A stretch of 64,000 nucleotides of DNA from Curtobacterium sp. S6 (GTDB lineage Bacteria; Actinomycetota; Actinomycetes; Actinomycetales; Micrococcaceae). How positions within the stretch are numbered: the first letter of the stretch is position 1; the number at the start of each line of letters is the position of its first letter. Below are positions 1 through 64,000 of this stretch, one piece after another. The position numbers and the translations under genes are program-made. Where the stretch lies: contig NZ_JHEL01000015.1 of assembly GCF_000710345.2 (NCBI RefSeq), positions 62,001 to 126,000 on the forward strand, in the 5' to 3' direction. Under the pieces are notes generated by a model that saw nothing but the letters and a program-made list of their open reading frames with translations, did not search any database and was not told the DNA's origin.

Positions 1-1885
1 TGAGCAGTGGGGCGCCCGCCCGGCACGTGAACGCGCCGAGGTGCTCCGCAAGGCGGCCCGCGTGCTCGGCGCCAAGCGCGCGGATCTCCTCGAGGTCATG
101 GCCTCCGAGGCCGGTAAATTGCTGGACCAGGGAGACCCCGAGGTCTCCGAGGCCATCGACTTCGCAAACTACTACGCGGACCTGGCGGAAGCCCTCGAGA
201 CGGTGGACGGCGCCGAGTACCACCCGAGCAAGGTCACCGTGGTGACCCCGCCGTGGAACTTCCCGGTGGCCATCCCGACCGGATCGACCCTCGCCGCGCT
301 CGCGGCGGGATCGGCCGTGCTGTTCAAGCCGGCGGGTGAATCCAAGCGCTGCGGTGCGGTGATCGCCGACGCCCTGTGGGAAGCGGGCGTGCCGCGCGAG
401 GTTCTGCAGCTCGTCCAGCTCTCCGAGCGGGACCTCGGGCGCGAGCTCGTGGCGCACCCGGACGTCGACCGCCTGATCCTGACCGGTGGCTACGAGACCG
501 CGGAGCTCTTCCGTTCTTTCCGGAAGGATCTGCCGCTCTTCGGCGAGACCTCGGGCAAGAACTCGATCATCGTGACGCCCAACGCCGACCTCGACCTCGC
601 GGTCAAGGACGTCGTGAACTCGGCCTTCGGGCACGCTGGGCAGAAGTGCTCGGCCTGCTCGACCGTGATCCTGGTCGGTTCGGCCGCGACCTCCGAGCGT
701 TTCCGTAACCAGCTCATCGACGCCGTGAAGTCCCTTCACATTGCCTACCCGACGGATATTCGCGCCGAGATGGGCCCTGTCATCAAGGCGCCCGAGGGCA
801 AGCTCCTGCGCGGGTTGACGACCCTGGGCGAGGGTGAACAGTGGGTCATCGAGCCTCGACAGCTCGACGAGACCGGTAAGCTCTGGTCGCCCGGCGTTCG
901 CTCCGGCGTGAAGCCCGGAAGCGAATACCACCTGACCGAGTACTTCGGGCCGATCCTGGGTGTCATGACCGCCAACAGCCTGGAAGAGGCCATCGAGCTG
1001 CAGAATGCGCCCGAGTACGGGCTGACCGCAGGCCTGCACTCGTTGAACTCCGACGAGCTGTCGCTGTGGTTGGACCGCGTCCAGGCGGGCAACCTGTACG
1101 TGAACCGGGGCATCACCGGTGCGATCGTGCGGCGCCAGCCCTTCGGCGGATGGAAAAAGTCCACCGTGGGGACCGGAACCAAGGCCGGTGGCCCCAACTA
1201 CCTGATCGCCCTCGGCGACTGGACATCGAAGAACGCCACCGCAATCGCCTCGCCCTCCAACGAGAAGGCGCGCGACCTGCTGAACCGGGCGCGGGAGCCC
1301 CACGCGTTGACGCGCGAGGAGATCGAATTCCTCTCGCGGTCGGCGTCCTCGGACGCCGAGGCCTGGGCCACCGAGTTCGGTGTTCACCACGATCCGTCGC
1401 AGTTGGGCATCGAGCGGAATATCCTGCGCTACGTTGCCCAGAGCGTCCACGTCCGCGCGGACTCGACGGCCTCTCTTGCCGAGACGCTGCGGGTCGTCGC
1501 GGCCGGTCTGGCTGCGGAAGCGCCGGTGGATCTCTCCGTGGCCAACCAGATCCCGGTCTACGTACGGGGTGCCTTGGAGACGGCGGGCGTCAACATCACG
1601 GTCGAGACCGATGACGCCTGGCGAACCTCGCTGCGGGGCATCCGCAACATCAAGCCCGCGGGACTCGTGGGAACGCGCTTCGAGGGGTGCCGGATCCGTT
1701 ACATCGGCGACGACCACGGTTCGGTCTTCGAGGCCCTCGGCGGCCGCCCGGACGTTGCGGTCTACCACAACCCGGTCACCGAGGCGGGACGCATCGAGAT
1801 GCTGCCGTTCCTGCACGAGCAGGCGGTCTCGATCACGGCACACCGGTTCGGCAACCCGAACCACTTCTCGGACGCTGTGATCTAG
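1..1885 (+). CDS. putA: Bifunctional proline dehydrogenase / L-glutamate gamma-semialdehyde dehydrogenase (PutA), C-terminal part
   Basis: Partial gene: the reading frame is already open at base 2 and stops at 1885, so about 628 C-terminal residues are visible. They form an aldehyde dehydrogenase that oxidises glutamate gamma-semialdehyde to glutamate with NAD+, the second step of proline catabolism. The catalytic Cys lies in GQKCSACS (codon 647-649) and the general-base Glu in LFGETSGKN; TPPWNFPVAIP is the N-terminal cofactor-binding stretch. After the dehydrogenase come about 190 residues of the C-terminal ALDH-like fold seen in long PutA proteins (ending HRFGNPNHFSDAVI). The proline dehydrogenase half must lie upstream. 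A strong terminator follows. It could only be confused with a stand-alone P5C dehydrogenase, which lacks this tail. Confidence 0.93.
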   Translation, partial: EQWGARPARERAEVLRKAARVLGAKRADLLEVMASEAGKLLDQGDPEVSEAIDFANYYADLAEALETVDGAEYHPSKVTVVTPPWNFPVAIPTGSTLAALAAGSAVLFKPAGESKRCGAVIADALWEAGVPREVLQLVQLSERDLGRELVAHPDVDRLILTGGYETAELFRSFRKDLPLFGETSGKNSIIVTPNADLDLAVKDVVNSAFGHAGQKCSACSTVILVGSAATSERFRNQLIDAVKSLHIAYPTDIRAEMGPVIKAPEGKLLRGLTTLGEGEQWVIEPRQLDETGKLWSPGVRSGVKPGSEYHLTEYFGPILGVMTANSLEEAIELQNAPEYGLTAGLHSLNSDELSLWLDRVQAGNLYVNRGITGAIVRRQPFGGWKKSTVGTGTKAGGPNYLIALGDWTSKNATAIASPSNEKARDLLNRAREPHALTREEIEFLSRSASSDAEAWATEFGVHHDPSQLGIERNILRYVAQSVHVRADSTASLAETLRVVAAGLAAEAPVDLSVANQIPVYVRGALETAGVNITVETDDAWRTSLRGIRNIKPAGLVGTRFEGCRIRYIGDDHGSVFEALGGRPDVAVYHNPVTEAGRIEMLPFLHEQAVSITAHRFGNPNHFSDAVI

Positions 1886-1912
1886 CCCCCGGGGAGACGT
1901 GCTCCATGCAAT

Positions 1913-1954
1913 AATGGTGCCGGTGCCGCTTGTCGCGGCATCGGCACCATTTTT
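1913..1954 (+). terminator. Rho-independent terminator of putA
   Basis: Near-perfect stem of about 17 bp: AATGGTGCCG (1913-1922) pairs with CGGCACCATT (1942-1951), and the stem continues inward with GTGCCGC/GCGGCAT around a 5-nt loop. A run of five T follows. It ends putA and separates it from gcvH. Confidence 0.88.
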
Positions 1955-1991
1955 CATCCACTGTCGCACCAATTTCACCGAGAGGCGCCTC

Positions 1992-2378
1992 ATGAGCAAC
2001 GTCCCCACTGAGTTGTCGTACACCGCAGAACACGAGTGGATCTCTCGCCCCGACGGAGACGGGCTCGTGACCGTCGGCATCACCGATCACGCGCAGGACG
2101 CCCTCGGCGATGTCGTCTACGTCGACCTTCCCGAGGCAGGCTCCCGGCACGAGGCGGGGGAGTCCTTCGGCGAGGTCGAATCCACCAAGTCTGTCTCAGA
2201 CCTCTACATGCCCGTCACTGGCGAAATCGTCGAGGTCAATGACTCCCTGGGCGACGCTCCGGAAGTTCTCAACGCCGACCCGTACGGGCAAGGATGGCTC
2301 GTGAAAATTCGTCCCGAGGACCCGGCGGCGTTGGAAGGCCTGCTCGACGCGTCGGCCTACGAAGCTGAAATCGGCTAG
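1992..2378 (+). CDS. gcvH: Glycine cleavage system H protein
   Basis: 128-residue lipoyl carrier protein that shuttles the aminomethyl group between the P, T and L proteins of the glycine cleavage complex. The lipoyl lysine is K66 in EVESTKSVSDLY, and the N-terminal EHEWI and DALGDVVYVDLPE blocks are typical. ATG 1992 was chosen over an in-frame ATG at 1899 because the family starts at this point and the longer version would run through the putA terminator. No gcvT or gcvP is next to it. Instead garA and ftsR follow, as in mycobacteria and corynebacteria. LipB and LipA at the other end of the window would lipoylate it. Confidence 0.95.
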   Translation: MSNVPTELSYTAEHEWISRPDGDGLVTVGITDHAQDALGDVVYVDLPEAGSRHEAGESFGEVESTKSVSDLYMPVTGEIVEVNDSLGDAPEVLNADPYGQGWLVKIRPEDPAALEGLLDASAYEAEIG

Positions 2379-2447
2379 TCCACAAGGTCTCGGTGAATAC
2401 CCCGGGTTTTCACCGGTGGGCCGGAAGACCTTTTCAGTGATGCAGGC

Positions 2448-2485
2448 TAGACTTTAAGTCTCAGGTGCAGGTCCAAGGTTGGACC
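2448..2485 (+). promoter_or_regulatory. Putative garA-ftsR promoter (-10 TAGACT) and palindrome
   Basis: The 241-bp gap before garA holds a TAGACT -10-like hexamer at 2448-2453 with no good -35. A 7-2-7 inverted repeat GGTCCAA-GG-TTGGACC follows at 2470-2485, about +10 to +25 if that box is used, where a repressor or roadblock site would lie. Its AAGGTTG core recurs upstream of ftsZ. The rest of the gap shows a short CGGTGAA/TTCACCG dyad (2391-2415) and the AAAGGGGA ribosome binding site of garA. Confidence 0.3.
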
Positions 2486-2619
2486 ACGATGCGATGATCT
2501 CGAGCGGAAGCGCGATGACGAGTCGCATCACCACAGCGAGCTCGACGAGAGGGTGCCCTCAGCCCTGACCGTCGGGCCTTTTCGGCGCAAAGGCGCCCAT
2601 ATGACACAAAGGGGAAAAC

Positions 2620-3072
2620 ATGTCTGAACATCACGAGCCGAGCCCTGACACGACGGCCTTCGGTCTCACCGCCGCGAGCCCGAACGCCGCGCCTCAGCGC
2701 AAATTGGCCGAAGAAGAAATCGCGGCCATCAAGGCCCTCCCGGCCGAGTCGGCCCTCCTGATCGCCCAGGAAGGCCCTCAGCACAGTGCCCGTTTCCTGC
2801 TGGATGCGAGCATGGCACAGGACGGCAGCAGCGACGAGGGCATCGTCGCGGGCCGTCATCCCGAGGCGGATATCTTCCTCGACGACGTCACCGTGTCTCG
2901 TCGGCACGCGCTGTTCCAGTTCAACGCCGGCCGATTCGACCTGACCGATGTGGGGTCGCTGAACGGCACCTACGTGAACGGAGATCGCGTCGACCACGTG
3001 ACGCTGAAGAGTGGGGATGAGGTGCGCATCGGAAAGTTCGCCTTCATCTACTACACGAGCGACGCTCAGTAG
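2620..3072 (+). CDS. garA: FHA-domain protein GarA/OdhI, regulator of 2-oxoglutarate metabolism
   Basis: 150 residues. The FHA domain (about 75-145) has all signature residues: GRHPEAD, SRRHALF and GSLNGTYVNG. The N-terminal tail carries DTTAF at residues 10-14, matching the phosphorylatable ETTSVF motif of GarA/OdhI in a weaker form. In other actinobacteria the unphosphorylated protein inhibits 2-oxoglutarate dehydrogenase and glutamate dehydrogenase, and phosphorylation of that Thr pair by PknG/PknB-type kinases makes the FHA domain bind its own tail and switch off. The start follows an AAAGGGGA ribosome binding site. ftsR follows after 11 bp, so the two are probably cotranscribed. Confidence 0.88.
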   Translation: MSEHHEPSPDTTAFGLTAASPNAAPQRKLAEEEIAAIKALPAESALLIAQEGPQHSARFLLDASMAQDGSSDEGIVAGRHPEADIFLDDVTVSRRHALFQFNAGRFDLTDVGSLNGTYVNGDRVDHVTLKSGDEVRIGKFAFIYYTSDAQ

Positions 3073-3083
3073 GCGGCGCCCCG

Positions 3084-3815
3084 ATGTCGACAACCGACCA
3101 CGAACCCGCGGAGGACTCGACAGAGACCCCCGCGGAAACCAAGGACAAGACCATCGGGCAGGTGCTGAGTCATCTGGGGGAGTCTTTCCCGGAACTCACC
3201 GCGTCCAAAATCCGCTTTCTGGAGGATCGCGGGCTGGTCTTTCCGCAACGGACCAATACCGGGTATCGAAAGTACTCGAGCCGGGACATTGAGAGGCTCA
3301 GGTACGTGCTGACCCTGCAGCGGGACCAGTATCTGCCGCTCAAGGTCATCAAGGCCAAGGTCGAGGACCTCGAGAGACGCGGATTCCCCGAGGACACGGC
3401 GTCGAGCCAGGCCGAGGACGCCTCGGCCGTTGGTGCTCTTCCCCGGCAGTCGCGGCGGTTCACCATCCGTGAGCTGTCTCGGAAGACCTCGGTGGACTTA
3501 CCGATGCTTCGGGAACTGATCACCTACGGGCTGATCGAAGAGAACGAGGACGGCACGTTCGACGAACTGGCGGTTCAGGTGACGGAGCTGTGTTCGCGGT
3601 TGACGGCCCACGGGCTGCAGCCGCGTCATCTTCGACCGTTCCGCGCGGCGGCCGACCGCGAGGTCGCGCTGGTGACGCAGGCGGTTGCTCCCTTGGCCAG
3701 CCGCCGGGACGCGCGTTCGCAGGAGAAGGCCTCACAGACCGCGCGCGAAATTTCTTCCCTGTGCACCAATCTTCACGCCACGTTGGTCGCGGATCAGGTG
3801 GAGAAGTCTTGGTAG
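3084..3815 (+). CDS. ftsR: MerR-family transcriptional regulator, FtsR-like (Rv1828/cg1631 family)
   Basis: 243 residues. The N-terminal winged helix-turn-helix (about 22-95) includes LTASKIRFLEDRGLVFPQRT and GYRKYSSRDIERL, typical of MerR. A C-terminal half of unknown ligand type follows. The position directly after garA matches Corynebacterium glutamicum cg1631 (ftsR, an activator of ftsZ) and M. tuberculosis Rv1828. It lacks a metal-binding Cys cluster, so it is not a classical metal sensor. The target is inferred to be ftsZ, at 37.3 kb here, from orthology and context only. Confidence 0.8.
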   Translation: MSTTDHEPAEDSTETPAETKDKTIGQVLSHLGESFPELTASKIRFLEDRGLVFPQRTNTGYRKYSSRDIERLRYVLTLQRDQYLPLKVIKAKVEDLERRGFPEDTASSQAEDASAVGALPRQSRRFTIRELSRKTSVDLPMLRELITYGLIEENEDGTFDELAVQVTELCSRLTAHGLQPRHLRPFRAAADREVALVTQAVAPLASRRDARSQEKASQTAREISSLCTNLHATLVADQVEKSW

Positions 3816-3827
3816 AGTGAAGCGCAC

Positions 3828-3845
3828 TCGCATTCATCAATGCGA
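3828..3845 (+). repeat. 7-4-7 inverted repeat downstream of ftsR
   Basis: TCGCATT-CATC-AATGCGA is a perfect dyad just after the ftsR stop. A second dyad (8-3-8 with one mismatch, core AGAGG-TCG-CCTCT) lies at 3857-3875. Neither is followed by a T run, so they are weak as terminators and could be protein-binding sites or a folded RNA. Confidence 0.4.
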
Positions 3846-3879
3846 ATCACTCAAACCTTAGAGGTCGCCTCTGAGACAC

Positions 3880-3920
3880 GGTCAAATATCTTTGACCCGC
3901 CTCGGGGATGGCTTTAGCGT
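3880..3920 (+). promoter_or_regulatory. Promoter of second MerR gene with overlapping palindrome
   Basis: The -35 TTGACC (3892-3897) and -10 TAGCGT (3915-3920) are spaced 17 bp. The right arm of a perfect 7-4-7 palindrome GGTCAAATATCTTTGACC (3880-3897) covers the -35, the position of an operator. It lies 44 bp before the GTG of the MerR gene, so autoregulation is plausible. The binding protein is unknown. Confidence 0.5.
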
Positions 3921-3963
3921 CTACAACGACCGATGACTTCCCCGGAACTGAAGGAGGACCCGC

Positions 3964-4662
3964 GTGGGCCAGAATGGATCGCACGACGACCCACGACGGG
4001 ATCGCCTGAAGAACACGCGTGCGGACGAGTTGCGTTTGGCTGATTCCCCGGCCTTCGACGAGCAGCAACTTCCCGGCATGGAAGACATCGTCCCGTCCCC
4101 TCCGAAAGGTCGCCAGGGGATGCTCTTCGACGAGGACCTCGTGGCCCTGGACGAAAACATCGGCTATCGAGGGCCCGTGGCGTGTAAGGCGGCCGGAATA
4201 ACGTACCGGCAACTGGACTATTGGGCGCGGACCAAGCTGGTGGAGCCGACCGTTCGCGGTGCCAAAGGTTCCGGCACGCAACGCCTGTATTCCTTCCGCG
4301 ACGTCCTCGTTCTGAAGATCGTCAAGCGACTCCTGGACACCGGGGTCTCACTGCAGCAGATTCGATCCTCCGTGGAACATCTGCGCACCCGCGGCGTCGA
4401 GGATCTGGCAGAGATCACTTTGATGTCCGATGGCGCGAGCGTCTACGAATGCACGTCGCCGGACGAGGTCATCGACCTGGTGCAGGCCGGTCAGGGCGTC
4501 TTCGGTATCGCCGTGGGCCGCGTATGGCGCGAGCTCGAGAACAACCTCTCCACGATGCCGGGGGAGGACATGCGTGCGCCCCTGCAGCAAGAGGCCGGGG
4601 AAGACTTCCCGGGTGACGAATTGTCGGCCCGACGGGCCGCGCGTCGAAACGCCGCCGGCTAG
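3964..4662 (+). CDS. MerR-family transcriptional regulator (Rv1830/cg1633-like)
   Basis: 232 residues with a GTG start after AAGGAGGA. A MerR helix-turn-helix occupies about residues 65-140 (VACKAAGITYRQLDYWARTKLVEPTVR, then GTQRLYSFRDVLVLKIVKRLLDTGVSLQQIRSSV). An acidic, poorly conserved N-terminus of about 60 residues and a short C-terminal region flank it. In mycobacteria and corynebacteria a DUF151 nuclease-like gene stands between ftsR and this gene; here it is absent. A role linked to growth or division is inferred from this conserved neighbourhood. Confidence 0.75.
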   Translation: MGQNGSHDDPRRDRLKNTRADELRLADSPAFDEQQLPGMEDIVPSPPKGRQGMLFDEDLVALDENIGYRGPVACKAAGITYRQLDYWARTKLVEPTVRGAKGSGTQRLYSFRDVLVLKIVKRLLDTGVSLQQIRSSVEHLRTRGVEDLAEITLMSDGASVYECTSPDEVIDLVQAGQGVFGIAVGRVWRELENNLSTMPGEDMRAPLQQEAGEDFPGDELSARRAARRNAAG

Positions 4663-4708
4663 AACGGCGCCATCGGGACCCTTCGGGGCCCGTGCCTCGT
4701 GAAGATAC

Positions 4709-4744
4709 ACAAAGGGCGATCCGTGCCAACGGATCGCCCTTTGT
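4709..4744. terminator. Bidirectional terminator between MerR gene and parA
   Basis: Perfect 15-bp stem ACAAAGGGCGATCCG (4709-4723) with CGGATCGCCCTTTGT (4730-4744) around a 6-nt loop TGCCAA. The AAA/TTT ends give a U tract in either direction. It serves the two convergent genes. Confidence 0.85.
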
Positions 4745-4783
4745 TGTGCCGTGGTTGGTAATCGGCGGCCCTCGCCCGTGGGG

Positions 4784-5581
4784 TTAGCCCTTGATCAGGC
4801 CCCCGAGGATGGTGTCGAAGGCTTGAGCCATGGAGGCCGCGGAGTCATCCTCGGACCAGGAATGCACCGGCGAGGCCGAGCCTTGGATCTGCTGCCAGAC
4901 GGTCGTGTCATCGATCGTGGGGGAGACCATGAGCTTGCCGAACATGCCCTGCATCTCCTCGATCCGGTAGCGATGCTCTTCCGAATCGGGCTGAACCTTA
5001 TTCACGACGACGCTCGCGGCCTGGACCTTGAACTCGTTTTCCGACTCGAAACGAGCGATGGCCCGCATGGTTCGTTCGGTGCCGGCCACGGAAAACAGGC
5101 TCGGTTCGGCGACCGCCAGGACCTTCTCCGAGGCGGCCCACGCGATCATCGTGAGGGTGTTCAGGGTAGGCGGGCAGTCGATGAGCACCAGGTCGTATCG
5201 ATTCGTAGCGCCCAGGGCGGTTCGGAGCCGGCTCAGATTCTTCCGCGTGGGCGGCAGATGGTCGAATGCCACCGACCCTGAGGAGCCTACGATCACGTCG
5301 AGGCGCGGGCGCCGGCCGGAGGCACGTGAGGTGGTCCAGCCCGCCGGGACGCAGGCGGCCTCGATGGACCTTTTCTTGGGGGTGCGAAGCACCGTCGCGG
5401 CGTCGGCGCCCGCGGAGGTGTGAGTCGAGACGGCAAGCCCCGTGCTCGCGTCCCCGTGCGGATCGAGATCCACGACCAGGGTGCTCAGCCCACGCGCGGC
5501 CGCGGCCGAAGCCAATCCCAGGGTGACGGAGGTCTTGCCGACCCCGCCCTTGAGGGAGCTGATACTGACAACCTGCGTCAC
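4784..5581 (-). CDS. Orphan ParA-family P-loop ATPase
   Basis: 265 residues. The deviant Walker A motif KGGVGKTS near the N-terminus, VVDLDPHGDAS (switch) and YDLVLIDCPP (Walker B) define a ParA/Soj/MinD-type ATPase. GTG 5581 was chosen because the fold begins at VTQVVSISSLKGG and GAGGTA precedes it; the open frame upstream to 5917 has no family resemblance and overlaps the pyc promoter. No parB, parS or cargo gene is adjacent, so it is not the chromosome-segregation ParA, which sits near oriC with parB. The cargo is unknown. A TATGAT -10 candidate for it lies at 5621-5626 on the minus strand. Confidence 0.82.
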   Translation of the reverse strand: MTQVVSISSLKGGVGKTSVTLGLASAAAARGLSTLVVDLDPHGDASTGLAVSTHTSAGADAATVLRTPKKRSIEAACVPAGWTTSRASGRRPRLDVIVGSSGSVAFDHLPPTRKNLSRLRTALGATNRYDLVLIDCPPTLNTLTMIAWAASEKVLAVAEPSLFSVAGTERTMRAIARFESENEFKVQAASVVVNKVQPDSEEHRYRIEEMQGMFGKLMVSPTIDDTTVWQQIQGSASPVHSWSEDDSAASMAQAFDTILGGLIKG

Positions 5582-5620
5582 ACATACCTCGCGATGGCTT
5601 TGAGTTGGAAATGCGAATCC

Positions 5621-5751
5621 ATCATATCCGCCGGCGGGCGTGATCTGTGCGGCCCGAACACCGGGTGTCGATTTTCGTGCAATGTGCGTCACAGACTTCG
5701 CCGGAAGCCATCGGTCACTTAGGTTGGGATGAACACCAGTGTCCGTAAGAT
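5621..5751. promoter_or_regulatory. Divergent promoter region parA / pyc
   Basis: The 256-bp gap between divergent genes holds TATGAT (minus strand, 5626-5621), a good -10 for parA about 40 bp before its GTG. For pyc it holds TTGGGA (5724-5729), 16 bp, TAAGAT (5746-5751), about 87 bp before the ATG. Only the hexamers support these calls. Confidence 0.4.
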
Positions 5752-5837
5752 ACGACATACGACGAGCACCTATGCTCCGATCGTCGAGAATAGTCCGGGT
5801 CAGTGCCCCTAAGCGCCCCGGGCGGAAACGGTTATCA

Positions 5838-8800
5838 ATGTTCTCTAAGATCCTGGTCGCCAACCGCGGCGAGATTGCGATCCGTGCGTACCGAGCCGCA
5901 TATGAGCTTGGCGCCAAGACCGTGGGGGTCTTCCCCTTCGAAGACCGCCATTCGATCCATCGTCAGCAGGCGGACGAGGCCTACCCGATCGGTGACGAGG
6001 GGCATCCCGTCCGGGCGTACCTGGACGTTGACGAAATCATCCGGGTGGCCCAAGAATCCGGCGTGGACGCGATTTACCCCGGTTACGGCTTCCTGTCGGA
6101 GAACCCGGACCTGCCCGAGGCCGCGGCGAAGGCCGGCATCACCTTCATCGGTCCGCCGGCCGGGGTTTTGGACCTCGCCGGCAACAAGGTCGAGGCGTTG
6201 CGGGCGGCCCGTCGCGCGGGAATCCCGGTGCTGAACTCCACCGACCCGTCGTCGAACAAAGAAAAACTTCTGGCCGAGGCCGAGGACATCGGCTTCCCGA
6301 TCTTCGTCAAGGCCGTCGCCGGTGGCGGTGGCCGCGGGATGCGACGCGTCGATACCCGCGAGGAGCTTCCCGATAAGCTCTCGGCCGCGATGCGCGAAGC
6401 GGAGACCGCATTTGGCGACCCCACGGTCTTCCTCGAGCAGGCCGTTCTCCGTCCTCGTCACATCGAAGTCCAGATCCTGGCCGACGCCGAAGGCAACGTG
6501 GTCCACCTCTTCGAGCGCGACTGCTCCCTGCAGCGTCGTCACCAGAAGGTGGTCGAGATCGCCCCCGCGCCCCACCTCGACGAGGAGATTCGGCAGGCGC
6601 TCTACCGCGATGCCGTGAAGTTCGCCAAGGAACTCGGGTACGTCAACGCCGGCACGGTCGAATTCCTCGTGGATACGGCCGGCGAACGCGCCGGTGAACA
6701 CGTCTTCATCGAAATGAACCCGCGCATCCAGGTAGAGCACACGGTGACCGAGGAAATCACGGACATCGATCTGGTGCAGGCACAAATGCGCATCGCCGCG
6801 GGCGAGACGCTCTCGGACCTGGGAATCAGCCAGGACACGTTGCGCGTGCGGGGTGCGGCCCTGCAGTGCCGCATCACCACGGAGGACCCGACCAACGGGT
6901 TCCGCCCGGACGTCGGCAAGATCAGCGCCTATCGCTCGGCCGGTGGCGCGGGCGTCCGCCTCGACGGCGGCACCGTGTACGCGGGCGCCGAAATCTCTCC
7001 GCACTTCGACTCGATGCTGTGCAAGGTGACCTGCCGCGGTAAGGACTTCAACACCGCGGTTCAACGGGCCCAGCGCGCGCTGGCGGAGTTCCGCATCCGC
7101 GGCGTCTCGACCAATATCCCCTTTATCCTGGCGGTCCTCGAGGACCCGGTCTTCCAGGCCGGCGACGTCTCGACGCCGTTCATCGACGAGCACCCGGAGT
7201 TGCTGACCAAAAAGCATTCCTCCGACCGCGGCACCAAGGCGCTGACCTACTTGGCCAACGTGACGGTGAACCAGCCCAACGGTCCTCGGATCGAGGGAAT
7301 CGACCCCCGCACCAAGCTGCCGAGGTTCCCCGGCGACAAGATCGACGAGCCGTTCCGCAGCCCCTTCGACGACCCGGGGCAGGTCCCCCCGGCCGGGTGG
7401 CGTCAGAAGCTCCTGGATCTGGGGCCCGAAGGCTTCGCCAGGGCCCTGAGGGACTACAAGCCTTTGGCCGTGACCGACACGACCTTCCGCGACGCCCACC
7501 AGTCCTTGCTGGCGACCCGCGTGCGGACGCGTGACCTGTTGGCCGCCGCCCCTGCGGTCGCTCACGTGACGCCGGAGTTGTTCTCGGTCGAGGCGTGGGG
7601 CGGCGCGACCTACGACGTCGCCCTGCGCTTCCTGGGTGAGGACCCGTGGGAGCGCCTGCGTTTGCTCCGCGCCACGATGCCGAATATCCCGATCCAGATG
7701 CTGTTGCGCGGCCGGAACACCGTGGGATACACCCCGTACCCGACCGAGGTCACCGATGCGTTCGTTCAGGAAGCCGCGGAGACCGGTGTCGATATTTTCC
7801 GCATCTTCGACGCGCTGAACGACGTCTCCCAGATGGAGCCGGCGATTCGCGCGGTCCGGGATACCGGAACCGCGGTGGCGGAGGTCGCCATGTGTTACAC
7901 CGGCAATCTTCTGGACCCCGAAGAGAAGACCTACACGCTCGACTATTACCTGGGACTGGCCCAGCAGATCGTCGACGCGGGGGCACACATCCTCGCGATC
8001 AAGGACATGGCGGGGCTGCTCCGGCCCGAGGCGGCGCGGCGCCTGGTCACGGCCCTTCGGGAGAAGTTCGCCGACATCCCCGTGCACCTGCACACGCACG
8101 ACACGGCCGGCGGCCAGTTGGCCACGTTGTTGGCGGCATCCGACGCCGGAGTCGACGCGGTGGATGTTGCTGTGGCTTCGATGGCGGGCACGACGAGCCA
8201 GCCTTCCGAGTCCGCGCTCGTGGCAGCTCTGGCCAACACGGATCGGGATACGGGGCTGTCCCTGGACGCTGTCTCGTCGCTCGAGCCGTACTGGGAATCA
8301 TTGCGCTCGATTTACGCACCGTTCGAAACGGGCCTGTCTTCTCCGACGGGGCGCGTCTATCAGCACGAAATCCCCGGTGGACAGTTGACCAACCTGCGCC
8401 AGCAGGCGATCGCGCTCGGCCTCGAGGAGCACTTCGAAGAGATCGAGAACATGTACACGGCCGCGAACCGGATGCTCGGCGACCTGGTCAAGGTGACGCC
8501 ATCGTCGAAGGTCGTCGGCGACCTCGCGCTTCAGCTGGTCGGCATGAAGGTCGACCCGAAGGAATTCGAGGAGAACCCCCAGAAATTCGACATCCCCGAG
8601 TCGGTCATCAACTTCCTCAACGGCGAATTGGGAACGCCGCCTGCCGGTTGGCCGGAACCGTTCCGCTCGAAGGCCCTCGAAGGACGCAAGTCCAAGCCGA
8701 AGGTCACCGAGCTGTCGGCCGAGGATCAGGAAAAGCTCCGCGGCGATTCCCAGACCCGCCGGGCAACCCTTAACCGCTTGCTCTTTCCCGGCCCGACCAA

Positions 8801-9284
8801 GGATTTTGAGGCAACGGTGGACGAGTTCGGCGACGTCTCGGTCCTGCACACCCGTGATTACCTCTACGGAATGCTCGAAGGCCGCGAACACGTCATCTCG
8901 CTGGGCAAGGGCGTCCGTCTCCTCGCGACGATGCAAGCCGTCTCGGAACCGAACGAGAAAGGCTACCGGACCGTGATGTGCACGCTGAACGGTCAGCAGC
9001 GGGCGATTGACGTTCGCGACGATTCCGTGGAGTCGTCGGTGCAGGCCGCCGAGAAGGCCGACCCGTCGAAGCCGGGTCACGTGGCGGCACCGTTCGCGGG
9101 CGCCGTGACGGTGACCGTCGCCGAGGGGGACCAGGTCACGGAAGGCGATCAGGTCGCGACCATCGAGGCGATGAAGATGGAAGCCTCGATCACCGCGACC
9201 GCTTCGGGCCGGGTCGGCCGCGTCCTGTTCACGGACGTCCGTCAGGTGGCCGGCGGGGATCTGGTTATCACGATCGAGCCATAA
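5838..9284 (+). CDS. pyc: Pyruvate carboxylase
   Basis: 1148 residues, the normal single-chain length. The order is biotin carboxylase (about 1-450, starting KILVANRGEIAIRAYRAAYELG, with ATP-grasp VKAVAGGGGRGMR), carboxyltransferase (about 550-850, DTTFRDAHQSLLATRVRT), then the biotin carrier domain with the biotinyl lysine at about K1113 in EAMKMEAS. It carboxylates pyruvate to oxaloacetate and is the main anaplerotic entry to the TCA cycle. ATG 5838 was chosen because the conserved N-terminus begins there; upstream in-frame codons are in the promoter region. It is monocistronic, with a hairpin terminator after it. Confidence 0.97.
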   Translation: MFSKILVANRGEIAIRAYRAAYELGAKTVGVFPFEDRHSIHRQQADEAYPIGDEGHPVRAYLDVDEIIRVAQESGVDAIYPGYGFLSENPDLPEAAAKAGITFIGPPAGVLDLAGNKVEALRAARRAGIPVLNSTDPSSNKEKLLAEAEDIGFPIFVKAVAGGGGRGMRRVDTREELPDKLSAAMREAETAFGDPTVFLEQAVLRPRHIEVQILADAEGNVVHLFERDCSLQRRHQKVVEIAPAPHLDEEIRQALYRDAVKFAKELGYVNAGTVEFLVDTAGERAGEHVFIEMNPRIQVEHTVTEEITDIDLVQAQMRIAAGETLSDLGISQDTLRVRGAALQCRITTEDPTNGFRPDVGKISAYRSAGGAGVRLDGGTVYAGAEISPHFDSMLCKVTCRGKDFNTAVQRAQRALAEFRIRGVSTNIPFILAVLEDPVFQAGDVSTPFIDEHPELLTKKHSSDRGTKALTYLANVTVNQPNGPRIEGIDPRTKLPRFPGDKIDEPFRSPFDDPGQVPPAGWRQKLLDLGPEGFARALRDYKPLAVTDTTFRDAHQSLLATRVRTRDLLAAAPAVAHVTPELFSVEAWGGATYDVALRFLGEDPWERLRLLRATMPNIPIQMLLRGRNTVGYTPYPTEVTDAFVQEAAETGVDIFRIFDALNDVSQMEPAIRAVRDTGTAVAEVAMCYTGNLLDPEEKTYTLDYYLGLAQQIVDAGAHILAIKDMAGLLRPEAARRLVTALREKFADIPVHLHTHDTAGGQLATLLAASDAGVDAVDVAVASMAGTTSQPSESALVAALANTDRDTGLSLDAVSSLEPYWESLRSIYAPFETGLSSPTGRVYQHEIPGGQLTNLRQQAIALGLEEHFEEIENMYTAANRMLGDLVKVTPSSKVVGDLALQLVGMKVDPKEFEENPQKFDIPESVINFLNGELGTPPAGWPEPFRSKALEGRKSKPKVTELSAEDQEKLRGDSQTRRATLNRLLFPGPTKDFEATVDEFGDVSVLHTRDYLYGMLEGREHVISLGKGVRLLATMQAVSEPNEKGYRTVMCTLNGQQRAIDVRDDSVESSVQAAEKADPSKPGHVAAPFAGAVTVTVAEGDQVTEGDQVATIEAMKMEASITATASGRVGRVLFTDVRQVAGGDLVITIEP

Positions 9285-9311
9285 CGCCGACGGTGCGTCG
9301 GATACCACAGG

Positions 9312-9350
9312 GGCGGGCCACCGGCATCGGGAATGAAGCCGTGGCCCGCC
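9312..9350 (+). terminator. Terminator after pyc
   Basis: GGCGGGCCA (9312-9320) pairs with TGGCCCGCC (9342-9350), with an inner CGGC/GCCG pairing across one bulged C. The sequence ACGTTTATA follows. It is GC-rich with a short U tract. Confidence 0.65.
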
Positions 9351-9434
9351 ACGTTTATACCCTGCCGGTGCAACACGAGGCCGAACCTCGTGTGAGGGCC
9401 GCGCTCGTTGTTATTTCTGAGGTGAGGAATCAGC

Positions 9435-10865
9435 ATGGTACATGATGAGGAACAGAACATTCGGGAGTACGACCTGATCGTCGTGGGCTCCGGATCGGGA
9501 AACAGCCTGGTCAACCACCAGTGGCGGAATAAGAAGGCCGCGATCATCGACGGTGGTGTCTTTGGCGGCACCTGCCTGAATAAGGGATGCATCCCGACCA
9601 AGATGTTTGCCTACCCAGCGACGACGGCCCGCCATGGCCTGGACCTCGACAAGCTAGGGGTCAGCATGGAACGCAAGAGCGCTCGGTGGCGGGAGATCCG
9701 CGACCGGATTTTCAACCGCATCGACGGTTACTCCAAGAGCGGTCGAGAATTCCGGGAAGGTCTGGACACGGTCGACCTCTACACGGAATACGCCACGTTC
9801 CGGGACCCGCACACGCTGGTCACGGCATCGGGCGAGGTGCTTCGGGGGCGTGAGGTCGTCATCGCGGCGGGATCGCGCTCGGTGCGCCCCGATATCCCCG
9901 GCATCGACCTCCCGGGTGTGCACACCTCCGATACCGTGATGCGTCTGGACGACCTTCCCGAGCGTGTGGTGATCCTCGGCGGAGGGTTTATCGCCGCGGA
10001 GTTTGCGGGCATTTTCTCCGGGCTGGGCGCTCAGGTGACCCAGGTCAACCGGTCGGAACGACTGCTCAAGGACCACGATCCCGCGGTATCGGAGCGCTTC
10101 GCCCAGGTCGCGGCCCGGCAATGGGACCTCCGCATGAATACCACGATCGACGCGATCGCGGAGTCCGACGGCGGGCTGGCGGTGACGCTGCGCGGCGAGG
10201 AAGGGCTCACGACCGAGACGGCCGACATCGTCCTGGTGGCCACGGGCCGGGTCTCGAACGTTGACAGCCTCGAGGCCGAGGCCGCAGGCCTGGACGTGAA
10301 GAACGGCGTCCTGTCGGTCGACGAATACCAGCGCGTGCTCTCCGGAGGTGAACCCGTGCCGGGGCTTTGGGCCCTGGGGGACGTCAGCTCGGAGATTCAG
10401 CTGAAGCACCTCGCCAACGCGCAGGAACGGACCGTCCAGCACAATATCCATCTCCCCGAGGACCTGCGTCGGACGGATCAGCGGTACGTGCCTCACGCGG
10501 TCTTCACGAACCCACAGATCGCGGCCGTGGGGTTGACCGAGCCGCAGGCGCGCGAGAAGGCCGAGTCCGAGGGCTTCGAGATCAGCGTGAAGGTCCAGGA
10601 CTTCGGGGACGTGGCCTACGGCTGGGCCATGGAAGACGAGGACGGCTTCGTCAAGCTCATCGCCCGGAAAGATACGGGGGAGCTGCTCGGTGCCCACCTC
10701 ATCGGCACTGAGTCCTCGATGCTGATCCAACCGCTGATCCAGGCGATGAGCTTCGGCCTGACCGCTCACGAGATGGCCCGCGGACAGTTCTGGATCCATC
10801 CGGCCCTGACCGAGGTCGTGGAGAACGCGCTGCTGGGACTCAAGGTGCCCGGAAACCGCGCCTAA
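9435..10865 (+). CDS. mtr: Mycothione reductase
   Basis: 476-residue flavoprotein disulfide reductase. FAD-binding VVGSGSGNSL is at the N-terminus, the redox-active disulfide is C47/C52 in GGTCLNKGCIPTK, the NAD(P)H-binding VILGGGFIAAEFA follows, and the C-terminal dimerisation domain carries the HPALTEV catalytic His-Glu region. GSGSGN and the short PTKMFAYPA segment match mycothione reductase rather than lipoamide dehydrogenase (GGGPGG) or glutathione reductase. It reduces oxidised mycothiol with NADPH, so the organism makes mycothiol. It is monocistronic and convergent with the acyl-CoA ligase gene. Confidence 0.88.
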   Translation: MVHDEEQNIREYDLIVVGSGSGNSLVNHQWRNKKAAIIDGGVFGGTCLNKGCIPTKMFAYPATTARHGLDLDKLGVSMERKSARWREIRDRIFNRIDGYSKSGREFREGLDTVDLYTEYATFRDPHTLVTASGEVLRGREVVIAAGSRSVRPDIPGIDLPGVHTSDTVMRLDDLPERVVILGGGFIAAEFAGIFSGLGAQVTQVNRSERLLKDHDPAVSERFAQVAARQWDLRMNTTIDAIAESDGGLAVTLRGEEGLTTETADIVLVATGRVSNVDSLEAEAAGLDVKNGVLSVDEYQRVLSGGEPVPGLWALGDVSSEIQLKHLANAQERTVQHNIHLPEDLRRTDQRYVPHAVFTNPQIAAVGLTEPQAREKAESEGFEISVKVQDFGDVAYGWAMEDEDGFVKLIARKDTGELLGAHLIGTESSMLIQPLIQAMSFGLTAHEMARGQFWIHPALTEVVENALLGLKVPGNRA

Positions 10866-10890
10866 ACCCTCGATCTAACGGTTCACGACC

Positions 10891-10923
10891 CGAAGGGCCG
10901 GCGGAGCATCCGCCGGCACTTCG
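10891..10923. terminator. Terminator between convergent mtr and fadD
   Basis: CGAAG-g-GCCGGCGG (10891-10904), loop AGCAT, CCGCCGGC-a-CTTCG (10910-10923): a 13-bp stem with a single mismatch and no T run. It is a GC-type hairpin usable from both sides. Confidence 0.6.
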
Positions 10924-10940
10924 CGGCCTCACGCGTTGCG

Positions 10941-12779
10941 TCAGGAATTCGGGTTCTTCTGCGAGTAGATGCTCTCGACGACGTCGGCGTAGTCCTTCAT
11001 GACCTGAGGGCGACGAATTTTCAACGACGGCGTCAGGTGCCCGGACTGCTCGGTGAAGTCCTGGGGGATGATCCGGAAGGCGCGAACCGACTCGGCCTTG
11101 GAGACCCTCTCATTGGCCTGGTCGATCAGTTCCTGCACGGCGCGCTGGACCGTCTCCGACTCGGCGGCCTCCTGAGGACTCATGGAAGGGTCCAGACCAA
11201 GGTTCTCGAGTTCCTTGGGCAAGGTTTCTTCGTCGAGCGTGATCAGGGCGGCGATAAAGGGTCGTTGATCGCCCACGACCACGCACTGCGAGACAAGGGG
11301 AGACTTCCGGATCTCGTCCTCGACCAGACCCGGAATGACGTTCTTTCCGCCCGCGGTCACCAGAATCTCCTTCTTCCGGCCGGTGATCTTGAGCATTCCG
11401 CGATCGGTGAGCTCTCCAAGGTCCCCGGTGCGGAACCAGCCGTCCTCGGTGAACGACTCGCTGTCTGCGGTGGGATTCTCGTGGTACTTCTGGATCACGC
11501 CGACCCCTCGGCACAGGATCTCGCCATCGTCGGCGATCATGATCTCGATGCCCGGCAGGGGAGGCCCGACCGTTCCGATCTGGAAATCCTTGACGGTGCC
11601 CACCGTGGCCGGCGCCGTCGTTTCGGTCAGCCCGTAGCCTTCCAAAATCCGGATGCCGGCCGCGTGGAAGAAATGGCCCAGGTGCGTGCCGAGGGGCCCG
11701 CCTCCCGAGACGGCGTATTCGACGCGTCCGCCCATCGCCTCGCGCAGTTGCCGGAAGACCAATCGGTTGACGAGGGCATACTGTGCCTTCAAGACCGGGG
11801 ATGGGGTCCGTGCCGACATCACGGTCTTCGACCAGCGCACGCCGATCCGTTCCGCGGCGTCGAAAATTTTCCCTTTAAGGCGCCCGCCGTCGTGCGCCTT
11901 CGCCCGTGCCCCGTTGTAGATCTTCTCGAAGACGCGCGGTACCACGAGCAGAAAGGTCGGGCTGAAGGACTTGATGTCCGTCGTCAGATTCTTCAGATCG
12001 GGGCAGTGCCCCACGACGACCCCCGCGTCGACCGAGAGGATGTGGATGTAGCGGGCGAACACGTGAGCGAGGGGGAGGAAGAGCAGGGTCGAATTCTGTT
12101 GGCTTGCGACCTCCGGAATGGCCTGCCGGGCCGAGGCCGAGAGCTTGACGAAGTTTCCGTGGCTCAACAGGCAGCCCTTGGGTCGACCGGTGGTTCCGGA
12201 GGTGTAGATGATCGTCGCCCCATCGGCCAGGCCGCGTGAGGTACGGGCCTTCTCGAGCCGGTCGTCATCGATCGAGGCTCCGAGTTTCTTCAACGACGCC
12301 AGCGAGCTTTTGGCCGAGTCCTCGGCGTCGATCTGCCACACATTCTCCACGGCGAGGTCGCCGTGGCTGGTGGCCCGGCGTACCGCCGAGGCGTGCTGCC
12401 GCGTCTCCACGACCACGGCCTTCGCCCCGGAGTCACCGAGATTCCACGCGACCTGGGAGGGCGAGGACGTCTCGTAGACCGGCACGGACACACCGCCCGC
12501 GTAGAAGACGCCGAAGTCGATGACCGCCCACTCGTACCGGGTGCGAGACATGATGCCGACGCGATCGCCGGGCTCGATCCCCGCGGCGATGAGACCCTTG
12601 GCAACCTCGACGACGTCGTCGCGGAACTGCCGGACCGTGACCTCCTCCCACTGGCCCGGAGACCGCTGCACCTTGTACAGGACGTTCTCGGCCTTGTGGG
12701 GAAACTTGGACTCCAGAACGTCGGTGATATTGGACTTCTCGTCGACGTGCTCGTGAAGTTCGACCGTGGTTCTTTTCAT
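10941..12779 (-). CDS. Long-chain fatty acid--CoA ligase (FadD15-like)
   Basis: 612 residues of the AMP-forming adenylate superfamily. Motif A3 YTSGTTGRPKG (ATP phosphate binding), A5 GYGLTETTA and A8 YRTGDLG-type WFRTGDLGELTDRG with KITGRKKEILVTAGGKNV are all present. It activates long-chain fatty acids to acyl-CoA at the membrane for lipid synthesis or beta-oxidation. ATG 12779 follows AAGGAA and overlaps the stop of the upstream esterase gene by 4 bp, so both are translationally coupled in one minus-strand operon. The longer open frame upstream is the shadow of that gene. Confidence 0.92.
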   Translation of the reverse strand: MKRTTVELHEHVDEKSNITDVLESKFPHKAENVLYKVQRSPGQWEEVTVRQFRDDVVEVAKGLIAAGIEPGDRVGIMSRTRYEWAVIDFGVFYAGGVSVPVYETSSPSQVAWNLGDSGAKAVVVETRQHASAVRRATSHGDLAVENVWQIDAEDSAKSSLASLKKLGASIDDDRLEKARTSRGLADGATIIYTSGTTGRPKGCLLSHGNFVKLSASARQAIPEVASQQNSTLLFLPLAHVFARYIHILSVDAGVVVGHCPDLKNLTTDIKSFSPTFLLVVPRVFEKIYNGARAKAHDGGRLKGKIFDAAERIGVRWSKTVMSARTPSPVLKAQYALVNRLVFRQLREAMGGRVEYAVSGGGPLGTHLGHFFHAAGIRILEGYGLTETTAPATVGTVKDFQIGTVGPPLPGIEIMIADDGEILCRGVGVIQKYHENPTADSESFTEDGWFRTGDLGELTDRGMLKITGRKKEILVTAGGKNVIPGLVEDEIRKSPLVSQCVVVGDQRPFIAALITLDEETLPKELENLGLDPSMSPQEAAESETVQRAVQELIDQANERVSKAESVRAFRIIPQDFTEQSGHLTPSLKIRRPQVMKDYADVVESIYSQKNPNS

Positions 12780-13624
12780 GAGTTCCTTCCTGCTGCGTGC
12801 TCTGGGCACTCGGGTGCTTTCTCGGGGGCGTCCTCGATGCGAAAACCGTGGGATGCGAGGAATTCTAGGGAGCCCGACATGATGGTCTGTGCGTCGTGGT
12901 CCAGGGTAGCCACGTGGTAGCTGGACGGGAGCGGGACGAGCTCCGGCTCCGGACGGAGATGGGCCATGAGGTATTCGTGGCTCGCGTCCGTGACCACGTG
13001 GTCGGTCAACGAGCGATAGATCCTGACGGGCGCGGTCACCGCGGGGAGCACCTTGCGGGCCTGTTTCATCAGGAGATGAAGCTGGGCTGCGCCTTTCAGC
13101 GGCGCTTCGGGATAGGCGCCCTCGCTGACACCGGGGCGGGCGATGTCGTCGCCGACCCCCTTGACGGCGGGCAACAGCGGCGCGAGCCACCGTGCGATCG
13201 GCATGAGGCCCATAGGGTCAACGACCCCCGGGTTCACCAGGAGAATTGCGTCGACGCGGCGTCGGGCCGCCAGGAGCAGGGCCAAGGCCCCACCCATGGA
13301 TAGGCCCGCGACGGCGACCCGTTCCGAGGTTTTCCGAAGCCTCCAGTAGGCCTGGTCCACGGCCTCCGCCCATTCCTGCCAGGTCCTGGTGGACATGTCC
13401 GCAACGGTGGTTCCGTGACCTGGCAGAAGTGGCATCTCCACCGCCAGACCGGCCCGCGCAAAGGTTTCGGCCCAGGGTCGAACGCTGTGCGGCGACCCCG
13501 TAAACCCGTGCAGAACGAGAACGCCGTCCGGCCCTCCCGCCCACCGACCGGGCGAGGCGTCGGCCGACGGATCGCCCGGCGTCGCAGCGCGGCGCCGTGC
13601 CCAATGATCTGTGATGTAGCCCAT
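12776..13624 (-). CDS. Alpha/beta hydrolase, carboxylesterase/monoacylglycerol lipase type
   Basis: 282 residues. The oxyanion-hole VLVLHGFTGSPHS, nucleophile GLSMGG, acid SLTDHVV and catalytic His SYHVATLDHD form the triad of the Est30/monoacylglycerol lipase type of serine esterases. The lid region between them is short. Coupling by an ATGA overlap to a long-chain acyl-CoA ligase suggests that it releases fatty acids which the ligase then activates; the natural substrate is inferred. CAGAAT sits six bases before the ATG, a poor match to the leaderless promoters seen elsewhere in the window. Confidence 0.85.
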   Translation of the reverse strand: MGYITDHWARRRAATPGDPSADASPGRWAGGPDGVLVLHGFTGSPHSVRPWAETFARAGLAVEMPLLPGHGTTVADMSTRTWQEWAEAVDQAYWRLRKTSERVAVAGLSMGGALALLLAARRRVDAILLVNPGVVDPMGLMPIARWLAPLLPAVKGVGDDIARPGVSEGAYPEAPLKGAAQLHLLMKQARKVLPAVTAPVRIYRSLTDHVVTDASHEYLMAHLRPEPELVPLPSSYHVATLDHDAQTIMSGSLEFLASHGFRIEDAPEKAPECPEHAAGRNS

Positions 13625-13761
13625 AATGTCATTCTGTCATGACTCGCCGAGTGCCTCAGACATGCTCCCACGTGGGAATCCATGATGTGACCCGATAGAC
13701 TTTCGAGTATCGTGCGGAGGCGTCGCCCTCCGTGGTCACCGGTCTGAAGGGAAAACCGATC

Positions 13762-14745
13762 GTGCTCTACATGTTCCTCAAGCGATTCGTCGTGGGTCCG
13801 GTCATGAACCGTGCCTTCGAGCCGGAGGTCGAAGGGCTTGAGAACATTCCCCGGCAGGGTGGTGCGATCCTGGCCTCCAACCATTTGTCGTTCTCCGATT
13901 CCGTTTTTCTTCCGGTCGCGGTGGACCGGCAGGTCTACTTCCTCGCGAAGTCCGAATACTTCACCGGCCAGGGCGTGGTCGGACGCGTCACCGCGGCGTT
14001 CTTCAAGGGCATCAACCAGATCCCCATGGACCGGTCCGGTGGCAAAAAGTCGGCAAAATCCCTCTCGCAGGCCGCGCAGACCCTCGCGGACGGCAAGCTG
14101 CTCGGCATCTATCCGGAGGGCACGCGTTCGCCGGATGGCCGCCTGTTCAAGGCCAAGGTCGGGGTGGCCCGCCTGGCATTGGAGGCCAAGGTGCCGGTCA
14201 TCCCGGTCGCGATGATCAACACCGAAAAGGTCCAGCCGAAGGGGCACAAGATTCCGCGGCGCCGGACCGAAGACGGCCGACGCATCGACACGGTCCGCAC
14301 CGTCATCGGAGAGCCCCTGGATTTCTCGCAGTATGAGGGTCGAGAGGCCGAGCACGCCGTGCAGCGGGCCGTCGCCGACGAGATCGTCCGCGCGATTCAG
14401 CGGCTTTCGGGCCAGGAATACGTGGATGTCTACGCGGCCACGGTCAAGGCCGCCATGGAGAAACAGCGGGTCGAAGACGCCAAGACGGCCGTCGCCGAGG
14501 TTCTCGAGAAGGCCAAGCAGCGCACCCAGGCCTCGGTCGACTCGGCGAAGGCCGGCGTCGAAAGCGCCCGGGAGCGGATCCAGCCTGGCCTCGATCGGGT
14601 CGAAGAGAAGTTCCACGAGGCGCGGGCACGCGTGGATGAGTCGGTCAAGAACGCCCAGCAACGACGCGGTGTCGAGGAAAATGCCGAAGAAACCGGGGCC
14701 GGGGACGACGAGACGCGTTCGCGGTCGGGCGCCGGCTCGGAGTAA
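13762..14745 (+). CDS. 1-acyl-sn-glycerol-3-phosphate acyltransferase (PlsC family) with helical C-terminal tail
   Basis: 327 residues. The acyltransferase blocks are NHLSFSD (NHxxxxD), FFKGINQIPMDRSG and YPEGTRSPDG (PEGTRS), so it transfers an acyl chain to lysophosphatidic acid for phospholipid synthesis at the membrane. GTG 13762 was chosen because AAGGGA lies 9 bp upstream and homologues begin at this hydrophobic segment; GTG 13732 with GGAGG is the alternative. After the domain (about residue 225 on), roughly 90 residues of Ala/Lys/Glu-rich sequence without Gly or Pro breaks (ATVKAAMEKQRVEDAKTAVA onward) predict a long amphipathic helix or coiled coil, not part of the family core. Confidence 0.85.
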   Translation: MLYMFLKRFVVGPVMNRAFEPEVEGLENIPRQGGAILASNHLSFSDSVFLPVAVDRQVYFLAKSEYFTGQGVVGRVTAAFFKGINQIPMDRSGGKKSAKSLSQAAQTLADGKLLGIYPEGTRSPDGRLFKAKVGVARLALEAKVPVIPVAMINTEKVQPKGHKIPRRRTEDGRRIDTVRTVIGEPLDFSQYEGREAEHAVQRAVADEIVRAIQRLSGQEYVDVYAATVKAAMEKQRVEDAKTAVAEVLEKAKQRTQASVDSAKAGVESARERIQPGLDRVEEKFHEARARVDESVKNAQQRRGVEENAEETGAGDDETRSRSGAGSE

Positions 14746-14824
14746 GTCCGGGCGGCCGCGCACCCCCGCCGTCTCGCATCGCGACACAAATCGCCGCGAT
14801 CTAAGCCTTGGCGGCGCGCTTCCG

Positions 14825-14830
14825 TAGACT
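14825..14830 (+). promoter_or_regulatory. Leaderless promoter of aroG (-10 TAGACT)
   Basis: TAGACT ends 7 nt before the ATG at 14838, so transcription should begin at or next to the A of the start codon. There is no recognisable -35. Confidence 0.5.
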
Positions 14831-14837
14831 GGAGCGC

Positions 14838-16229
14838 ATGGCAGATCAGACGAATCCCCACCAGGCAAACTTCCAGACCACGACCTCCCCGTCGGCGAAG
14901 GACTATCCCGGCCTGGACGAGTGGCGGAGTCTGGCGGCCGATCAGCAACCGACCTGGGCCGAGCACGCCGAATTCGGTCGCGTCATCTCCGAGTTGGAGG
15001 CCGTGCCGCCGCTGGTCTTCGCGGGCGAGGTTGATCAGATGCGTCAGCGCCTGGCCGCGGTGGCCGAAGGCAAGGCTTTCTTCCTCACGGGCGGCGATTG
15101 CGCCGAAACCTTTGCCGACGCGACGGCCGATAAAATCAGCGGTCGGGTACGGACCTTGCTCCAGATGGCCGTCGTGCTGACTTACGGCGCGTCGATGCCG
15201 GTCGTCAAGATGGGCCGCATGGCCGGTCAGTTCTCCAAGCCCCGCTCCTCCAACATGGAGACCCGGGGAGAGACCACCCTGCCGACCTTCCGCGGAGAGA
15301 TGGTCAACGGCTTCGACTTCACCGAGAGCGCACGCGAGCACGACCCCGAGCGGATGCTCCGCGGCTACCACACCTCCGCTTCGACCCTGAACCTGATCAG
15401 GGCGTTCACGACCGGTGGCTTCGCCGACCTGCGGCTGGTCCACGAGTGGAACAAGGGGTTTGTGTCCAATCCGGCCAACGCCCGGTACGAGTCGCTGGCC
15501 CGCGAGATCGACCGCGCCATCCGCTTCATGGATGCCTGCGGCTCGGACTTCGACGCGATCCGCGGGACGGAGTTCTACGCCGGCCACGAGGCGCTCCTGC
15601 TCGATTACGAGCGGGCCCTCACACGGATCGATTCCAGGACCCACCTGCCGTACGACACGAGCGGGCATTTCTTGTGGGTCGGGGAGCGCACTCGCGGCCT
15701 CGAGGACGCCCACGTGAATTTCTTGTCGAAGGTTCACAACCCCATCGGCGTCAAGCTGGGGCCGACGACCAGCGTGGAGGACACCCTTCGGCTGATCGAC
15801 AAGCTGGACCCGGAGCGCACCCCGGGGCGTCTGACGTTCATCACGCGAATGGGCGCCTCGAAGATCCGCGAGAACCTCCCCCCGCTGGTCGAGGCCGTGC
15901 GGGACTCGGGTGCCAAGGTCGTCTGGGTCACCGACCCGATGCACGGCAACACGATTTCGGTGCCCTCGGGGTACAAGACCCGCCGCTTCAACGACGTGGT
16001 CGACGAAGTCCGCGGCTTCTTCGAGGTTCACGAGGACCTCGGCACGATTCCCGGCGGAATCCATGTGGAAATGACGGGCGACGACGTCGCGGAGTGTCTC
16101 GGCGGCTCCGACGCCGTGGATGAATCCGCTTTTGCCGATCGCTACGAGACCCTGTGCGATCCGCGGCTCAACCACATGCAGTCCCTCGAGGTCGCGTTCC
16201 TCGTCGCGGAGTACCTCTCGAAGCGCTGA
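14838..16229 (+). CDS. aroG: 3-deoxy-7-phosphoheptulonate synthase, class II
   Basis: 463 residues, the size of plant/actinobacterial class II DAHP synthases. It condenses phosphoenolpyruvate and erythrose 4-phosphate, the first step of the shikimate pathway. Family blocks are WRSLAADQQPTW, LTGGDCAETF (metal-ligand Cys about 88), GRMAGQFSKPRSS, RGYHTSASTLNLIRAF, WVGERTRG and VWVTDPMHGNT. ATG 14838 is 7 nt after a TAGACT box, suggesting a leaderless mRNA; an in-frame start at 14808 would place codons upstream of the transcript. The order aroG - pknL - Rv2175c-like - idsA matches mycobacteria. Confidence 0.95.
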   Translation: MADQTNPHQANFQTTTSPSAKDYPGLDEWRSLAADQQPTWAEHAEFGRVISELEAVPPLVFAGEVDQMRQRLAAVAEGKAFFLTGGDCAETFADATADKISGRVRTLLQMAVVLTYGASMPVVKMGRMAGQFSKPRSSNMETRGETTLPTFRGEMVNGFDFTESAREHDPERMLRGYHTSASTLNLIRAFTTGGFADLRLVHEWNKGFVSNPANARYESLAREIDRAIRFMDACGSDFDAIRGTEFYAGHEALLLDYERALTRIDSRTHLPYDTSGHFLWVGERTRGLEDAHVNFLSKVHNPIGVKLGPTTSVEDTLRLIDKLDPERTPGRLTFITRMGASKIRENLPPLVEAVRDSGAKVVWVTDPMHGNTISVPSGYKTRRFNDVVDEVRGFFEVHEDLGTIPGGIHVEMTGDDVAECLGGSDAVDESAFADRYETLCDPRLNHMQSLEVAFLVAEYLSKR

Positions 16230-16249
16230 AACCGCCAGACGCGGCGGAG

Positions 16250-16300
16250 GGGGCCCGGTGTCGTTGTCTTCCGACGGCGTCGCCGGGCCCCGATGCTTTT
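16250..16300. terminator. Terminator between convergent aroG and pknL
   Basis: GGGGCCCGGTG (16250-16260) pairs with CGCCGGGCCCC (16281-16291), one wobble, with an inner GTCG/CGAC pairing. CGATGCTTTT follows on the plus strand. It can end both genes. Confidence 0.7.
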
Positions 16301-16331
16301 GTCCGGCCGCTTGGCCGCTCGACTCGGTCGG

Positions 16332-17723
16332 TTATGTGCCGCGGATCAAGCCGACCGAGGTCAGCCCCGAGGAGAGGACCGACGAGTCCCGCGAGACGAT
16401 GCTGACTCCCACGAGCCATCCCAGGTACGCGGTCATGCACGCGGCCAGGACGAAGACCAGGATCCAGACCCACACCCGGTACGGTTCGGCGGACCCGAGG
16501 ACATGCAACGGCGTCGCGGGATCGGTCGCCGGGTCCTGCGCGACGCCCTTGCGATGCGCACCGGCGGTCTTCGGCACGTCCCCGGCCGGCATCACGCGCG
16601 TTGCCGGCTCCAGCGGACGCTGTGCCTCGACGGTGTCGGGAGCCGATTCCTCGGGGTAGATCTGCGCGTCCGTTTCCGGCATCGGATCCTGGGCGTACCG
16701 GGCCGTTGACGGGCCGGCGTCCTCGGCCACGGGAGAGACTCCCACGTCCTCGGACGGTTCGCGGAGGCTCTGAAGCTGCACCGGACGGGTGTGGCTGGCC
16801 GTTTCGAGGCCGCTGAAAAGGTCCGAGGCGTCCTCGCGATACCCCGGAGGGCGGCGATCCAGCGCCGCATCCGAGAGCCGACGTGAAATGTGTTCGAGTT
16901 CTCCGTGCAGGTCCGCGGCATCCTGGGGGCGGTTTTCGGGCTCCTTGGCGCAGCACCAGGAGATGACCTCCGCGATCTCGGGATCGATCTCGGGGAAGCG
17001 CCGACGAATGTCGGGCATGTCGTCGTCCACGTGGGCCATCGATACCGCGTACGGCGAATCGCCCCGAAAAGGAGGGACACCCGTGAGCATCTCGTAGAGG
17101 ATGATGCCCACGGAGTAGTTATCCGCGGGCTTTCCTGCGGGGCGCCGCCGAACGAGTTCGGGGGCGATGTAATTTGCGGAGCCGACCAGGCTGAGCGTCG
17201 CGGACTCGGCCTGTACCCGGCGGGTCAGCCCGAAGTCGGTGACCTTGACCGACCCATTGGGAGAGGTCAGCACATTTTCCGGTTTGACGTCCCGGTGGAC
17301 CAAACCGATGTGGTGGGCCGCGGCGAGCCCCTCGGTGAGGGGAACCGCGACGCGGAGGGCCTCCCGGACCGTCATGGGCGAGCGGCGTTTGATGAGATCC
17401 CGAAGAGTCGCTCCGTCCACGAGCTCCATGACGAGGTACACCACGGGATCGGGGCCGCTGGTATCCATGCCTTGGTCCCAGACCGTCACCACGTGGGCAT
17501 CCGTGATGGACGCGGCGGCCCGGGCTTCATGCACGAAGCGCTCCATGGCCTCGGGCGTGGAGCCGACCGATTCCTTGAGGACCTTGACGGCCACCGGGCG
17601 GTCCAAACGGGTGTCTCGTCCCCGGTAGACGACGCCCATCCCTCCTCGGGCGATCATGTCGCCGAGAAGATAGCGCCCTTCGAGCCTTCGGCCGGTGAGC
17701 GGTCCCGGTGCAGTCCTCTTCAT
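16332..17723 (-). CDS. pknL: Serine/threonine protein kinase PknL
   Basis: 463 residues. The Hanks-type kinase domain (about 15-280) has the Gly loop ARGGMGVVYRG, catalytic K47, E66, HRDVKPEN (D145), DFG (D163) and IAPE, all intact. A juxtamembrane linker of about 130 acidic residues, one membrane helix (about 417-440, YRVWVWILVFVLAACMTAYL) and only about 20 outer residues follow, with no PASTA sensor. PknL is known to phosphorylate its divergently encoded Rv2175c neighbour in M. tuberculosis; the same arrangement here (66 bp between starts) supports the name. Its -10 TAGAAT is 7 nt from the ATG. Confidence 0.88.
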   Translation of the reverse strand: MKRTAPGPLTGRRLEGRYLLGDMIARGGMGVVYRGRDTRLDRPVAVKVLKESVGSTPEAMERFVHEARAAASITDAHVVTVWDQGMDTSGPDPVVYLVMELVDGATLRDLIKRRSPMTVREALRVAVPLTEGLAAAHHIGLVHRDVKPENVLTSPNGSVKVTDFGLTRRVQAESATLSLVGSANYIAPELVRRRPAGKPADNYSVGIILYEMLTGVPPFRGDSPYAVSMAHVDDDMPDIRRRFPEIDPEIAEVISWCCAKEPENRPQDAADLHGELEHISRRLSDAALDRRPPGYREDASDLFSGLETASHTRPVQLQSLREPSEDVGVSPVAEDAGPSTARYAQDPMPETDAQIYPEESAPDTVEAQRPLEPATRVMPAGDVPKTAGAHRKGVAQDPATDPATPLHVLGSAEPYRVWVWILVFVLAACMTAYLGWLVGVSIVSRDSSVLSSGLTSVGLIRGT

Positions 17724-17730
17724 TGAATCG

Positions 17731-17783
17731 ATTCTAGGGGATCGGCAGTTCTGGCGAGCCAGGTGGTTCCCGTGGTTTAGCCT
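17731..17783. promoter_or_regulatory. Divergent leaderless promoters of pknL and the Rv2175c-like gene
   Basis: On the minus strand TAGAAT (17736-17731) lies 7 nt before the pknL ATG. On the plus strand TAGCCT (17778-17783) lies 6 nt before the GTG at 17790. Only about 41 bp separate the two -10 boxes, so the upstream contacts of the polymerases overlap and the pair may exclude each other or share a regulator. Confidence 0.5.
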
Positions 17784-17789
17784 GGAGAC

Positions 17790-18158
17790 GTGAGTTCTAA
17801 CGAAAATACCCGCGAATTATTCGATCTCGTCGGCGAGTGGATCACCATTCCCGATATCGCCGAGACGCTGGACATCAAAGTCACCCGCGTCCATACCCTC
17901 ATTTCGGAGAGGCAACTGCTCGCCATCCGCGACGAGGGCGGCGTGCGACGCGTTCCCGCTCTGTTCATGCGGGACGGAGGTGTCCTGGATTCTTTGAAGG
18001 GGACCCTCACGGTCCTCGAGGACTCGGGGTTCGACGACGAATCCGCGATCCGGTGGCTCTACACCGAGGACGAGTCCCTTCCGGGGCGCCCCATTGACGC
18101 CCTTCACGAGGGCCGCAAGACCGAAATCCGACGTCGGGCCCAGGCCCTGGCCTGGTAG
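17790..18158 (+). CDS. Rv2175c-family DNA-binding protein, likely PknL substrate
   Basis: 122 residues. An N-terminal helix-turn-helix (TIPDIAETLDIKVTRVHTLISERQLLAIR) is followed by VRRVPALFM and a C-terminal domain ending RRRAQALAW, the layout of Rv2175c. In M. tuberculosis phosphorylation by PknL lowers its DNA binding. The phosphorylated N-terminal Thr region is short here (SSNENTRELF). Targets are unknown. The GTG start is 6 nt after a TAGCCT box. It is convergent with idsA. Confidence 0.82.
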   Translation: MSSNENTRELFDLVGEWITIPDIAETLDIKVTRVHTLISERQLLAIRDEGGVRRVPALFMRDGGVLDSLKGTLTVLEDSGFDDESAIRWLYTEDESLPGRPIDALHEGRKTEIRRRAQALAW

Positions 18159-18163
18159 GGCAC

Positions 18164-18193
18164 GTCCGCGCGGGAGGGGCCGCCGGCGCGGAC
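18164..18193. terminator. Hairpin between convergent Rv2175c-like gene and idsA
   Basis: GTCCGCGC (18164-18171) pairs with GCGCGGAC (18186-18193) across a 14-nt GC-rich loop. There is no T run, so termination is only likely from the position between convergent genes. Confidence 0.4.
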
Positions 18194-18202
18194 TCCCGCC
18201 GG

Positions 18203-19312
18203 TCAGGCGGAGCGGTGCAGGGCCTTGGACGCGATGACGTTGAGGGCCTCGGTGACCAGGGGCGTCGCCTCCATGCGCCGAAGAGCGGCGCTCACCTGAC
18301 GCTCCGTCGTGGCGATGATGCCTTCCGCCTCGTCCAGCGCCCCGCTGTTCCTGATGATGGTGCGCAACCTGGCGACGGTCTCATTGTTCATGCCCGGGTC
18401 TCCCAGATGCGACTCCAGGAACGCGACGTCCTCCGGGGGAGCGCTACGCTCCGTCAGGGCGATGAGAATGGTACGTTTCCCTTCCCGGAGGTCGTCTCCG
18501 GCCGGCTTGCCCGTCACCTCGGGCTCGCCGAATACGCCGAGAACGTCGTCTCGTAGCTGGAAAGCCTCGCCGAGCGGCAGGCCGAATTCTCGCAATCTTT
18601 GCAAGAGTTCGCGGTCGGCTCCCGCGAGCGCGGCACCGAGGGTCAGCGGGTGTTCGCACGAGTACTTGGCCGACTTGAACCGAATCACGGTGGAGGCCCG
18701 GTGAAGGGCCTCCTCCGGGTCCTCGACGCCGACGACCTCGGAGAGCCCGTCCAGGTACTGTCCGGCCATGACCTCGGTGCGCATGAGATCGAAGATGCGT
18801 CGTGCCCTGGCCGAGGCCTCGGGGGCGACCGCCACCGAGGCGAAAACCGCTTCGGAAAAGGACAGGCACATATCGCCGGCGATGATGCCGCCCATCGTGC
18901 CAAATTCGGCCGGGTCGTGGTCCCACTGTTCGTCACGGTGCATCGCTTCGAAGGCCTTGTGAAGCGCCGGTCGTCCGCGTCGCGTGTCAGAATGGTCGAT
19001 GATGTCGTCGTGGATCAAGGCCGCCGATTGGAAGAGTTCGATGGCCGCCCCGGCCTTGACGATTTCGGCCGAGTCGGCGGCTCCACCCGCGGCCTGCCAT
19101 CCCCACAACGCCAGAAGGGCCCGCATCCGCTTACCGCCGAGGCACAGGGACTCGATCGCATCGATGAGCGGCAACGCCTCGTAGGAGACCTCGAGGATCG
19201 CCAGGCGGTGGCGGTTGAGGAAGTCCTGGATGGTCTCTTCCACGGCCAGCACGTACTCCCGCTCCATGGCGGTTCGGCGAGACGAAGCCTCGTCCATGGC
19301 GGGTTTGTTCAC
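18203..19312 (-). CDS. Polyprenyl (geranylgeranyl-type) diphosphate synthase
   Basis: 369 residues of the trans-isoprenyl diphosphate synthase family. The first Asp-rich motif DDIIDHSDTRRG and second motif DDVLGVFGEPEVTGKPAGDD bind Mg-diphosphate; GKRMRALLALWG is the conserved Lys-Arg block. It elongates allylic diphosphates with IPP; homologues next to pknL (idsA2 in mycobacteria) make C15-C20 products for quinones, carotenoids or other isoprenoids. Product length cannot be read safely. The start is GTG 19312; a weak ribosome binding site leaves a later Met (MDEASSRR or MEREYVLA) possible. Confidence 0.85.
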   Translation of the reverse strand: MNKPAMDEASSRRTAMEREYVLAVEETIQDFLNRHRLAILEVSYEALPLIDAIESLCLGGKRMRALLALWGWQAAGGAADSAEIVKAGAAIELFQSAALIHDDIIDHSDTRRGRPALHKAFEAMHRDEQWDHDPAEFGTMGGIIAGDMCLSFSEAVFASVAVAPEASARARRIFDLMRTEVMAGQYLDGLSEVVGVEDPEEALHRASTVIRFKSAKYSCEHPLTLGAALAGADRELLQRLREFGLPLGEAFQLRDDVLGVFGEPEVTGKPAGDDLREGKRTILIALTERSAPPEDVAFLESHLGDPGMNNETVARLRTIIRNSGALDEAEGIIATTERQVSAALRRMEATPLVTEALNVIASKALHRSA

Positions 19313-19413
19313 GACGGCGATTCCTGACTTCCCGGTCGCGAGATGCGTCCTGGAATAGTGGTGTGCGGGGAGCGTTATTCATTTTACGGGGTTAACGGGG
19401 AATCGGAGGAGCC

Positions 19414-20715
19414 ATGACTGCTGTTGCTCACGGATTTGAGCATCGCGTCATCATGCACGTGGATATGGATGCCTTTTTTGTGGGCGTCGAACTCCTGACG
19501 CGGCCCGAACTCGTGGGACGCCAAGTGGTCGTCGCGGGCTCGGGGACCCGCTCCGTCGTCCTGTCCGCATCGTACGAAGCTCGGGCCCTCGGGGTGCATT
19601 CGGCGATGCCAACGGCCAGGGCACGCCAACTGGCGCCGAAGGCCATCTATATCGAACCGACCCACGGGGCCTATCGCCACTATTCGGAGCGGGTCATGCG
19701 GATCTTGCGGGAGGTCACCGACCTGGTGGAGCAGGTCAGCGTCGACGAGGCGTTTCTGGACGTGACCGGTGCGATCCGCCGGATGGGAAGCCCCGCGACG
19801 ATAGCGCGTCGGCTCCGCTCCGAGATCACGCAGGCCACGGGCTTGGTGGCCTCGGTCGGCATCGCCGGCAACAAGTTTCTGGCCAAGATGGCCTCGACCG
19901 GCTCTAAACCGGACGGCTTGTGGCTCGTTCCGGATCACAGGGTTCACGAATTCCTGGATCCATTACCGGTCCGGAAGCTGTGGGGAGTGGGGGAGAAGAC
20001 GGCACACAACCTGCACGACGCCGGATTCGATACGGTCGGGGCCGTCCGGCAAGCGTCGATGGGATTTCTGCAGAGGCGGCTCGGGCGGGCATCGGGGGCG
20101 CACATTTACAACCTGGCCCGGGGCATCGACGATCGGCCCGTCGTGACCGAACGAACGGAAAAATCCATGGGCTCGGAGCACACCTTTAGCTACGACACCG
20201 ACGACGTCCAAGAGATCAAGACGGTCCTGCTCCAGCTGAGCCACGACGTCGCCCGCCGTCTCAGGGCGAGCGGGCGGCGAGCCTACGGCATCGCGATCAA
20301 GGTTCGCGACGAGAGCTTCCGCACCGTCAGCCGGGCCCGGACCTTGGATCAGGGGGCCATGACGGGGCGAGAAGTCTACGACGCCGCGGTTCGGCTCTTC
20401 GACGATCTCGGCCCGTTGGCCTCCCGCGTCCGTCTGGTCGGGGTGCGGGCCGAGCGACTCGATGAGCACGACGCCGGTCGGCAGCTCTCGCTGTGGGATT
20501 CGGTCTCCGACGATCAATTGGTGACGGAAGGTGAATGGGACCACGCGGAATCTGCCATGGACCAGATCAGGGAACGGTTTGGGCCCACGGGGTTGCTACC
20601 GGCCCGGCTTTTGCACGGCAGTGTGGCGCCCCGATACGACAAGAATGGCCCTCGTCAAGAGGGGATCACGAAAGGATCCGACGGATCCACGGATGTTCCC
20701 CGGGAGCACCGGTGA
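19414..20715 (+). CDS. dinB: DNA polymerase IV (Y family)
   Basis: 433 residues. The catalytic HVDMDAFF (D17) and SVDEAFLDVTG acidic motifs define a Y-family translesion polymerase; fingers, thumb with helix-hairpin-helix (LWGVGEKTAHNLHDAGFDTV) and little-finger domain follow. The C-terminus lacks a clear QLSLF-type sliding-clamp motif but has RQLSLWD near residue 355, a good beta-clamp binding candidate. The start ATG follows GGAGGA. No actinobacterial LexA box is seen in the 100 bp upstream, so SOS control is not supported. Confidence 0.92.
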   Translation: MTAVAHGFEHRVIMHVDMDAFFVGVELLTRPELVGRQVVVAGSGTRSVVLSASYEARALGVHSAMPTARARQLAPKAIYIEPTHGAYRHYSERVMRILREVTDLVEQVSVDEAFLDVTGAIRRMGSPATIARRLRSEITQATGLVASVGIAGNKFLAKMASTGSKPDGLWLVPDHRVHEFLDPLPVRKLWGVGEKTAHNLHDAGFDTVGAVRQASMGFLQRRLGRASGAHIYNLARGIDDRPVVTERTEKSMGSEHTFSYDTDDVQEIKTVLLQLSHDVARRLRASGRRAYGIAIKVRDESFRTVSRARTLDQGAMTGREVYDAAVRLFDDLGPLASRVRLVGVRAERLDEHDAGRQLSLWDSVSDDQLVTEGEWDHAESAMDQIRERFGPTGLLPARLLHGSVAPRYDKNGPRQEGITKGSDGSTDVPREHR

Positions 20716-20809
20716 AATTGCCGCCAGGAAGCACTATTCTTAATAGACGGATCACGGACGGTTTCCCTGGCCGCCGTAGCGTCCCCGCCCCTGGGAAGAG
20801 GAGATGACC

Positions 20810-21208
20810 ATGCCACTGTCCGAACATGAGCAGAAGTTGTTGGACCAACTCGAGCAGCAGCTCAACGCCGAGGACCCCACTTTTGTGCATTCCATGGACT
20901 CCGAATCGAGCTCTTCCCCCCGGAATCGCAGTGGTCTCTCCGTGCGGCACTTGGTGCTCGGTATCGTCATCGCCGTTCTGGGGTTGGCCGGCGTCCTCGT
21001 GGGCGTGGCCTCCAAACTCATCATCGTGGGCGTCCTCGGGTTCGTGATCATGGGCCTCGGGGTGTACATCGCAACCCTCCGCAGCACCTCCCGGAAGGGC
21101 CGTAAGAAGTCTTCCGGATCGGGAGGCTCGCAGCATTCCCCGAGCTCGGGGTCATCTTTCATGCAGCGGCTCGAGAAGAAATGGGAGGAGCGGGACGGAC
21201 GGGGCTAG
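20810..21208 (+). CDS. DUF3040 small membrane protein
   Basis: 132 residues. It opens with MPLSEHEQKLLDQLEQQLNAEDP, the DUF3040 hallmark, then has two membrane helices (about 47-90) and a basic, Ser/Gly-rich tail. ATG 20810 was chosen over 20804 because GAGGAG abuts 20804, leaving no spacer. Function unknown. In actinobacteria this family usually stands just upstream of mraZ, as here (M. tuberculosis Rv2169c), which suggests an envelope role. A strong terminator follows, so it is not part of the mraZ transcript. Confidence 0.82.
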   Translation: MPLSEHEQKLLDQLEQQLNAEDPTFVHSMDSESSSSPRNRSGLSVRHLVLGIVIAVLGLAGVLVGVASKLIIVGVLGFVIMGLGVYIATLRSTSRKGRKKSSGSGGSQHSPSSGSSFMQRLEKKWEERDGRG

Positions 21209-21259
21209 TCCTCCACGAACCTCCCCACTTTCCTCCCCGTAGGCCCCTCATCGGCCACA

Positions 21260-21295
21260 AGGGTCGGCACCGAACATCGGTGCCGGCCCTTTTTC
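21260..21295 (+). terminator. Rho-independent terminator of DUF3040 gene
   Basis: AGGGTCGGCACCGA (21260-21273) pairs with TCGGTGCCGGCCCT (21277-21290), one G-U pair, then TTTTTCT. It insulates the dcw cluster from upstream transcription. Confidence 0.9.
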
Positions 21296-21383
21296 TATGC
21301 CCTGCGGGCCTTCTGGGCCGGAATCCGGCATTTCCCTCCACCACGTCAGATCCCTGCAATGGCGGGGTTTTTGGCTCGTGGCA

Positions 21384-21448
21384 TGGAGCATTTTGGCAAG
21401 CAATGGGGGAAAACTGTTGCGTGTGGAGGGAAGTGGAGTAAAGTGGTG
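21384..21448 (+). promoter_or_regulatory. Phased TGG box array: candidate MraZ operator
   Basis: TGGAG 21384, TGGCA 21394, TGGGG 21404, (CTGTT 21414), TGGAG 21424, TGGAG 21434, TGGTG 21444: six of seven consecutive 10-bp steps start with TGG. MraZ in E. coli binds three TGGGN repeats at the same 10-bp period, and a TTGCGT-16-TAAAGT promoter (21417-21444) is buried in the array, so autorepression of the dcw cluster is the natural reading. The rest of the 329-bp gap holds the upstream terminator and a leader of about 85 bases to the mraZ ATG. Confidence 0.75.
21417..21444 (+). promoter_or_regulatory. Putative mraZ (dcw) promoter
   Basis: TTGCGT (21417-21422), 16 bp, TAAAGT (21439-21444), overlapping the last TGG boxes. 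The transcript would have a leader of roughly 85 nt. A second, weaker candidate is TGTAAT at 21514-21519. Confidence 0.5.
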
Positions 21449-21537
21449 GACGCGGGAGCGGTAAGGGTGGTTCCTTACTCTCCTGCGGCATTCGACCTAC
21501 GGAGTGCACGCAATGTAATCAGGGGAGGCGGTGGCGG

Positions 21538-21969
21538 ATGTTCCTCGGAACGTACTCGCCTCGCCTCGATGACAAGGGGCGGCTCATCTTGCCAGCCAAG
21601 TTCCGGGACGAACTCTCGGAGGGCTTGGTGTTGACCAGGGGCCAGGAGCGCTGCCTATACGTCTTCAGCGAGACGGAATTTGGCCGGGTGCATGAACAGA
21701 TGCGCCAGGCTCCGATTTCGTCGAAGCAAGCCCGCGACTACATTCGCGTGTTCCTCTCGGGTGCGTCGGATGAGGTGCCCGATAAGCAAGGGCGGGTCAC
21801 CATTCCTTCGTCATTGAGGGAATACGCGGGACTCGAGAAAGAGCTTGCCGTGATCGGCGCCGGTACCCGGGCCGAGATTTGGGATGCGGAAGCCTGGAAC
21901 GAGTACCTGCGTGAAAAGGAATCGGAATTTTCGGAAACCGATGAAGAGGTGATCCCGGGGCTGATGTGA
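21538..21969 (+). CDS. mraZ: Transcriptional regulator MraZ
   Basis: 143 residues, two SpoVT/AbrB-like repeats: [26 protein letters not shown] and the second copy [24 protein letters not shown], each with the DxKGR core. It forms ring oligomers that bind phased repeats in its own promoter; a matching array lies 90-150 bp upstream. First gene of the dcw cluster. A 185-bp gap to rsmH follows. Confidence 0.96.
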
Positions 21970-22154
21970 CCTCTGGTGCGTGATCTCCAGCCGACGATGC
22001 GGAATCGTCCTGGCTCAACTTCCCCTGAGCCAGGCCGTATGAGGGCCGACATCGTTTGGATGGGGATCAGGCGCCAGAGTTCTTGTCGTATGGGGCGCTT
22101 GAAACATGGGCAATGATTCGGGATGGACAGGCACGAGGAGAACGGAGGCCTTTG

Positions 22155-23147
22155 ATGGACGCAAAGACCTCACCCGACGGACGCCCGGCGCGTGACCGCC
22201 ATGTGCCCGTTCTGCTGGAGCGGTGCATTGGCTTGCTGGAGCCGGCTTTGGTCGGGGATCACCCCGTCGTCATCGACGCCACTTTGGGCATGGGCGGGCA
22301 CACCGAATACCTGTTGGAGCGTTTTCCGTCCCTGACCGTGATCGGCATTGACCGGGACCCCCAGGCGCACGAACTGGCGGGGGAGCGACTCGCGCGCTTC
22401 GGCGACCGTTTTATTCCTGAGCGCGCCGTGTACGACGAAATCCCCCAGATCGTCCGGGCCCACGGCCTCGCCGGCGTGCAGGGCGTCCTGTTCGACCTCG
22501 GCGTCTCCTCCCTCCAGCTCGACGAACGAGAGCGCGGATTCGCCTATTCCTTCGACGCCCCGCTGGACATGCGCATGAATTCCGACGATGAGGTCACGGC
22601 CGAAGACATCGTTAACGAATATGACGTAGACCATCTTCGCAGGATCCTTCGCGACTGGGGCGAAGAAAAATTCGCCGGCCGCATTGCTCAAGCTTTAGTT
22701 GAGGTTCGTCAGGATCACCGGATTGTCAGGACCGGCGAGCTCGTGGAGATCCTGAAGCGGGTCATTCCCGCCGCGGCGCAACGCAATTCCGGGCATCCGG
22801 CCAAGAGAACCTTCCAGGCCCTCCGTATTGAAGTTAATCATGAACTTGAAGCGTTGGAGTCGGCGATTCCCGGCGCCCTGAATTCTCTTAGCCTCGGGGG
22901 CCGTGTCGTAGCCATGAGCTATCACTCACTTGAGGACAAAATTGTGAAGCGTGGGATGACGGCCCTCTCGGTTTCCAAGGCTCCCAAAGGTTTTCCAGTC
23001 GAGTTGGAAGAACATCGGCCCGAAGTCAAGATCTTGACACGCGGGGCCGAGACGCCAACCGACGAAGAAATTGACAGTAATCCACGCGCGGCATCGGCAA
23101 GATTGCGTGCCGCGGAAAGAATCCGCGAATCTAGGACGGCTTCATGA
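22155..23147 (+). CDS. rsmH: 16S rRNA (cytosine(1402)-N4)-methyltransferase
   Basis: 330 residues. The SAM-binding [18 protein letters not shown] and catalytic-region [29 protein letters not shown] motifs are those of RsmH (MraW), as is [11 protein letters not shown]. It N4-methylates C1402 in the ribosomal decoding centre. ATG 22155 was chosen for its GGAGG site 7-8 bp upstream; the open frame to 22056 has no family similarity. Its last four bases overlap ftsL. Confidence 0.95.
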
Positions 23148-23830
23148 GTGCAGAACCGCAGTACACAGACTCGGAAACCGAGAACGGTGCACCCGCAGCC
23201 CTCCATCTGAGTGCCGTCAAAGAGCGGCGCAATCTTCGCGTGGTGGGGGATGTCGAGCTCGAGGAGCACGAGCTCGCCGTCGCGCCCGAGCCTCGTCGCC
23301 GCCGGCCCTTGGCGACGCAGGCGGTCGCGCGTCGCCGCCGTCGGCTCTCCCTCGTGATCGCGACCGTCCTGGGGGTTTTCGTCACGCTCGGCGTCGTGCT
23401 GCTTCTGAATATTTCGATGTCTTCGAATCAGTACAACCTCGTGGACCTCCGCAACCAGGAGCGGACCTTGACCGAGGACAACCAGAAAACGAGCCAGGAG
23501 ATCGAGTATCACCAGGCGCCGCAGAATCTGGCGATTCGTGCCTCGCAGCTTGGCATGGTCTCCGCCAGCGATCAGGCTCAGTTGGATCTCAAGGCCTCGA
23601 CGATCAACGGAACGCCGGCCGCGGCGCAGCCCGCGCCCTCCGATGACGCCGAAGCCAAGAAGAACGCCCAGGTGAATTTGGTCGACCCGCCCTTGGAGAG
23701 CGATACCGACGCCGCAAAGCAGGCGGAGGATCAGAAGAAGCAGGCGGACCAGAAAAAGAAGGACAACAAGGACCAGGCGAAGAACGACTCGTCGCCTCAG
23801 CCTTCCCAGAGTTCCCACGAGAACAACTAG
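23144..23830 (+). CDS. ftsL: Cell division protein FtsL-like
   Basis: 228 residues. Cytoplasmic N-terminus of about 67 residues ending in an Arg cluster, one membrane helix (about 68-90), then a short leucine-zipper-like helix ([20 protein letters not shown]). The tail (about 150-228) is low-complexity Lys/Asp/Gln/Ala. Position between rsmH and ftsI and this topology identify FtsL, which bridges FtsQ and FtsB in the divisome; sequence identity in this family is always low. The ATGA overlap with rsmH couples translation. Confidence 0.85.
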
Positions 23831-23937
23831 GCGATCCGGCAGGGCGTTCGGGGTCGCGGGCCACGTCGCCGTTGTCGCACAGCTCGGTGTGGTGGTTTGC
23901 ACTCCGGTACCGGCGGGAAGCTACCGGTGTGAGGCTC

Positions 23938-24029
23938 TAGACTAAGAAATTCGGCCCAGATCTGTAACTGGTGTCGACCATCGTCTCGAGAGTCACGGAG
24001 ATGGAGAGGGCCCGGGGATCTCCCGGGCC
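23938..24029 (+). promoter_or_regulatory. Possible internal promoter (-10 TAGACT) and leader hairpin of ftsI
   Basis: The 228-bp gap between ftsL and ftsI contains TAGACT at 23938-23943 without a clear -35. About 65 bp further a perfect 8-bp stem GGCCCGGG-GATCT-CCCGGGCC (24009-24029) ends 29 bp before the GTG. With no T run, the hairpin is either a processing or attenuation element in the leader or a weak terminator. Confidence 0.35.
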
Positions 24030-24058
24030 AACACACGGAGGGGTAGGAAGAGGAGCCA

Positions 24059-25918
24059 GTGGATTCAACGGAGGATCGTCCCGGTGACACCGGCGCGGAG
24101 GATCCCCGCGATGAGAGCAACGTCGAGGGGACCGTCGAGGCCGACGGGCAGGAGGCCCAAGGCATACTGCGCCGAAGCTTTATCGGTATTTCGGCGTTCC
24201 TCGCGATGCTGGCGTTGCTCATCGGGCGCCTTTTCTACGTCCAGGCGATCGACCCCACCGGCCGGGCCAAGGCCGCCCTCGACGCACGACGACGCACCCA
24301 GAAGATTGCCGCCCTGCGCGGTGAGATTCACGACGTCAACGGCAATGTTTTGGCGAGGTCCATCCAGCGCTACAAGATCACGGTCGACCAGACGGCCGTC
24401 GGACCCGTCAAACGCCTGAACCGGGACAAGAAGCCCGAGGAGATCAGCGTCCAGGACCTCGTGTATAAGCTCGCCGACATCCTGAAAAAGCCCGATACGG
24501 ACGTGAAAAACAGCCTCGACGGCAAGAGCAAATACGCCGTCGTCGCCGAGGAAGTGACCCCCGATGTCTACAACGCCATCATGGACATCGGCGCCGACTT
24601 CATCTATTCCGAGCCCGTGTCCAAACGCAGCTACCCGGATGGCTCGATCGCCGGATCGGTGGTCGGCTTCCTGAACTCCGAGGGCGCGGCCGGCGGCATC
24701 GAGTTGCAGTTCAACACCGATTTGACCGGCAAGGACGGCGAGCGGGTCTACGAGATCAGCGCCGACGGTATCCGCATTCCGGTGGGCGAGGACATCAACC
24801 AGCCCGCCGAGGACGGCAAGACCATTCGGTTGACCGTCAACCGAGACATTCAGTACTTCGCCCAGCAGCAGGTCAAAGCCCGGGCCGACGAGTTGAAGGC
24901 CGAATGGGGCACCGCGATGGTCATGAACATCAAGGACGGGTCCATTCTTGCGATGGCCGATTCCTCGATGATCGACCCCAATAACTACGAGAAAGCCGCG
25001 CCCGGCGACTTTGCCCCGCGAGCGGTCAGCTCGTCGACCGAGCCGGGATCGACCGAAAAAATCTTGACCTCCTCCGCGGTGATCGAGGAGGGACTCTCGA
25101 AGCCCACGAGCGGTTTCGATGTCCCCGCGGAACTGCACATCGATGGCCAGACGATCACCGATGCCTTCGATCACGGGGCCCAGAAGCGTACGCTCGCCGG
25201 GATCATCGCCGACTCGATGAACACGGGCACCGTGCTGGCCGGCAAACAGCTTTCCAAAGACCAGCGGCACGACTGGCTCAAGAAATTCGGCATCGGCCAG
25301 AAAACCGGCATCGAGCTCCCCGGCGAGAGCCGAGGCATTCTGGCGCCGGCCAAAGACTGGGACGTTCGCCAGCAGTACACCGTGCTGTTCGGCCAAGGAG
25401 TCTCGCAGACGCCCCTGCAAACCATGATGGCCTATCAGGCCGTGGCCAATAAGGGTGTTCAGCTCACCCCGCGCATCGTCGAATCGATCGTCGGAACCGA
25501 TGGGGCCGAGGAGAAGCGGCCGACCCCCGAGGGTAAGCGCATCATCTCCGAAAAGACGGCCCAGCAGGTCCGGAACATGATGGAGGTCGTGGTCACCGAG
25601 GGCGGCGCGAAAGAAGCGGCCGTCAAGGGGTGGCGCGTCGGGGGCAAGACGGGCACCGCCGAGGCCCCGGCCGATCAGGGCGGGGGATACGACGGGTACA
25701 CCACGTCCTTCATCGGCATCGCCCCGATGGAGGATCCCACGTACCTGGTCGGTATCGTGCTTCAGCGCCCCAAGGGCGACGTCACGGCCATCGGGTGCAC
25801 GCCCGTCTTTTCCAAGATCATGGAAAAAGTATTGCAGTACTATCAGGTGCCGCGATCGACGACCCAACCGGTCTCGATCCCCAAATTCACCGACGACGAG
25901 ACCGGCGAAGGCCGGTAA
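24059..25918 (+). CDS. ftsI: Septum-specific peptidoglycan transpeptidase FtsI / PBP (class B)
   Basis: 619 residues. Disordered acidic N-terminus, one membrane helix (about 38-60), class B dimerisation/pedestal domain (about 85-280) and transpeptidase domain with S331-T-E-K334 (nucleophile in EPGSTEK), S386-M-N and K530-T-G. It crosslinks septal peptidoglycan with FtsW as the glycosyltransferase partner. There is no C-terminal PASTA domain, unlike some actinobacterial class B proteins. GTG 24059 follows AGGAAGAGGAG. Confidence 0.94.
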   Translation: MDSTEDRPGDTGAEDPRDESNVEGTVEADGQEAQGILRRSFIGISAFLAMLALLIGRLFYVQAIDPTGRAKAALDARRRTQKIAALRGEIHDVNGNVLARSIQRYKITVDQTAVGPVKRLNRDKKPEEISVQDLVYKLADILKKPDTDVKNSLDGKSKYAVVAEEVTPDVYNAIMDIGADFIYSEPVSKRSYPDGSIAGSVVGFLNSEGAAGGIELQFNTDLTGKDGERVYEISADGIRIPVGEDINQPAEDGKTIRLTVNRDIQYFAQQQVKARADELKAEWGTAMVMNIKDGSILAMADSSMIDPNNYEKAAPGDFAPRAVSSSTEPGSTEKILTSSAVIEEGLSKPTSGFDVPAELHIDGQTITDAFDHGAQKRTLAGIIADSMNTGTVLAGKQLSKDQRHDWLKKFGIGQKTGIELPGESRGILAPAKDWDVRQQYTVLFGQGVSQTPLQTMMAYQAVANKGVQLTPRIVESIVGTDGAEEKRPTPEGKRIISEKTAQQVRNMMEVVVTEGGAKEAAVKGWRVGGKTGTAEAPADQGGGYDGYTTSFIGIAPMEDPTYLVGIVLQRPKGDVTAIGCTPVFSKIMEKVLQYYQVPRSTTQPVSIPKFTDDETGEGR

Positions 25919-26026
25919 GAGCGTCGTTCGTCGATGTGCCTTCCCACGTGAAGGCATGATTGCCGCAATAATCAAAGTTATCGGAACGTAGGATGCGCGC
26001 AGAACGCAGGAAGAAGGATCGCTTAC

Positions 26027-27727
26027 ATGACCTCTGAGGAACGGTCGGCGGAGCACATGCCCCCTCCGGACCCGGACACTCTGAAGGGAACCGCGCAAAC
26101 CCTGCGTCCTTCCGCTATTCCGGCGCGCACCCTGAAGGAGATCGCGGAGCGGCTCGAATCCTGGGGATATGGCAGCCGCTCCGACGGCTCGACGACCGCC
26201 GCCATCTCGGGGATCAGCATGGATTCGCGAGAAGTCCAACCCGACGACCTGTATGTTGCCCTCCCGGGCGCAAACGTTCACGGCGCGGACTTCGCGGAAG
26301 CCGCCGTCCGTCTCGGCGCCTCCGGCGTGCTCACCGACGAGGACGGTCTCACCCGACTGCGGGCCTTGGGCGTGCGGCTCCCCGCCGTGGTGGTTGAGCG
26401 GGTTCGCGACGTCGTGGGCCCGCTGGCCGCCCTGATCTATTCGAGCCAGCCGGCATCGCCTGACGCCCAGCGGCTCTTCGCGGTCACCGGAACCAACGGC
26501 AAGACGACGAGCACCTACATGATCAATTCGGTCATGGCACGACTTGGCCATCGAACGGGCCTGATCGGTACCATCGAGATCCTGGCCGGCGGAACGGCCA
26601 TTCCGAGCCAGCTGACCACGCCAGAGTCCACGCACGTTCACTCCCTGGTGAGCGTCATGCGGGAGCACGGGATCACGGCGGCCTCGATGGAGGTCTCGTC
26701 GCACGCGTTGGATTACAAACGGGTCGACGGGCTGATCTACGACGTCGCCGGCTTCACGAACCTCACCCAGGATCACCTCGATCTGCACGGGACCATGGAG
26801 GCCTACGCCGCCTCGAAGGCCCAGCTCTTCACCCCGGCTCACTCGCGTCGTTCCGTCGTCATGATCGACGACGACTGGGGGGCTTGGATGGCACGGGCCG
26901 CCCGCGAAGCGCAAGGCAACGATTCCGTGGTGACCCTTTCCAGCGGCTTCGGTCGGGGAGAAGAGGGCGGCGCGATCTCCGCCGACGCCGATTGGACGGT
27001 CACGTCCGTCCAGGCCGCGGGGATCGGTCACCGATTCACCCTTCGTCATCGCGACGGTCGGGAACTCCACACCGCCACCGGACTACCGGCCGACTTCAAC
27101 GTCTCGAATGCCGCTTTGGCGGCCGTCATGGTCGCCGAGTCGGGCGTCGAGTGGGATCGCCTGGTGGAGGCGCTGTCCGGACCGGATGCGCTCACCCCTC
27201 TGGTCCCCGGACGCATGCAGGTCATCGGCCAGGAGCCGGTATCGATCGTGGATTTCGCCCACAACCCCGACGCGCTCGAACGCGCGCTCAACGCCGTCGA
27301 CCCCGGCCGGGACGCGCCGGGGCGGGTCATCGTGGTCTTTGGCGCGACCGGGCAGCGCGACCAGACCAAACGACCGATCATGGGCGGCATCGCGGCGCGG
27401 CACGCGGATATCGTCATCGTCACCGATGACGATCCCCATCACGAGGCTCCCGCTCCCATCCGGGAGGCCGTGGCCGCCGGGGCTCGGGCCGCGGTCGCCG
27501 ACGGCGCCCGCGCCCAGGTCGTGGAGGACGTCGCCCCGCGGGCGGATGCCATCGCCCGCGCCGTGGAGCTCGCCGGGCCGGAGGATTCCATCCTGGTGGC
27601 CGGACGCGGGCACGAGACGAGCCAGGACGTCGCCGGCGTGGACAATGCCCTCGACGATCGTGAGGAGCTGCGCAATGCGTTGACGGTCTGGCGTGCCCGC
27701 CGCGACGCCGAGGGAGGACAACGATGA
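26027..27727 (+). CDS. murE: UDP-N-acetylmuramoyl-dipeptide ligase MurE, probably L-lysine-adding
   Basis: 566 residues. ATP-binding VTGTNGKTT (154-161), the carbamylated-Lys region and the C-terminal amino-acid pocket are present. The pocket motif is D468-D-P-H471 (in TDDDPHHEA), not the DNPR that contacts meso-diaminopimelate. This fits L-Lys as third residue, as in Micrococcaceae. Adds residue three of the stem peptide in the cytoplasm. A 35-residue N-terminal extension precedes the family core, so a later start is possible. Overlaps murF by 4 bp. Confidence 0.93.
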   Translation: MTSEERSAEHMPPPDPDTLKGTAQTLRPSAIPARTLKEIAERLESWGYGSRSDGSTTAAISGISMDSREVQPDDLYVALPGANVHGADFAEAAVRLGASGVLTDEDGLTRLRALGVRLPAVVVERVRDVVGPLAALIYSSQPASPDAQRLFAVTGTNGKTTSTYMINSVMARLGHRTGLIGTIEILAGGTAIPSQLTTPESTHVHSLVSVMREHGITAASMEVSSHALDYKRVDGLIYDVAGFTNLTQDHLDLHGTMEAYAASKAQLFTPAHSRRSVVMIDDDWGAWMARAAREAQGNDSVVTLSSGFGRGEEGGAISADADWTVTSVQAAGIGHRFTLRHRDGRELHTATGLPADFNVSNAALAAVMVAESGVEWDRLVEALSGPDALTPLVPGRMQVIGQEPVSIVDFAHNPDALERALNAVDPGRDAPGRVIVVFGATGQRDQTKRPIMGGIAARHADIVIVTDDDPHHEAPAPIREAVAAGARAAVADGARAQVVEDVAPRADAIARAVELAGPEDSILVAGRGHETSQDVAGVDNALDDREELRNALTVWRARRDAEGGQR

Positions 27728-29229
27728 TCGAACTGACAGTGCAAGAGATCGCGGACGCCGTGGCCGGGCGGGTCGTCGGCATGGCCGAGGCCGAGCGGTC
27801 CACGGTCTCGTGCGATTCCGCCACGACCGATTCACGCGACGTCGTTCCCGGGACCCTGTTCATCGCCAAACCCGGGGAGGTCACCGACGGACACCGGTTC
27901 GTCGGTGGTTCCCGCGCGGCGGGTTCACCGGTCGCCCTCGCCGAACGAGAAGTCACCGACGAATCCGGTGAGCCCTATCCCGCGATCCTCGTCGACGATG
28001 TCGTGGCGGCTATGGGTCGTCTGGCGCATCACATCGTGGGCGAACTGCGCCGCACCGGTGACGTGACCGTCATCGGCATCACCGGATCCGCGGGCAAGAC
28101 CACCACCAAAGACCTGCTCGCGGGCATCTTCGGTGCGCACGGCCCGACGATCGCGCCGGTCGGTTCGTACAACGGTGAGGTCGGGGTTCCCCTGACGGTC
28201 TTCCGGGCCGACCGGTCCACTCGGTTCCTGGTGATCGAAATGGGCGCGAATCACATCGGCAATATCCGGTACCTCTGTGACATGGTCATGCCCGATTTCG
28301 GTGCGATCCTCAAGGTCGGAACCGCCCACGCGGGGGAGTTTGGTGGCGTCGAGAACATCGCGATCACCAAGTCGGAGCTCGCCGACGGCGTTGCGCCCGA
28401 CGGCGGTGTGGCCCTGAACATTGACGATCCCCGCGTGGCCCCGATGCAGGCCAAGGCCTCGGCGCCGGTCACGTATTTCGGTGTGGAAGGCCGGCACGTC
28501 CGCGACGGCGAGAAAAATCTGGTCGAGGCGCGAAACCTCCGGACCGACGCGGACGGGTGCCCGCGCTTCCAACTGGCCTTCCCGGACGGTGGCGAATTCG
28601 ACGTCGCCTCAAAACTCATCGGGGAGCACCACGTCTACAACCTCTTGGCCGCAGCCGTCCTGGCCTTCCGGGCCGGGATCGAGCCCCGGGATATCGTGGA
28701 GGGCCTGAACACCCTGGGAGCCGGCAGCCGGTACCGCATGGAGAGAACCGACCGGGCCGATGGCGTGACCGTCATCAACGACGCGTACAACGCCAATCCG
28801 GAATCCATGTCCGCCGCGTTGCGGACCCTGGCGCAGATGGGCCGAGACGCACAGCCTCCGCGCCGGACCTGGGCCGTTTTGGGCCCGATGCTCGAGCTCG
28901 GTGACGCGTCGGTCGAGGAGCACGACAAGCTCGGGCGCCAGGTGGTTCGCCTGAACATCCCGAAGCTGATCGTCATCGGCGACGAGGCCGCCCCGATCTT
29001 CAACGCCGCCCACCTCGAGGGGTCATGGGGCGACGAAGCGGTCTGGGTCAAGGACGTCGACGAGGCCTACGAGATCCTGAGGCGCGAACTACGCGAGGGC
29101 GATATTGCTCTCTTCAAGTCGTCGAATGGCGCGGGACTTCGTTTCTTGGGCGATAGAGTTGCACACGATCATCCCGGCGACCCTCACTCCGGACACGAAC
29201 TAGGTAGAAAGGCGCAAGGAACCGCATGA
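27724..29229 (+). CDS. murF: UDP-N-acetylmuramoyl-tripeptide--D-alanyl-D-alanine ligase
   Basis: 501 residues. N-terminal UDP-binding domain (ELTVQEIADAVAG, TDSRDVVPGTLFIAKPG), P-loop GITGSAGKTTTKDLLA, VIEMGANHIGNI and the late motif NDAYNANPESM mark MurF. It adds D-Ala-D-Ala to the UDP-MurNAc-tripeptide. Starts inside the murE stop (ATGA) and ends overlapping mraY by 4 bp, so murE-murF-mraY are translationally coupled. The D-Ala-D-Ala ligase gene itself is not in this window. Confidence 0.96.
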   Translation: MIELTVQEIADAVAGRVVGMAEAERSTVSCDSATTDSRDVVPGTLFIAKPGEVTDGHRFVGGSRAAGSPVALAEREVTDESGEPYPAILVDDVVAAMGRLAHHIVGELRRTGDVTVIGITGSAGKTTTKDLLAGIFGAHGPTIAPVGSYNGEVGVPLTVFRADRSTRFLVIEMGANHIGNIRYLCDMVMPDFGAILKVGTAHAGEFGGVENIAITKSELADGVAPDGGVALNIDDPRVAPMQAKASAPVTYFGVEGRHVRDGEKNLVEARNLRTDADGCPRFQLAFPDGGEFDVASKLIGEHHVYNLLAAAVLAFRAGIEPRDIVEGLNTLGAGSRYRMERTDRADGVTVINDAYNANPESMSAALRTLAQMGRDAQPPRRTWAVLGPMLELGDASVEEHDKLGRQVVRLNIPKLIVIGDEAAPIFNAAHLEGSWGDEAVWVKDVDEAYEILRRELREGDIALFKSSNGAGLRFLGDRVAHDHPGDPHSGHELGRKAQGTA

Positions 29230-30347
29230 TTTCCATCTTGCTCGCCGCGGCCTTCGGTCTCATCCTCTCGCTCGCTGGGACGCCGCTGTTCACCAAGGTT
29301 TTGGTGCGGCAGCAGTACGGCCAGTTCATCCGTGAGGACGGTCCCACAAGCCACCAGACCAAGCGCGGCACCCCCACCATGGGCGGCGTGGTCATCATGG
29401 GAGCGACGGTGGTCGCGTTCTTCCTTGCCCTGATCCTTAGCGGGCTCATCTTCGGTGGATCGCTCGTGCCGTCCGCCTCCGCGCTCTTGCTGATGTTTCT
29501 GATGATCGGCATGGCCGGCGTCGGATTTATCGATGACTTCAAGAAGATCGCCCGCAAGCAGTCCCTGGGGCTGACACCGCAGGGCAAGATCATCCTGCAG
29601 GGCACGGTCGGCGTGATCTTCGGAGTGCTCGCTTTGTTGCTACCGGACGACCACGGTTGGACGCCCGCGTCGACGCAGATTTCTTTCACCCGCGACATCT
29701 CGTGGCTGGACCTCTCGTTTGGCATTCCCGTTCTCGGCGTGATCCTGTTTGTGATCTGGGCCAATCTCATCGCGACGGCCACGACGAACGCCGTGAACCT
29801 GACGGATGGTTTGGACGGATTAGCCACGGGCGCGTCCATCCTGGTGTTCTCGGGTTACCTCATGATCTCCATGTGGCAGACCAACCACCTGTGCGGTCCC
29901 GGGTCGGTGGACGCGGTCTGTTACGAAGTTCGCGATCCGGGCCAGTTGTCGGTGGTGGCAGCGGCCCTGGTCGGCTCCCTGATCGGCTTCCTGTGGTGGA
30001 ACACCTCGCCGGCCACGATCTTCATGGGGGATACCGGTTCCCTCGGTCTGGGCGGTGCGCTGGCCGCATTCGCGATCCTGAGCCACACCCAGATCCTTCT
30101 GGTCCTGATGGCCGGGCTGTTCGTCATGATCTCGGCCTCCGTGATCATTCAGGTCGGATACTTCAAGATTTCCGGTGGCAAAAGGGTCTTTAAAATGGCG
30201 CCGCTTCAGCATCACTTCGAGTTGAAGGGGTGGAAGGAAGTCACCGTGGTGGTGCGTTTCTGGATCATTGCCGGACTCTTCGTCGCCTTGGCCCTCGGTA
30301 TTTTCTACGGTGACTGGCTCGTCAGCCACGGAGGAGTGAGCAATTAA
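29226..30347 (+). CDS. mraY: Phospho-N-acetylmuramoyl-pentapeptide transferase
   Basis: 373 residues, about ten membrane helices. The acidic catalytic motifs are MAGVGFIDDFKKIARKQSLGL, NAVNLTDGLDGLA and FMGDTGSLGLGG, with MAPLQHHFELKGW near the C-terminus. It transfers phospho-MurNAc-pentapeptide to undecaprenyl phosphate, giving lipid I. It overlaps murF by 4 bp and murD by 1 bp (TAATG). Confidence 0.97.
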   Translation: MISILLAAAFGLILSLAGTPLFTKVLVRQQYGQFIREDGPTSHQTKRGTPTMGGVVIMGATVVAFFLALILSGLIFGGSLVPSASALLLMFLMIGMAGVGFIDDFKKIARKQSLGLTPQGKIILQGTVGVIFGVLALLLPDDHGWTPASTQISFTRDISWLDLSFGIPVLGVILFVIWANLIATATTNAVNLTDGLDGLATGASILVFSGYLMISMWQTNHLCGPGSVDAVCYEVRDPGQLSVVAAALVGSLIGFLWWNTSPATIFMGDTGSLGLGGALAAFAILSHTQILLVLMAGLFVMISASVIIQVGYFKISGGKRVFKMAPLQHHFELKGWKEVTVVVRFWIIAGLFVALALGIFYGDWLVSHGGVSN

Positions 30348-31906
30348 TGCGAGCAACCAACGAGAACCCCGTCGTGGATAATCCTCGCTTGGAGGAGCTG
30401 ACCAGCTGGGATTCGGATTGGTCGGGGCTGCGCGTTGTCGTTGCGGGCGTCGGCGTCTCGGGATTCGCGGCCGCCGATACGCTCATCGAATTGGGCGCCC
30501 GCGTGGTCATCGTCGACGGCAAGGACACCGAGGACACCCGGTATAAGGAACAGACCTTGGGCATCGTCGGCTCGGCGGGCGCCGTGCTGGGCGACGGGGC
30601 GATGGACAGCCTGCCCGACGTCGACGGGGCGCGTCCCGACCTCGTGGTGACCTCTCCCGGTCTCCGGCCCGCCCTGGGCCTGTTGGACCAGGCGGTGCGG
30701 GAAGGCGTTCAAATCTGGGGCGAGGTCGAGCTCGCGTGGCGTCTCCGCGAGCGTGCCGGCCGGAAGACCACCGAGTGGCTGTGCGTGACCGGGACCAACG
30801 GCAAAACGACCACCGTGGGAATGACGGCCTCGATCTTGCAGGCGGCGGGTCTCAAGGCCATCGCCGTGGGCAACGTCGGGACGCCGATCCTGGACGCACT
30901 GCGCGATCCCGTCGATTACGACGTTTTCGTTGTGGAGCTCTCGAGCTACCAATTGCACTGGAGCTACTCCCTGAGGCCCTGGGCATCGACGGTGCTCAAT
31001 ATTGCCGAGGACCATATCGACTGGCACGGCAGCTACGAGAACTACCAGGCCGATAAGGCCAAGGTGTACGAAAATACGCGTGTGGCCTGCGTCTATAACG
31101 CGGCGGTGCCGTTGACGGAGCGCATGGTCGAATCCGCGGATGTCCAGGAAGGCTGCCGCGCCATCTCCTTCACCACGGATGCGCCGTATCTTTCCCAGCT
31201 GGGGGTCGTCGACGGATTGCTCGTCGACCGCGCCTTCGTCGAGGAGCGCCGCACGTCCGCCGCGGAGATGGCCGCGGTGCAGGACACGGGCGAACTTCCG
31301 ACCAAGCACACGGTTGAAAACGCGCTGGCGGCCGCCGCCTTGGCCCGGGCCTACGGCGTCGAGCCCGTGGCCGTGAGGGACGGGCTCCGCGCCTATCAGC
31401 CGGGCGCGCACAGGATTCAGCCGGTGGCCCATACCCACGCGGTCCTGTGGGTCAACGACTCCAAGGCGACCAATCCTCACGCCACGGACGCATCGCTCAG
31501 TTCCTTCGACCCCGTCATCTGGGTCGCCGGGGGCCTGTCCAAGGGGGTCGCTTACGGCGACCTCGTCGCGAAACACGCGCATCGGCTCAAGGCGGTGGTG
31601 CTGATCGGCACGGACACGGGTTCCCTGGAAGACGCGCTCACGGCGCACGCCCCGGGGATCCCGGTGCACCGGGCGGCCACATCCGGAATCTCTCCGGACG
31701 ACGGACGAGCCGTGATGTCCTCCGCGGTGGAGATCGCCCACGGGCTGGCCGAGGCCAACGACACCGTCCTGATGGCCCCGGCCGCGGCGTCGATGGATCA
31801 GTTTGCCTCCTACGCCGAGCGCGGCGACGCCTTCATCGACGCGGTCACCGCGCTCGTCGGACGCCTGCAAGAGGGCGGGGACGAGGAAGGAACCGACACG
31901 CCATGA
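30347..31906 (+). CDS. murD: UDP-N-acetylmuramoyl-L-alanine--D-glutamate ligase
   Basis: 519 residues. N-terminal Rossmann-like domain (VVVAGVGVSGFAAADTL), P-loop VTGTNGKTTTVGM, central ELSSYQLHW and C-terminal HRIQPVAHTHAVLWVNDSKATN. It adds D-Glu to UDP-MurNAc-L-Ala. Somewhat longer than the E. coli enzyme through loop insertions (around 285-315). Overlaps its neighbours by 1 bp (mraY) and 4 bp (ftsW). Confidence 0.96.
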   Translation: MRATNENPVVDNPRLEELTSWDSDWSGLRVVVAGVGVSGFAAADTLIELGARVVIVDGKDTEDTRYKEQTLGIVGSAGAVLGDGAMDSLPDVDGARPDLVVTSPGLRPALGLLDQAVREGVQIWGEVELAWRLRERAGRKTTEWLCVTGTNGKTTTVGMTASILQAAGLKAIAVGNVGTPILDALRDPVDYDVFVVELSSYQLHWSYSLRPWASTVLNIAEDHIDWHGSYENYQADKAKVYENTRVACVYNAAVPLTERMVESADVQEGCRAISFTTDAPYLSQLGVVDGLLVDRAFVEERRTSAAEMAAVQDTGELPTKHTVENALAAAALARAYGVEPVAVRDGLRAYQPGAHRIQPVAHTHAVLWVNDSKATNPHATDASLSSFDPVIWVAGGLSKGVAYGDLVAKHAHRLKAVVLIGTDTGSLEDALTAHAPGIPVHRAATSGISPDDGRAVMSSAVEIAHGLAEANDTVLMAPAAASMDQFASYAERGDAFIDAVTALVGRLQEGGDEEGTDTP

Positions 31907-33165
31907 GCACCTCAGCATCCGAGCGTCCGCGCAGGCGGCACCACGACACACTGTGGACGAGGATCGCCGACGGATATCGGTACGTCTCCCGCCCGCTCTA
32001 TCGGTGGGTCGCGACCGGATCGATGAACAGCGCCGCCATCGGCATCGCCGTATCGTCCCTCGGACTCACGGTACTGGGTTGCATGATGGTTCTCTCGGCG
32101 TCCTCGGTGGAGCAGATCGCCGCGGGTAAATCGCCGTATGGCCTCTTCCTTCGGCAGGGAGTCTTCGCGTTCGTGGGCATCATCGCGATGTTCGTGGCCG
32201 CGAGGATCAAGATTTCCTTCTGGAAGAATAAGCGGCTCGTCTATTGGCTGATGGGTATCTCGCTGGTCCTCCTGGTGCTTGTGCTCTCGCCGCTGGGCAA
32301 GGAAGTCAACGGTAACCGAAACTGGATCGCGGTCGGTTCCTTCACGTTCCAGCCCTCCGAGATCGCGAAATTCTCCCTGATGTTGTGGGTCGTGTGGTCC
32401 CTGGCCAAATCCACCAGGGTCGCCACCAGCGCTCATGCCGCGCTCTTACCGTCGTCGTTGGGATTCCTGCTCGTTTGCGGCCTGGTCATCATCGGTGGCG
32501 ACGCCGGTACCTGTATCGTTTTCGTGCTGATTTACGCGACGGCCCTGTGGTTCGCGAGGGCCCCTCGAAAGATTTTCACCCGCTCTATCCTGGCCGCGGT
32601 CGTTCTCGGAACCCTGGTGGTTGTCTCGAGGCCCCACCGCTTGTCCCGCGTGACCTCCTGGTTGTTTCCTTCGCAGTGCCTCCAGGGCCAGGAGTGCTTC
32701 CAGTCCAATTCGGGCATGGCCGCGTTGGCGACCGGGTCCTGGTGGGGGCAGGGCCTCGGGGAGTCCCGTCAGAAGTACAACTACCTGCCCGAGGCACACA
32801 ACGACTTCATCGTCGCTATTCTGGGCGAGGAATTGGGGCTGATCGGCACCTGCATCGTCGTCGCCCTCTTCGCGGTCATGGCCCTGTGCCTGGCCCGCAT
32901 CATCCTGCGCTCCAGCGACCGTTTCGTTCGGCTCGCGGCCGCCTGCCTGCTCGCGTGGTTCGTGGGGGAGGCCTTCGTCAACATCGGGATGGTCACCGGA
33001 CTTCTCCCCGTGATCGGTATTCCGTTGCCGTTTGTCTCCTACGGAGGTACATCGCTGATGGTTTCCCTCTTCGCGGCGGGATTCGGCATGTCTTTGGCCA
33101 AGTCGCCCACGCATCCGGCGGTCAGCCTCACCTCCCTCGACAGCCACCGAGCGGAAGTAGACTAG
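31903..33165 (+). CDS. ftsW: Cell division SEDS glycosyltransferase FtsW
   Basis: 420 residues with about ten membrane helices. SEDS signatures include NGNRNWIAVGSFTFQPSEIAK, the YLPEAHNDFIVAILGEELG loop (its Glu-rich block is characteristic) and the last-helix block GIPLPFVSYGGTS. It polymerises lipid II at the septum together with FtsI. Between them, SQCLQGQECFQSNSGMAAL carries two Cys in the outer loop, as in other actinobacterial FtsW. ATG 31903 overlaps the murD stop. Confidence 0.94.
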   Translation: MSTSASERPRRRHHDTLWTRIADGYRYVSRPLYRWVATGSMNSAAIGIAVSSLGLTVLGCMMVLSASSVEQIAAGKSPYGLFLRQGVFAFVGIIAMFVAARIKISFWKNKRLVYWLMGISLVLLVLVLSPLGKEVNGNRNWIAVGSFTFQPSEIAKFSLMLWVVWSLAKSTRVATSAHAALLPSSLGFLLVCGLVIIGGDAGTCIVFVLIYATALWFARAPRKIFTRSILAAVVLGTLVVVSRPHRLSRVTSWLFPSQCLQGQECFQSNSGMAALATGSWWGQGLGESRQKYNYLPEAHNDFIVAILGEELGLIGTCIVVALFAVMALCLARIILRSSDRFVRLAAACLLAWFVGEAFVNIGMVTGLLPVIGIPLPFVSYGGTSLMVSLFAAGFGMSLAKSPTHPAVSLTSLDSHRAEVD

Positions 33166-33219
33166 ACAGCGATCTTTAATCGCGAGTAATCACAACCATC
33201 GACCTAGGGAGATTCGACC

Positions 33220-34335
33220 ATGACCCAGCCTCTGTCCGTCGTTGTAGCGGGAGGTGGGACCGCGGGGCATATCTCACCGATGTTGGCCATCGCGGATGCC
33301 GTGCGCGAGGGGAACCCGGAGGCACGGATCGTGGCCGTCGGCACGGAATCGGGGATGGAGACGCGTCTGGTTCCGGAAGCCGGTTATGACCTGGAATTCG
33401 TCGACCGCGTGCCGATGCCGCGCAAGCCGAGCGTAGATCTTCTCAAATTGCCCGTGCGGATGCGCCGGGCCGTCCAGCAGGGACGCCAGATATTGCGTCG
33501 TGCCCAAGCCGACGTCTTGGTGGGAGTCGGCGGATACGTATGCACGCCGATGTACCTCGCGGCGGCGCGAGAAAACGTGCCGATCGTGATTCACGAGGCC
33601 AATCAGCGCCCCGGTCTGGCGAATAAGGTCGGCGCCAAGAAGGCGGCGGTGGTCGCCACCGCTTTCGAGGGAACCCCGATCCCGGGCGGACGACACGTCG
33701 GGATGCCCATGCGCAGGCATATCTCCGAGTGCGATCGGTCGGCCGATCGCTCCGGCTCTCGCCAACTGTTAGGGCTCCAGGATGACGTGCCGACCATCAT
33801 CGTGACCGGCGGATCGCTGGGCGCGCAGAACATGAATCGAACCATTGCCGAGGTGCTTCGCCGCAAGGAATGGGCGGAGTCCGGCGTTCAGCTGATGCAC
33901 ATCACGGGTCGAGGCAAGCAGTTGCTCGACGACGACGGCTCGCTTCTCAATTCCCCCGGGTATCACCAGGTGGAGTTCGTGCACGGAATGGAGAAGGTCT
34001 ACTCCGCGTGCGACCTCCTCATCGCTCGGTCGGGTGCGGCGACCGTGAGCGAAACCGCTGCCGTCGGATGCCCGGCCGTCTTCGTGCCCCTCCCCATCGG
34101 CAACGGGGAGCAGTCCTTGAACGCCGCGGACCTCGTCGATTCCGGGGCGGCCCTCATGATCGAGGACAAAAAATTCACCGCCGACTGGTTCGTCGAGCAT
34201 GTTCTGCCGGTGGTGACCGATCCGGCAAAGCTCGAAGAGATGTCCCGCAACGGGTACCGACACGGTATCCGCGATGCCGCGCAGCACATGGCCGAATTGA
34301 TCACACAGGCCGCTCGCCACGGAGGGAAGCACTAG
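33220..34335 (+). CDS. murG: UDP-N-acetylglucosamine--undecaprenyl-pyrophosphoryl-MurNAc-pentapeptide GlcNAc transferase
   Basis: 371 residues, GT-B fold. N-terminal GGGTAGHISPMLAIADAV, HEANQRPGLANKV and VTGGSLGAQNMNRT, plus the donor-site block LLIARSGAATVSETAAVGCPAVFVPLP. It converts lipid I to lipid II on the inner membrane face. GGGAGA precedes the ATG; 54 bp separate it from ftsW. Confidence 0.96.
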   Translation: MTQPLSVVVAGGGTAGHISPMLAIADAVREGNPEARIVAVGTESGMETRLVPEAGYDLEFVDRVPMPRKPSVDLLKLPVRMRRAVQQGRQILRRAQADVLVGVGGYVCTPMYLAAARENVPIVIHEANQRPGLANKVGAKKAAVVATAFEGTPIPGGRHVGMPMRRHISECDRSADRSGSRQLLGLQDDVPTIIVTGGSLGAQNMNRTIAEVLRRKEWAESGVQLMHITGRGKQLLDDDGSLLNSPGYHQVEFVHGMEKVYSACDLLIARSGAATVSETAAVGCPAVFVPLPIGNGEQSLNAADLVDSGAALMIEDKKFTADWFVEHVLPVVTDPAKLEEMSRNGYRHGIRDAAQHMAELITQAARHGGKH

Positions 34336-34339
34336 TTCC

Positions 34340-35839
34340 ATGAACACACAGCACGAGAACCCCGGGGTCCTGCCGAAATTCATGTATCCGCCGTTTCCGG
34401 CCCGCCCCGGCCTCGGCGAGCTTGGACGCGTCCACTTCGTCGGAATGGGCGGCACAGGGATGTCGGCCGTCGCCGATCTTCTGCTCGCCCACGGGCTGAA
34501 GGTCAGCGGGTCGGACCAAAGGGATAACGCGGCTCTCGAGGTGCTCCGCCGTCGGGGAGCCGTGGTCCACATACCGCAGGACGCGTCCAACGTAGAGAAC
34601 GTGGATACGGTGGTCGTCTCCACGGCGATCAAGCCCACCAACCCCGAACTCGCCGCCGCGCGCGCCGCGGGGCTGCGTGTCCTTCACCGATCCGACGCCT
34701 TGGCCGCCGCAATGGCCGACGCCAAGACCATCGCCGTGGCCGGAACGCACGGTAAGACCACCACGAGCTCGATGATCTCCGTGATGTTCGACGGCGTGGG
34801 GGCCCGACCGTCCTTTGCGGTGGGTGCCAGCATCGCGGCGCTCGGGACCAACGCGGCGCTCGGACGGACAGGCCCGGATTCCTGGTTCATCGCGGAGGCC
34901 GACGAATCGGACGGGTCGTTCATCAAGTACCGGCCGACCATCGCGGTCGTCACCAACGTCGAGCCGGATCACCTGGACTTCTACGGCAGCGGCGAGGCCG
35001 TGACGGCGGCCTTCGACCAGTTCGTCGCGTCGATGGCCGATGGGGGAACCCTCGTGGCCTGCTGGGACGACGAGGGCGCCCGTCGTCTCGCGGAGAATTT
35101 CCGGGAACGGGGCGGAAACGTCATGACCTACGGAACCACCGACGGCTCGGACGTGCTGATCAGCAACATGACCGGGAAAGGCACGGCGAGCACGGCCGAC
35201 CTGGTCTGGGACGTCCCGACCGTCGCCGGACGCGCGTCCGGCGAAGCCAAACTGACTCTCTCGGTGCCCGGTGCTCACAATGTGCGCAATGCCGCGGCCG
35301 CCGTGTGCTGTGCCCTGGGCGCAGGCCTCGACGTCCGGGAGGCCGCCAGGGCCTTGGAGAGCTTCACCGGTTCGGCCCGCCGGTTCGAGCTTCAGGGGAA
35401 GGCACGAGGGGTCTGCGTCTACGACGACTACGCCCACCACCCGACCGAGGTCGCCGCGGCGCTCGAGGCGGCCCGCACCGTGGCCGGTGGCCACACCGTC
35501 TATGCGATCTTCCAGCCTCATCTTTTCTCGCGCACCCGAGAATTTTCCGGTCAGTTCGCCGAAGCGTTGGCCATCGCCGACCGCGCCTACGTCGTGGACA
35601 TCTACCCGGCGCGAGAAGAACCGATGCCGGGAGTGACCAGCCGACTCATCACCGAGGCCGGATCCAGCGAGGTGCGGTACGCCGCCAGCCCCGAGGAAGC
35701 GGCCGGGCAGATCGTGTCCTCGGCCCACGAGGGTGACATTGTGATGACGATTGGGGCCGGTGACGTGACCACCTACGGGGCCAAGGTCCTTGCGGCCCTG
35801 GCGGAAGGCGGGGCGGACAACGCCCAGGATTCCGCGTGA
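34340..35839 (+). CDS. murC: UDP-N-acetylmuramate--L-alanine ligase
   Basis: 499 residues. VHFVGMGGTGMSAVADLLLAHG at the N-terminus, P-loop GTHGKTTTSSMIS, AEADESDGSF and the C-terminal DDYAHHPTEVAA are MurC signatures. It adds the first L-Ala to UDP-MurNAc. It starts 4 bp after the murG stop and shares GTGA with ftsQ, so the three are coupled. Confidence 0.96.
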   Translation: MNTQHENPGVLPKFMYPPFPARPGLGELGRVHFVGMGGTGMSAVADLLLAHGLKVSGSDQRDNAALEVLRRRGAVVHIPQDASNVENVDTVVVSTAIKPTNPELAAARAAGLRVLHRSDALAAAMADAKTIAVAGTHGKTTTSSMISVMFDGVGARPSFAVGASIAALGTNAALGRTGPDSWFIAEADESDGSFIKYRPTIAVVTNVEPDHLDFYGSGEAVTAAFDQFVASMADGGTLVACWDDEGARRLAENFRERGGNVMTYGTTDGSDVLISNMTGKGTASTADLVWDVPTVAGRASGEAKLTLSVPGAHNVRNAAAAVCCALGAGLDVREAARALESFTGSARRFELQGKARGVCVYDDYAHHPTEVAAALEAARTVAGGHTVYAIFQPHLFSRTREFSGQFAEALAIADRAYVVDIYPAREEPMPGVTSRLITEAGSSEVRYAASPEEAAGQIVSSAHEGDIVMTIGAGDVTTYGAKVLAALAEGGADNAQDSA

Positions 35840-37053
35840 GCCCGAAGCATCGTCCGCGGCTGCCGCGCCAGCAAGAGAATCCCGGCTCGTCCTCGAGGCG
35901 ACGGGGGGATGCCGTCGAGAACCCCCGGGGGCCCGAGCCGTCGACGGGTCGGACGTCCCCGCCACGGAGCACCGACGAGCCAACCGGCCCACACCTCAGT
36001 GACGCCCGCGAAAGGCTCGCGGAGGCCGCCGCCCGCGCCGACGCGGGGGACACGGCGCAACGGGCCGAAGCCATGGATAGCGCCCAGAGATCGGGCGAGC
36101 ACCGCCCGGTCGCCGTGCGTGTCAACGACACCTCGAAGGTCGGGATCGAAGATCCCGAGGAGGCGGACAGCGGGATCGGGGCCACCCAGGCGCCGTCCAC
36201 CAAGGACGGGGCCGGCGCGCCGGAACGCGGCGGCCTGGACGGTCCGGCCGCTTCCGGCAAGCCGGATAACATCGTCGCGTTTCCCTCGGATCGCGAACGG
36301 CGTCGGGCACGCAAGGAGAGCACCGCCGGCGACCGGCGTCAGGAACGTGGCGGCCGGTGGGGTCGGCTTCCCCGCGGGAAACGATGGCTTGCGGGCATCG
36401 GCGCGTTGGTCATCGCGGCGATCCTTTTCCTCGGCATCGTTTTCTACTCACCGCTCTTGGCGACCCAGACCATCACGGTTCAGGGCGCCAACCTGTCCGA
36501 TCAGTCCACGGTGCAGAAATCGTTGGAGCCGCTGAAGGGCAAACCCCTCACCCGCATCACCGATCACGAGGTCCAGGACCTGATCGGCAACGATGTCGTC
36601 GTTGAAGGCGTCAGCATCGAGGCCCGGCCGCCGCACGAGCTCGAGGTCACGGTCCACGAGCGGGTTCCTGTGGCCACGGTGAAGTCGGGGGACCAGTACA
36701 TCCTGGTCGACAAGAACGGCGTCGCCGTGGGCTCTAAGAAGTCCGTGGATGAGGCCGGCGTCCCGCTGCTGGAAGGGGGACCGGACGCGGTCAAGAGCGA
36801 CTCCTTCACCTCCGCGGTCGCCGCGCTCCAGACCCTCCCTCAGTCCCTCCTGTCCCAGCTCAATAAGGTCGAAGCGGATTCGCCGTCGAATATTCGTCTC
36901 GACATGAAGGACGGATCGCAGGTGATTTGGGGGACCAGCGACGACAGCGAATTCAAGGCCCAGGTCCTCAACAGCCTGGTCAAGGCCCTGAAGGATCAGG
37001 GAGGCGCCTCGGTCTACGATGTCTCGAGCCCCGACCATCCCGTGACCAAATAG
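35836..37053 (+). CDS. ftsQ: Cell division protein FtsQ
   Basis: 405 residues. A long charged, Pro/Arg/Glu-rich cytoplasmic region of about 180 residues is followed by one membrane helix (about 185-205), the POTRA domain (ATQTITVQGANLSDQSTVQKSLEPLKGKPL, about 210-280) and the beta domain (to 405). It recruits FtsL/FtsB and regulates septal synthesis. The N-terminal region is much longer than the few dozen residues of E. coli FtsQ, a trend in Micrococcales. GTG start in the murC stop. Confidence 0.9.
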   Translation: MSPKHRPRLPRQQENPGSSSRRRGDAVENPRGPEPSTGRTSPPRSTDEPTGPHLSDARERLAEAAARADAGDTAQRAEAMDSAQRSGEHRPVAVRVNDTSKVGIEDPEEADSGIGATQAPSTKDGAGAPERGGLDGPAASGKPDNIVAFPSDRERRRARKESTAGDRRQERGGRWGRLPRGKRWLAGIGALVIAAILFLGIVFYSPLLATQTITVQGANLSDQSTVQKSLEPLKGKPLTRITDHEVQDLIGNDVVVEGVSIEARPPHELEVTVHERVPVATVKSGDQYILVDKNGVAVGSKKSVDEAGVPLLEGGPDAVKSDSFTSAVAALQTLPQSLLSQLNKVEADSPSNIRLDMKDGSQVIWGTSDDSEFKAQVLNSLVKALKDQGGASVYDVSSPDHPVTK

Positions 37054-37072
37054 GCCGCACTCCGGAACCTCA

Positions 37073-37244
37073 ACGTTAACGTCAAGGTTGAACTGGCTCC
37101 CGGTATTGACGATATTTCCCGGAAATTCTTAGGCGCGAAACGCCGATTGAGTGCGACACGTTACCCGGTGATTGATACTCTAGTTGCGGTATAGGAACCG
37201 GCCGATAGCCGGTATCCACCGATATTCATCAACGTTCAAGTTGA
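37073..37244 (+). promoter_or_regulatory. ftsZ upstream regulatory region
   Basis: The 247-bp gap before ftsZ contains the perfect palindrome ACGTTAACGT (37073-37082), GTCAAGGTTGAAC (37081-37093) whose core matches the dyad before garA-ftsR, promoter candidates TTGAAC-17-GATATT (37088-37116) and GCGACA-17-TACTCT (37153-37181), and an inverted repeat TCAAC-GTTCAA-GTTGA (37229-37244). ftsZ therefore likely has its own regulated promoters. Confidence 0.45.
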
Positions 37245-37300
37245 GGTTTAATTCGGCGGATGTCGGAATGTTGGCTTCACACGCTCAAACGAGGAAAACC

Positions 37301-38557
37301 ATGGACGTTACAACTCCCCAGAATTACCTCGCCGTCATCAAGGTCGTCGGCATCGGCGGCGGCGGCGTCAACGCAGTCAACCGCATGATCGAGGTCGGCC
37401 TTCGCGGCGTCGAATTCATCGCGATCAACACCGATGCACAGGCACTGCTGATGTCTGACGCCGACGTCAAGCTGGATGTCGGCCGAGAGATGACTCGCGG
37501 TCTCGGCGCGGGTGCTAACCCCGAGGTCGGTCGCCAGGCCGCGGAAGATCACGAAGAAGAGATCGAGGAAGTCCTCAAGGGCGCCGACATGGTCTTCGTG
37601 ACCGCAGGTGAGGGCGGCGGAACCGGGACGGGCGGTGCCCCCGTCGTGGCGCGTATCGCCCGGTCGCTCGGTGCGCTGACCATCGGCGTCGTCACGCGCC
37701 CCTTCACGTTCGAGGGCCGTCGCCGTTCGAACCAGGCCGAGACCGGCATCGAGTCGCTGCGCGACGAGGTCGATACCTTGATCGTGATCCCGAACGACCG
37801 ACTGCTCTCCATCTCGGACCGCAACGTGTCCATGTTGGACGCCTTCAAGTCGGCCGACCAGGTGCTTTTGTCGGGCGTGCAGGGCATCACCGACCTGATC
37901 ACCACCCCGGGCCTGATCAACCTCGACTTTGCGGACGTCAAGTCCGTGATGCAGGGGGCCGGCTCGGCCCTCATGGGTATCGGCTCCGCGCAGGGCGAGG
38001 ATCGCGCGGTCAAGGCCGCCGAGCTGGCGATAGCATCGCCGTTGCTTGAGGCTTCGATCGACGGTGCGCACGGCGTGCTCTTGTCGATCCAGGGCGGCTC
38101 GGACCTCGGCCTGTTCGAGATCAACGAGGCGGCCCGCCTGGTTCAGGAGGTTGCCCACCCGGACGCGAACATCATCTTCGGCGCCGTCATCGACGACGCC
38201 CTGGGCGACGAAGCTCGCGTCACGGTCATCGCGGCGGGTTTTGATTCCCTGAACCCCGAGACCAACAGCAACAACAACAATGCGGCCGCGACGCAGGCCC
38301 AGCGTACCCAGCAGACCTACGGCGGCGGCTCCTCGCAGCCGTCCAAGGTCGCCAGCAACCCGCAGCGCGGGGGCAACGACTACGCGGGAAGTTCCTCCTT
38401 CTCCGGAGGTTCCTCCTCGCAGTGGCAGGACGATTCGGATGTTCCGGCCAACGCGGGCTTCGACGTCGACCTGCCGCCGGCCGTGGACCCGAAGGGCGAG
38501 TCCGGCTCCAAGAAGTCCGGCAAGGACTCCCTGGACGTTCCCGACTTCCTGAAGTAA
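37301..38557 (+). CDS. ftsZ: Cell division protein FtsZ
   Basis: 418 residues. Tubulin-like GTPase: [15 protein letters not shown], the signature loop [12 protein letters not shown] and the synergy-loop [12 protein letters not shown] Ser/Gly/Gln-rich linker (about 320-400) ends in the conserved C-terminal peptide SLDVPDFLK, which binds SepF and other partners. It builds the Z-ring. ATG 37301 was chosen for GAGGAAAACC and for the family N-terminus; the frame open to 37184 runs through the promoter region. Confidence 0.98.
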
Positions 38558-38581
38558 AACCGAAGACGCGCGTGTGAAGCC

Positions 38582-38614
38582 GGCGGGCGGGACGGATATG
38601 CCGTCCCGCCCGCC
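38582..38614 (+). terminator. Hairpin terminator after ftsZ
   Basis: Perfect 14-bp GC-rich stem GGCGGGCGGGACGG (38582-38595), loop ATATG, then its complement (38601-38614). No T run follows. Its strength and position suggest termination or attenuation between ftsZ and pgeF. Confidence 0.7.
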
Positions 38615-38708
38615 CTCCATATCCGAGGCGCGTGAGTGACGAGGGCTCCCCGAGGGCTCCTCGACGTCAACTGATGCTGATGACCCATCGACGAGGCGGT
38701 GACCGATC

Positions 38709-39542
38709 GTGACGGATGACAAGGTCTCTCGAGACCGGCGGGCGGGCCGTGCCGCGCCCGAAGCAGGCGCCACGAACTTCCGGCACATGATCGAGATGCC
38801 AACGGGAGTGTGCCTGGCCTTTACCGACGTGGCAACCGGGAACCTGGGGCTGCACGTCCCGGGGGCGTCGGATCCGCAGGACAACCGTCGAGCGTTGGAA
38901 GCTTCCATGGGGGTCGAGCCTGGAACCCTGCTCTTCTTGGAACAGGTCCACGGAACCCGGGTGGTTCAGGCCGAGGACACGCCCTTGCTATCTCCGGGAC
39001 TATCCGCCGACGAAGAACGGTCTTTGGCGCCCACCGCGGATGCCGCGGTGACGACCACCGGCCGCCCCCTCGCGATCATGACGGCCGATTGCCTGCCCGT
39101 GGTGATCACGACCTCCGATTCCCGGACCTACGGCGTCGCGCACGCGGGGAGGCAAGGACTGCTGACCGGTGTGCTGCCCAACGTCGTGGCGGAACTCCGC
39201 GCGAAGGGCGCGCAGGACCTGGAGGCCTGGATCGGCCCCGCGATCTGTGGGAGTTGCTACGAGGTCCCCCAAGACATGGCGGACGGCGCCGAGGCGGAAC
39301 ACCCGGGGATTGCCGTGACGACACGCTGGGGGAGCCCCGGGCTCGATCTGCCGGGCGCGGCAGATCGTCAATTGAAACAGTCCGGAGTGCTGGTCCACCG
39401 CGACGTCGTCAACGAGTGCACCTTTGAGAACGACGAGTTGTTTTCGCATCGGAGGGCCCCGGGCCAGGGTCGCATAGCGGGCCTTGTCTGGGCGAGGCCC
39501 CGCAGCAATGAAGCGTCGCGGGCCGAGGCGCCCGGCAGGTAG
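38709..39542 (+). CDS. pgeF: Laccase-domain protein, purine nucleoside phosphorylase/peptidoglycan editing type
   Basis: 277 residues of the YfiH/YlmD family. Conserved zinc-site and active blocks: FLEQVHGTRV, MTADCLPVVI, VAHAGRQGLLTGV (canonical HAGWRG) and IGPAICGSCYEVP. Members have purine nucleoside phosphorylase and adenosine deaminase activity, and the E. coli protein edits misloaded muropeptide precursors; either could apply. The usual Trp of HAGWRG is Arg here. It sits between ftsZ and yggS as in most actinobacteria. The GTG start has no strong ribosome binding site, so the start is uncertain. Confidence 0.85.
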   Translation: MTDDKVSRDRRAGRAAPEAGATNFRHMIEMPTGVCLAFTDVATGNLGLHVPGASDPQDNRRALEASMGVEPGTLLFLEQVHGTRVVQAEDTPLLSPGLSADEERSLAPTADAAVTTTGRPLAIMTADCLPVVITTSDSRTYGVAHAGRQGLLTGVLPNVVAELRAKGAQDLEAWIGPAICGSCYEVPQDMADGAEAEHPGIAVTTRWGSPGLDLPGAADRQLKQSGVLVHRDVVNECTFENDELFSHRRAPGQGRIAGLVWARPRSNEASRAEAPGR

Positions 39543-39553
39543 GAGAGTCAGTC

Positions 39554-40366
39554 ATGACGACCAACGATATCTACACCGCGGATCGTGCCGAAGAGCTGGT
39601 ACGACGACACGCCCGGGTCGCGGCGGACGTGGAGCGCCTGGCTCGCCAGACACCGCCCGATGTGCGAGACCCTTCCGTGCCGGTCGAGCTGATCACCGTG
39701 ACGAAGTTCTTTCCGGTCACCGATGTCCAGGCCCTCTACGACGCGGGCATCCGGACCTTCGGCGAAAACCGGGATCAAGAGGCGGCTCGGAAGGCCGGTG
39801 AGCTACGGGAAGACCCCTCGGATCCGCCCGCGTGGCATTACATCGGTCAGCTGCAGTCCAATAAGGCCAAATCGGTCGTCAAATACGCCACGAGCGTGCA
39901 CTCTATCGACCGCGCGTCGATCGTGACCGCCCTCGGCAAGGCCTACCGCAACGCCGTGTCCCGGTGCGAGAACGAGGAGGATGCGGCCCCGGCATCGCTG
40001 GCTCGCGGCGGGCTCGAATGCCTGATTCAGGTGGGGCTCGACGATGAACGGGCCACGCCGGGGGGCGCGTCGGCCGGGGCTCGTGGCGGCGCGGATTCCG
40101 AGGAAATCGAGCGTCTGGCCGATCTCATCGCCGAGACCGAAGGGTTGCAGCTGGCCGGGCTCATGGCCGTGGCCCCTCTCGGCGCCGACCCCTCCCGCGC
40201 CTTCGAGAAACTGTACGAGCTGAGCCGGTCGCTGCGGCGCGCTCACCCCGATGCCTGGAAGATTTCCGCCGGGATGAGCGGGGACATGAGCGAAGCGATA
40301 CGATGGGGGTCGACCAGCGTGCGCGTTGGAAGCGCCATCATGGGGGATCGACCCAAGCACACCTGA
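39554..40366 (+). CDS. PLP homeostasis protein YggS/YlmE family
   Basis: 270 residues, alanine-racemase-like TIM barrel. The PLP-binding Lys is K51 in LITVTKFFPV; FGENRDQEA, HYIGQLQSNK and the phosphate-binding ISAGMSGDMSEAIRWGSTSVRVGSAI complete the family. It balances pyridoxal phosphate and amino/keto-acid pools without known catalysis. An insertion of about 40 residues (SRCENEEDAAPASLARGG; ATPGGASAGARGG) interrupts the middle and makes it longer than the usual 230. It starts 11 bp after pgeF, probably the same transcript. Confidence 0.9.
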   Translation: MTTNDIYTADRAEELVRRHARVAADVERLARQTPPDVRDPSVPVELITVTKFFPVTDVQALYDAGIRTFGENRDQEAARKAGELREDPSDPPAWHYIGQLQSNKAKSVVKYATSVHSIDRASIVTALGKAYRNAVSRCENEEDAAPASLARGGLECLIQVGLDDERATPGGASAGARGGADSEEIERLADLIAETEGLQLAGLMAVAPLGADPSRAFEKLYELSRSLRRAHPDAWKISAGMSGDMSEAIRWGSTSVRVGSAIMGDRPKHT

Positions 40367-40475
40367 TGATTCCCTGAATCTGGCGTGTTGACCCGCGTGA
40401 TTTCCCTTGTCAGTGGGAATAATGGTCCCATTGACGGGTAGCGCCCGTTTCACGAACGATTCTCGAGGAGTTCAC

Positions 40476-41189
40476 ATGGCCGGAACACTGCGCCAGGCAA
40501 TGGTCTTTCTTGGCCTAGCCGACGACGGGTACGAGGCCCAGCCCGCGGCGCAACGGCGTCGGGCTGAGCCGGAAGTACGAGAACAGTCTTATGCGGACTC
40601 GGTAGACCGTGATCCGCGGGAGGCCGTCGACGGCTCGACCGCGTTGGCCACAAAGCCACGCGTCGAACCCCGCGAACAGTACGAGGAAACCGAGGTTCGT
40701 CGGCAACCCGAACGTCGACCCCAGGCGCAGCGTGAAACGCGTTCCACGTCTACTGCGGTTGCGACGCGCCGCGCGGACGCCGGCCAGACGGCCGCTCCTC
40801 GCTCGGCCGACACGGAACCGGCGGATGTGGCAGACGACTATCGCGCTCCCGTGACTCCGATCAACCGTGCCGCGGCACAGACCGAAAGCGATAACGAATT
40901 GCGACGCATTACCACCATTCACCCGCGCTCCTACAATGACGCGAAGGTGATCGGCGAATCCTTCCGGAACAACATTCCCGTGATCATGAACGTCACGGAC
41001 ATGGATGTTGCCGAGGCCAAGCGATTGGTTGACTTTTCGTCGGGGTTGACGTTTGCCCTCAACGGCAGCATCGAACGGGTCACCGAGCAGGTATTTCTGC
41101 TGACCCCGTCCAATTTGGAGGTCTTGGCCTCCGAGGACGTCTCCTCCGCGGCGAACGAGACCGACGATTCACTGTTCAACCACAGCTGA
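40476..41189 (+). CDS. sepF: Cell division protein SepF
   Basis: 237 residues. N-terminal membrane-targeting helix [17 protein letters not shown], an Arg/Glu-rich disordered linker (about 18-140), then the DUF552 core (about 148-237: [48 protein letters not shown]). It anchors FtsZ to the membrane through the FtsZ C-terminal peptide, replacing FtsA/ZipA in actinobacteria. ATG 40476 follows GAGGAG; the upstream in-frame codons do not match the family. Confidence 0.95.
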
Positions 41190-41231
41190 TAGCGCCGTTT
41201 CGATCGGTTCGTCTCAGGAAGGATTCATCCG

Positions 41232-41534
41232 TTGATCTCGGCTTTGGCCATCATCCATTTCGCCCTGTACTTGGCGTTTCTCGTGCTGATGTTTCGGCTG
41301 ATCCTGGATTGGGTGCAGACTTTTGCGCGGTTCTGGAGGCCCAAAGGGATCGCGCTGGTGTTCGCGACCTCGGTGTATACCATCACCGATCCGCCCATGC
41401 GGTTGATGCGCAAATGGATCCCGCCGTTGCGGATTGGCTCGGTCTCCCTAGACATGGGGTTCCTGGTGTTGCTGGTTGTGCTGAGCATTGCCCAGAGCAT
41501 CGTGAGGGCGTCCCTGGTCTCGGGCGTCGGATAA
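41232..41534 (+). CDS. YggT-family membrane protein
   Basis: 100 residues with two membrane helices separated by DWVQTFARFWRPKG and the family block YTITDPPMRLMRKWIPPLRIG. TTG start (41232) after AAGGA. Members cluster with sepF and divIVA across Gram-positives and may help place envelope machinery, but no activity is established. Confidence 0.85.
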   Translation: MISALAIIHFALYLAFLVLMFRLILDWVQTFARFWRPKGIALVFATSVYTITDPPMRLMRKWIPPLRIGSVSLDMGFLVLLVVLSIAQSIVRASLVSGVG

Positions 41535-41668
41535 GCGCTCAACGAACGTTCACGCGGACGTCTAGGTGATCGCCAGACTTTTCCCATAAGCTCTCGTGTG
41601 AGCCGTGAGGTAGCGGTCGGGATGGGCCGACGGATCCATCGCACGGTGAGACGCATGGCGTGTCCCGC

Positions 41669-41698
41669 TCGCGATCATCCAGCCGTGACCGATCGCGA
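41669..41698 (+). repeat. 8-14-8 inverted repeat in the yggT-divIVA gap
   Basis: TCGCGATC (41669-41676) and GATCGCGA (41691-41698). The 292-bp gap (41535-41826) otherwise shows no convincing gene or consensus promoter; a divIVA promoter must lie here unless it is read from yggT. The ribosome binding site AGAGGTG precedes the ATG. Confidence 0.3.
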
Positions 41699-41826
41699 AC
41701 CGCCTACCGAGGGGAATCTCCTTCGGCGTTCGTCGCGGTCCAGCCGCCCAACGTCGCCGCCGGAGAATTCCCAACCACAATTTCGATGCGACTGTCGCCG
41801 CATCTCAACGATAAGAGGTGTATTTC

Positions 41827-42615
41827 ATGACATTGACCCCAGAACAGGTCATTAACAAGACCTTCCAGCCCACCAAATTCCGCGAAGGCTACGACCAGGA
41901 AGAGGTGGACCTCTTCCTGGATGAGGTCGTCACCGAACTGCGCCGCCTTCACAAGGAGAACGACGGCCTGCGCCAGAAGCTACGCGAAGCCGGAATCGAC
42001 CCCGAGTCCGACTCGGTCTCTTCGGCGGGCGGCGGCAATACCGCGTCGGCCGGAACGGCCGCGTCGACGTCGACCGGTGCCGCGAGCACCGAGGGTGCGT
42101 CTTCGGATTCGGTCGCAGCCCTGAACGTGGATTCCGACTCGGCCTCCGACTTGTCCACCGAAAACCTGGATTCCGAGATCCACCCGACGGAGGAGCAGGT
42201 TCCGACCGCCGCCGAGGGCGGACAGGAGCAGACTTCCGCTTCGGCGCAGACCACGGATCAGAACGCGGAGGTCGGGGCCCAGCAGGGCAACAAGACCGAG
42301 TCCGCCGCGTCGGCCGCCGCGGTGATCGCCATGGCGCAGCGCCTCCACGACGAGTACGTCTCGCAGGGTGAGTCCGAGAAGGCACGTTTGATCGAGGAAG
42401 GCCAGACGACGGCTCAGTCGCTGCTGAGCGAGGCCGAAACCAAGCGATCCGAGATCCTGGCTTCCCTCGAGCAGTCCAAGACCAACCTGGAATCGGACGT
42501 GGACACGCTCCGCACCTTCGAGACCAAGTACCGTCGCGAGCTGAAGTCCTACCTCGAGAACAAGCTCACCGACTTGGAGAATTCGCCGCGCGTCGAGCCG
42601 GCACAGACCAAGTAG
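41827..42615 (+). CDS. divIVA: Polar growth/division protein DivIVA (Wag31)
   Basis: 262 residues. N-terminal membrane-curvature domain MTLTPEQVINKTFQPTKFRE..YDQEEVDLFLDEVVTEL, a first coiled coil, an insert of about 90 residues almost all Ser/Thr/Ala/Gly/Glu/Gln (residues 60-155) and a second coiled coil (about 158-250). It localises to curved membrane at poles and septum and recruits growth machinery. The low-complexity insert is the variable region where mycobacterial Wag31 is phosphorylated. ATG 41827 is preferred over 41818 by the AGAGGTG spacing and family start. Confidence 0.94.
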   Translation: MTLTPEQVINKTFQPTKFREGYDQEEVDLFLDEVVTELRRLHKENDGLRQKLREAGIDPESDSVSSAGGGNTASAGTAASTSTGAASTEGASSDSVAALNVDSDSASDLSTENLDSEIHPTEEQVPTAAEGGQEQTSASAQTTDQNAEVGAQQGNKTESAASAAAVIAMAQRLHDEYVSQGESEKARLIEEGQTTAQSLLSEAETKRSEILASLEQSKTNLESDVDTLRTFETKYRRELKSYLENKLTDLENSPRVEPAQTK

Positions 42616-42645
42616 TCGAGTCTTCGAGACCTGAGGGTCTCGACC

Positions 42646-42677
42646 GGGGCCAGCGGCCGAGTGCCGCTGGCCCCGTT
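42646..42677 (+). terminator. Terminator of the dcw/divIVA region
   Basis: Perfect 12-bp stem GGGGCCAGCGGC (42646-42657), loop CGAGT, GCCGCTGGCCCC (42663-42674), then GTTAGTCTATT. It closes the division cluster before lspA. Confidence 0.75.
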
Positions 42678-42766
42678 AGTCTATTAAAGACGCCCCGAGC
42701 CGTCCGGCGGATACTGCCGGCGATTCGGGATGATGCCCACACCGTAGCCCAGGAGAATGTCCGCCC

Positions 42767-43321
42767 GTGTGCCAACGTGCCGAGACTGATGCGTCTCATC
42801 GAAGCTTCCGCCCGTATTTCATCGCCGGATTCGTGATGCTCGTCGTGCTCTACGCGGCTGACCAGCTGACCAAAAACGCGGTCGTGACGCACATGTTCGA
42901 AGGACAGGCGATTCCGGTCGTGGACGGCGTTTTATGGTGGCACTTCATCCGTAACCCCGGGGCCGCATTCTCGATGGGCGAGTCCGTCACGTGGATTTTC
43001 ACTATCGTCATGGTCATCGTGGCCGGCGTGGTGATCTATTACCTTCCGCGGGCCCGCTCGCGCGCGTGGATCTTGGCACTGTGCGGCCTGCTCGCGGGTG
43101 TCCTCGGGAACCTGACCGACCGGTTGCTTCGGGAACCCGGGTTCGCCCGGGGACACGTCGTGGATTTCATTTCCGTGCCACACTTCGCGATCTTCAATAT
43201 CGCCGATTCGTGCATCACGGTCAGCATCGTGGTGCTGGCGATCCTCATGGTCACCGGCGTCCCGCTGGACGGGCGGGCTCACCCGGACCCCACACCCGCC
43301 TCGGACAAGGACGCATCATGA
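42767..43321 (+). CDS. lspA: Lipoprotein signal peptidase (signal peptidase II)
   Basis: 184 residues, four membrane helices. Conserved blocks: [17 protein letters not shown], the first catalytic Asp in [10 protein letters not shown] and the second in FNIADSCI. It removes signal peptides from diacylated prolipoproteins. GTG 42767 follows AGGAGA; a shorter form is not excluded. It overlaps the pseudouridine synthase gene by 4 bp. Confidence 0.94.
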
Positions 43322-44292
43322 ACGACACCACGCAGGGAACCCACACGTGGACCGCGCAGGCGGATCAGGCCGGTCTCCGATTGGACGCGTTCCTCGCGAA
43401 CGCGACGGGTCGGTCCCGCTCGGCCGCCAGCGAATGGTGCGCGGACGGCCTCGTCGCCGTCGAGCTGGACGGGAAACCGCTCAAGGTAGCAAAGTCACTC
43501 AAGGTCCCCGAGGGCGCCAGGGTCACCGCCGAGGTACCGGACCCCGCGGCCAAGGTGCGCGTGGTGGCCGAGACGGTCGACGGATTCGGGATCGTTCACG
43601 AGGACTCGGACATCGTCGTCGTGGATAAGCCGGCCGGAGTTGCGGCGCATCCTTCGCCGGGATGGCACGGGCCCACCGTGGTCGGCGCCCTGAGCGCGGC
43701 CGGCGTGGAGATCACCACCTCGGGAGCCGCGGAGCGGCGGGGCATCGTGCACCGTCTTGACGTGGGAACCTCGGGTCTGATGGTCGTCGCCAAGAACGAG
43801 CGTTCGTATTCGGTGCTCAAGAGGGCCTTCAAGGAGCGCACCGTGACCAAGGTGTATCACACCATGGTGCAGGGTATTCCCGACCCGCTGCGGGGGACGA
43901 TCGACGCCCCGATCGGCCGTCATCCCGGCCACGAGTGGCGCTTCGCCGTGGTCGAAGACGGCCGAAACGCCGTGACGCACTACGAGGTGCTGGAGGCTTT
44001 CGGCCCCGCGAGCCTCGTGGAGGTGCACCTGGAAACCGGGCGGACCCACCAGATCAGGGTGCACTTCTCGGCGCTGAACCACGCGTGTTGCGGGGATCTG
44101 ACCTATGGTGCCGACCCCGCCGTATCCGCACGGCTCGGTCTGACCCGACAGTGGCTGCACGCGCATCGATTGGGATTTGACCACCCCGGTAGTGGACAGC
44201 CGGTGGAATTCTCCAGCGAGTATCCAGCCGATCTCCAGTTTGCGGTGGAGGCCATGCGCAGCGGAGATGCCGTCGGACCGTCGACCGCCTAA
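43318..44292 (+). CDS. Ribosomal large subunit pseudouridine synthase, RluD/RluA family
   Basis: 324 residues. An N-terminal S4-like RNA-binding domain ([28 protein letters not shown]) is followed by the pseudouridine synthase domain with the catalytic Asp in [18 protein letters not shown] and the late block [22 protein letters not shown]. The usual target is U1911/1915/1917 in 23S rRNA; which uridines it modifies is inferred. The ATGA overlap with lspA is the same arrangement as in other actinobacteria. Confidence 0.9.
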
Positions 44293-44295
44293 AGT
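44290..44295 (+). promoter_or_regulatory. Leaderless promoter of dnaE (-10 TAAAGT)
   Basis: TAAAGT starts inside the rluD-type stop region and ends 3 nt before ATG 44299 and 6 nt before GTG 44302. The usual 6-7 nt spacing favours initiation at the GTG. Confidence 0.45.
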
Positions 44296-44298
44296 GGA

Positions 44299-47200
44299 AT
44301 GGTGACTTCCGCGGCTCAATCCTCAGGCAAAGGCTTTACCCACCTGCACGTCCACACCGAGTACTCGATGCTGGACGGCGCGGCGCGACTCGACGATCTG
44401 TTCGAACACGCCCACGAACTCGGCATGGATTCCATGGCGACGACCGACCACGGGTTCCTCTTCGGCGCCTTCGACTTCTGGAACCGGGCGCGAAATGCCG
44501 GCATCAAGCCAATCATCGGCGTCGAAGCCTACGTGACTCCTGGCACGGCGCGGCAGGACCGCACGCGCGTCAAATTCGGCGACGGCGGCCGCAACGACGT
44601 CTCCGGTGGCGGTGCCTACACGCACATGACCCTCTTGGCCGAGACGACCCAGGGCATGCACAATCTGTTCCGGGCCTCCTCGAAGGCCTCCCTGGAGGGG
44701 CACTTCTATAAGCCCCGCATGGACCGCGAGTTACTGAACACCTACGGCAAGGGCCTCATCGCGACCACCGGTTGCCCCTCGGGTGAGGTGCAGACGCGTC
44801 TGCGCCTCGGCCAGTACAACGAGGCGCGCGAGGCCGCCGCTGAATTTCGGGACATCTTCGGCAAGGACAATTACTACCTCGAGCTCATGGATCACGGGCT
44901 CGGTATCGAAAAGCAGGTCACCAGCGATCTGCTGCGACTGGGCAAAGACCTCCAACTGCCCATGGTCGCGACCAACGATCTGCACTACACCCATGCGGAG
45001 GACGCCAAGGCCCACGCCGCGCTTCTGTGCGTGCAATCGGGCTCCACGCTTCAGGATCCCAAGCGATTCAAATTCGACGCGGACGAGTTTTATGTCAAGT
45101 CCGCGGCGGAAATGCGAGAACTTTTTCGGGATTTCCCGGAGGCCTGCGACAACACCCTCGAAATCGCGGAACGGTGCAACGTCGAGTTCGACACCAGCGC
45201 CAACTACATGCCGAACTTCCCGTGCCCTCCCGGCGAGAACGAGGAATCCTGGTTCGTCAAAGAGGTCGAAAACGGTCTGCACTATCGCTTCCCGAACGGC
45301 ATTCCCGATGAAGTGCGTCGACAGGCCGAATACGAGGTCGGCATCATCACCCAGATGGGCTTCCCCGGTTACTTCCTCGTGGTCGCCGACTTCATCAATT
45401 GGGCCAAGAACAACGGCATTCGGGTGGGGCCGGGGCGTGGCTCGGGTGCCGGTTCGATGGTCGCCTACGCGATGCGCATCACCGAGCTGAATCCGCTCGA
45501 CCACGATCTGATCTTCGAGCGGTTCCTCAACCCCGACCGTGTGTCCATGCCCGACTTCGACGTCGACTTCGATGATCGGCGCCGGTCCGAGGTCATTCAC
45601 TACGTGACCGAGAAGTACGGCGAGGATAAGGTCGCCCAGATCGTCACCTACGGCACGATCAAGGCCAAGCAGGCCCTCAAGGACTCGTCGCGAGTTCTGG
45701 GTTATCCGTTCTCGATGGGGGAGAAGCTGACCAAGGCCATGCCGCCGGACGTCATGGGCAAGGGCATCTCCCTGAAGGACGTCTACAACAAAGACGCCAA
45801 GCGCTATGGCGAGGCCGAAGAGCTCCGCGAGGTCCTGGCCTCCGACGAGGAATCCCGCAAGGTCTTCGAAACCGCGGAAGGCCTCGAGGGCCTGAAGCGC
45901 CAATGGGGCGTCCACGCGGCCGGCGTCATCATGTCGAGCCACAACATCATCGACGTCATTCCGATCATGCGTCGCGAGCAAGACGGCCAGGTGATCACCC
46001 AGTTCGATTACCCCACGTGCGAGGGCCTCGGTCTGATCAAGATGGACTTCCTCGGGTTGAGAAACCTGACGATCATCTCCGACGCGATCGAGAACATCAA
46101 AGCCAACCGGGACTTCGACCTCGACCTCGAATCCCTCGAAACGGACGATCAGGAATCTTATCGGCTCCTCGCCCGCGGCGACACGCTCGGGGTGTTCCAG
46201 CTCGACGGCGGGCCCATGCGTCAGCTGCTGAAGCTGATGCAACCGGATCACTTTGAGCACATCTCCGCCGTCCTGGCCCTGTATCGGCCCGGGCCGATGG
46301 GCGCCAATTCCCACACCAACTACGCGCTGCGCAAGAACGGCCTGCAAGAGGTGACGCCGATTCACCCGGAGCTCGAGGAGCCGCTGGCCGAAATCCTGGA
46401 CACGACCTACGGGTTGATCGTTTACCAGGAGCAGGTCATGGCCATCGCGCAGAAGGTGGCCGGCTACTCCCTCGGCGAGGCGGATATTCTGCGCCGCGCG
46501 ATGGGCAAGAAGAAAAAGGCCGAACTGGACCGACAGTACGAGACGTTCCACCAGGGAATGCTCGACAACGGATACTCCGAGGCGGCGATCAAGGCGCTGT
46601 GGGACATTCTGCTTCCGTTCTCCGACTACGCCTTCAACAAGGCGCACACGGCGGCCTACGGATTGGTCTCCTACTGGACCGCGTACCTGAAGGCGCACTA
46701 TCCGCAGGAATACATGGCCGCCCTGCTGACATCCGTGGGCGACGACAAGGACAAACTGGCCCTTTACCTCAACGAATGTCGGCACATGAACATCACGGTT
46801 CTCCCGCCGGACGTCAACGAGTCCGCGTTGAACTTCACGCCAGTCGGAGACGACATCCGCTTCGGGATGGGCGCCGTGCGCAACGTGGGGGCCAACGTGG
46901 TCTCAGCCCTGGTCGAAACGCGTGAGGACAAGGGAAAATTCACCTCGTTCCACGACTTCCTCAAGAAGGTTCCCGCGGTCGTCTGCAATAAGCGGACCAT
47001 CGAGTCGATGATTAAGGCGGGGGCCTTCGATGACCTGGGGCACCGGCGTCGGGCCCTCTCCCTGATCCACGAGGAAGCCATCGACTCGACGGTTTCGGTC
47101 AAGCGCCAGGAGGCGGCCGGCCAATTCGATCTGTTCGGCGGGTTCGGGGCCGATGAGGAGGATCCCACGACGGATCTCACCGTGGCCATTCCGGACGTTC

Positions 47201-47883
47201 CGGAGTGGGAGCGCCGCGACATGCTGAACTTCGAGCGAGAAATGCTCGGACTCTACGTCTCGGATCACCCGCTCCGTGGGCTCGACGACGTCCTCGGGCA
47301 GCTCTCCGACTCGTCCGTGCAGTCCCTCTTGGACGAGGACGGCAAGCCCGACGGCTCGGTGGTGACGATCGCCGGAATGATCACCTCGGTCCAGCGGAAG
47401 GTGGCCAAGACCAGCGGAAATGCTTATGCCCGCGTCGAACTCGAGGACCGGACCGGCTCGATGGAGGTCATGTTCTTCGGCAAGGTCTACGCCCCGATCG
47501 CGGGTGTGCTGACCGAGGACCTGATCTGCACGATCAAGGGGCGCCTCCAACGGCGTGACGACGGTTCCGTGACCATCAGCGCCCAAGAGCTCAAGGTTCC
47601 GGATATCGATGCGGACGGCCAGAAGGGACCGGTCATCCTGTCGATCCCGGAACACCGGGCCACCGAATCCACACTGCGCGAACTGGAGAATATCCTGATC
47701 AATCACCGCGGGGACGCGGAAGTCAGGATCAATCTGGCGTGCCGCACCAAGGACGTCCTGATGAGGCTTTCGCCGCGGCTCCGGGTGAATCCCAACCCGG
47801 CCCTCTACGGCGACCTCAAGGTGCTCTTCGGGTCCTCATGCCTGGAGAGGACCTCCGGGCCCGGCGCGGATATCGGAGTATGA
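44299..47883 (+). CDS. dnaE: DNA polymerase III subunit alpha
   Basis: 1194 residues. N-terminal PHP domain (FTHLHVHTEYSMLDGAAR, TTDHGFLFGAFDF), palm with the catalytic PDFDVDFDDRRR triad (around 415), GVHAAGVIMS, a helix-hairpin-helix region and a C-terminal OB domain (SVVTIAGMITSVQRKVAKTSG). It is the replicative DNA-synthesising subunit (DnaE1). The PHP metal-binding His set looks intact, suggesting an active proofreading PHP nuclease, as in mycobacteria. The true start may be GTG 44302. Confidence 0.97.
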   Translation: MVTSAAQSSGKGFTHLHVHTEYSMLDGAARLDDLFEHAHELGMDSMATTDHGFLFGAFDFWNRARNAGIKPIIGVEAYVTPGTARQDRTRVKFGDGGRNDVSGGGAYTHMTLLAETTQGMHNLFRASSKASLEGHFYKPRMDRELLNTYGKGLIATTGCPSGEVQTRLRLGQYNEAREAAAEFRDIFGKDNYYLELMDHGLGIEKQVTSDLLRLGKDLQLPMVATNDLHYTHAEDAKAHAALLCVQSGSTLQDPKRFKFDADEFYVKSAAEMRELFRDFPEACDNTLEIAERCNVEFDTSANYMPNFPCPPGENEESWFVKEVENGLHYRFPNGIPDEVRRQAEYEVGIITQMGFPGYFLVVADFINWAKNNGIRVGPGRGSGAGSMVAYAMRITELNPLDHDLIFERFLNPDRVSMPDFDVDFDDRRRSEVIHYVTEKYGEDKVAQIVTYGTIKAKQALKDSSRVLGYPFSMGEKLTKAMPPDVMGKGISLKDVYNKDAKRYGEAEELREVLASDEESRKVFETAEGLEGLKRQWGVHAAGVIMSSHNIIDVIPIMRREQDGQVITQFDYPTCEGLGLIKMDFLGLRNLTIISDAIENIKANRDFDLDLESLETDDQESYRLLARGDTLGVFQLDGGPMRQLLKLMQPDHFEHISAVLALYRPGPMGANSHTNYALRKNGLQEVTPIHPELEEPLAEILDTTYGLIVYQEQVMAIAQKVAGYSLGEADILRRAMGKKKKAELDRQYETFHQGMLDNGYSEAAIKALWDILLPFSDYAFNKAHTAAYGLVSYWTAYLKAHYPQEYMAALLTSVGDDKDKLALYLNECRHMNITVLPPDVNESALNFTPVGDDIRFGMGAVRNVGANVVSALVETREDKGKFTSFHDFLKKVPAVVCNKRTIESMIKAGAFDDLGHRRRALSLIHEEAIDSTVSVKRQEAAGQFDLFGGFGADEEDPTTDLTVAIPDVPEWERRDMLNFEREMLGLYVSDHPLRGLDDVLGQLSDSSVQSLLDEDGKPDGSVVTIAGMITSVQRKVAKTSGNAYARVELEDRTGSMEVMFFGKVYAPIAGVLTEDLICTIKGRLQRRDDGSVTISAQELKVPDIDADGQKGPVILSIPEHRATESTLRELENILINHRGDAEVRINLACRTKDVLMRLSPRLRVNPNPALYGDLKVLFGSSCLERTSGPGADIGV

Positions 47884-47916
47884 ACCGCTGAATCTCGAGG
47901 TGGCGGCAAAGGGCGT

Positions 47917-47922
47917 TAAACT
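47917..47922 (+). promoter_or_regulatory. Leaderless promoter of hisD (-10 TAAACT)
   Basis: TAAACT ends 6 nt before the GTG at 47929, in a 45-bp gap after dnaE with no Shine-Dalgarno sequence in between. Confidence 0.5.
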
Positions 47923-47928
47923 GGCTGG

Positions 47929-49299
47929 GTGACTGACTCTGACTCGACCACCCTGCCCGACTCGATCATGCGCGTCCTGGACCTGCGAGGACGGCATCTG
48001 AGCCCTGCGCAACTTCGCTCCGTCGTCCCGCGCCAGACCGGAGAGTTTCTGGCGTCCGCCGAAGACTCGGTCGCCTCGATCCTCGCGGATGTCCGTGAGC
48101 GGGGGGCCGACGCCTTGCGCGAGCTCTCCGCGCGTTTTGACGGGGTGACCCAGGAATCCCTGCGCGTTCCCGAATCCGCGGTCGAGGAGGCCCTCGGCGC
48201 TCTCGACCCTGCCGTGCGTCGCGGGCTCGAGGTCGCGATCGAGCGGACCCGGGCGTTCGCCGCCGCGCAACGGCCGGAGGACGCAAGCATCGAGGTGGCC
48301 CCGGGCGCGCGGTTGACGCATCGCTGGACGCCGGTCCGACGCGTGGGGCTCTACGTCCCCGGGGGACTGGCCGTCTATCCGTCGTCGGTCGTCATGAACG
48401 TCGTTCCCGCCCAAGCGGCGGGCGTGGAATCCGTGGTCCTGTGCACCCCGCCCCAACAAGAGTTTGGCGGGCTGCCCCACCCCACGACCCTTGCCGCGGC
48501 CGGTTTGTTGGGCGTCCAGGAGATCTGGGCCATCGGCGGTGCTCAGGCCCTCGGCGCGATGGCCTACGGCATCGACGGCGAGGAAAGCATGGAACCTGTC
48601 GACACCATCACGGGCCCCGGCAACATCTTTGTCGCCATGGCCAAAAGACAACTTCGCGCGGTCGTCGGCGTGGACGGCGAGGCGGGAACCACCGAGATCG
48701 CCGTCCTGGCGGATGCCCACGCGGACCCCGATTTTGTGGCCGCGGATCTGTTGTCTCAGGCCGAACACGACCCCAACGCGGGTTCCCTGCTAGTCACGGA
48801 CTCTCCGGCGCTCGCCGAGGCCGTCTCGCGGGATCTCGCGCGCCGTGTCTCTCGCACGAAGCACCGGGATCGCGTCCTGGAGGCGCTCGGCGGCCCCCAG
48901 TCCGGAGTGGTCCTGACGGATTCGTTGGATCACGGTATCGACGTGGTCAACGCCTACGCCCCGGAGCACCTGGAGATTCAGACCGCGGATCCCGGAACGG
49001 TCGCCGGTCGCATCCGGAACGCGGGCGCCATCTTCCTGGGGCCCTACAGCCCGGTGCCCCTGGGAGACTACGCCGCGGGGTCCAACCACGTGCTGCCGAC
49101 CGGCGGATCCGCGAGGCACAGCAGCGGCCTCTGCACGACGTCGTTCATGAAGGCCGTGCAGATCATCGAGTATTCTTCCGATGCGTTGGCCGCGGTCGGG
49201 GAGAACGTCACCGCCGTCGCGGACGCGGAGGACTTGCCGGCGCACGGGGAGGCCATCACGGCCCGTACCGATCGTCGGTCCACCGGAGGAGTGAGCTGA
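47929..49299 (+). CDS. hisD: Histidinol dehydrogenase
   Basis: 456 residues. Family blocks: VGLYVPGGLAVYPSSVVMNVVPAQ, DTITGPGNIFVAMAKRQL, GTTEIAVLADA, SQAEHDPNAGS and the zinc-site APEHLEIQT. It oxidises histidinol to histidine with two NAD+. It starts a transcript of its own or with nrdR, away from any other his gene in the window. The GTG start matches a leaderless promoter. Confidence 0.96.
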   Translation: MTDSDSTTLPDSIMRVLDLRGRHLSPAQLRSVVPRQTGEFLASAEDSVASILADVRERGADALRELSARFDGVTQESLRVPESAVEEALGALDPAVRRGLEVAIERTRAFAAAQRPEDASIEVAPGARLTHRWTPVRRVGLYVPGGLAVYPSSVVMNVVPAQAAGVESVVLCTPPQQEFGGLPHPTTLAAAGLLGVQEIWAIGGAQALGAMAYGIDGEESMEPVDTITGPGNIFVAMAKRQLRAVVGVDGEAGTTEIAVLADAHADPDFVAADLLSQAEHDPNAGSLLVTDSPALAEAVSRDLARRVSRTKHRDRVLEALGGPQSGVVLTDSLDHGIDVVNAYAPEHLEIQTADPGTVAGRIRNAGAIFLGPYSPVPLGDYAAGSNHVLPTGGSARHSSGLCTTSFMKAVQIIEYSSDALAAVGENVTAVADAEDLPAHGEAITARTDRRSTGGVS

Positions 49300-49890
49300 A
49301 TGCATTGCCCGTACTGCCGACATCCCGATTCTCGCGTGGTGGATTCACGCGTCGCCGACGATGGCTCCTCGATCAGGCGACGCCGTCAATGCTCGTCGTG
49401 CACCAGGCGCTTCTCCACGTTGGAAACGACGTCGGTCAACGTCATTAAGAGGTCGGGTGCCACCGAACCCTTTCAGAGGGCAAAAATCGTCTCGGGGGTC
49501 CGGAAGGCGTGTCAGGGGAGGCCCGTCAGCGAAGATGACCTTGCGTTGCTCGCTCAGGAGGTCGAAGAGTCGATCCGGGCCCGCGGTTTGGCGGAGATCG
49601 ACGCCAACGACGTCGGCCTGGCGATCCTCGAACCCCTGCAGCGCCTCGACGAAGTGGCCTACTTGCGCTTCGCGAGCGTGTATCAGGCCTTCGACGGGCT
49701 GGAAGACTTCGAGACGGCCATCAGGACACTGCGCGGCATCAACGCCGCTCCAGACGCCGCCGGGGCCTCCAAGGACTCGGCGGAGGGGCAGGACGAATCC
49801 GGGGAGGAGGACGCCCCGAAGAAGAAGTCTCGGCGGCGTTCCCGGCCGGCTCCCGAGCCCGAGGACCCGGACCAACCAACACTGATCTAG
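49300..49890 (+). CDS. nrdR: Transcriptional repressor NrdR
   Basis: 196 residues. N-terminal zinc ribbon [33 protein letters not shown] and a central ATP-cone ([24 protein letters not shown]). It senses nucleotides and represses ribonucleotide reductase operons. A Glu/Lys/Arg-rich tail of about 45 residues extends beyond the usual 150. The ATG follows the hisD stop immediately. No NrdR box pair was spotted in the window, and no nrd genes are present. Confidence 0.93.
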
Positions 49891-49926
49891 ACCCGTCGAA
49901 ATTCTTGTGGTTAGATAGGGACTGGT

Positions 49927-49965
49927 CGCCGGTACTTGCGGAGGGGAAGCCGTCAGGTACCGGCG
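49927..49965 (+). repeat. Unassigned 9-bp inverted repeat after nrdR
   Basis: CGCCGGTAC (49927-49935) pairs with GTACCGGCG (49957-49965) across 21 nt, followed by TTCACCTTTT. It could be the nrdR terminator with a large loop or part of a small structured RNA; a TTAGAT hexamer lies just upstream at 49911-49916. Confidence 0.4.
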
Positions 49966-50026
49966 TTCACCTTTTAACGATGACCGTCTCATCCGCCGGA
50001 GAAACCAGCGGTGACCGTTCACGTCA

Positions 50027-50072
50027 GAAAAAAATCCGTTCGCGGCCCCGAGGCCACGAACGGATTTTTTCG
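50027..50072. terminator. Terminator between nrdR and ppgK
   Basis: GAAAAAAATCCGTTCG (50027-50042) and CGAACGGATTTTTT (50057-50070) form a long stem with A and T runs on either side. It acts as a bidirectional rho-independent terminator, mainly for ppgK on the minus strand. Confidence 0.88.
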
Positions 50073-50106
50073 TGATGAGGGATCAGGGTCGGCGGGCCCC
50101 CGGGCT

Positions 50107-50991
50107 CTACGCCGTGATGCCCTGATCGTGGTGCTCGCGTTCCCCGGGCTGTCCGGCGGCCCAGAGCGCGGCACCGACGATGCCGGCGTTATTCTGCAGG
50201 GCGGCCGGCTGAATCGGGGTCGCGATGTCCTCGAGGTACGGCATAAACTTCTCGGGTTTCTTGGACACGCCGCCACCGATGACGAACAGATCGGGGGAGA
50301 AGAGGGCCTCGACCCGGCTGAAGTAGCGGTGGAGGCGCTTTCCGTACTTTTCCCACGAGAGGTCCTCCCGCTCGCGGGCGCGGACGGAGGCGCGCGACTC
50401 GGCGTCGTGGCCGTCGATCTCGAGGTGCCCGAGCTCGGTATTCGGCACGAGAACCCCGTTGTGGATCAAGGCCGAGCCGATGCCGGTGCCGAGGGTGATC
50501 ACGAGGATCAGCCCGTCCCGATTGCGGCCTTGACCGTAGATTCCTTCGGCCAATCCGGCCGCATCGGCGTCGTTGACCGCGTAGACCCGTCGTCCCACGG
50601 CCTCTTCGGCGAGCTTTTGCAGTTCGGCGCCGATCCACGACTCGTCGACGTTGGCCGCGGACCAGGTCACCCCATTCTTGACGATGGCCGGGAAGTCGAC
50701 GCCGATGGCGCTGTCGGGGTCAGGGGCGACGTCGCGGGACTGCAGCTCCTCGACGATCTGACGGACCACCGGAAGCACGTTCTCCGGCGTCGCGGGCTGG
50801 GGCGTATCGATGCGGAATCTCTCGCTGGTCAGCGAGCCGGTGCGCAGATCGACGACGCCGCCTTTAATGCCGGTTCCGCCGATATCGATGCCGATGGCCA
50901 GTTCGTGAGGCCGGGGATCGGGTAGTCGGTCAGCGGAATCGAGATCCTGTTGAATCGCCACGGCCGGGCGGTCCGGGGACACAGTTGACAT
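50107..50991 (-). CDS. ppgK: Polyphosphate glucokinase
   Basis: 294 residues of the ROK family. Phosphate-binding IGIDIGGTGIKGGVVDL, NDADAAGLAEG, ITLGTGIGSALIHNGVLVPNTELGHLEIDGHDAE and VIGGGVSKK are typical. It phosphorylates glucose using inorganic polyphosphate or ATP, an actinobacterial enzyme. It lies 45 bp after map on the same strand, so it is probably the distal gene of a map-ppgK transcript. Confidence 0.9.
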   Translation of the reverse strand: MSTVSPDRPAVAIQQDLDSADRLPDPRPHELAIGIDIGGTGIKGGVVDLRTGSLTSERFRIDTPQPATPENVLPVVRQIVEELQSRDVAPDPDSAIGVDFPAIVKNGVTWSAANVDESWIGAELQKLAEEAVGRRVYAVNDADAAGLAEGIYGQGRNRDGLILVITLGTGIGSALIHNGVLVPNTELGHLEIDGHDAESRASVRAREREDLSWEKYGKRLHRYFSRVEALFSPDLFVIGGGVSKKPEKFMPYLEDIATPIQPAALQNNAGIVGAALWAAGQPGEREHHDQGITA

Positions 50992-51036
50992 GGTTTCTCC
51001 TGAGGATGATCTGAGGTGTGGTGCCGTCGTCGGCGG

Positions 51037-51951
51037 TTAAGGAAGCGTCAAGACGTCCACACCATCGGCGGTGACCAGCATGGTGTGTTCGAACTGAGCG
51101 CTCCGGCGGCGGTCCTTGGTCACGACGGTCCAGTCGTCGTCCCACATATCCCATTCGATGGTCCCGAGGTTGAGCATCGGCTCGATGGTGAAGACCATGC
51201 CTTCCTCGATGACGGAATTGTAGGCCGGGGCGGCATCGTAGTGAGGGACGATCAGGCCGGAGTGGAATTCTCGACCGACTCCGTGGCCCGTGAAGTCGCG
51301 GACCACGCCGTATCCGAAGCGGGCCGCGTATTTTTCGATAACGCGCCCGATGACGTTGAACTCGCGTCCCGGCTTGACCGCCTTCATGGCTCGCCGGAGG
51401 GATTCTTCGGTCCGCTCGACCAAGAGGCGGGACTCCTCGTCGACCTCTCCGACCAGAAGAGTCCGGTTGGTGTCGCCGTGCATCCGATTCTTATAGGCCG
51501 TCACGTCGAGATTGATGATGTCTCCGTCTTCCAGGACCGTGGAATCCGGGATGCCGTGGCAGATGACCTCGTTGAGTGACGTGCAGACGGATTTCCAGAA
51601 ATTCCGGTAACCCAGAGTCGACGGGTAGGCGCCGTGATCACACATGTATTCGTGGACGACGCGATCGATCTCGTCGGTCGTGCGCCCGGGCACGCAGTAT
51701 TCTTCGGCCGCGACGATCGCGCCCGCGGCGATCTTTCCCGACTCGCGGATGAGCTCGACTTCTTCCGGGGTGTAGAAGTTGGAGCCGTTGCCCTCTTGGG
51801 CCGTGGCTTTCCCGACGTATTCGGGGCGTTCGATCGATGCCGGAACCTTGCGCGTGGGCCCGACGACGCCCGGGGTCAGGGCCCCGAGCGGAGCACCCCC
51901 GTCGGCGGCCGGAATGTTGTGGGATGTCGTGGAAATATTGGTACGGGACAT
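51037..51951 (-). CDS. map: Type I methionine aminopeptidase
   Basis: 304 residues. The metal ligands are in [16 protein letters not shown] (two Asp), [11 protein letters not shown] (His), FTIEPML (Glu) and [10 protein letters not shown] (Glu). It removes the initiator Met from nascent proteins. A 55-residue N-terminal extension ([18 protein letters not shown] onward) precedes the core, as in mycobacterial MapB but of different sequence. ATG 51951 is 7 nt after a TAGAGT box. Confidence 0.93.
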
Positions 51952-51958
51952 ATAGTCA

Positions 51959-51964
51959 ACTCTA
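51959..51964 (-). promoter_or_regulatory. Leaderless promoter of map (-10 TAGAGT)
   Basis: On the minus strand TAGAGT ends 7 nt before the ATG at 51951. It lies in the 42-bp gap to the divergent small gene. Confidence 0.5.
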
Positions 51965-51993
51965 AGACACATCGCCGAGACAGGAGGCACGTC

Positions 51994-52203
51994 ATGAACG
52001 TCAACGACAGCGCCGAGGGCGATCACGCCCAGTACTGGTTCAATACGTATACCCACGAGGTCGAGCAGGGCGCACAATCGGACTATCGCCAGCTCCTCGG
52101 GCCGTATGCGACCAGGGGAGAGGCCGAGAACGCCCTTCAGCACGCCAAGGAACGCAATGAGGCATGGGACGCCGAGGACGCCTCGTGGCGCGGAGACGCC
52201 TAA
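51994..52203 (+). CDS. Small conserved SPOR-like protein of unknown function
   Basis: 69 residues, acidic, no membrane segment. [54 protein letters not shown] resembles the short SPOR-type/hypothetical proteins encoded divergently from map in Micrococcales; [14 protein letters not shown] is the repeat-like core. A strong AGGAGG site lies 7 bp before ATG 51994, deciding the start. Its 3' end is 18 bp from the convergent panB with no room for a terminator. No function assigned. Confidence 0.7.
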
Positions 52204-52221
52204 CCGAGGGTGACGCATTCC

Positions 52222-53085
52222 TCACTCGTGAAAGACATGCTCCTCGCCGGGAAAACTGCCGTCGAGCACGTCGTGCCGGTATGACGTGGCTGCCTCGGTG
52301 ACGACCGACCGCAGGTCGGCGTACCGCTTGACGAACCGAGGGGGCCGTCCGCCCGTCAACCCGACCATGTCCTGCCATACCAAGACCTGGCCCGTCGTCG
52401 AGCCGCCGGCACCGATGCCGATGGTCGGGACGCCGACGCCTTCCTCGACAGCACGAACGGCGGCCTCGGTGGTCATTTCCATGAGCACGGCGAAAGCCCC
52501 CGCCGCTTCGAGCGCCTGAGCGTCCGCGAGGAGCTGGGGCGCCGCGTCCTCGCGACCCTGAACCCGAAATCCGCCGAGCGCATTGGTCGACTGCGGGGTG
52601 AACCCGATGTGGGCCATCACGGGGACACCCGCCTGGACCATGGCGCGGACGTGCTCGGCGTAATAGGCCCCGCCTTCCATTTTCACGGCGTGGGCACCGC
52701 CTTCCTTCATGAGACGGACCGCGCTCGCGACGGCTTGAGACGGGGATTCTTCGTAGGTCCCAAACGGCAGATCGACGACCACCAACGCGCGCGTCGCGGC
52801 ACGGGCGACGGCCCGGGTCAGGGGAATCATCTCTTCGAGGGTTACCGGAAGGGTGGACTCGTAGCCGTAGACGGTATTACCCGCGGAGTCGCCGATCAGT
52901 AGGACCTCAATGCCAGCGGTGTCGAAGATCTCCGCCGTGATGGCGTCATACGAGGTCAACATCGAAAATCGCTGACCACGGTCTTTGCACCGTTGCAGAT
53001 GGGTCGTGCGAATGCGTCGAACCGAGGAGAGCCAATCGTCTCCATCGGGAGTAGGGGGATTGCTGTCCTGCATGTATGAAGCCAT
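52222..53085 (-). CDS. panB: 3-methyl-2-oxobutanoate hydroxymethyltransferase
   Basis: 287 residues. Signature blocks: MLTSYDAITAEIFDTAGIEVLLIGDSAGNTVYGYESTLPVT (metal Asp), VVVDLPFGTYE, AVKMEGG, MAHIGFTPQS and TIGIGAGGSTTGQVLVWQDM. It makes ketopantoate from ketoisovalerate and methylene-tetrahydrofolate, the first step to pantothenate and CoA. The ATG is 6 nt after TAGTCT. No other pan gene is adjacent. Confidence 0.95.
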   Translation of the reverse strand: MASYMQDSNPPTPDGDDWLSSVRRIRTTHLQRCKDRGQRFSMLTSYDAITAEIFDTAGIEVLLIGDSAGNTVYGYESTLPVTLEEMIPLTRAVARAATRALVVVDLPFGTYEESPSQAVASAVRLMKEGGAHAVKMEGGAYYAEHVRAMVQAGVPVMAHIGFTPQSTNALGGFRVQGREDAAPQLLADAQALEAAGAFAVLMEMTTEAAVRAVEEGVGVPTIGIGAGGSTTGQVLVWQDMVGLTGGRPPRFVKRYADLRSVVTEAATSYRHDVLDGSFPGEEHVFHE

Positions 53086-53091
53086 GCACTC

Positions 53092-53097
53092 AGACTA
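53092..53097 (-). promoter_or_regulatory. Leaderless promoter of panB (-10 TAGTCT)
   Basis: Minus-strand TAGTCT ends 6 nt before the ATG at 53085, in the gap to the divergent glnA2. Confidence 0.5.
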
Positions 53098-53220
53098 CTA
53101 GGACGCCCCCACCGGCAGAATGTCCGTCCACAATGTCGCCGGCGAGCCTCTGCCTGAATCGATGCGCAGGATAGAGTTGGTGACGCACACGATCGAGGGC
53201 ACCGACCGCCAAGGAGAGTC

Positions 53221-54561
53221 ATGGACCGGCAGCAAGAATTTGTCCTTCGCACCATCGAGGAACGAGATGTGCGGTTCGTCCGGATGTGGTTCACCGATGT
53301 GGTGGGAACGCTGAAATCGGTGGCCCTCGCGCCGGCCGAGGTGGAGACCGTCTTCGAAGAGGGCCTGGGATTCGACGGCTCGTCGATCGAGGGCCTGTCC
53401 CGCGTGCACGAATCGGACATGCTGCTTCAGCCGGACCCGTCAACTTTCCAGCTGTTGCCCTGGCGGGGAGAGACCGAACCGACATCCCGGATGTTCTGCG
53501 ACATCCTCACCCCCGACGGAGAGCCCAGCACCGCCGACTCCCGAGGGGTCCTGAAGCGGATCCTCGCGAAAGCCGGAGACATGGGGTTCACCTGCTACAC
53601 CTCCCCGGAGATCGAGTTCTACCTGCTCAAGTCCCAGGAACTGAACGCCGAAGGGCACCCCGAGCCCGTGGACCGCGAAGGCTACTTCGACCACGTGTAC
53701 GGCGGCGTGGTCCAGGACTTCCGCCGTCGTGCGGTCACGATGCTCGAGTCGGTCGGCATTTCCGTGGAATTCAGCCATCACGAAGGCGGCCCGGGACAAA
53801 ATGAGATAGATCTCCGACATGCCGATGCGTTGCAGACCGCGGATAACATCATGACCTTCCGGTCGGTCATCAAAGAGGTCGCCTTTTCGCAGGGGATCTA
53901 CGCGACCTTCATGCCGAAGCCGTTCACGGAATTCCCGGGCTCCGGGATGCACACGCATTTCTCGCTGTTTGAAGGCGACACCAACGCATTCTTTGAGGCG
54001 GGAGCGGAATATCAGCTGTCGCAAACCGCCCGGCACTTCATCGCCGGAGTCCTGCGGCACGCCCCCGAGTTCACCTCGGTCACCAACCAATTCGTCAATT
54101 CGTACAAGCGCCTGTGGGGCGGCGGCGAAGCGCCCAGTTACCTCTCGTGGGGGCATAACAACCGATCGGCCCTCGTCAGGGTCCCCCTGTATAAGCCCAA
54201 CAAGATGCAGTCGGCGCGCATCGAGTACCGCGGCGTGGACTCGGCGGTCAATCCGTATCTCGGATACGCCGTGATTCTTGCCGCCGGGCTCAAGGGGATC
54301 GAAAACGAATACGAGTTGCCCGACGCCGAGGACGACGACGTCGCGTCGATGACCGCGACCGAGCGGCGGAGCCTGGGGCACGACCCTCTTCCCTCGTCTC
54401 TGCATGATGCGATCCGTCAGACCGAAGACTCCGAGTTCATGGCCGAAACCTTGGGCGAGACGGTCTTCAACCAGTTCCTGCGGAATAAGCAGGATGACTG
54501 GACGGCGTATCGCATGGAGGTCACTCCGTACGAGCTGAAGTACAACCTGGGCCTCCTGTAG
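53221..54561 (+). CDS. glnA2: Glutamine synthetase GlnA2 (type I-alpha)
   Basis: 446 residues. Substrate loop FDGSSIEGLSRVHESDMLL, the ATP-site KPFTEFPGSGMHTHFSLFEG and NRSALVRVP are GS I features. It is shorter than GlnA1 and lacks the adenylylation-loop Tyr motif NLYELPPEE (here ENEYELPDAEDDD), so control by GlnE is doubtful. Forms a dodecamer making glutamine from glutamate, ammonia and ATP. It starts after AAGGAGAG; glnE begins 4 bp after its stop, so they form an operon, the order found in mycobacteria. Confidence 0.92.
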   Translation: MDRQQEFVLRTIEERDVRFVRMWFTDVVGTLKSVALAPAEVETVFEEGLGFDGSSIEGLSRVHESDMLLQPDPSTFQLLPWRGETEPTSRMFCDILTPDGEPSTADSRGVLKRILAKAGDMGFTCYTSPEIEFYLLKSQELNAEGHPEPVDREGYFDHVYGGVVQDFRRRAVTMLESVGISVEFSHHEGGPGQNEIDLRHADALQTADNIMTFRSVIKEVAFSQGIYATFMPKPFTEFPGSGMHTHFSLFEGDTNAFFEAGAEYQLSQTARHFIAGVLRHAPEFTSVTNQFVNSYKRLWGGGEAPSYLSWGHNNRSALVRVPLYKPNKMQSARIEYRGVDSAVNPYLGYAVILAAGLKGIENEYELPDAEDDDVASMTATERRSLGHDPLPSSLHDAIRQTEDSEFMAETLGETVFNQFLRNKQDDWTAYRMEVTPYELKYNLGLL

Positions 54562-54565
54562 ATCC

Positions 54566-57500
54566 ATGGGGGAGAACACCGAACGTCCCAAGAAGGCCGG
54601 CCACGAGGCGAAAAGGCATCTGGCCGCGGTGGGGTTCAACGATCTCACCGGGGCCAACCGGTGGCTGGAGTCCCGTGAGCTCGAGGGCGTCGACCAACGA
54701 CGCCTGCTCGAGGGTCTGACCCTCAGCCCGTCACCCGATCTTGCCCTCAAGTCGATCGTGTGGATGCTCTCCGAGGATCCGACGATCGCTCGGTACATCG
54801 AGCGCGGGGCGGAGGCGGCCGGTTTCTATCGCGTGGTGGGTGCCTCGGAGGCGCTCGGGGAGTTCCTCCGGGGCCACACCGATCACATGGTGATCTTCGA
54901 TCAGGAGCCCGAACCGCTACCGTCCCCGGAAGACTCCTACCTCGCCCGCGATTTCCGCCGTGCCTTCCTTCAAGCCGTCGGCGCCGATCCCGACGTGAAT
55001 CGGCCCGTGGCAACGCTCACGGGGGACGAGGCCAAAGCCGCCGTCCGAATCACGTATCGCGACCTGTTGACGCGCATCGCCCTGGCCGATCTGACGGCCG
55101 ACGATCCCGTGGCCGACCTGCCGAAGGTCGGGGCCGCGCTCGCCGATCTCGCCGGAGCTGCCATCGACGGGGCCCTGGCCGTGGCCCGGGCCGAGTGCTT
55201 CCGGGAGAGTCCCGAGTCGGCCGCCGTCGACATTTCGGTGATCGGCATGGGCAAGTGCGGTGCGCGAGAGCTCAACTATATTTCCGATGTCGACGTCATC
55301 TACGCGGTCGGCCCCTCGGAGGAATCATCCGCCGGGGCGGATGGGCGCCCCGATGAAGAGACCATGATCCGGGTGGGCACCGACCTGGTGAAGGCCATGA
55401 CGCCGGTCATCTACGGGGTCGGCCCCGAGCCGGGCCTCTGGGAGATCGACGCGAACCTGCGCCCCGAAGGCAAGGACGGCCCCTTGGTTCGCACCGTCGA
55501 TTCGCACCGGCGATATTACGAGCGTTGGGCCGAGAACTGGGAGTTTCAAGCCCTCCTCAAGGCCCGCCCGATCGCCGGGGCGGCACACATCGGTGAGGCG
55601 TATATGGAGGTGATCACGCCCCGTATCTGGGAGGCTTCGGGTCGCGACAAATTTGTCGACTCGGTGCAGGGCATGCGCGGGCGAGTGACCAACAATATTC
55701 CACCGGGTGAGCGCGACCGGCAGATCAAATTGGGCCCCGGCGGCCTGCGCGATGTCGAATTCACCGTGCAGTTATTGCAACTGGTCCACGGGAGAACCGA
55801 CGACCAGGTCCGGCAGAGATCCACCACGGCGGCCCTGGAGGCCCTTCGTGAGCGTTCCTACGTGGGGCGCGGGCCGGCCTCACAGCTCGACCACGAGTAT
55901 CGGTGGCTTCGTACGCTGGAGCACCGCGTTCAATTGCTTCATCTCCGGCGGACGCACCTCATGCCCGTCAAGGAAGCCGAGCAGGCCACAGTCATGCGCG
56001 GAATGCGAGGTCTGACGGACGTGAGCAAGGCATCCCCGGCGGAATTACTGTCCCGGTGGAAGCGATCCCAACGCACCGTTCGCGGCCTGCACGAGAAACT
56101 ATTCTTCCGACCGCTCTTGGCGGCGGTCTCCCAGCTGTCCCCGGACGACGTCGCCCTCACGCCCGAGGCCGCTCAAGATCGTCTGGCTGCCCTGGGCTAC
56201 CTGGACCCTCGTGGGGCCATGAGGCACATCGAGGCCCTGACAAAGGGTGTGTCGCGGCGAGCGGAGATCCAACGCACCATCCTCCCGGTTTTGCTGGGCT
56301 GGTTCGCCGCCGGGGTCGACCCCGACGCAGGGCTCTTGGGCTTTCGACGCGTCTCGGAATCCCTCGGGCAGACGCAGTGGTATCTGCGCATGCTGCGCGA
56401 CTCCCAAGCCGCGGCCGAGCGCCTCTGCGCGATCCTCTCGAGCTCTCGGTTCATCACGGACCTTCTGGAAGATGAGCCGGAGTCCATCTCCTGGCTGGAT
56501 CGGGACGACAAACTGCGGCCCATCACCTTTGAGGAGCTGTGGACCGAGATTCAATCGAAGATGTCTCGCCATCCGGACGCGCTGTCCGCGATACGGATGA
56601 TTCGGCTGAGCCGACGGCGCGAGATCTTGCGTATTGCCCTGGGGGAAACCTCCGGGGTGATCGGCATGGAAGAGATCATGAAGGGTCTCTCGGACGTTGA
56701 TCAGGCAACGATCTTGGGGGCGCTCCACGCCGCGGAGCGTGAGCTCTATCAGGAGAAGGGCGAACCCGTTCTGACCGATGTGGTGATCATCGGCATGGGC
56801 CGGCAGGGCGGCGAGGAAATCGGCTACGGATCGGATGCCGATGTCATGTACGTCCACCAGCCGCGCGAGGGCGCCGAGGAGTCCCGCGCCGTGTCGCAGG
56901 CCAATGCCTTGGTGAACCGGACCATGCAATTGCTCAAGGCTCCCATGAAGCCGGCCATCCGGGCGGAAAAGGTCTTGGAGATCGACACGGATCTTCGCCC
57001 CGAGGGAAAATCCGGGCCCATGGTCCGTACCCTCGACTCCTTCGCCGAATACTACGAGCGGTGGGCGGATACCTGGGAATTTCAGGCGCTCCTGCGGGCG
57101 CGGCCTTTGGCGGGATCCTCCGAGGTCGCCGAGCGGTTTATGCGCCTGATCGATCCCTATCGTTACCCCAAAGACTTCCCGGATGACAAGGTTCGGCAAA
57201 TCCAGAGGGTCAAGGCCAGGGTAGAGTCGGAGCGCATGCCCAAGGGGGCGGATCCGGATCGCCAGGTCAAGCTCGGGCGTGGAGGGCTGAGCGATATCGA
57301 GTGGCTCGTCCAGCTGATTCAATTGCTTCACGCACATGAAAATCCGTCGTTGAAGACCACGAGCACGCTGAGGGCGCTCGAGGAGGCGGTTAAGCTCGGA
57401 TTCGTCGATGCCGAAGACGCCGGGATACTCGAGTCCGCGTGGAAACTCGCCACGAGGATTCGTGGGGCCAACGTCTTGAGGAACGGCAGGGCTTCGGACT

Positions 57501-57652
57501 CGCTGCCCGGCGCCCGCAAAGATCTCGAGGCCGTTGCTCGGTGGTGCGGCTACGAACCGGGGAGCGCTTCCGAGTTGGAGGAGGACTACCTCCGGGTGAC
57601 CAGGCATGCCCGGGCGGTCTTCGAGAAACTGTTCTATCGTCACCTCGAGTGA
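54566..57652 (+). CDS. glnE: Bifunctional glutamine synthetase adenylyltransferase/deadenylase
   Basis: 1028 residues. Two nucleotidyltransferase halves: N-terminal deadenylase with GMGKCGARELNYISDVDVIY (about 235-255) and C-terminal adenylyltransferase with GMGRQGGEEIGYGSDADVMYV (about 745-765), each with the G..D.D metal motif and a following RPEGKxGP block. It attaches AMP to the Tyr of GlnA1, whose gene is in the same region on the opposite strand. The start has only a weak ribosome binding site but lies 4 bp after glnA2. Confidence 0.95.
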   Translation: MGENTERPKKAGHEAKRHLAAVGFNDLTGANRWLESRELEGVDQRRLLEGLTLSPSPDLALKSIVWMLSEDPTIARYIERGAEAAGFYRVVGASEALGEFLRGHTDHMVIFDQEPEPLPSPEDSYLARDFRRAFLQAVGADPDVNRPVATLTGDEAKAAVRITYRDLLTRIALADLTADDPVADLPKVGAALADLAGAAIDGALAVARAECFRESPESAAVDISVIGMGKCGARELNYISDVDVIYAVGPSEESSAGADGRPDEETMIRVGTDLVKAMTPVIYGVGPEPGLWEIDANLRPEGKDGPLVRTVDSHRRYYERWAENWEFQALLKARPIAGAAHIGEAYMEVITPRIWEASGRDKFVDSVQGMRGRVTNNIPPGERDRQIKLGPGGLRDVEFTVQLLQLVHGRTDDQVRQRSTTAALEALRERSYVGRGPASQLDHEYRWLRTLEHRVQLLHLRRTHLMPVKEAEQATVMRGMRGLTDVSKASPAELLSRWKRSQRTVRGLHEKLFFRPLLAAVSQLSPDDVALTPEAAQDRLAALGYLDPRGAMRHIEALTKGVSRRAEIQRTILPVLLGWFAAGVDPDAGLLGFRRVSESLGQTQWYLRMLRDSQAAAERLCAILSSSRFITDLLEDEPESISWLDRDDKLRPITFEELWTEIQSKMSRHPDALSAIRMIRLSRRREILRIALGETSGVIGMEEIMKGLSDVDQATILGALHAAERELYQEKGEPVLTDVVIIGMGRQGGEEIGYGSDADVMYVHQPREGAEESRAVSQANALVNRTMQLLKAPMKPAIRAEKVLEIDTDLRPEGKSGPMVRTLDSFAEYYERWADTWEFQALLRARPLAGSSEVAERFMRLIDPYRYPKDFPDDKVRQIQRVKARVESERMPKGADPDRQVKLGRGGLSDIEWLVQLIQLLHAHENPSLKTTSTLRALEEAVKLGFVDAEDAGILESAWKLATRIRGANVLRNGRASDSLPGARKDLEAVARWCGYEPGSASELEEDYLRVTRHARAVFEKLFYRHLE

Positions 57653-57704
57653 GCGGGATCCGTCCGCTTCCGTCCTCACGTCACTCCGTCCGAAAGGATT
57701 CTTA

Positions 57705-58700
57705 GTGCGCTACGCGTCCCATATTTCCGACCTTGTTGGTGGCACGCCGCTGGTCCAGATGCATCACGTGGCCGAAGGGCTCAAACCGACCATTCTTGCC
57801 AAGGTCGAGTACGTGAATCCTGGAGGGTCCGTCAAAGACAGGATCGCGGAACGGATCGTCGACGCGGCCGAACGCGCGGGCCACCTCAAGCCCGGGGGCA
57901 CCATCGTGGAACCGACGAGCGGAAATACCGGCGTCGGCTTGGCGCTGGTGGCTCAACGACGCGGTTATCGCATGATCTTTGTGGTGCCGGATAAATTCGC
58001 CGGTGAAAAGGTCGACGTTCTTCGGGCGTATGGGGCGGAGGTCGTCATCACGCCCACGGACGTGGCGCCCGAGGATCCTCGATCCTATTACGGTGTGTCG
58101 GACCGTCTCGCCGAGGAAATTCCCGGGGCTTTCAAACCGAATCAATTCGCTAACCAGAACGGTCCCTTGGCGCACTACGAGACCACGGGGCCCGAGATCT
58201 GGAGGGACACCGACGGGCGAGTGACGCATTTTGTGGCGGGCATCGGAACCGGCGGCACGATCTCCGGGACGGGCCGCTATCTGCACGAGGTCTCGAACGG
58301 CCGGACCACCGTGGTGGGGGCCGATCCGGAGGGGTCCATCTATTCGGCGGGAGAAGGGGAAGACCCCCACGGGTTTCTCGTCGAGGGAGTCGGGGAAGAC
58401 TTCCTGCCGGAGACCTTCGACCCGACCTCCGTGGACCGCTACGAGAGGGTTTCGGACGCAGAGTCTTTCGCCATGACGCGTCGGTTGGCGCGCGAGGAAG
58501 GGCTTTTCGTCGGCGGATCGAGCGGCATGGCCATGGTCGCTGCGCTACGCACGGCGCGGGGCCTGGGACCGGATGATGTGGTCGTCGTGCTCCTCCCGGA
58601 TCATGGCCGCGGCTACCTGAGCAAAATTTACAACGACGAGTGGATGGCCGGTCACGGCTTCTCGACCGACGACCGTCGGCAGAACGGCGTCCGGGGATAG
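57705..58700 (+). CDS. Cystathionine beta-synthase-like PLP enzyme lacking the CBS domain pair
   Basis: 331 residues. Fold type II: PLP Lys K44 in NPGGSVKDRIAERI, PTSGNTGVGLALVAQRRGY, GIGTGGTISGTGRYL and GGSSGMAMVAAL. The best pattern match is the catalytic half of actinobacterial cystathionine beta-synthase (Rv1077), with YYGVSDRLAEEIPGAFKP and LLPDHGRGYLSKIYNDEWM. The reading frame then stops after about 15 residues, so the C-terminal CBS domain pair (about 120 residues in Rv1077) is missing, and the next 50 bp do not encode it. It may work as a cysteine synthase or an unregulated CBS. GTG start after AAAGGA. Confidence 0.82.
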   Translation: MRYASHISDLVGGTPLVQMHHVAEGLKPTILAKVEYVNPGGSVKDRIAERIVDAAERAGHLKPGGTIVEPTSGNTGVGLALVAQRRGYRMIFVVPDKFAGEKVDVLRAYGAEVVITPTDVAPEDPRSYYGVSDRLAEEIPGAFKPNQFANQNGPLAHYETTGPEIWRDTDGRVTHFVAGIGTGGTISGTGRYLHEVSNGRTTVVGADPEGSIYSAGEGEDPHGFLVEGVGEDFLPETFDPTSVDRYERVSDAESFAMTRRLAREEGLFVGGSSGMAMVAALRTARGLGPDDVVVVLLPDHGRGYLSKIYNDEWMAGHGFSTDDRRQNGVRG

Positions 58701-58747
58701 TGCCGCGCGCGGCGGTTTTGCCGGTGGGTCCGTGATTGGATGAGATT

Positions 58748-59032
58748 ATGGGCACATTGATCTACAACACAACGACCATCATCATGGGCGACCGCCACCT
58801 CGCGCAGCTTCGCGAGCAAGTCTTACATCTTGCCAAGCATTCCCAGGAATTAATCACGATCAAGGCGCCAAACCACGGCGGGACGATCGTGCTGTTCTAT
58901 ACGCCGGGCGTACCCCTTGAATTTCGTTTCGACTCGACCGCCGGTGAGGTATTGACCGATGGCGACCGAGCCCGGATCCACGGTTTCTTCGAGGAATCGG
59001 AGCGACTCAGGACGGCATTCGTCTTCGACTAA
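58748..59032 (+). CDS. DUF7882-like small protein
   Basis: 94 residues. The opening MGTLIYNTTTIIMGDRHLAQLREQV and the middle TIVLFYTPGVPLEFRFDST resemble the small actinobacterial DUF7882 proteins (MG.L.YG...I.I.DR.LAHL), sometimes misnamed ATP-dependent DNA ligase. It has no catalytic motif, signal or membrane helix. ATG 58748 was chosen because the family begins there. Function unknown. Confidence 0.55.
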   Translation: MGTLIYNTTTIIMGDRHLAQLREQVLHLAKHSQELITIKAPNHGGTIVLFYTPGVPLEFRFDSTAGEVLTDGDRARIHGFFEESERLRTAFVFD

Positions 59033-59094
59033 CCCCGACGAGCCGTCGTAGCATCCGCCCGGAGACGTCGAGGAGGCCCCTGGGCATAGCACAA

Positions 59095-59129
59095 CAGCGG
59101 GGGTGGACGCTGACGCGCCACCCCCGCTG
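59095..59129. terminator. Terminator between DUF7882-like gene and glnA1
   Basis: Perfect 12-bp stem CAGCGGGGGTGG (59095-59106) and CCACCCCCGCTG (59118-59129) with an 11-nt loop, between convergent genes. No T run. Confidence 0.7.
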
Positions 59130-59155
59130 GATCGGGCCGATGAGGTCTCTAAGAC

Positions 59156-60580
59156 CTACACCCCGTAGTAGAGCTGGAATTCGAGGGGATGCGGAACCTC
59201 GGCGAGAGGCGCGAGCTCAAATTCGCGCTTGTACGAGATCCAGGTTTCGATGAGGTCTTCGGTGAACACGTCGCCGGCGAGCAGGAATTCGTGATCCTGT
59301 TCCAGCGCCTCCAGGGCCTCGCTCAACGAGGCCGGTGCCGTCTTGATGTCCTTCGCCTCTTCCGGCGGAAGCTCGTAAAGGTCCTTGTCGATCGGCTCCG
59401 GCGGTTCGATGCGGTTGCGGATACCGTCCAGGCCTGCCATGAGCTGAGCGGCGAAGGCAAGGTAAGGGTTGCAGGAAGGGTCGGGCGCCCGGAACTCGAG
59501 GCGCTTCGCCTTCGGGTTGGAGCCGGTGATCGGGATGCGGATGCCGGCCGAACGGTTGCCCTGCGAGTACACCATGTTCACGGGGGCCTCGAAGCCCTTG
59601 ACGAGGCGGCGGTAGGAATTGACCGTCGGGTTCGTGAAGGCCAACACGGACGAGGAGTGCTCCAGCAGGCCGCCGATGTACCAGCGGGCCAGGTCGGAGA
59701 GGTTAGCGTAACCGCGCTCGTCGAAGAACAGCGGTTCGCTGCCCTTCCACAGCGACTGGTGGCAGTGCATGCCCGAGCCGTTGTCGCCGAAGACCGGCTT
59801 CGGCATGAAGGTCGCCGACTTGCCGAAGGCGTCGGCGACGTTCTTGACGATGTACTTGAACTTGAGCAGATCGTCAGCCGCCAAGGTCATGGTGTTGTAC
59901 TTGTAATTGATCTCGGCCTGCCCGGCGGCACCCACCTCGTGGTGGGAGCGTTCGACCTCGAGGCCGACCTCGTCCAGGGTCACGGAAATCGCGTCACGCA
60001 GATCCGCCTGCTTATCCTGCGGTGCAACGGGGAAGTACCCGCCCTTGGTCAGCGTCTTATTGCCGAGGTTTCCGCCTTCTTCCTTGCGACCGCTGTTCCA
60101 CGGGGCCTCGTCGGAGTCCACCCGGAAGAACGTGTGCTCGGGGGAGACCTGGTATCGCACGTCCTCAAAGATGAAGAATTCCGCCTCGGAGGCGAAATTG
60201 GCGATATCGGCAATTCCGGTCGAGCTCAGGTAGGCCTCGGCCCTCTCGGCCACGCCGCGCGGATCGCGGTGGTAGGGCTCCCCGGTGCGGGGGTTGACGA
60301 TCGAGCAGGTCAGGACCAAAGTCTTCTCGACCCGGAACGGGTCGACGAATGCCGACTTCGGGTCCGGGATGAGCTGCATGTCCGACTCCGCGATTCCTTG
60401 GAATCCGCGGATGGACGACCCGTCGAAGAGCTGTCCGTCCACGAAGAAGTCGTCGTCGACGGACTTCGCCGGGAGGTTGAAGTGCTGCTGTACCCCAGGC
60501 AGATCGGTGAAGCGGATGTCGACAAATACGACGTCTTCGTTCTGGATATAATCCAGCACTTCTTGGGCATTTTCGAACAT
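59156..60580 (-). CDS. glnA1: Glutamine synthetase type I (GlnA1)
   Basis: 474 residues, type I-beta length. Blocks: [52 protein letters not shown] and NRSAGIRIP; the adenylylation Tyr is Y402 in DLYELPPEE, so GlnE can regulate it. Main ammonia-assimilating enzyme. ATG 60580 follows AAGGAGAA and fits the family start; the long open frame to 60826 covers the promoter. A GlnR-type box lies 120 bp upstream. Confidence 0.97.
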
Positions 60581-60662
60581 GGTCCGAGTTCTCCTTAGAT
60601 TGCTCAACGCGATCACACCCGACAAGCCCTTGAACGGATTGTCTGCGTGTTTTCTGTCGATC

Positions 60663-60668
60663 AGGATA
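60663..60668 (-). promoter_or_regulatory. glnA1 promoter -10 (TATCCT)
   Basis: Minus-strand TATCCT about 83 bp before the ATG, with a weak -35 (ACAGCA at 17 bp). The predicted start near 60656 puts the GlnR-type box at about -52, the usual place for an activator. Confidence 0.5.
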
Positions 60669-60700
60669 TGACGGAGACGTTGCCCTGCTGTATCTGCCAT

Positions 60701-60716
60701 GTTTCCTTCATGTAAC
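60701..60716 (-). promoter_or_regulatory. GlnR-type binding site upstream of glnA1
   Basis: The minus strand reads GTTAC-ATGAAG-GAAAC, an exact fit to the actinobacterial GlnR consensus gTnAc-n6-GaAAc. It implies nitrogen control of glnA1 by an OmpR-type GlnR encoded elsewhere. Nothing comparable was seen before glnA2. Confidence 0.72.
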
Positions 60717-60796
60717 AGAACGGAGGACAACTCCCGGTCCCTCACGACGGTGCGACCACCAGTTCCACCATAACCCGAGGCCCGCCTCAGCTTCGT

Positions 60797-60802
60797 TATC
60801 CT
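60797..60802 (+). promoter_or_regulatory. Leaderless promoter of the RDD gene (-10 TATCCT)
   Basis: TATCCT ends 7 nt before the ATG at 60810. No Shine-Dalgarno sequence intervenes. Confidence 0.5.
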
Positions 60803-60809
60803 GGACTTT

Positions 60810-61277
60810 ATGGCAACTTCCCACAATTCAGCCGGCCACGAGGGGCGACGAGAGTCCTCCGCGTCAGAGCCACCCGAGCACGACTATCCCGGGCGTCGAC
60901 TCGGTCGGCCAGAAACGGACCGAGGATCCCTGGCCAGGGTCCCGCGCCGCATCGTGGCGCTGTTCATCGACTGGTTTCTCTGCCTGGGGATCAGCCATCT
61001 CCTCTTCGGAGGGGGAGACTCCCTGATGCAGTCCCTGCTGATCTCCGCCGTCTTTTGGATTTACCAAGCGGTGTTGGTGGGCGTCATGGGTCATTCGATC
61101 GGACACGTGATCTGCGGGATGCAGGTCCAAACGGTCTACGGTGAGCCCGCCGGGTTCGGTCGAGCCTTCCTCCGCGGCTTGCTCGTCGCGATCGTGATTC
61201 CCGTGCTGGTCGTCGACGCGGACGGGCGTGGGCTTCAGGATCGTCTCGTCAACACGGTGCTCGTCCGGATCCGCTGA
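60810..61277 (+). CDS. RDD-family membrane protein
   Basis: 155 residues. Polar N-terminus of about 45 residues, then [17 protein letters not shown] with the Arg...Asp of the family, three membrane helices, and [16 protein letters not shown] and [17 protein letters not shown] near the end. Some RDD proteins transport ions; no substrate can be given here. Divergent from glnA1 with 229 bp between them. Confidence 0.85.
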
Positions 61278-61310
61278 GCGACCCATTGCCGGACGATCCG
61301 TTCCGAGACC

Positions 61311-61350
61311 AAAAAACGAGGGCCCCGATTCAAGTGGATCGGGGCCCTCG
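61311..61350. terminator. Terminator between RDD gene and DUF4191 gene
   Basis: CGAGGGCCCCGAT (61317-61329) pairs with ATCGGGGCCCTCG (61338-61350), 13 bp and an 8-nt loop. AAAAAA at 61311-61316 gives a U tract for the minus-strand DUF4191 gene; it also sits just after the plus-strand RDD gene. Confidence 0.85.
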
Positions 61351-61369
61351 TCGTCGGGATTCGCCGTGG

Positions 61370-62113
61370 CTAACGCCCGCGAAGTCCCTTACGGTCGGGG
61401 CGGGCCTTCATGGGATCGACGCCCTTGGGCATGGGCATTCCTTTATTCAAGGATGCGAGACGGTTATTGACCGCGTGGACCTCCTGCTGAGTGAGGTTCT
61501 TCGGGTACTTTTTCATCACCTTGGTGATCTTCTTCAGGGGAACCTGGTCTTCGCCGTTACCCGATTTGATCACGTGGACCGGTACGTTCGGCGCGACGCG
61601 GTTCAGCTTCTTCTTCTCCTGGGCGATGAGCGAATTGACGCGGCTCGCGGGACCTTCCGTCACGAGGACGACGCCCGGCCTGCCCAACGCGCGGAAGACA
61701 AGGTCCTGGGTCCGGGGGCTCACGGCCACCGGCTGTTCTTCAACGATCCACCCCCGGCGAAGGGTCGACAACGCGGCTCCCGCGGCCCCCGGTTGCCCTT
61801 CGATCTGGCCGAAGGCGGCCTTCTCCGCGCGCCGCGAAAGGATGATGACGCACGCAAGCACAGCGACCGGGATGCCGATGATGAGCCAGGTGATCCAGTT
61901 ATTCAACAGAACGCCGATGAGCAGGAAGATCAGCAGAATCACGAGCCCAACCGTCAGCAGGATCCACGGGATATTGGGATCCGACTTCTTGGTCATCGTG
62001 AAGACTTGCTTCATCTGGGCGAAATAGCCGGGCTTGTCGCCCTTCTTCTTCCGCTTTTCGGCACGCTTCTCTTCACGCGTGAGCTTGCCGTTCTTGGCAC
62101 TCTGAGACGACAC
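61370..62113 (-). CDS. DUF4191 membrane protein
   Basis: 247 residues. A Lys/Arg-rich N-terminus (REEKRAEKRKKKG), two adjacent membrane helices (about 47-92, WILLTVGLVILLIFLLIGVLL and WITWLIIGIPVAVLACVIIL) and a cytoplasmic domain with RRGWIVEEQPVAVSPRTQDLVFRALGRPGVVLV. DUF4191 proteins are an actinobacterial family regularly encoded downstream of lipA. GTG start after GAGGAA. No function is known; the constant link to lipoylation genes hints at a related role but proves nothing. Confidence 0.85.
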   Translation of the reverse strand: MSSQSAKNGKLTREEKRAEKRKKKGDKPGYFAQMKQVFTMTKKSDPNIPWILLTVGLVILLIFLLIGVLLNNWITWLIIGIPVAVLACVIILSRRAEKAAFGQIEGQPGAAGAALSTLRRGWIVEEQPVAVSPRTQDLVFRALGRPGVVLVTEGPASRVNSLIAQEKKKLNRVAPNVPVHVIKSGNGEDQVPLKKITKVMKKYPKNLTQQEVHAVNNRLASLNKGMPMPKGVDPMKARPDRKGLRGR

Positions 62114-62212
62114 GTTGTTTCCTCATTGCTGTGGGTGTGGCGGCACGACGGTGCCCCGGGATTCGGGACCATTCTACGGGAGGAGGTTCGTCACGCGAAC
62201 TTGGGGGCACAA

Positions 62213-62251
62213 CGATGCCGCCGCGGTCCTGACGGACCCGCGGCGGCATCG
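62213..62251 (-). terminator. Hairpin between lipA and DUF4191 gene
   Basis: CGATGCCGCCGCGG-TCC (62213-62229) and GGACCCGCGGCGGCATCG (62234-62251) form a 17-bp stem with one bulge, just after the lipA stop. It lacks a U tract on the minus strand. Confidence 0.65.
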
Positions 62252-62266
62252 TGGGGCAGGGGAGTT

Positions 62267-63274
62267 CTACAGTCCCGCGGCGACCAAGGACGAGGCTTCC
62301 TGACGGGCCGAACCGGTGTCTTCGATGTGGGCGAGATGTTCCGGAATGGGCCGCCCCATTTTCTGCATCGCTCGGGCCCACAAGCGACCCGCGCGGTAAG
62401 AAGAACGGACCATGGGGCCGGCCATCACACCGAGGAAGCCGATCTCCTCGGCGGCCTCGGACAGCGCCACGAATTCCTCCGGCTTGACCCACCGGTCGAT
62501 CGGGTGGAAAAGGGGCGAGGGGCGAAGATACTGGGTGAGGGTGATGATGTCCGTCCCCGCGTCGTAGAGATCGCACAGGGCCTCATAGACTTCCTCATTG
62601 GTTTCACCCATGCCGAGGATGAGATTCGACTTGGTGATCATCCCGCGATCTTTACCGTGGGCGATGGTTTCCAGCGAACGCTCGTACGTGAAGGCCGGCC
62701 GGATCTTCTTGAAGATTCGCGGAACCGTCTCCACGTTGTGTGCGTAGACCTCGGGACGTGAGTCGACGATCATGTCGAGGCGATCGGGCTTCCCCTGGAA
62801 GTCCGGAATGAGGATCTCCACGCCCGTGTTGGGGTTCTGCTCGTGGATCGCCTCGATGGTCTTGGCGTAGTGCAACGCCGAGCCGTCGTCGAGATCGTCA
62901 CGTGCGACGCCGGTCACCGTTGCGTAGCGGAGGTCCATCTGCTGGATCGACCGGGCCACTTTAACGGGCTCGAGGGGATCCAACGGGGCGGGGCGTCCCG
63001 TGGCGATGTCGCAGAAGTCGCACCGCCGGGTGCACGTGTCACCGGCGATCAGGAAGGTGGCCTCGCGATCTTCCCAGCACTCGTAGATGTTGGGGCAGCC
63101 GGCCTCTTCGCAGACGGTGTGCAGGCCCTGGCTTCGAGCCATGCTCTTCAGCTCTTGATATTCCGGGCCCATCTTGGCGGTGTTTTTAAGCCACGAGGGC
63201 TTCTTCTCAATGGGAACCTCGGCGTTGCGCGCTTCGACGCGCAGGAGTCGACGTCCTTCAGGGGCGATTGTCAT
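62267..63274 (-). CDS. lipA: Lipoyl synthase
   Basis: 335 residues, radical SAM. The auxiliary cluster cysteines are C55, C60 and C66 ([12 protein letters not shown]) and the radical SAM CxxxCxxC is C81, C85, C88 (CTRRCDFC); the conserved C-terminal RSSYRAG is present. It inserts two sulfurs into octanoyl groups on lipoyl domains such as GcvH and the 2-oxoacid dehydrogenase E2 subunits. It lies 48 bp after lipB on the same strand. Confidence 0.97.
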
Positions 63275-63322
63275 GCATTCTCCTTTGTGGTCCAGCGTCC
63301 GCGACGCCGGTGTCGACGCTCG

Positions 63323-63991
63323 TCAGGCCTGCGCCTGTTCAACGCGTGGGGTGAACGACGCGGCGAGACGGTCCGCATTGGCCAGAAGCTCTCTTTCAAC
63401 CTGGTCAACAACGTCCGCGGGCGAAATGTTCCGACCGAGCTGTTCGCTGATGGTGGTGACCGAGGCATCGGTGATGCCGCAGGGAATGAAGTTGCTGAAC
63501 GCGTTGAGATCGTTATTGCAGTTCAGGGCGAATCCATGCATCGTCGTATTCTTGGCGACTCGGATGCCGATGGCCGCGATCTTGCGGTCGGGCTCGATTC
63601 CCTCTCCCCGCACCCAAACGCCGGAGCGGCCCTCGACGCGCTCTCCGTTGACGCCGAGATCCTGGACGATTTTCATCAGGATCTCTTCGAGGATGCGGAC
63701 GTACCGCACCACATCGATGGGTTCGGGAAGTTTGACGATGGGATAGCCGATCAGCATTCCGGGCCCGTGCCAGGTGAGCTTGCCACCTCGGTCGATGGGA
63801 ACGACGTCGGTGCCGTCCGTGGGATATTCGTGTTTCTCGGTGCGCTTGCCGGCCGTATAGACCGGGGGGTGTTCCAGGAGAAGAACGGTATTGTCCCGTT
63901 CTTCATTGCTGACGCTGCGGTGGATCTCTTCCTGCAGTGCGAGGGCTTCACGATAGTCCACGTACTCGGGTGCGAGACCTACCCGATTCAT
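63323..63991 (-). CDS. lipB: Lipoyl(octanoyl) transferase, 5' end close to window edge
   Basis: 222 residues from ATG 63991. [19 protein letters not shown], catalytic Lys K137 in [10 protein letters not shown] and catalytic Cys C171 in FIPCGITD identify LipB, which moves octanoate from acyl carrier protein to lipoyl domains. The frame stays open to the edge at 64000 (TTG at 63997), so the exact start and ribosome binding site cannot be judged. Confidence 0.93.
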
Positions 63992-64000
63992 GACCAAAGA

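Follow-up and report, generated by a model that had tools for sequence, protein, structure and literature searches.

A conserved set of 10-bp-phased TGG boxes over an actinobacterial mraZ promoter and an in-register upstream run that is probably coincidental

The TGG array in front of mraZ is, in all likelihood, an ordinary MraZ autorepression site with three to four boxes over the promoter, preceded by three further in-register TGGs that most likely stand there by chance. The array was found in the window, i.e., the whole stretch of 64,000 nucleotides that was analysed. Judged by comparison with relatives, the triplets at 21424, 21434, and 21444 appear to be the conserved actinobacterial mraZ operator. 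As most of the upstream boxes are missing from related species, they are probably coincidental. The comparison thereby separates the part of a striking repeat that seems to be under selection from the part that probably is not.

TGG occurs at 21384, 21394, 21404, 21424, 21434, and 21444, while 21414 reads CTG, exactly as the sequence-only reading had listed. With both strands checked, this is the sole place in the 64-kb window where six of seven TGGs follow each other at 10-bp steps; same-strand entries with four or five of seven are shifts of the mraZ array itself. No place in the window reaches five or more of seven TGGs at steps of 6–9 or 11–15 bp. The promoter-proximal triplets alone provide at least three direct boxes of the TGG(G/A) type at exact 10-bp steps. 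TGG density is 0.040 per base in the region 21209–21537 versus 0.018 for the window, and the same region carries out-of-register TGGs at 21360, 21372, 21379, 21447, and 21468. The features are collected in Table 1.

Table 1. Features at the mraZ promoter, in window coordinates (offset 0 = 21444)
Feature	Position	Strand	Remarks
Three in-register upstream TGGs (21384, 21394, 21404)	21384–21406	+	probably outside the operator; slot counts in relatives given in the text
-35 hexamer, TTGCGT	21417–21422	+	offset -27 to -22
MraZ box 1, GTGGAG	21423–21428	+	TGG in 29/32 genus, 65/95 family, 19/25 order, and 22/26 class loci
MraZ box 2, GTGGAG	21433–21438	+	within the -35/-10 spacer; TGG in 178/178, part of the anchor motif and not independent of it
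-10 hexamer, TAAAGT	21439–21444	+	overlaps box 3
MraZ box 3, GTGGTG	21443–21448	+	TGG in 178/178, belongs to the anchor motif
Possible MraZ box 4, degenerate GGGAG	21454–21458	+	slot +10, just past the putative transcription start (expected near 21451)
mraZ, regulator gene	21538–21969	+	
rsmH (mraW), next gene of the cluster	22056–23147	+	Pfam Methyltransf_5, 1.5e-105

For the comparison, up to 500 bases 5' of mraZ were taken from 178 relatives and anchored on the best match to GTGGRGTANNGTGG, with offset 0 at the T that opens the final TGG of this motif. Of these, 32 belong to the same genus and 95 to the rest of the family, spread over 31 further genera; 25 more represent the order outside this family, and 26 the class outside this order. 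The genus search matched 33 of 35 genomes, and every match other than the own genome was used. The family loci are a part of 270 other-genus genomes, both best-scoring and hand-picked, and cover all 31 other genera; for the order and the class, the top-scoring 25 of 51 and 26 of 52 matches were taken, which lean to closer MraZ proteins. Since the relatives share descent, the counts are not independent events. Rows L001 and L002, duplicates of the own locus, and L205 and L264, with less than 150 bases upstream, were excluded. A further set of 80 loci, which overlaps the main sample and is not counted among the 178, served as a check only (79 of 80).

The core register is kept throughout this sample. 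TGG is found at the 21424, 21434, and 21444 slots in 135, 178, and 178 of the 178 relatives, where the last two slots define the anchor and only the first is independent of it. At this independent slot (-20), the TGG is preceded by G in 64 of 65 family loci. Out of register, TGG mostly stays below 10% at the positions from -20 to +20, with a maximum of 23% (offset -3, class). The sequence-only reading had asked for the TGG register to be compared among relatives; it holds for the core, and it fails for the upstream triplets, as detailed below.

The promoter proposed there, TTGCGT-16-TAAAGT, is present and can be taken as correct, because its hexamers sit at the offsets of the family promoter TTGAC/TAAAGT, which has the same 16-base spacer. 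TTGAC is found at offset -27 in 80 of the 95 family loci, 9 of the 25 order loci, and 15 of the 26 class loci. The same genus is poor in this element (TTGAC in 1 and TTG in 7 of 32 relatives). TAAAGT at offset -5 occurs in all 32 same-genus relatives and in 80 of 95 family loci, a count that is partly set by the anchor. A consensus promoter scanner run over 21150–21560 called no promoter, TTGCGT having too few matching bases for a first hexamer; our promoter call is based on comparison with relatives and not on the scanner. The slot at 21414 runs into the -35 hexamer. It need not be the lost box for which the sequence-only reading took it, a gap splitting the array into three and three.

Upstream of this point the relatives rarely follow the register. 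No in-register upstream TGG is found in 155 of the 178, a single one in 21, two in 2, and three in none, so that the longer operator of six boxes split 3+3 has no counterpart in the sample. The 21384, 21394, and 21404 slots are TGG in 1, 5, and 8 of 178 relatives (0, 0, and 3 of the 32 from the same genus). Given in the order genus (32), family (95), order (25), and class (26), the TGG counts are 0, 0, 0, 1 at slot -60; 0, 0, 3, 2 at -50; 3, 2, 1, 2 at -40; 0, 2, 1, 8 at -30; 0, 11, 7, 23 at +10; and 7, 51, 5, 2 at +20; slots -10 and 0 are filled in all loci, since they define the anchor. Even the nearest species, whose MraZ is 99% identical, has TGG at the 21404 slot only and lacks those at 21384 and 21394. 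One further species likewise has TGG at 21404 only, another reads TGA there, and yet another has a TGG one base off. When the own species and its four nearest relatives are aligned, dense conservation begins at the -35 hexamer. Thus, the earlier picture of six boxes over the mraZ promoter stands in part: the promoter is that of mraZ, the boxes and their period are of the E. coli type, and three boxes overlap the named promoter, while the upstream three are not conserved.

In eight of the 26 other-order loci (L246, L247, L248, L249, L250, L255, L261, and L266), slot -30 carries an in-register TGG, which in seven of the eight directly precedes the TTG of the -35 region (e.g., TGGTTGAC or TGGTTGCA). 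It appears to represent an upstream extension by one box in those lineages.

An alternative to the preferred reading is that this species alone has a MraZ operator of six boxes (3+3), whose upstream half is a true recent extension that gives a second binding site or lets the DNA run further along the ring; we rate this as unlikely. It draws on the exact register that the upstream array shares with the core. When the register was fixed on the three boxes at the promoter, TGG filled three or more of the four slots upstream in 0 of 20,000 dinucleotide shuffles of 21209–21417, and in 0.01% and 0.05% of the trials when 21300–21417 and 21350–21417 were shuffled (20,000 trials each, window sequence only). 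If the array is a chance run in a TGG-rich stretch, as we consider most likely, this rarity of 0 to 0.05% must be put down to chance plus selection: the run is an unusual coincidence, yet it was chosen post hoc from a far larger text. The six-box alternative further gains from the 21404 TGG kept by the two nearest species and the one shifted by a base in another, as well as from the extra in-register TGG that lies upstream of or touches the -35 in the other orders. Of the upstream triplets, the one at 21404 may by itself be a weak box, gained recently in the nearest species. Also, the same-genus upstream stretch as a set is not unconserved, which speaks against our main reading; it holds 6–7 bits per 10 bp and is largely A-rich, these values predating re-anchoring, when 20 of 258 loci had their anchor one box (10 bp) upstream of its proper place. 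However, two relatives at best fill two of the upstream slots, and the commonest upstream TGG within the genus is out of register (offset -32, 28% of 32). The letters differ as well. The upstream boxes read ATGGAG, TTGGCA, and ATGGGG, compared with GTGGAG, GTGGAG, and GTGGTG in the core; hence none has the preceding G, and 21394 continues as TGGCA instead of TGGRG. The missing G is suggestive evidence only against box status and not decisive, because G belongs to the anchor at two slots and is often absent at weaker ones (among family TGGs, it is present in 1 of 11 cases for slot +10 and in 34 of 51 for slot +20). As the upstream boxes are not conserved in relatives, the six-box operator was set aside as the main reading. 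Its most concrete form, a second three-box array newly grown upstream of the -35 and in phase with the ancestral one, would place six of seven boxes on one side of the DNA, and is equally improbable. If true, a ring could contact the DNA with most of its subunits, or two rings could bind, and autorepression would be tighter than in the sister species.

The opposite alternative, that the phased TGGs are no MraZ sites and arise from nothing more than the core promoter and the local base composition, is hardly credible. Since the -10 hexamer overlaps with box 3 and the -35 is followed by box 1, part of the conservation may indeed be promoter conservation. Against this, the GTGGAG in the spacer and the family GAG/TGG at +10 and +20 are kept, though a promoter would presumably need no such bases. 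Furthermore, the same box type and period occur before E. coli mraZ, where the site lies 3' of the -10 according to the portion of PMC7761207 consulted.

Where the array does extend in relatives, it appears to do so downstream, at slot 21454, and not upstream. In loci from other orders, slot +10 holds TGG in 23 of 26, which yields an array of four boxes (at -20, -10, 0, and +10). Among the family loci, NRGAG is found at this slot in 82 of 95, versus 0–6 at nine neighbouring offsets. Within the genus it occurs in 4 of 32, equal to offset +12 (4/32), and TGG in 0 of 32; box 4 is uncertain here because the slot is not enriched, and the operator of this genus may comprise three boxes. Loci that match NRGNG at each of the slots -20, -10, 0, and +10 number 7 of 32 in the genus, 73 of 95 in the family, 17 of 25 in the order, and 23 of 26 in the class, raw counts without an off-register control. 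A fifth slot, 20 bp beyond the last core box, has the TGG in just over half of the family loci (51/95). In five of the seven same-genus loci with a +20 TGG, the triplet lies inside an imperfect dyad, and for this reason it may not be a MraZ box there. This dyad occurs in the same-genus species L015–L022 as AACAACACTGGTGTAGTT or a form with ACACTGATGT, about 10–30 bases past the last core box.

The putative 5' leader of the window contains, in the same place, a dyad of its own, GTAAGG-GTGGTT-CCTTAC (21461–21478), and AAGGGTGGTTCCTTA shows no difference between the own species and the four nearest to it. In one relative the dyad reads ATAAGG/CCTTAT, with both sides changed in step, and the three others have a mismatch at one pair. 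The element is possibly the site of a second regulator or a leader hairpin.

The boxes lie directly 5' of mraZ at the head of its cluster, with 94 bases from the last core TGG to the ATG. In the window, mraZ is followed by rsmH, a penicillin-binding transpeptidase, and more division and cell-wall genes. The gene encodes the cognate MraZ-family regulator, because PF02381 is found twice in the protein, R15 and R86 are invariant across 15 MraZ sequences, and the fold matches. Behind a DUF3040 ORF (20804–21208), a strong terminator-like hairpin with a T run occupies 21259–21291; transcription coming from upstream may thereby be kept out of the mraZ promoter. When the own genome was searched for three phased boxes, allowing up to two mismatches, one match was perfect, the mraZ site, four had one mismatch, and all others had two. 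The matches besides the mraZ site look like chance, because a reversed control pattern gave higher totals (48 forward and 81 reverse, versus 33 and 63). One site with four phased TGGs, L238, was dropped, as it falls within a predicted ORF of 320 aa, on the strand opposite to it. So, at the searched stringency, the regulon would consist of the mraZ cluster alone.

MraZ is a ring-shaped oligomer. By analogy with other bacteria, the ring would bind GTGGRG direct repeats at an exact 10-bp distance, about one per helical turn, a spacing that would put consecutive boxes on the same DNA face, to be read by neighbouring subunits. Candidate contacts here are the GTGGAG at 21423, the GTGGAG at 21433, the GTGGTG at 21443, and perhaps the degenerate GGGAG at 21454, which would together reach from just behind the -35, through the -10, to about the putative transcription start. 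Because the boxes cover this region, bound MraZ would be expected to block RNA polymerase, so that mraZ and its downstream genes would be transcribed less. For actinobacteria, a picture emerges of an mraZ operator laid out in 10-bp slots over the -35, the -10, and roughly the transcription start, of which the other orders of the class have four. The degenerate fourth slot and the frequent fifth-slot TGG in Micrococcaceae lead to simple predictions on how a ring repressor tolerates gain and loss of boxes. Among the matches listed in the open-access literature there was no paper on a four-slot operator across actinobacteria, which is not to claim that none is published. Likewise, among the matches listed (open-access literature, few subscription papers covered) there was none on the MraZ-DNA structures of PDB entries 9sz7 and 9r4j.

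The E. coli mraZ operator is reportedly made up of TGGGN boxes (Eraso et al. 2014). The K-12 sequence agrees with the three such boxes of equal period named in the sequence-only reading: TGGGA, TGGGG, and TGGGA succeed one another with a period of exactly 10 bp, starting 43 bases ahead of mraZ, and the next slot is GGGTG. The window site likewise has directly repeated TGG boxes of this exact period in front of mraZ. It differs in the fourth base, which is G in E. coli and mostly A here (GTGGAG), and in its place, as the boxes here lie over the -35/-10, whereas the E. coli site is placed downstream of the -10 in the portion of PMC7761207 consulted. The same source, to the same extent, describes four 7-nt repeats with 3-nt spacers in the Burkholderia cenocepacia dcw promoter. 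Their 10-bp period and the overlap of the array with the transcription start resemble our site; in contrast, that array lies downstream of the -10, while the one in the window begins right behind the -35. Mycoplasma genitalium MraZ with a 4 box promoter (PDB 9sz7, 9r4j) was compared by entry titles and fold match alone. The window site is comparable to both the four-box Mycoplasma complex and the Burkholderia repeats.
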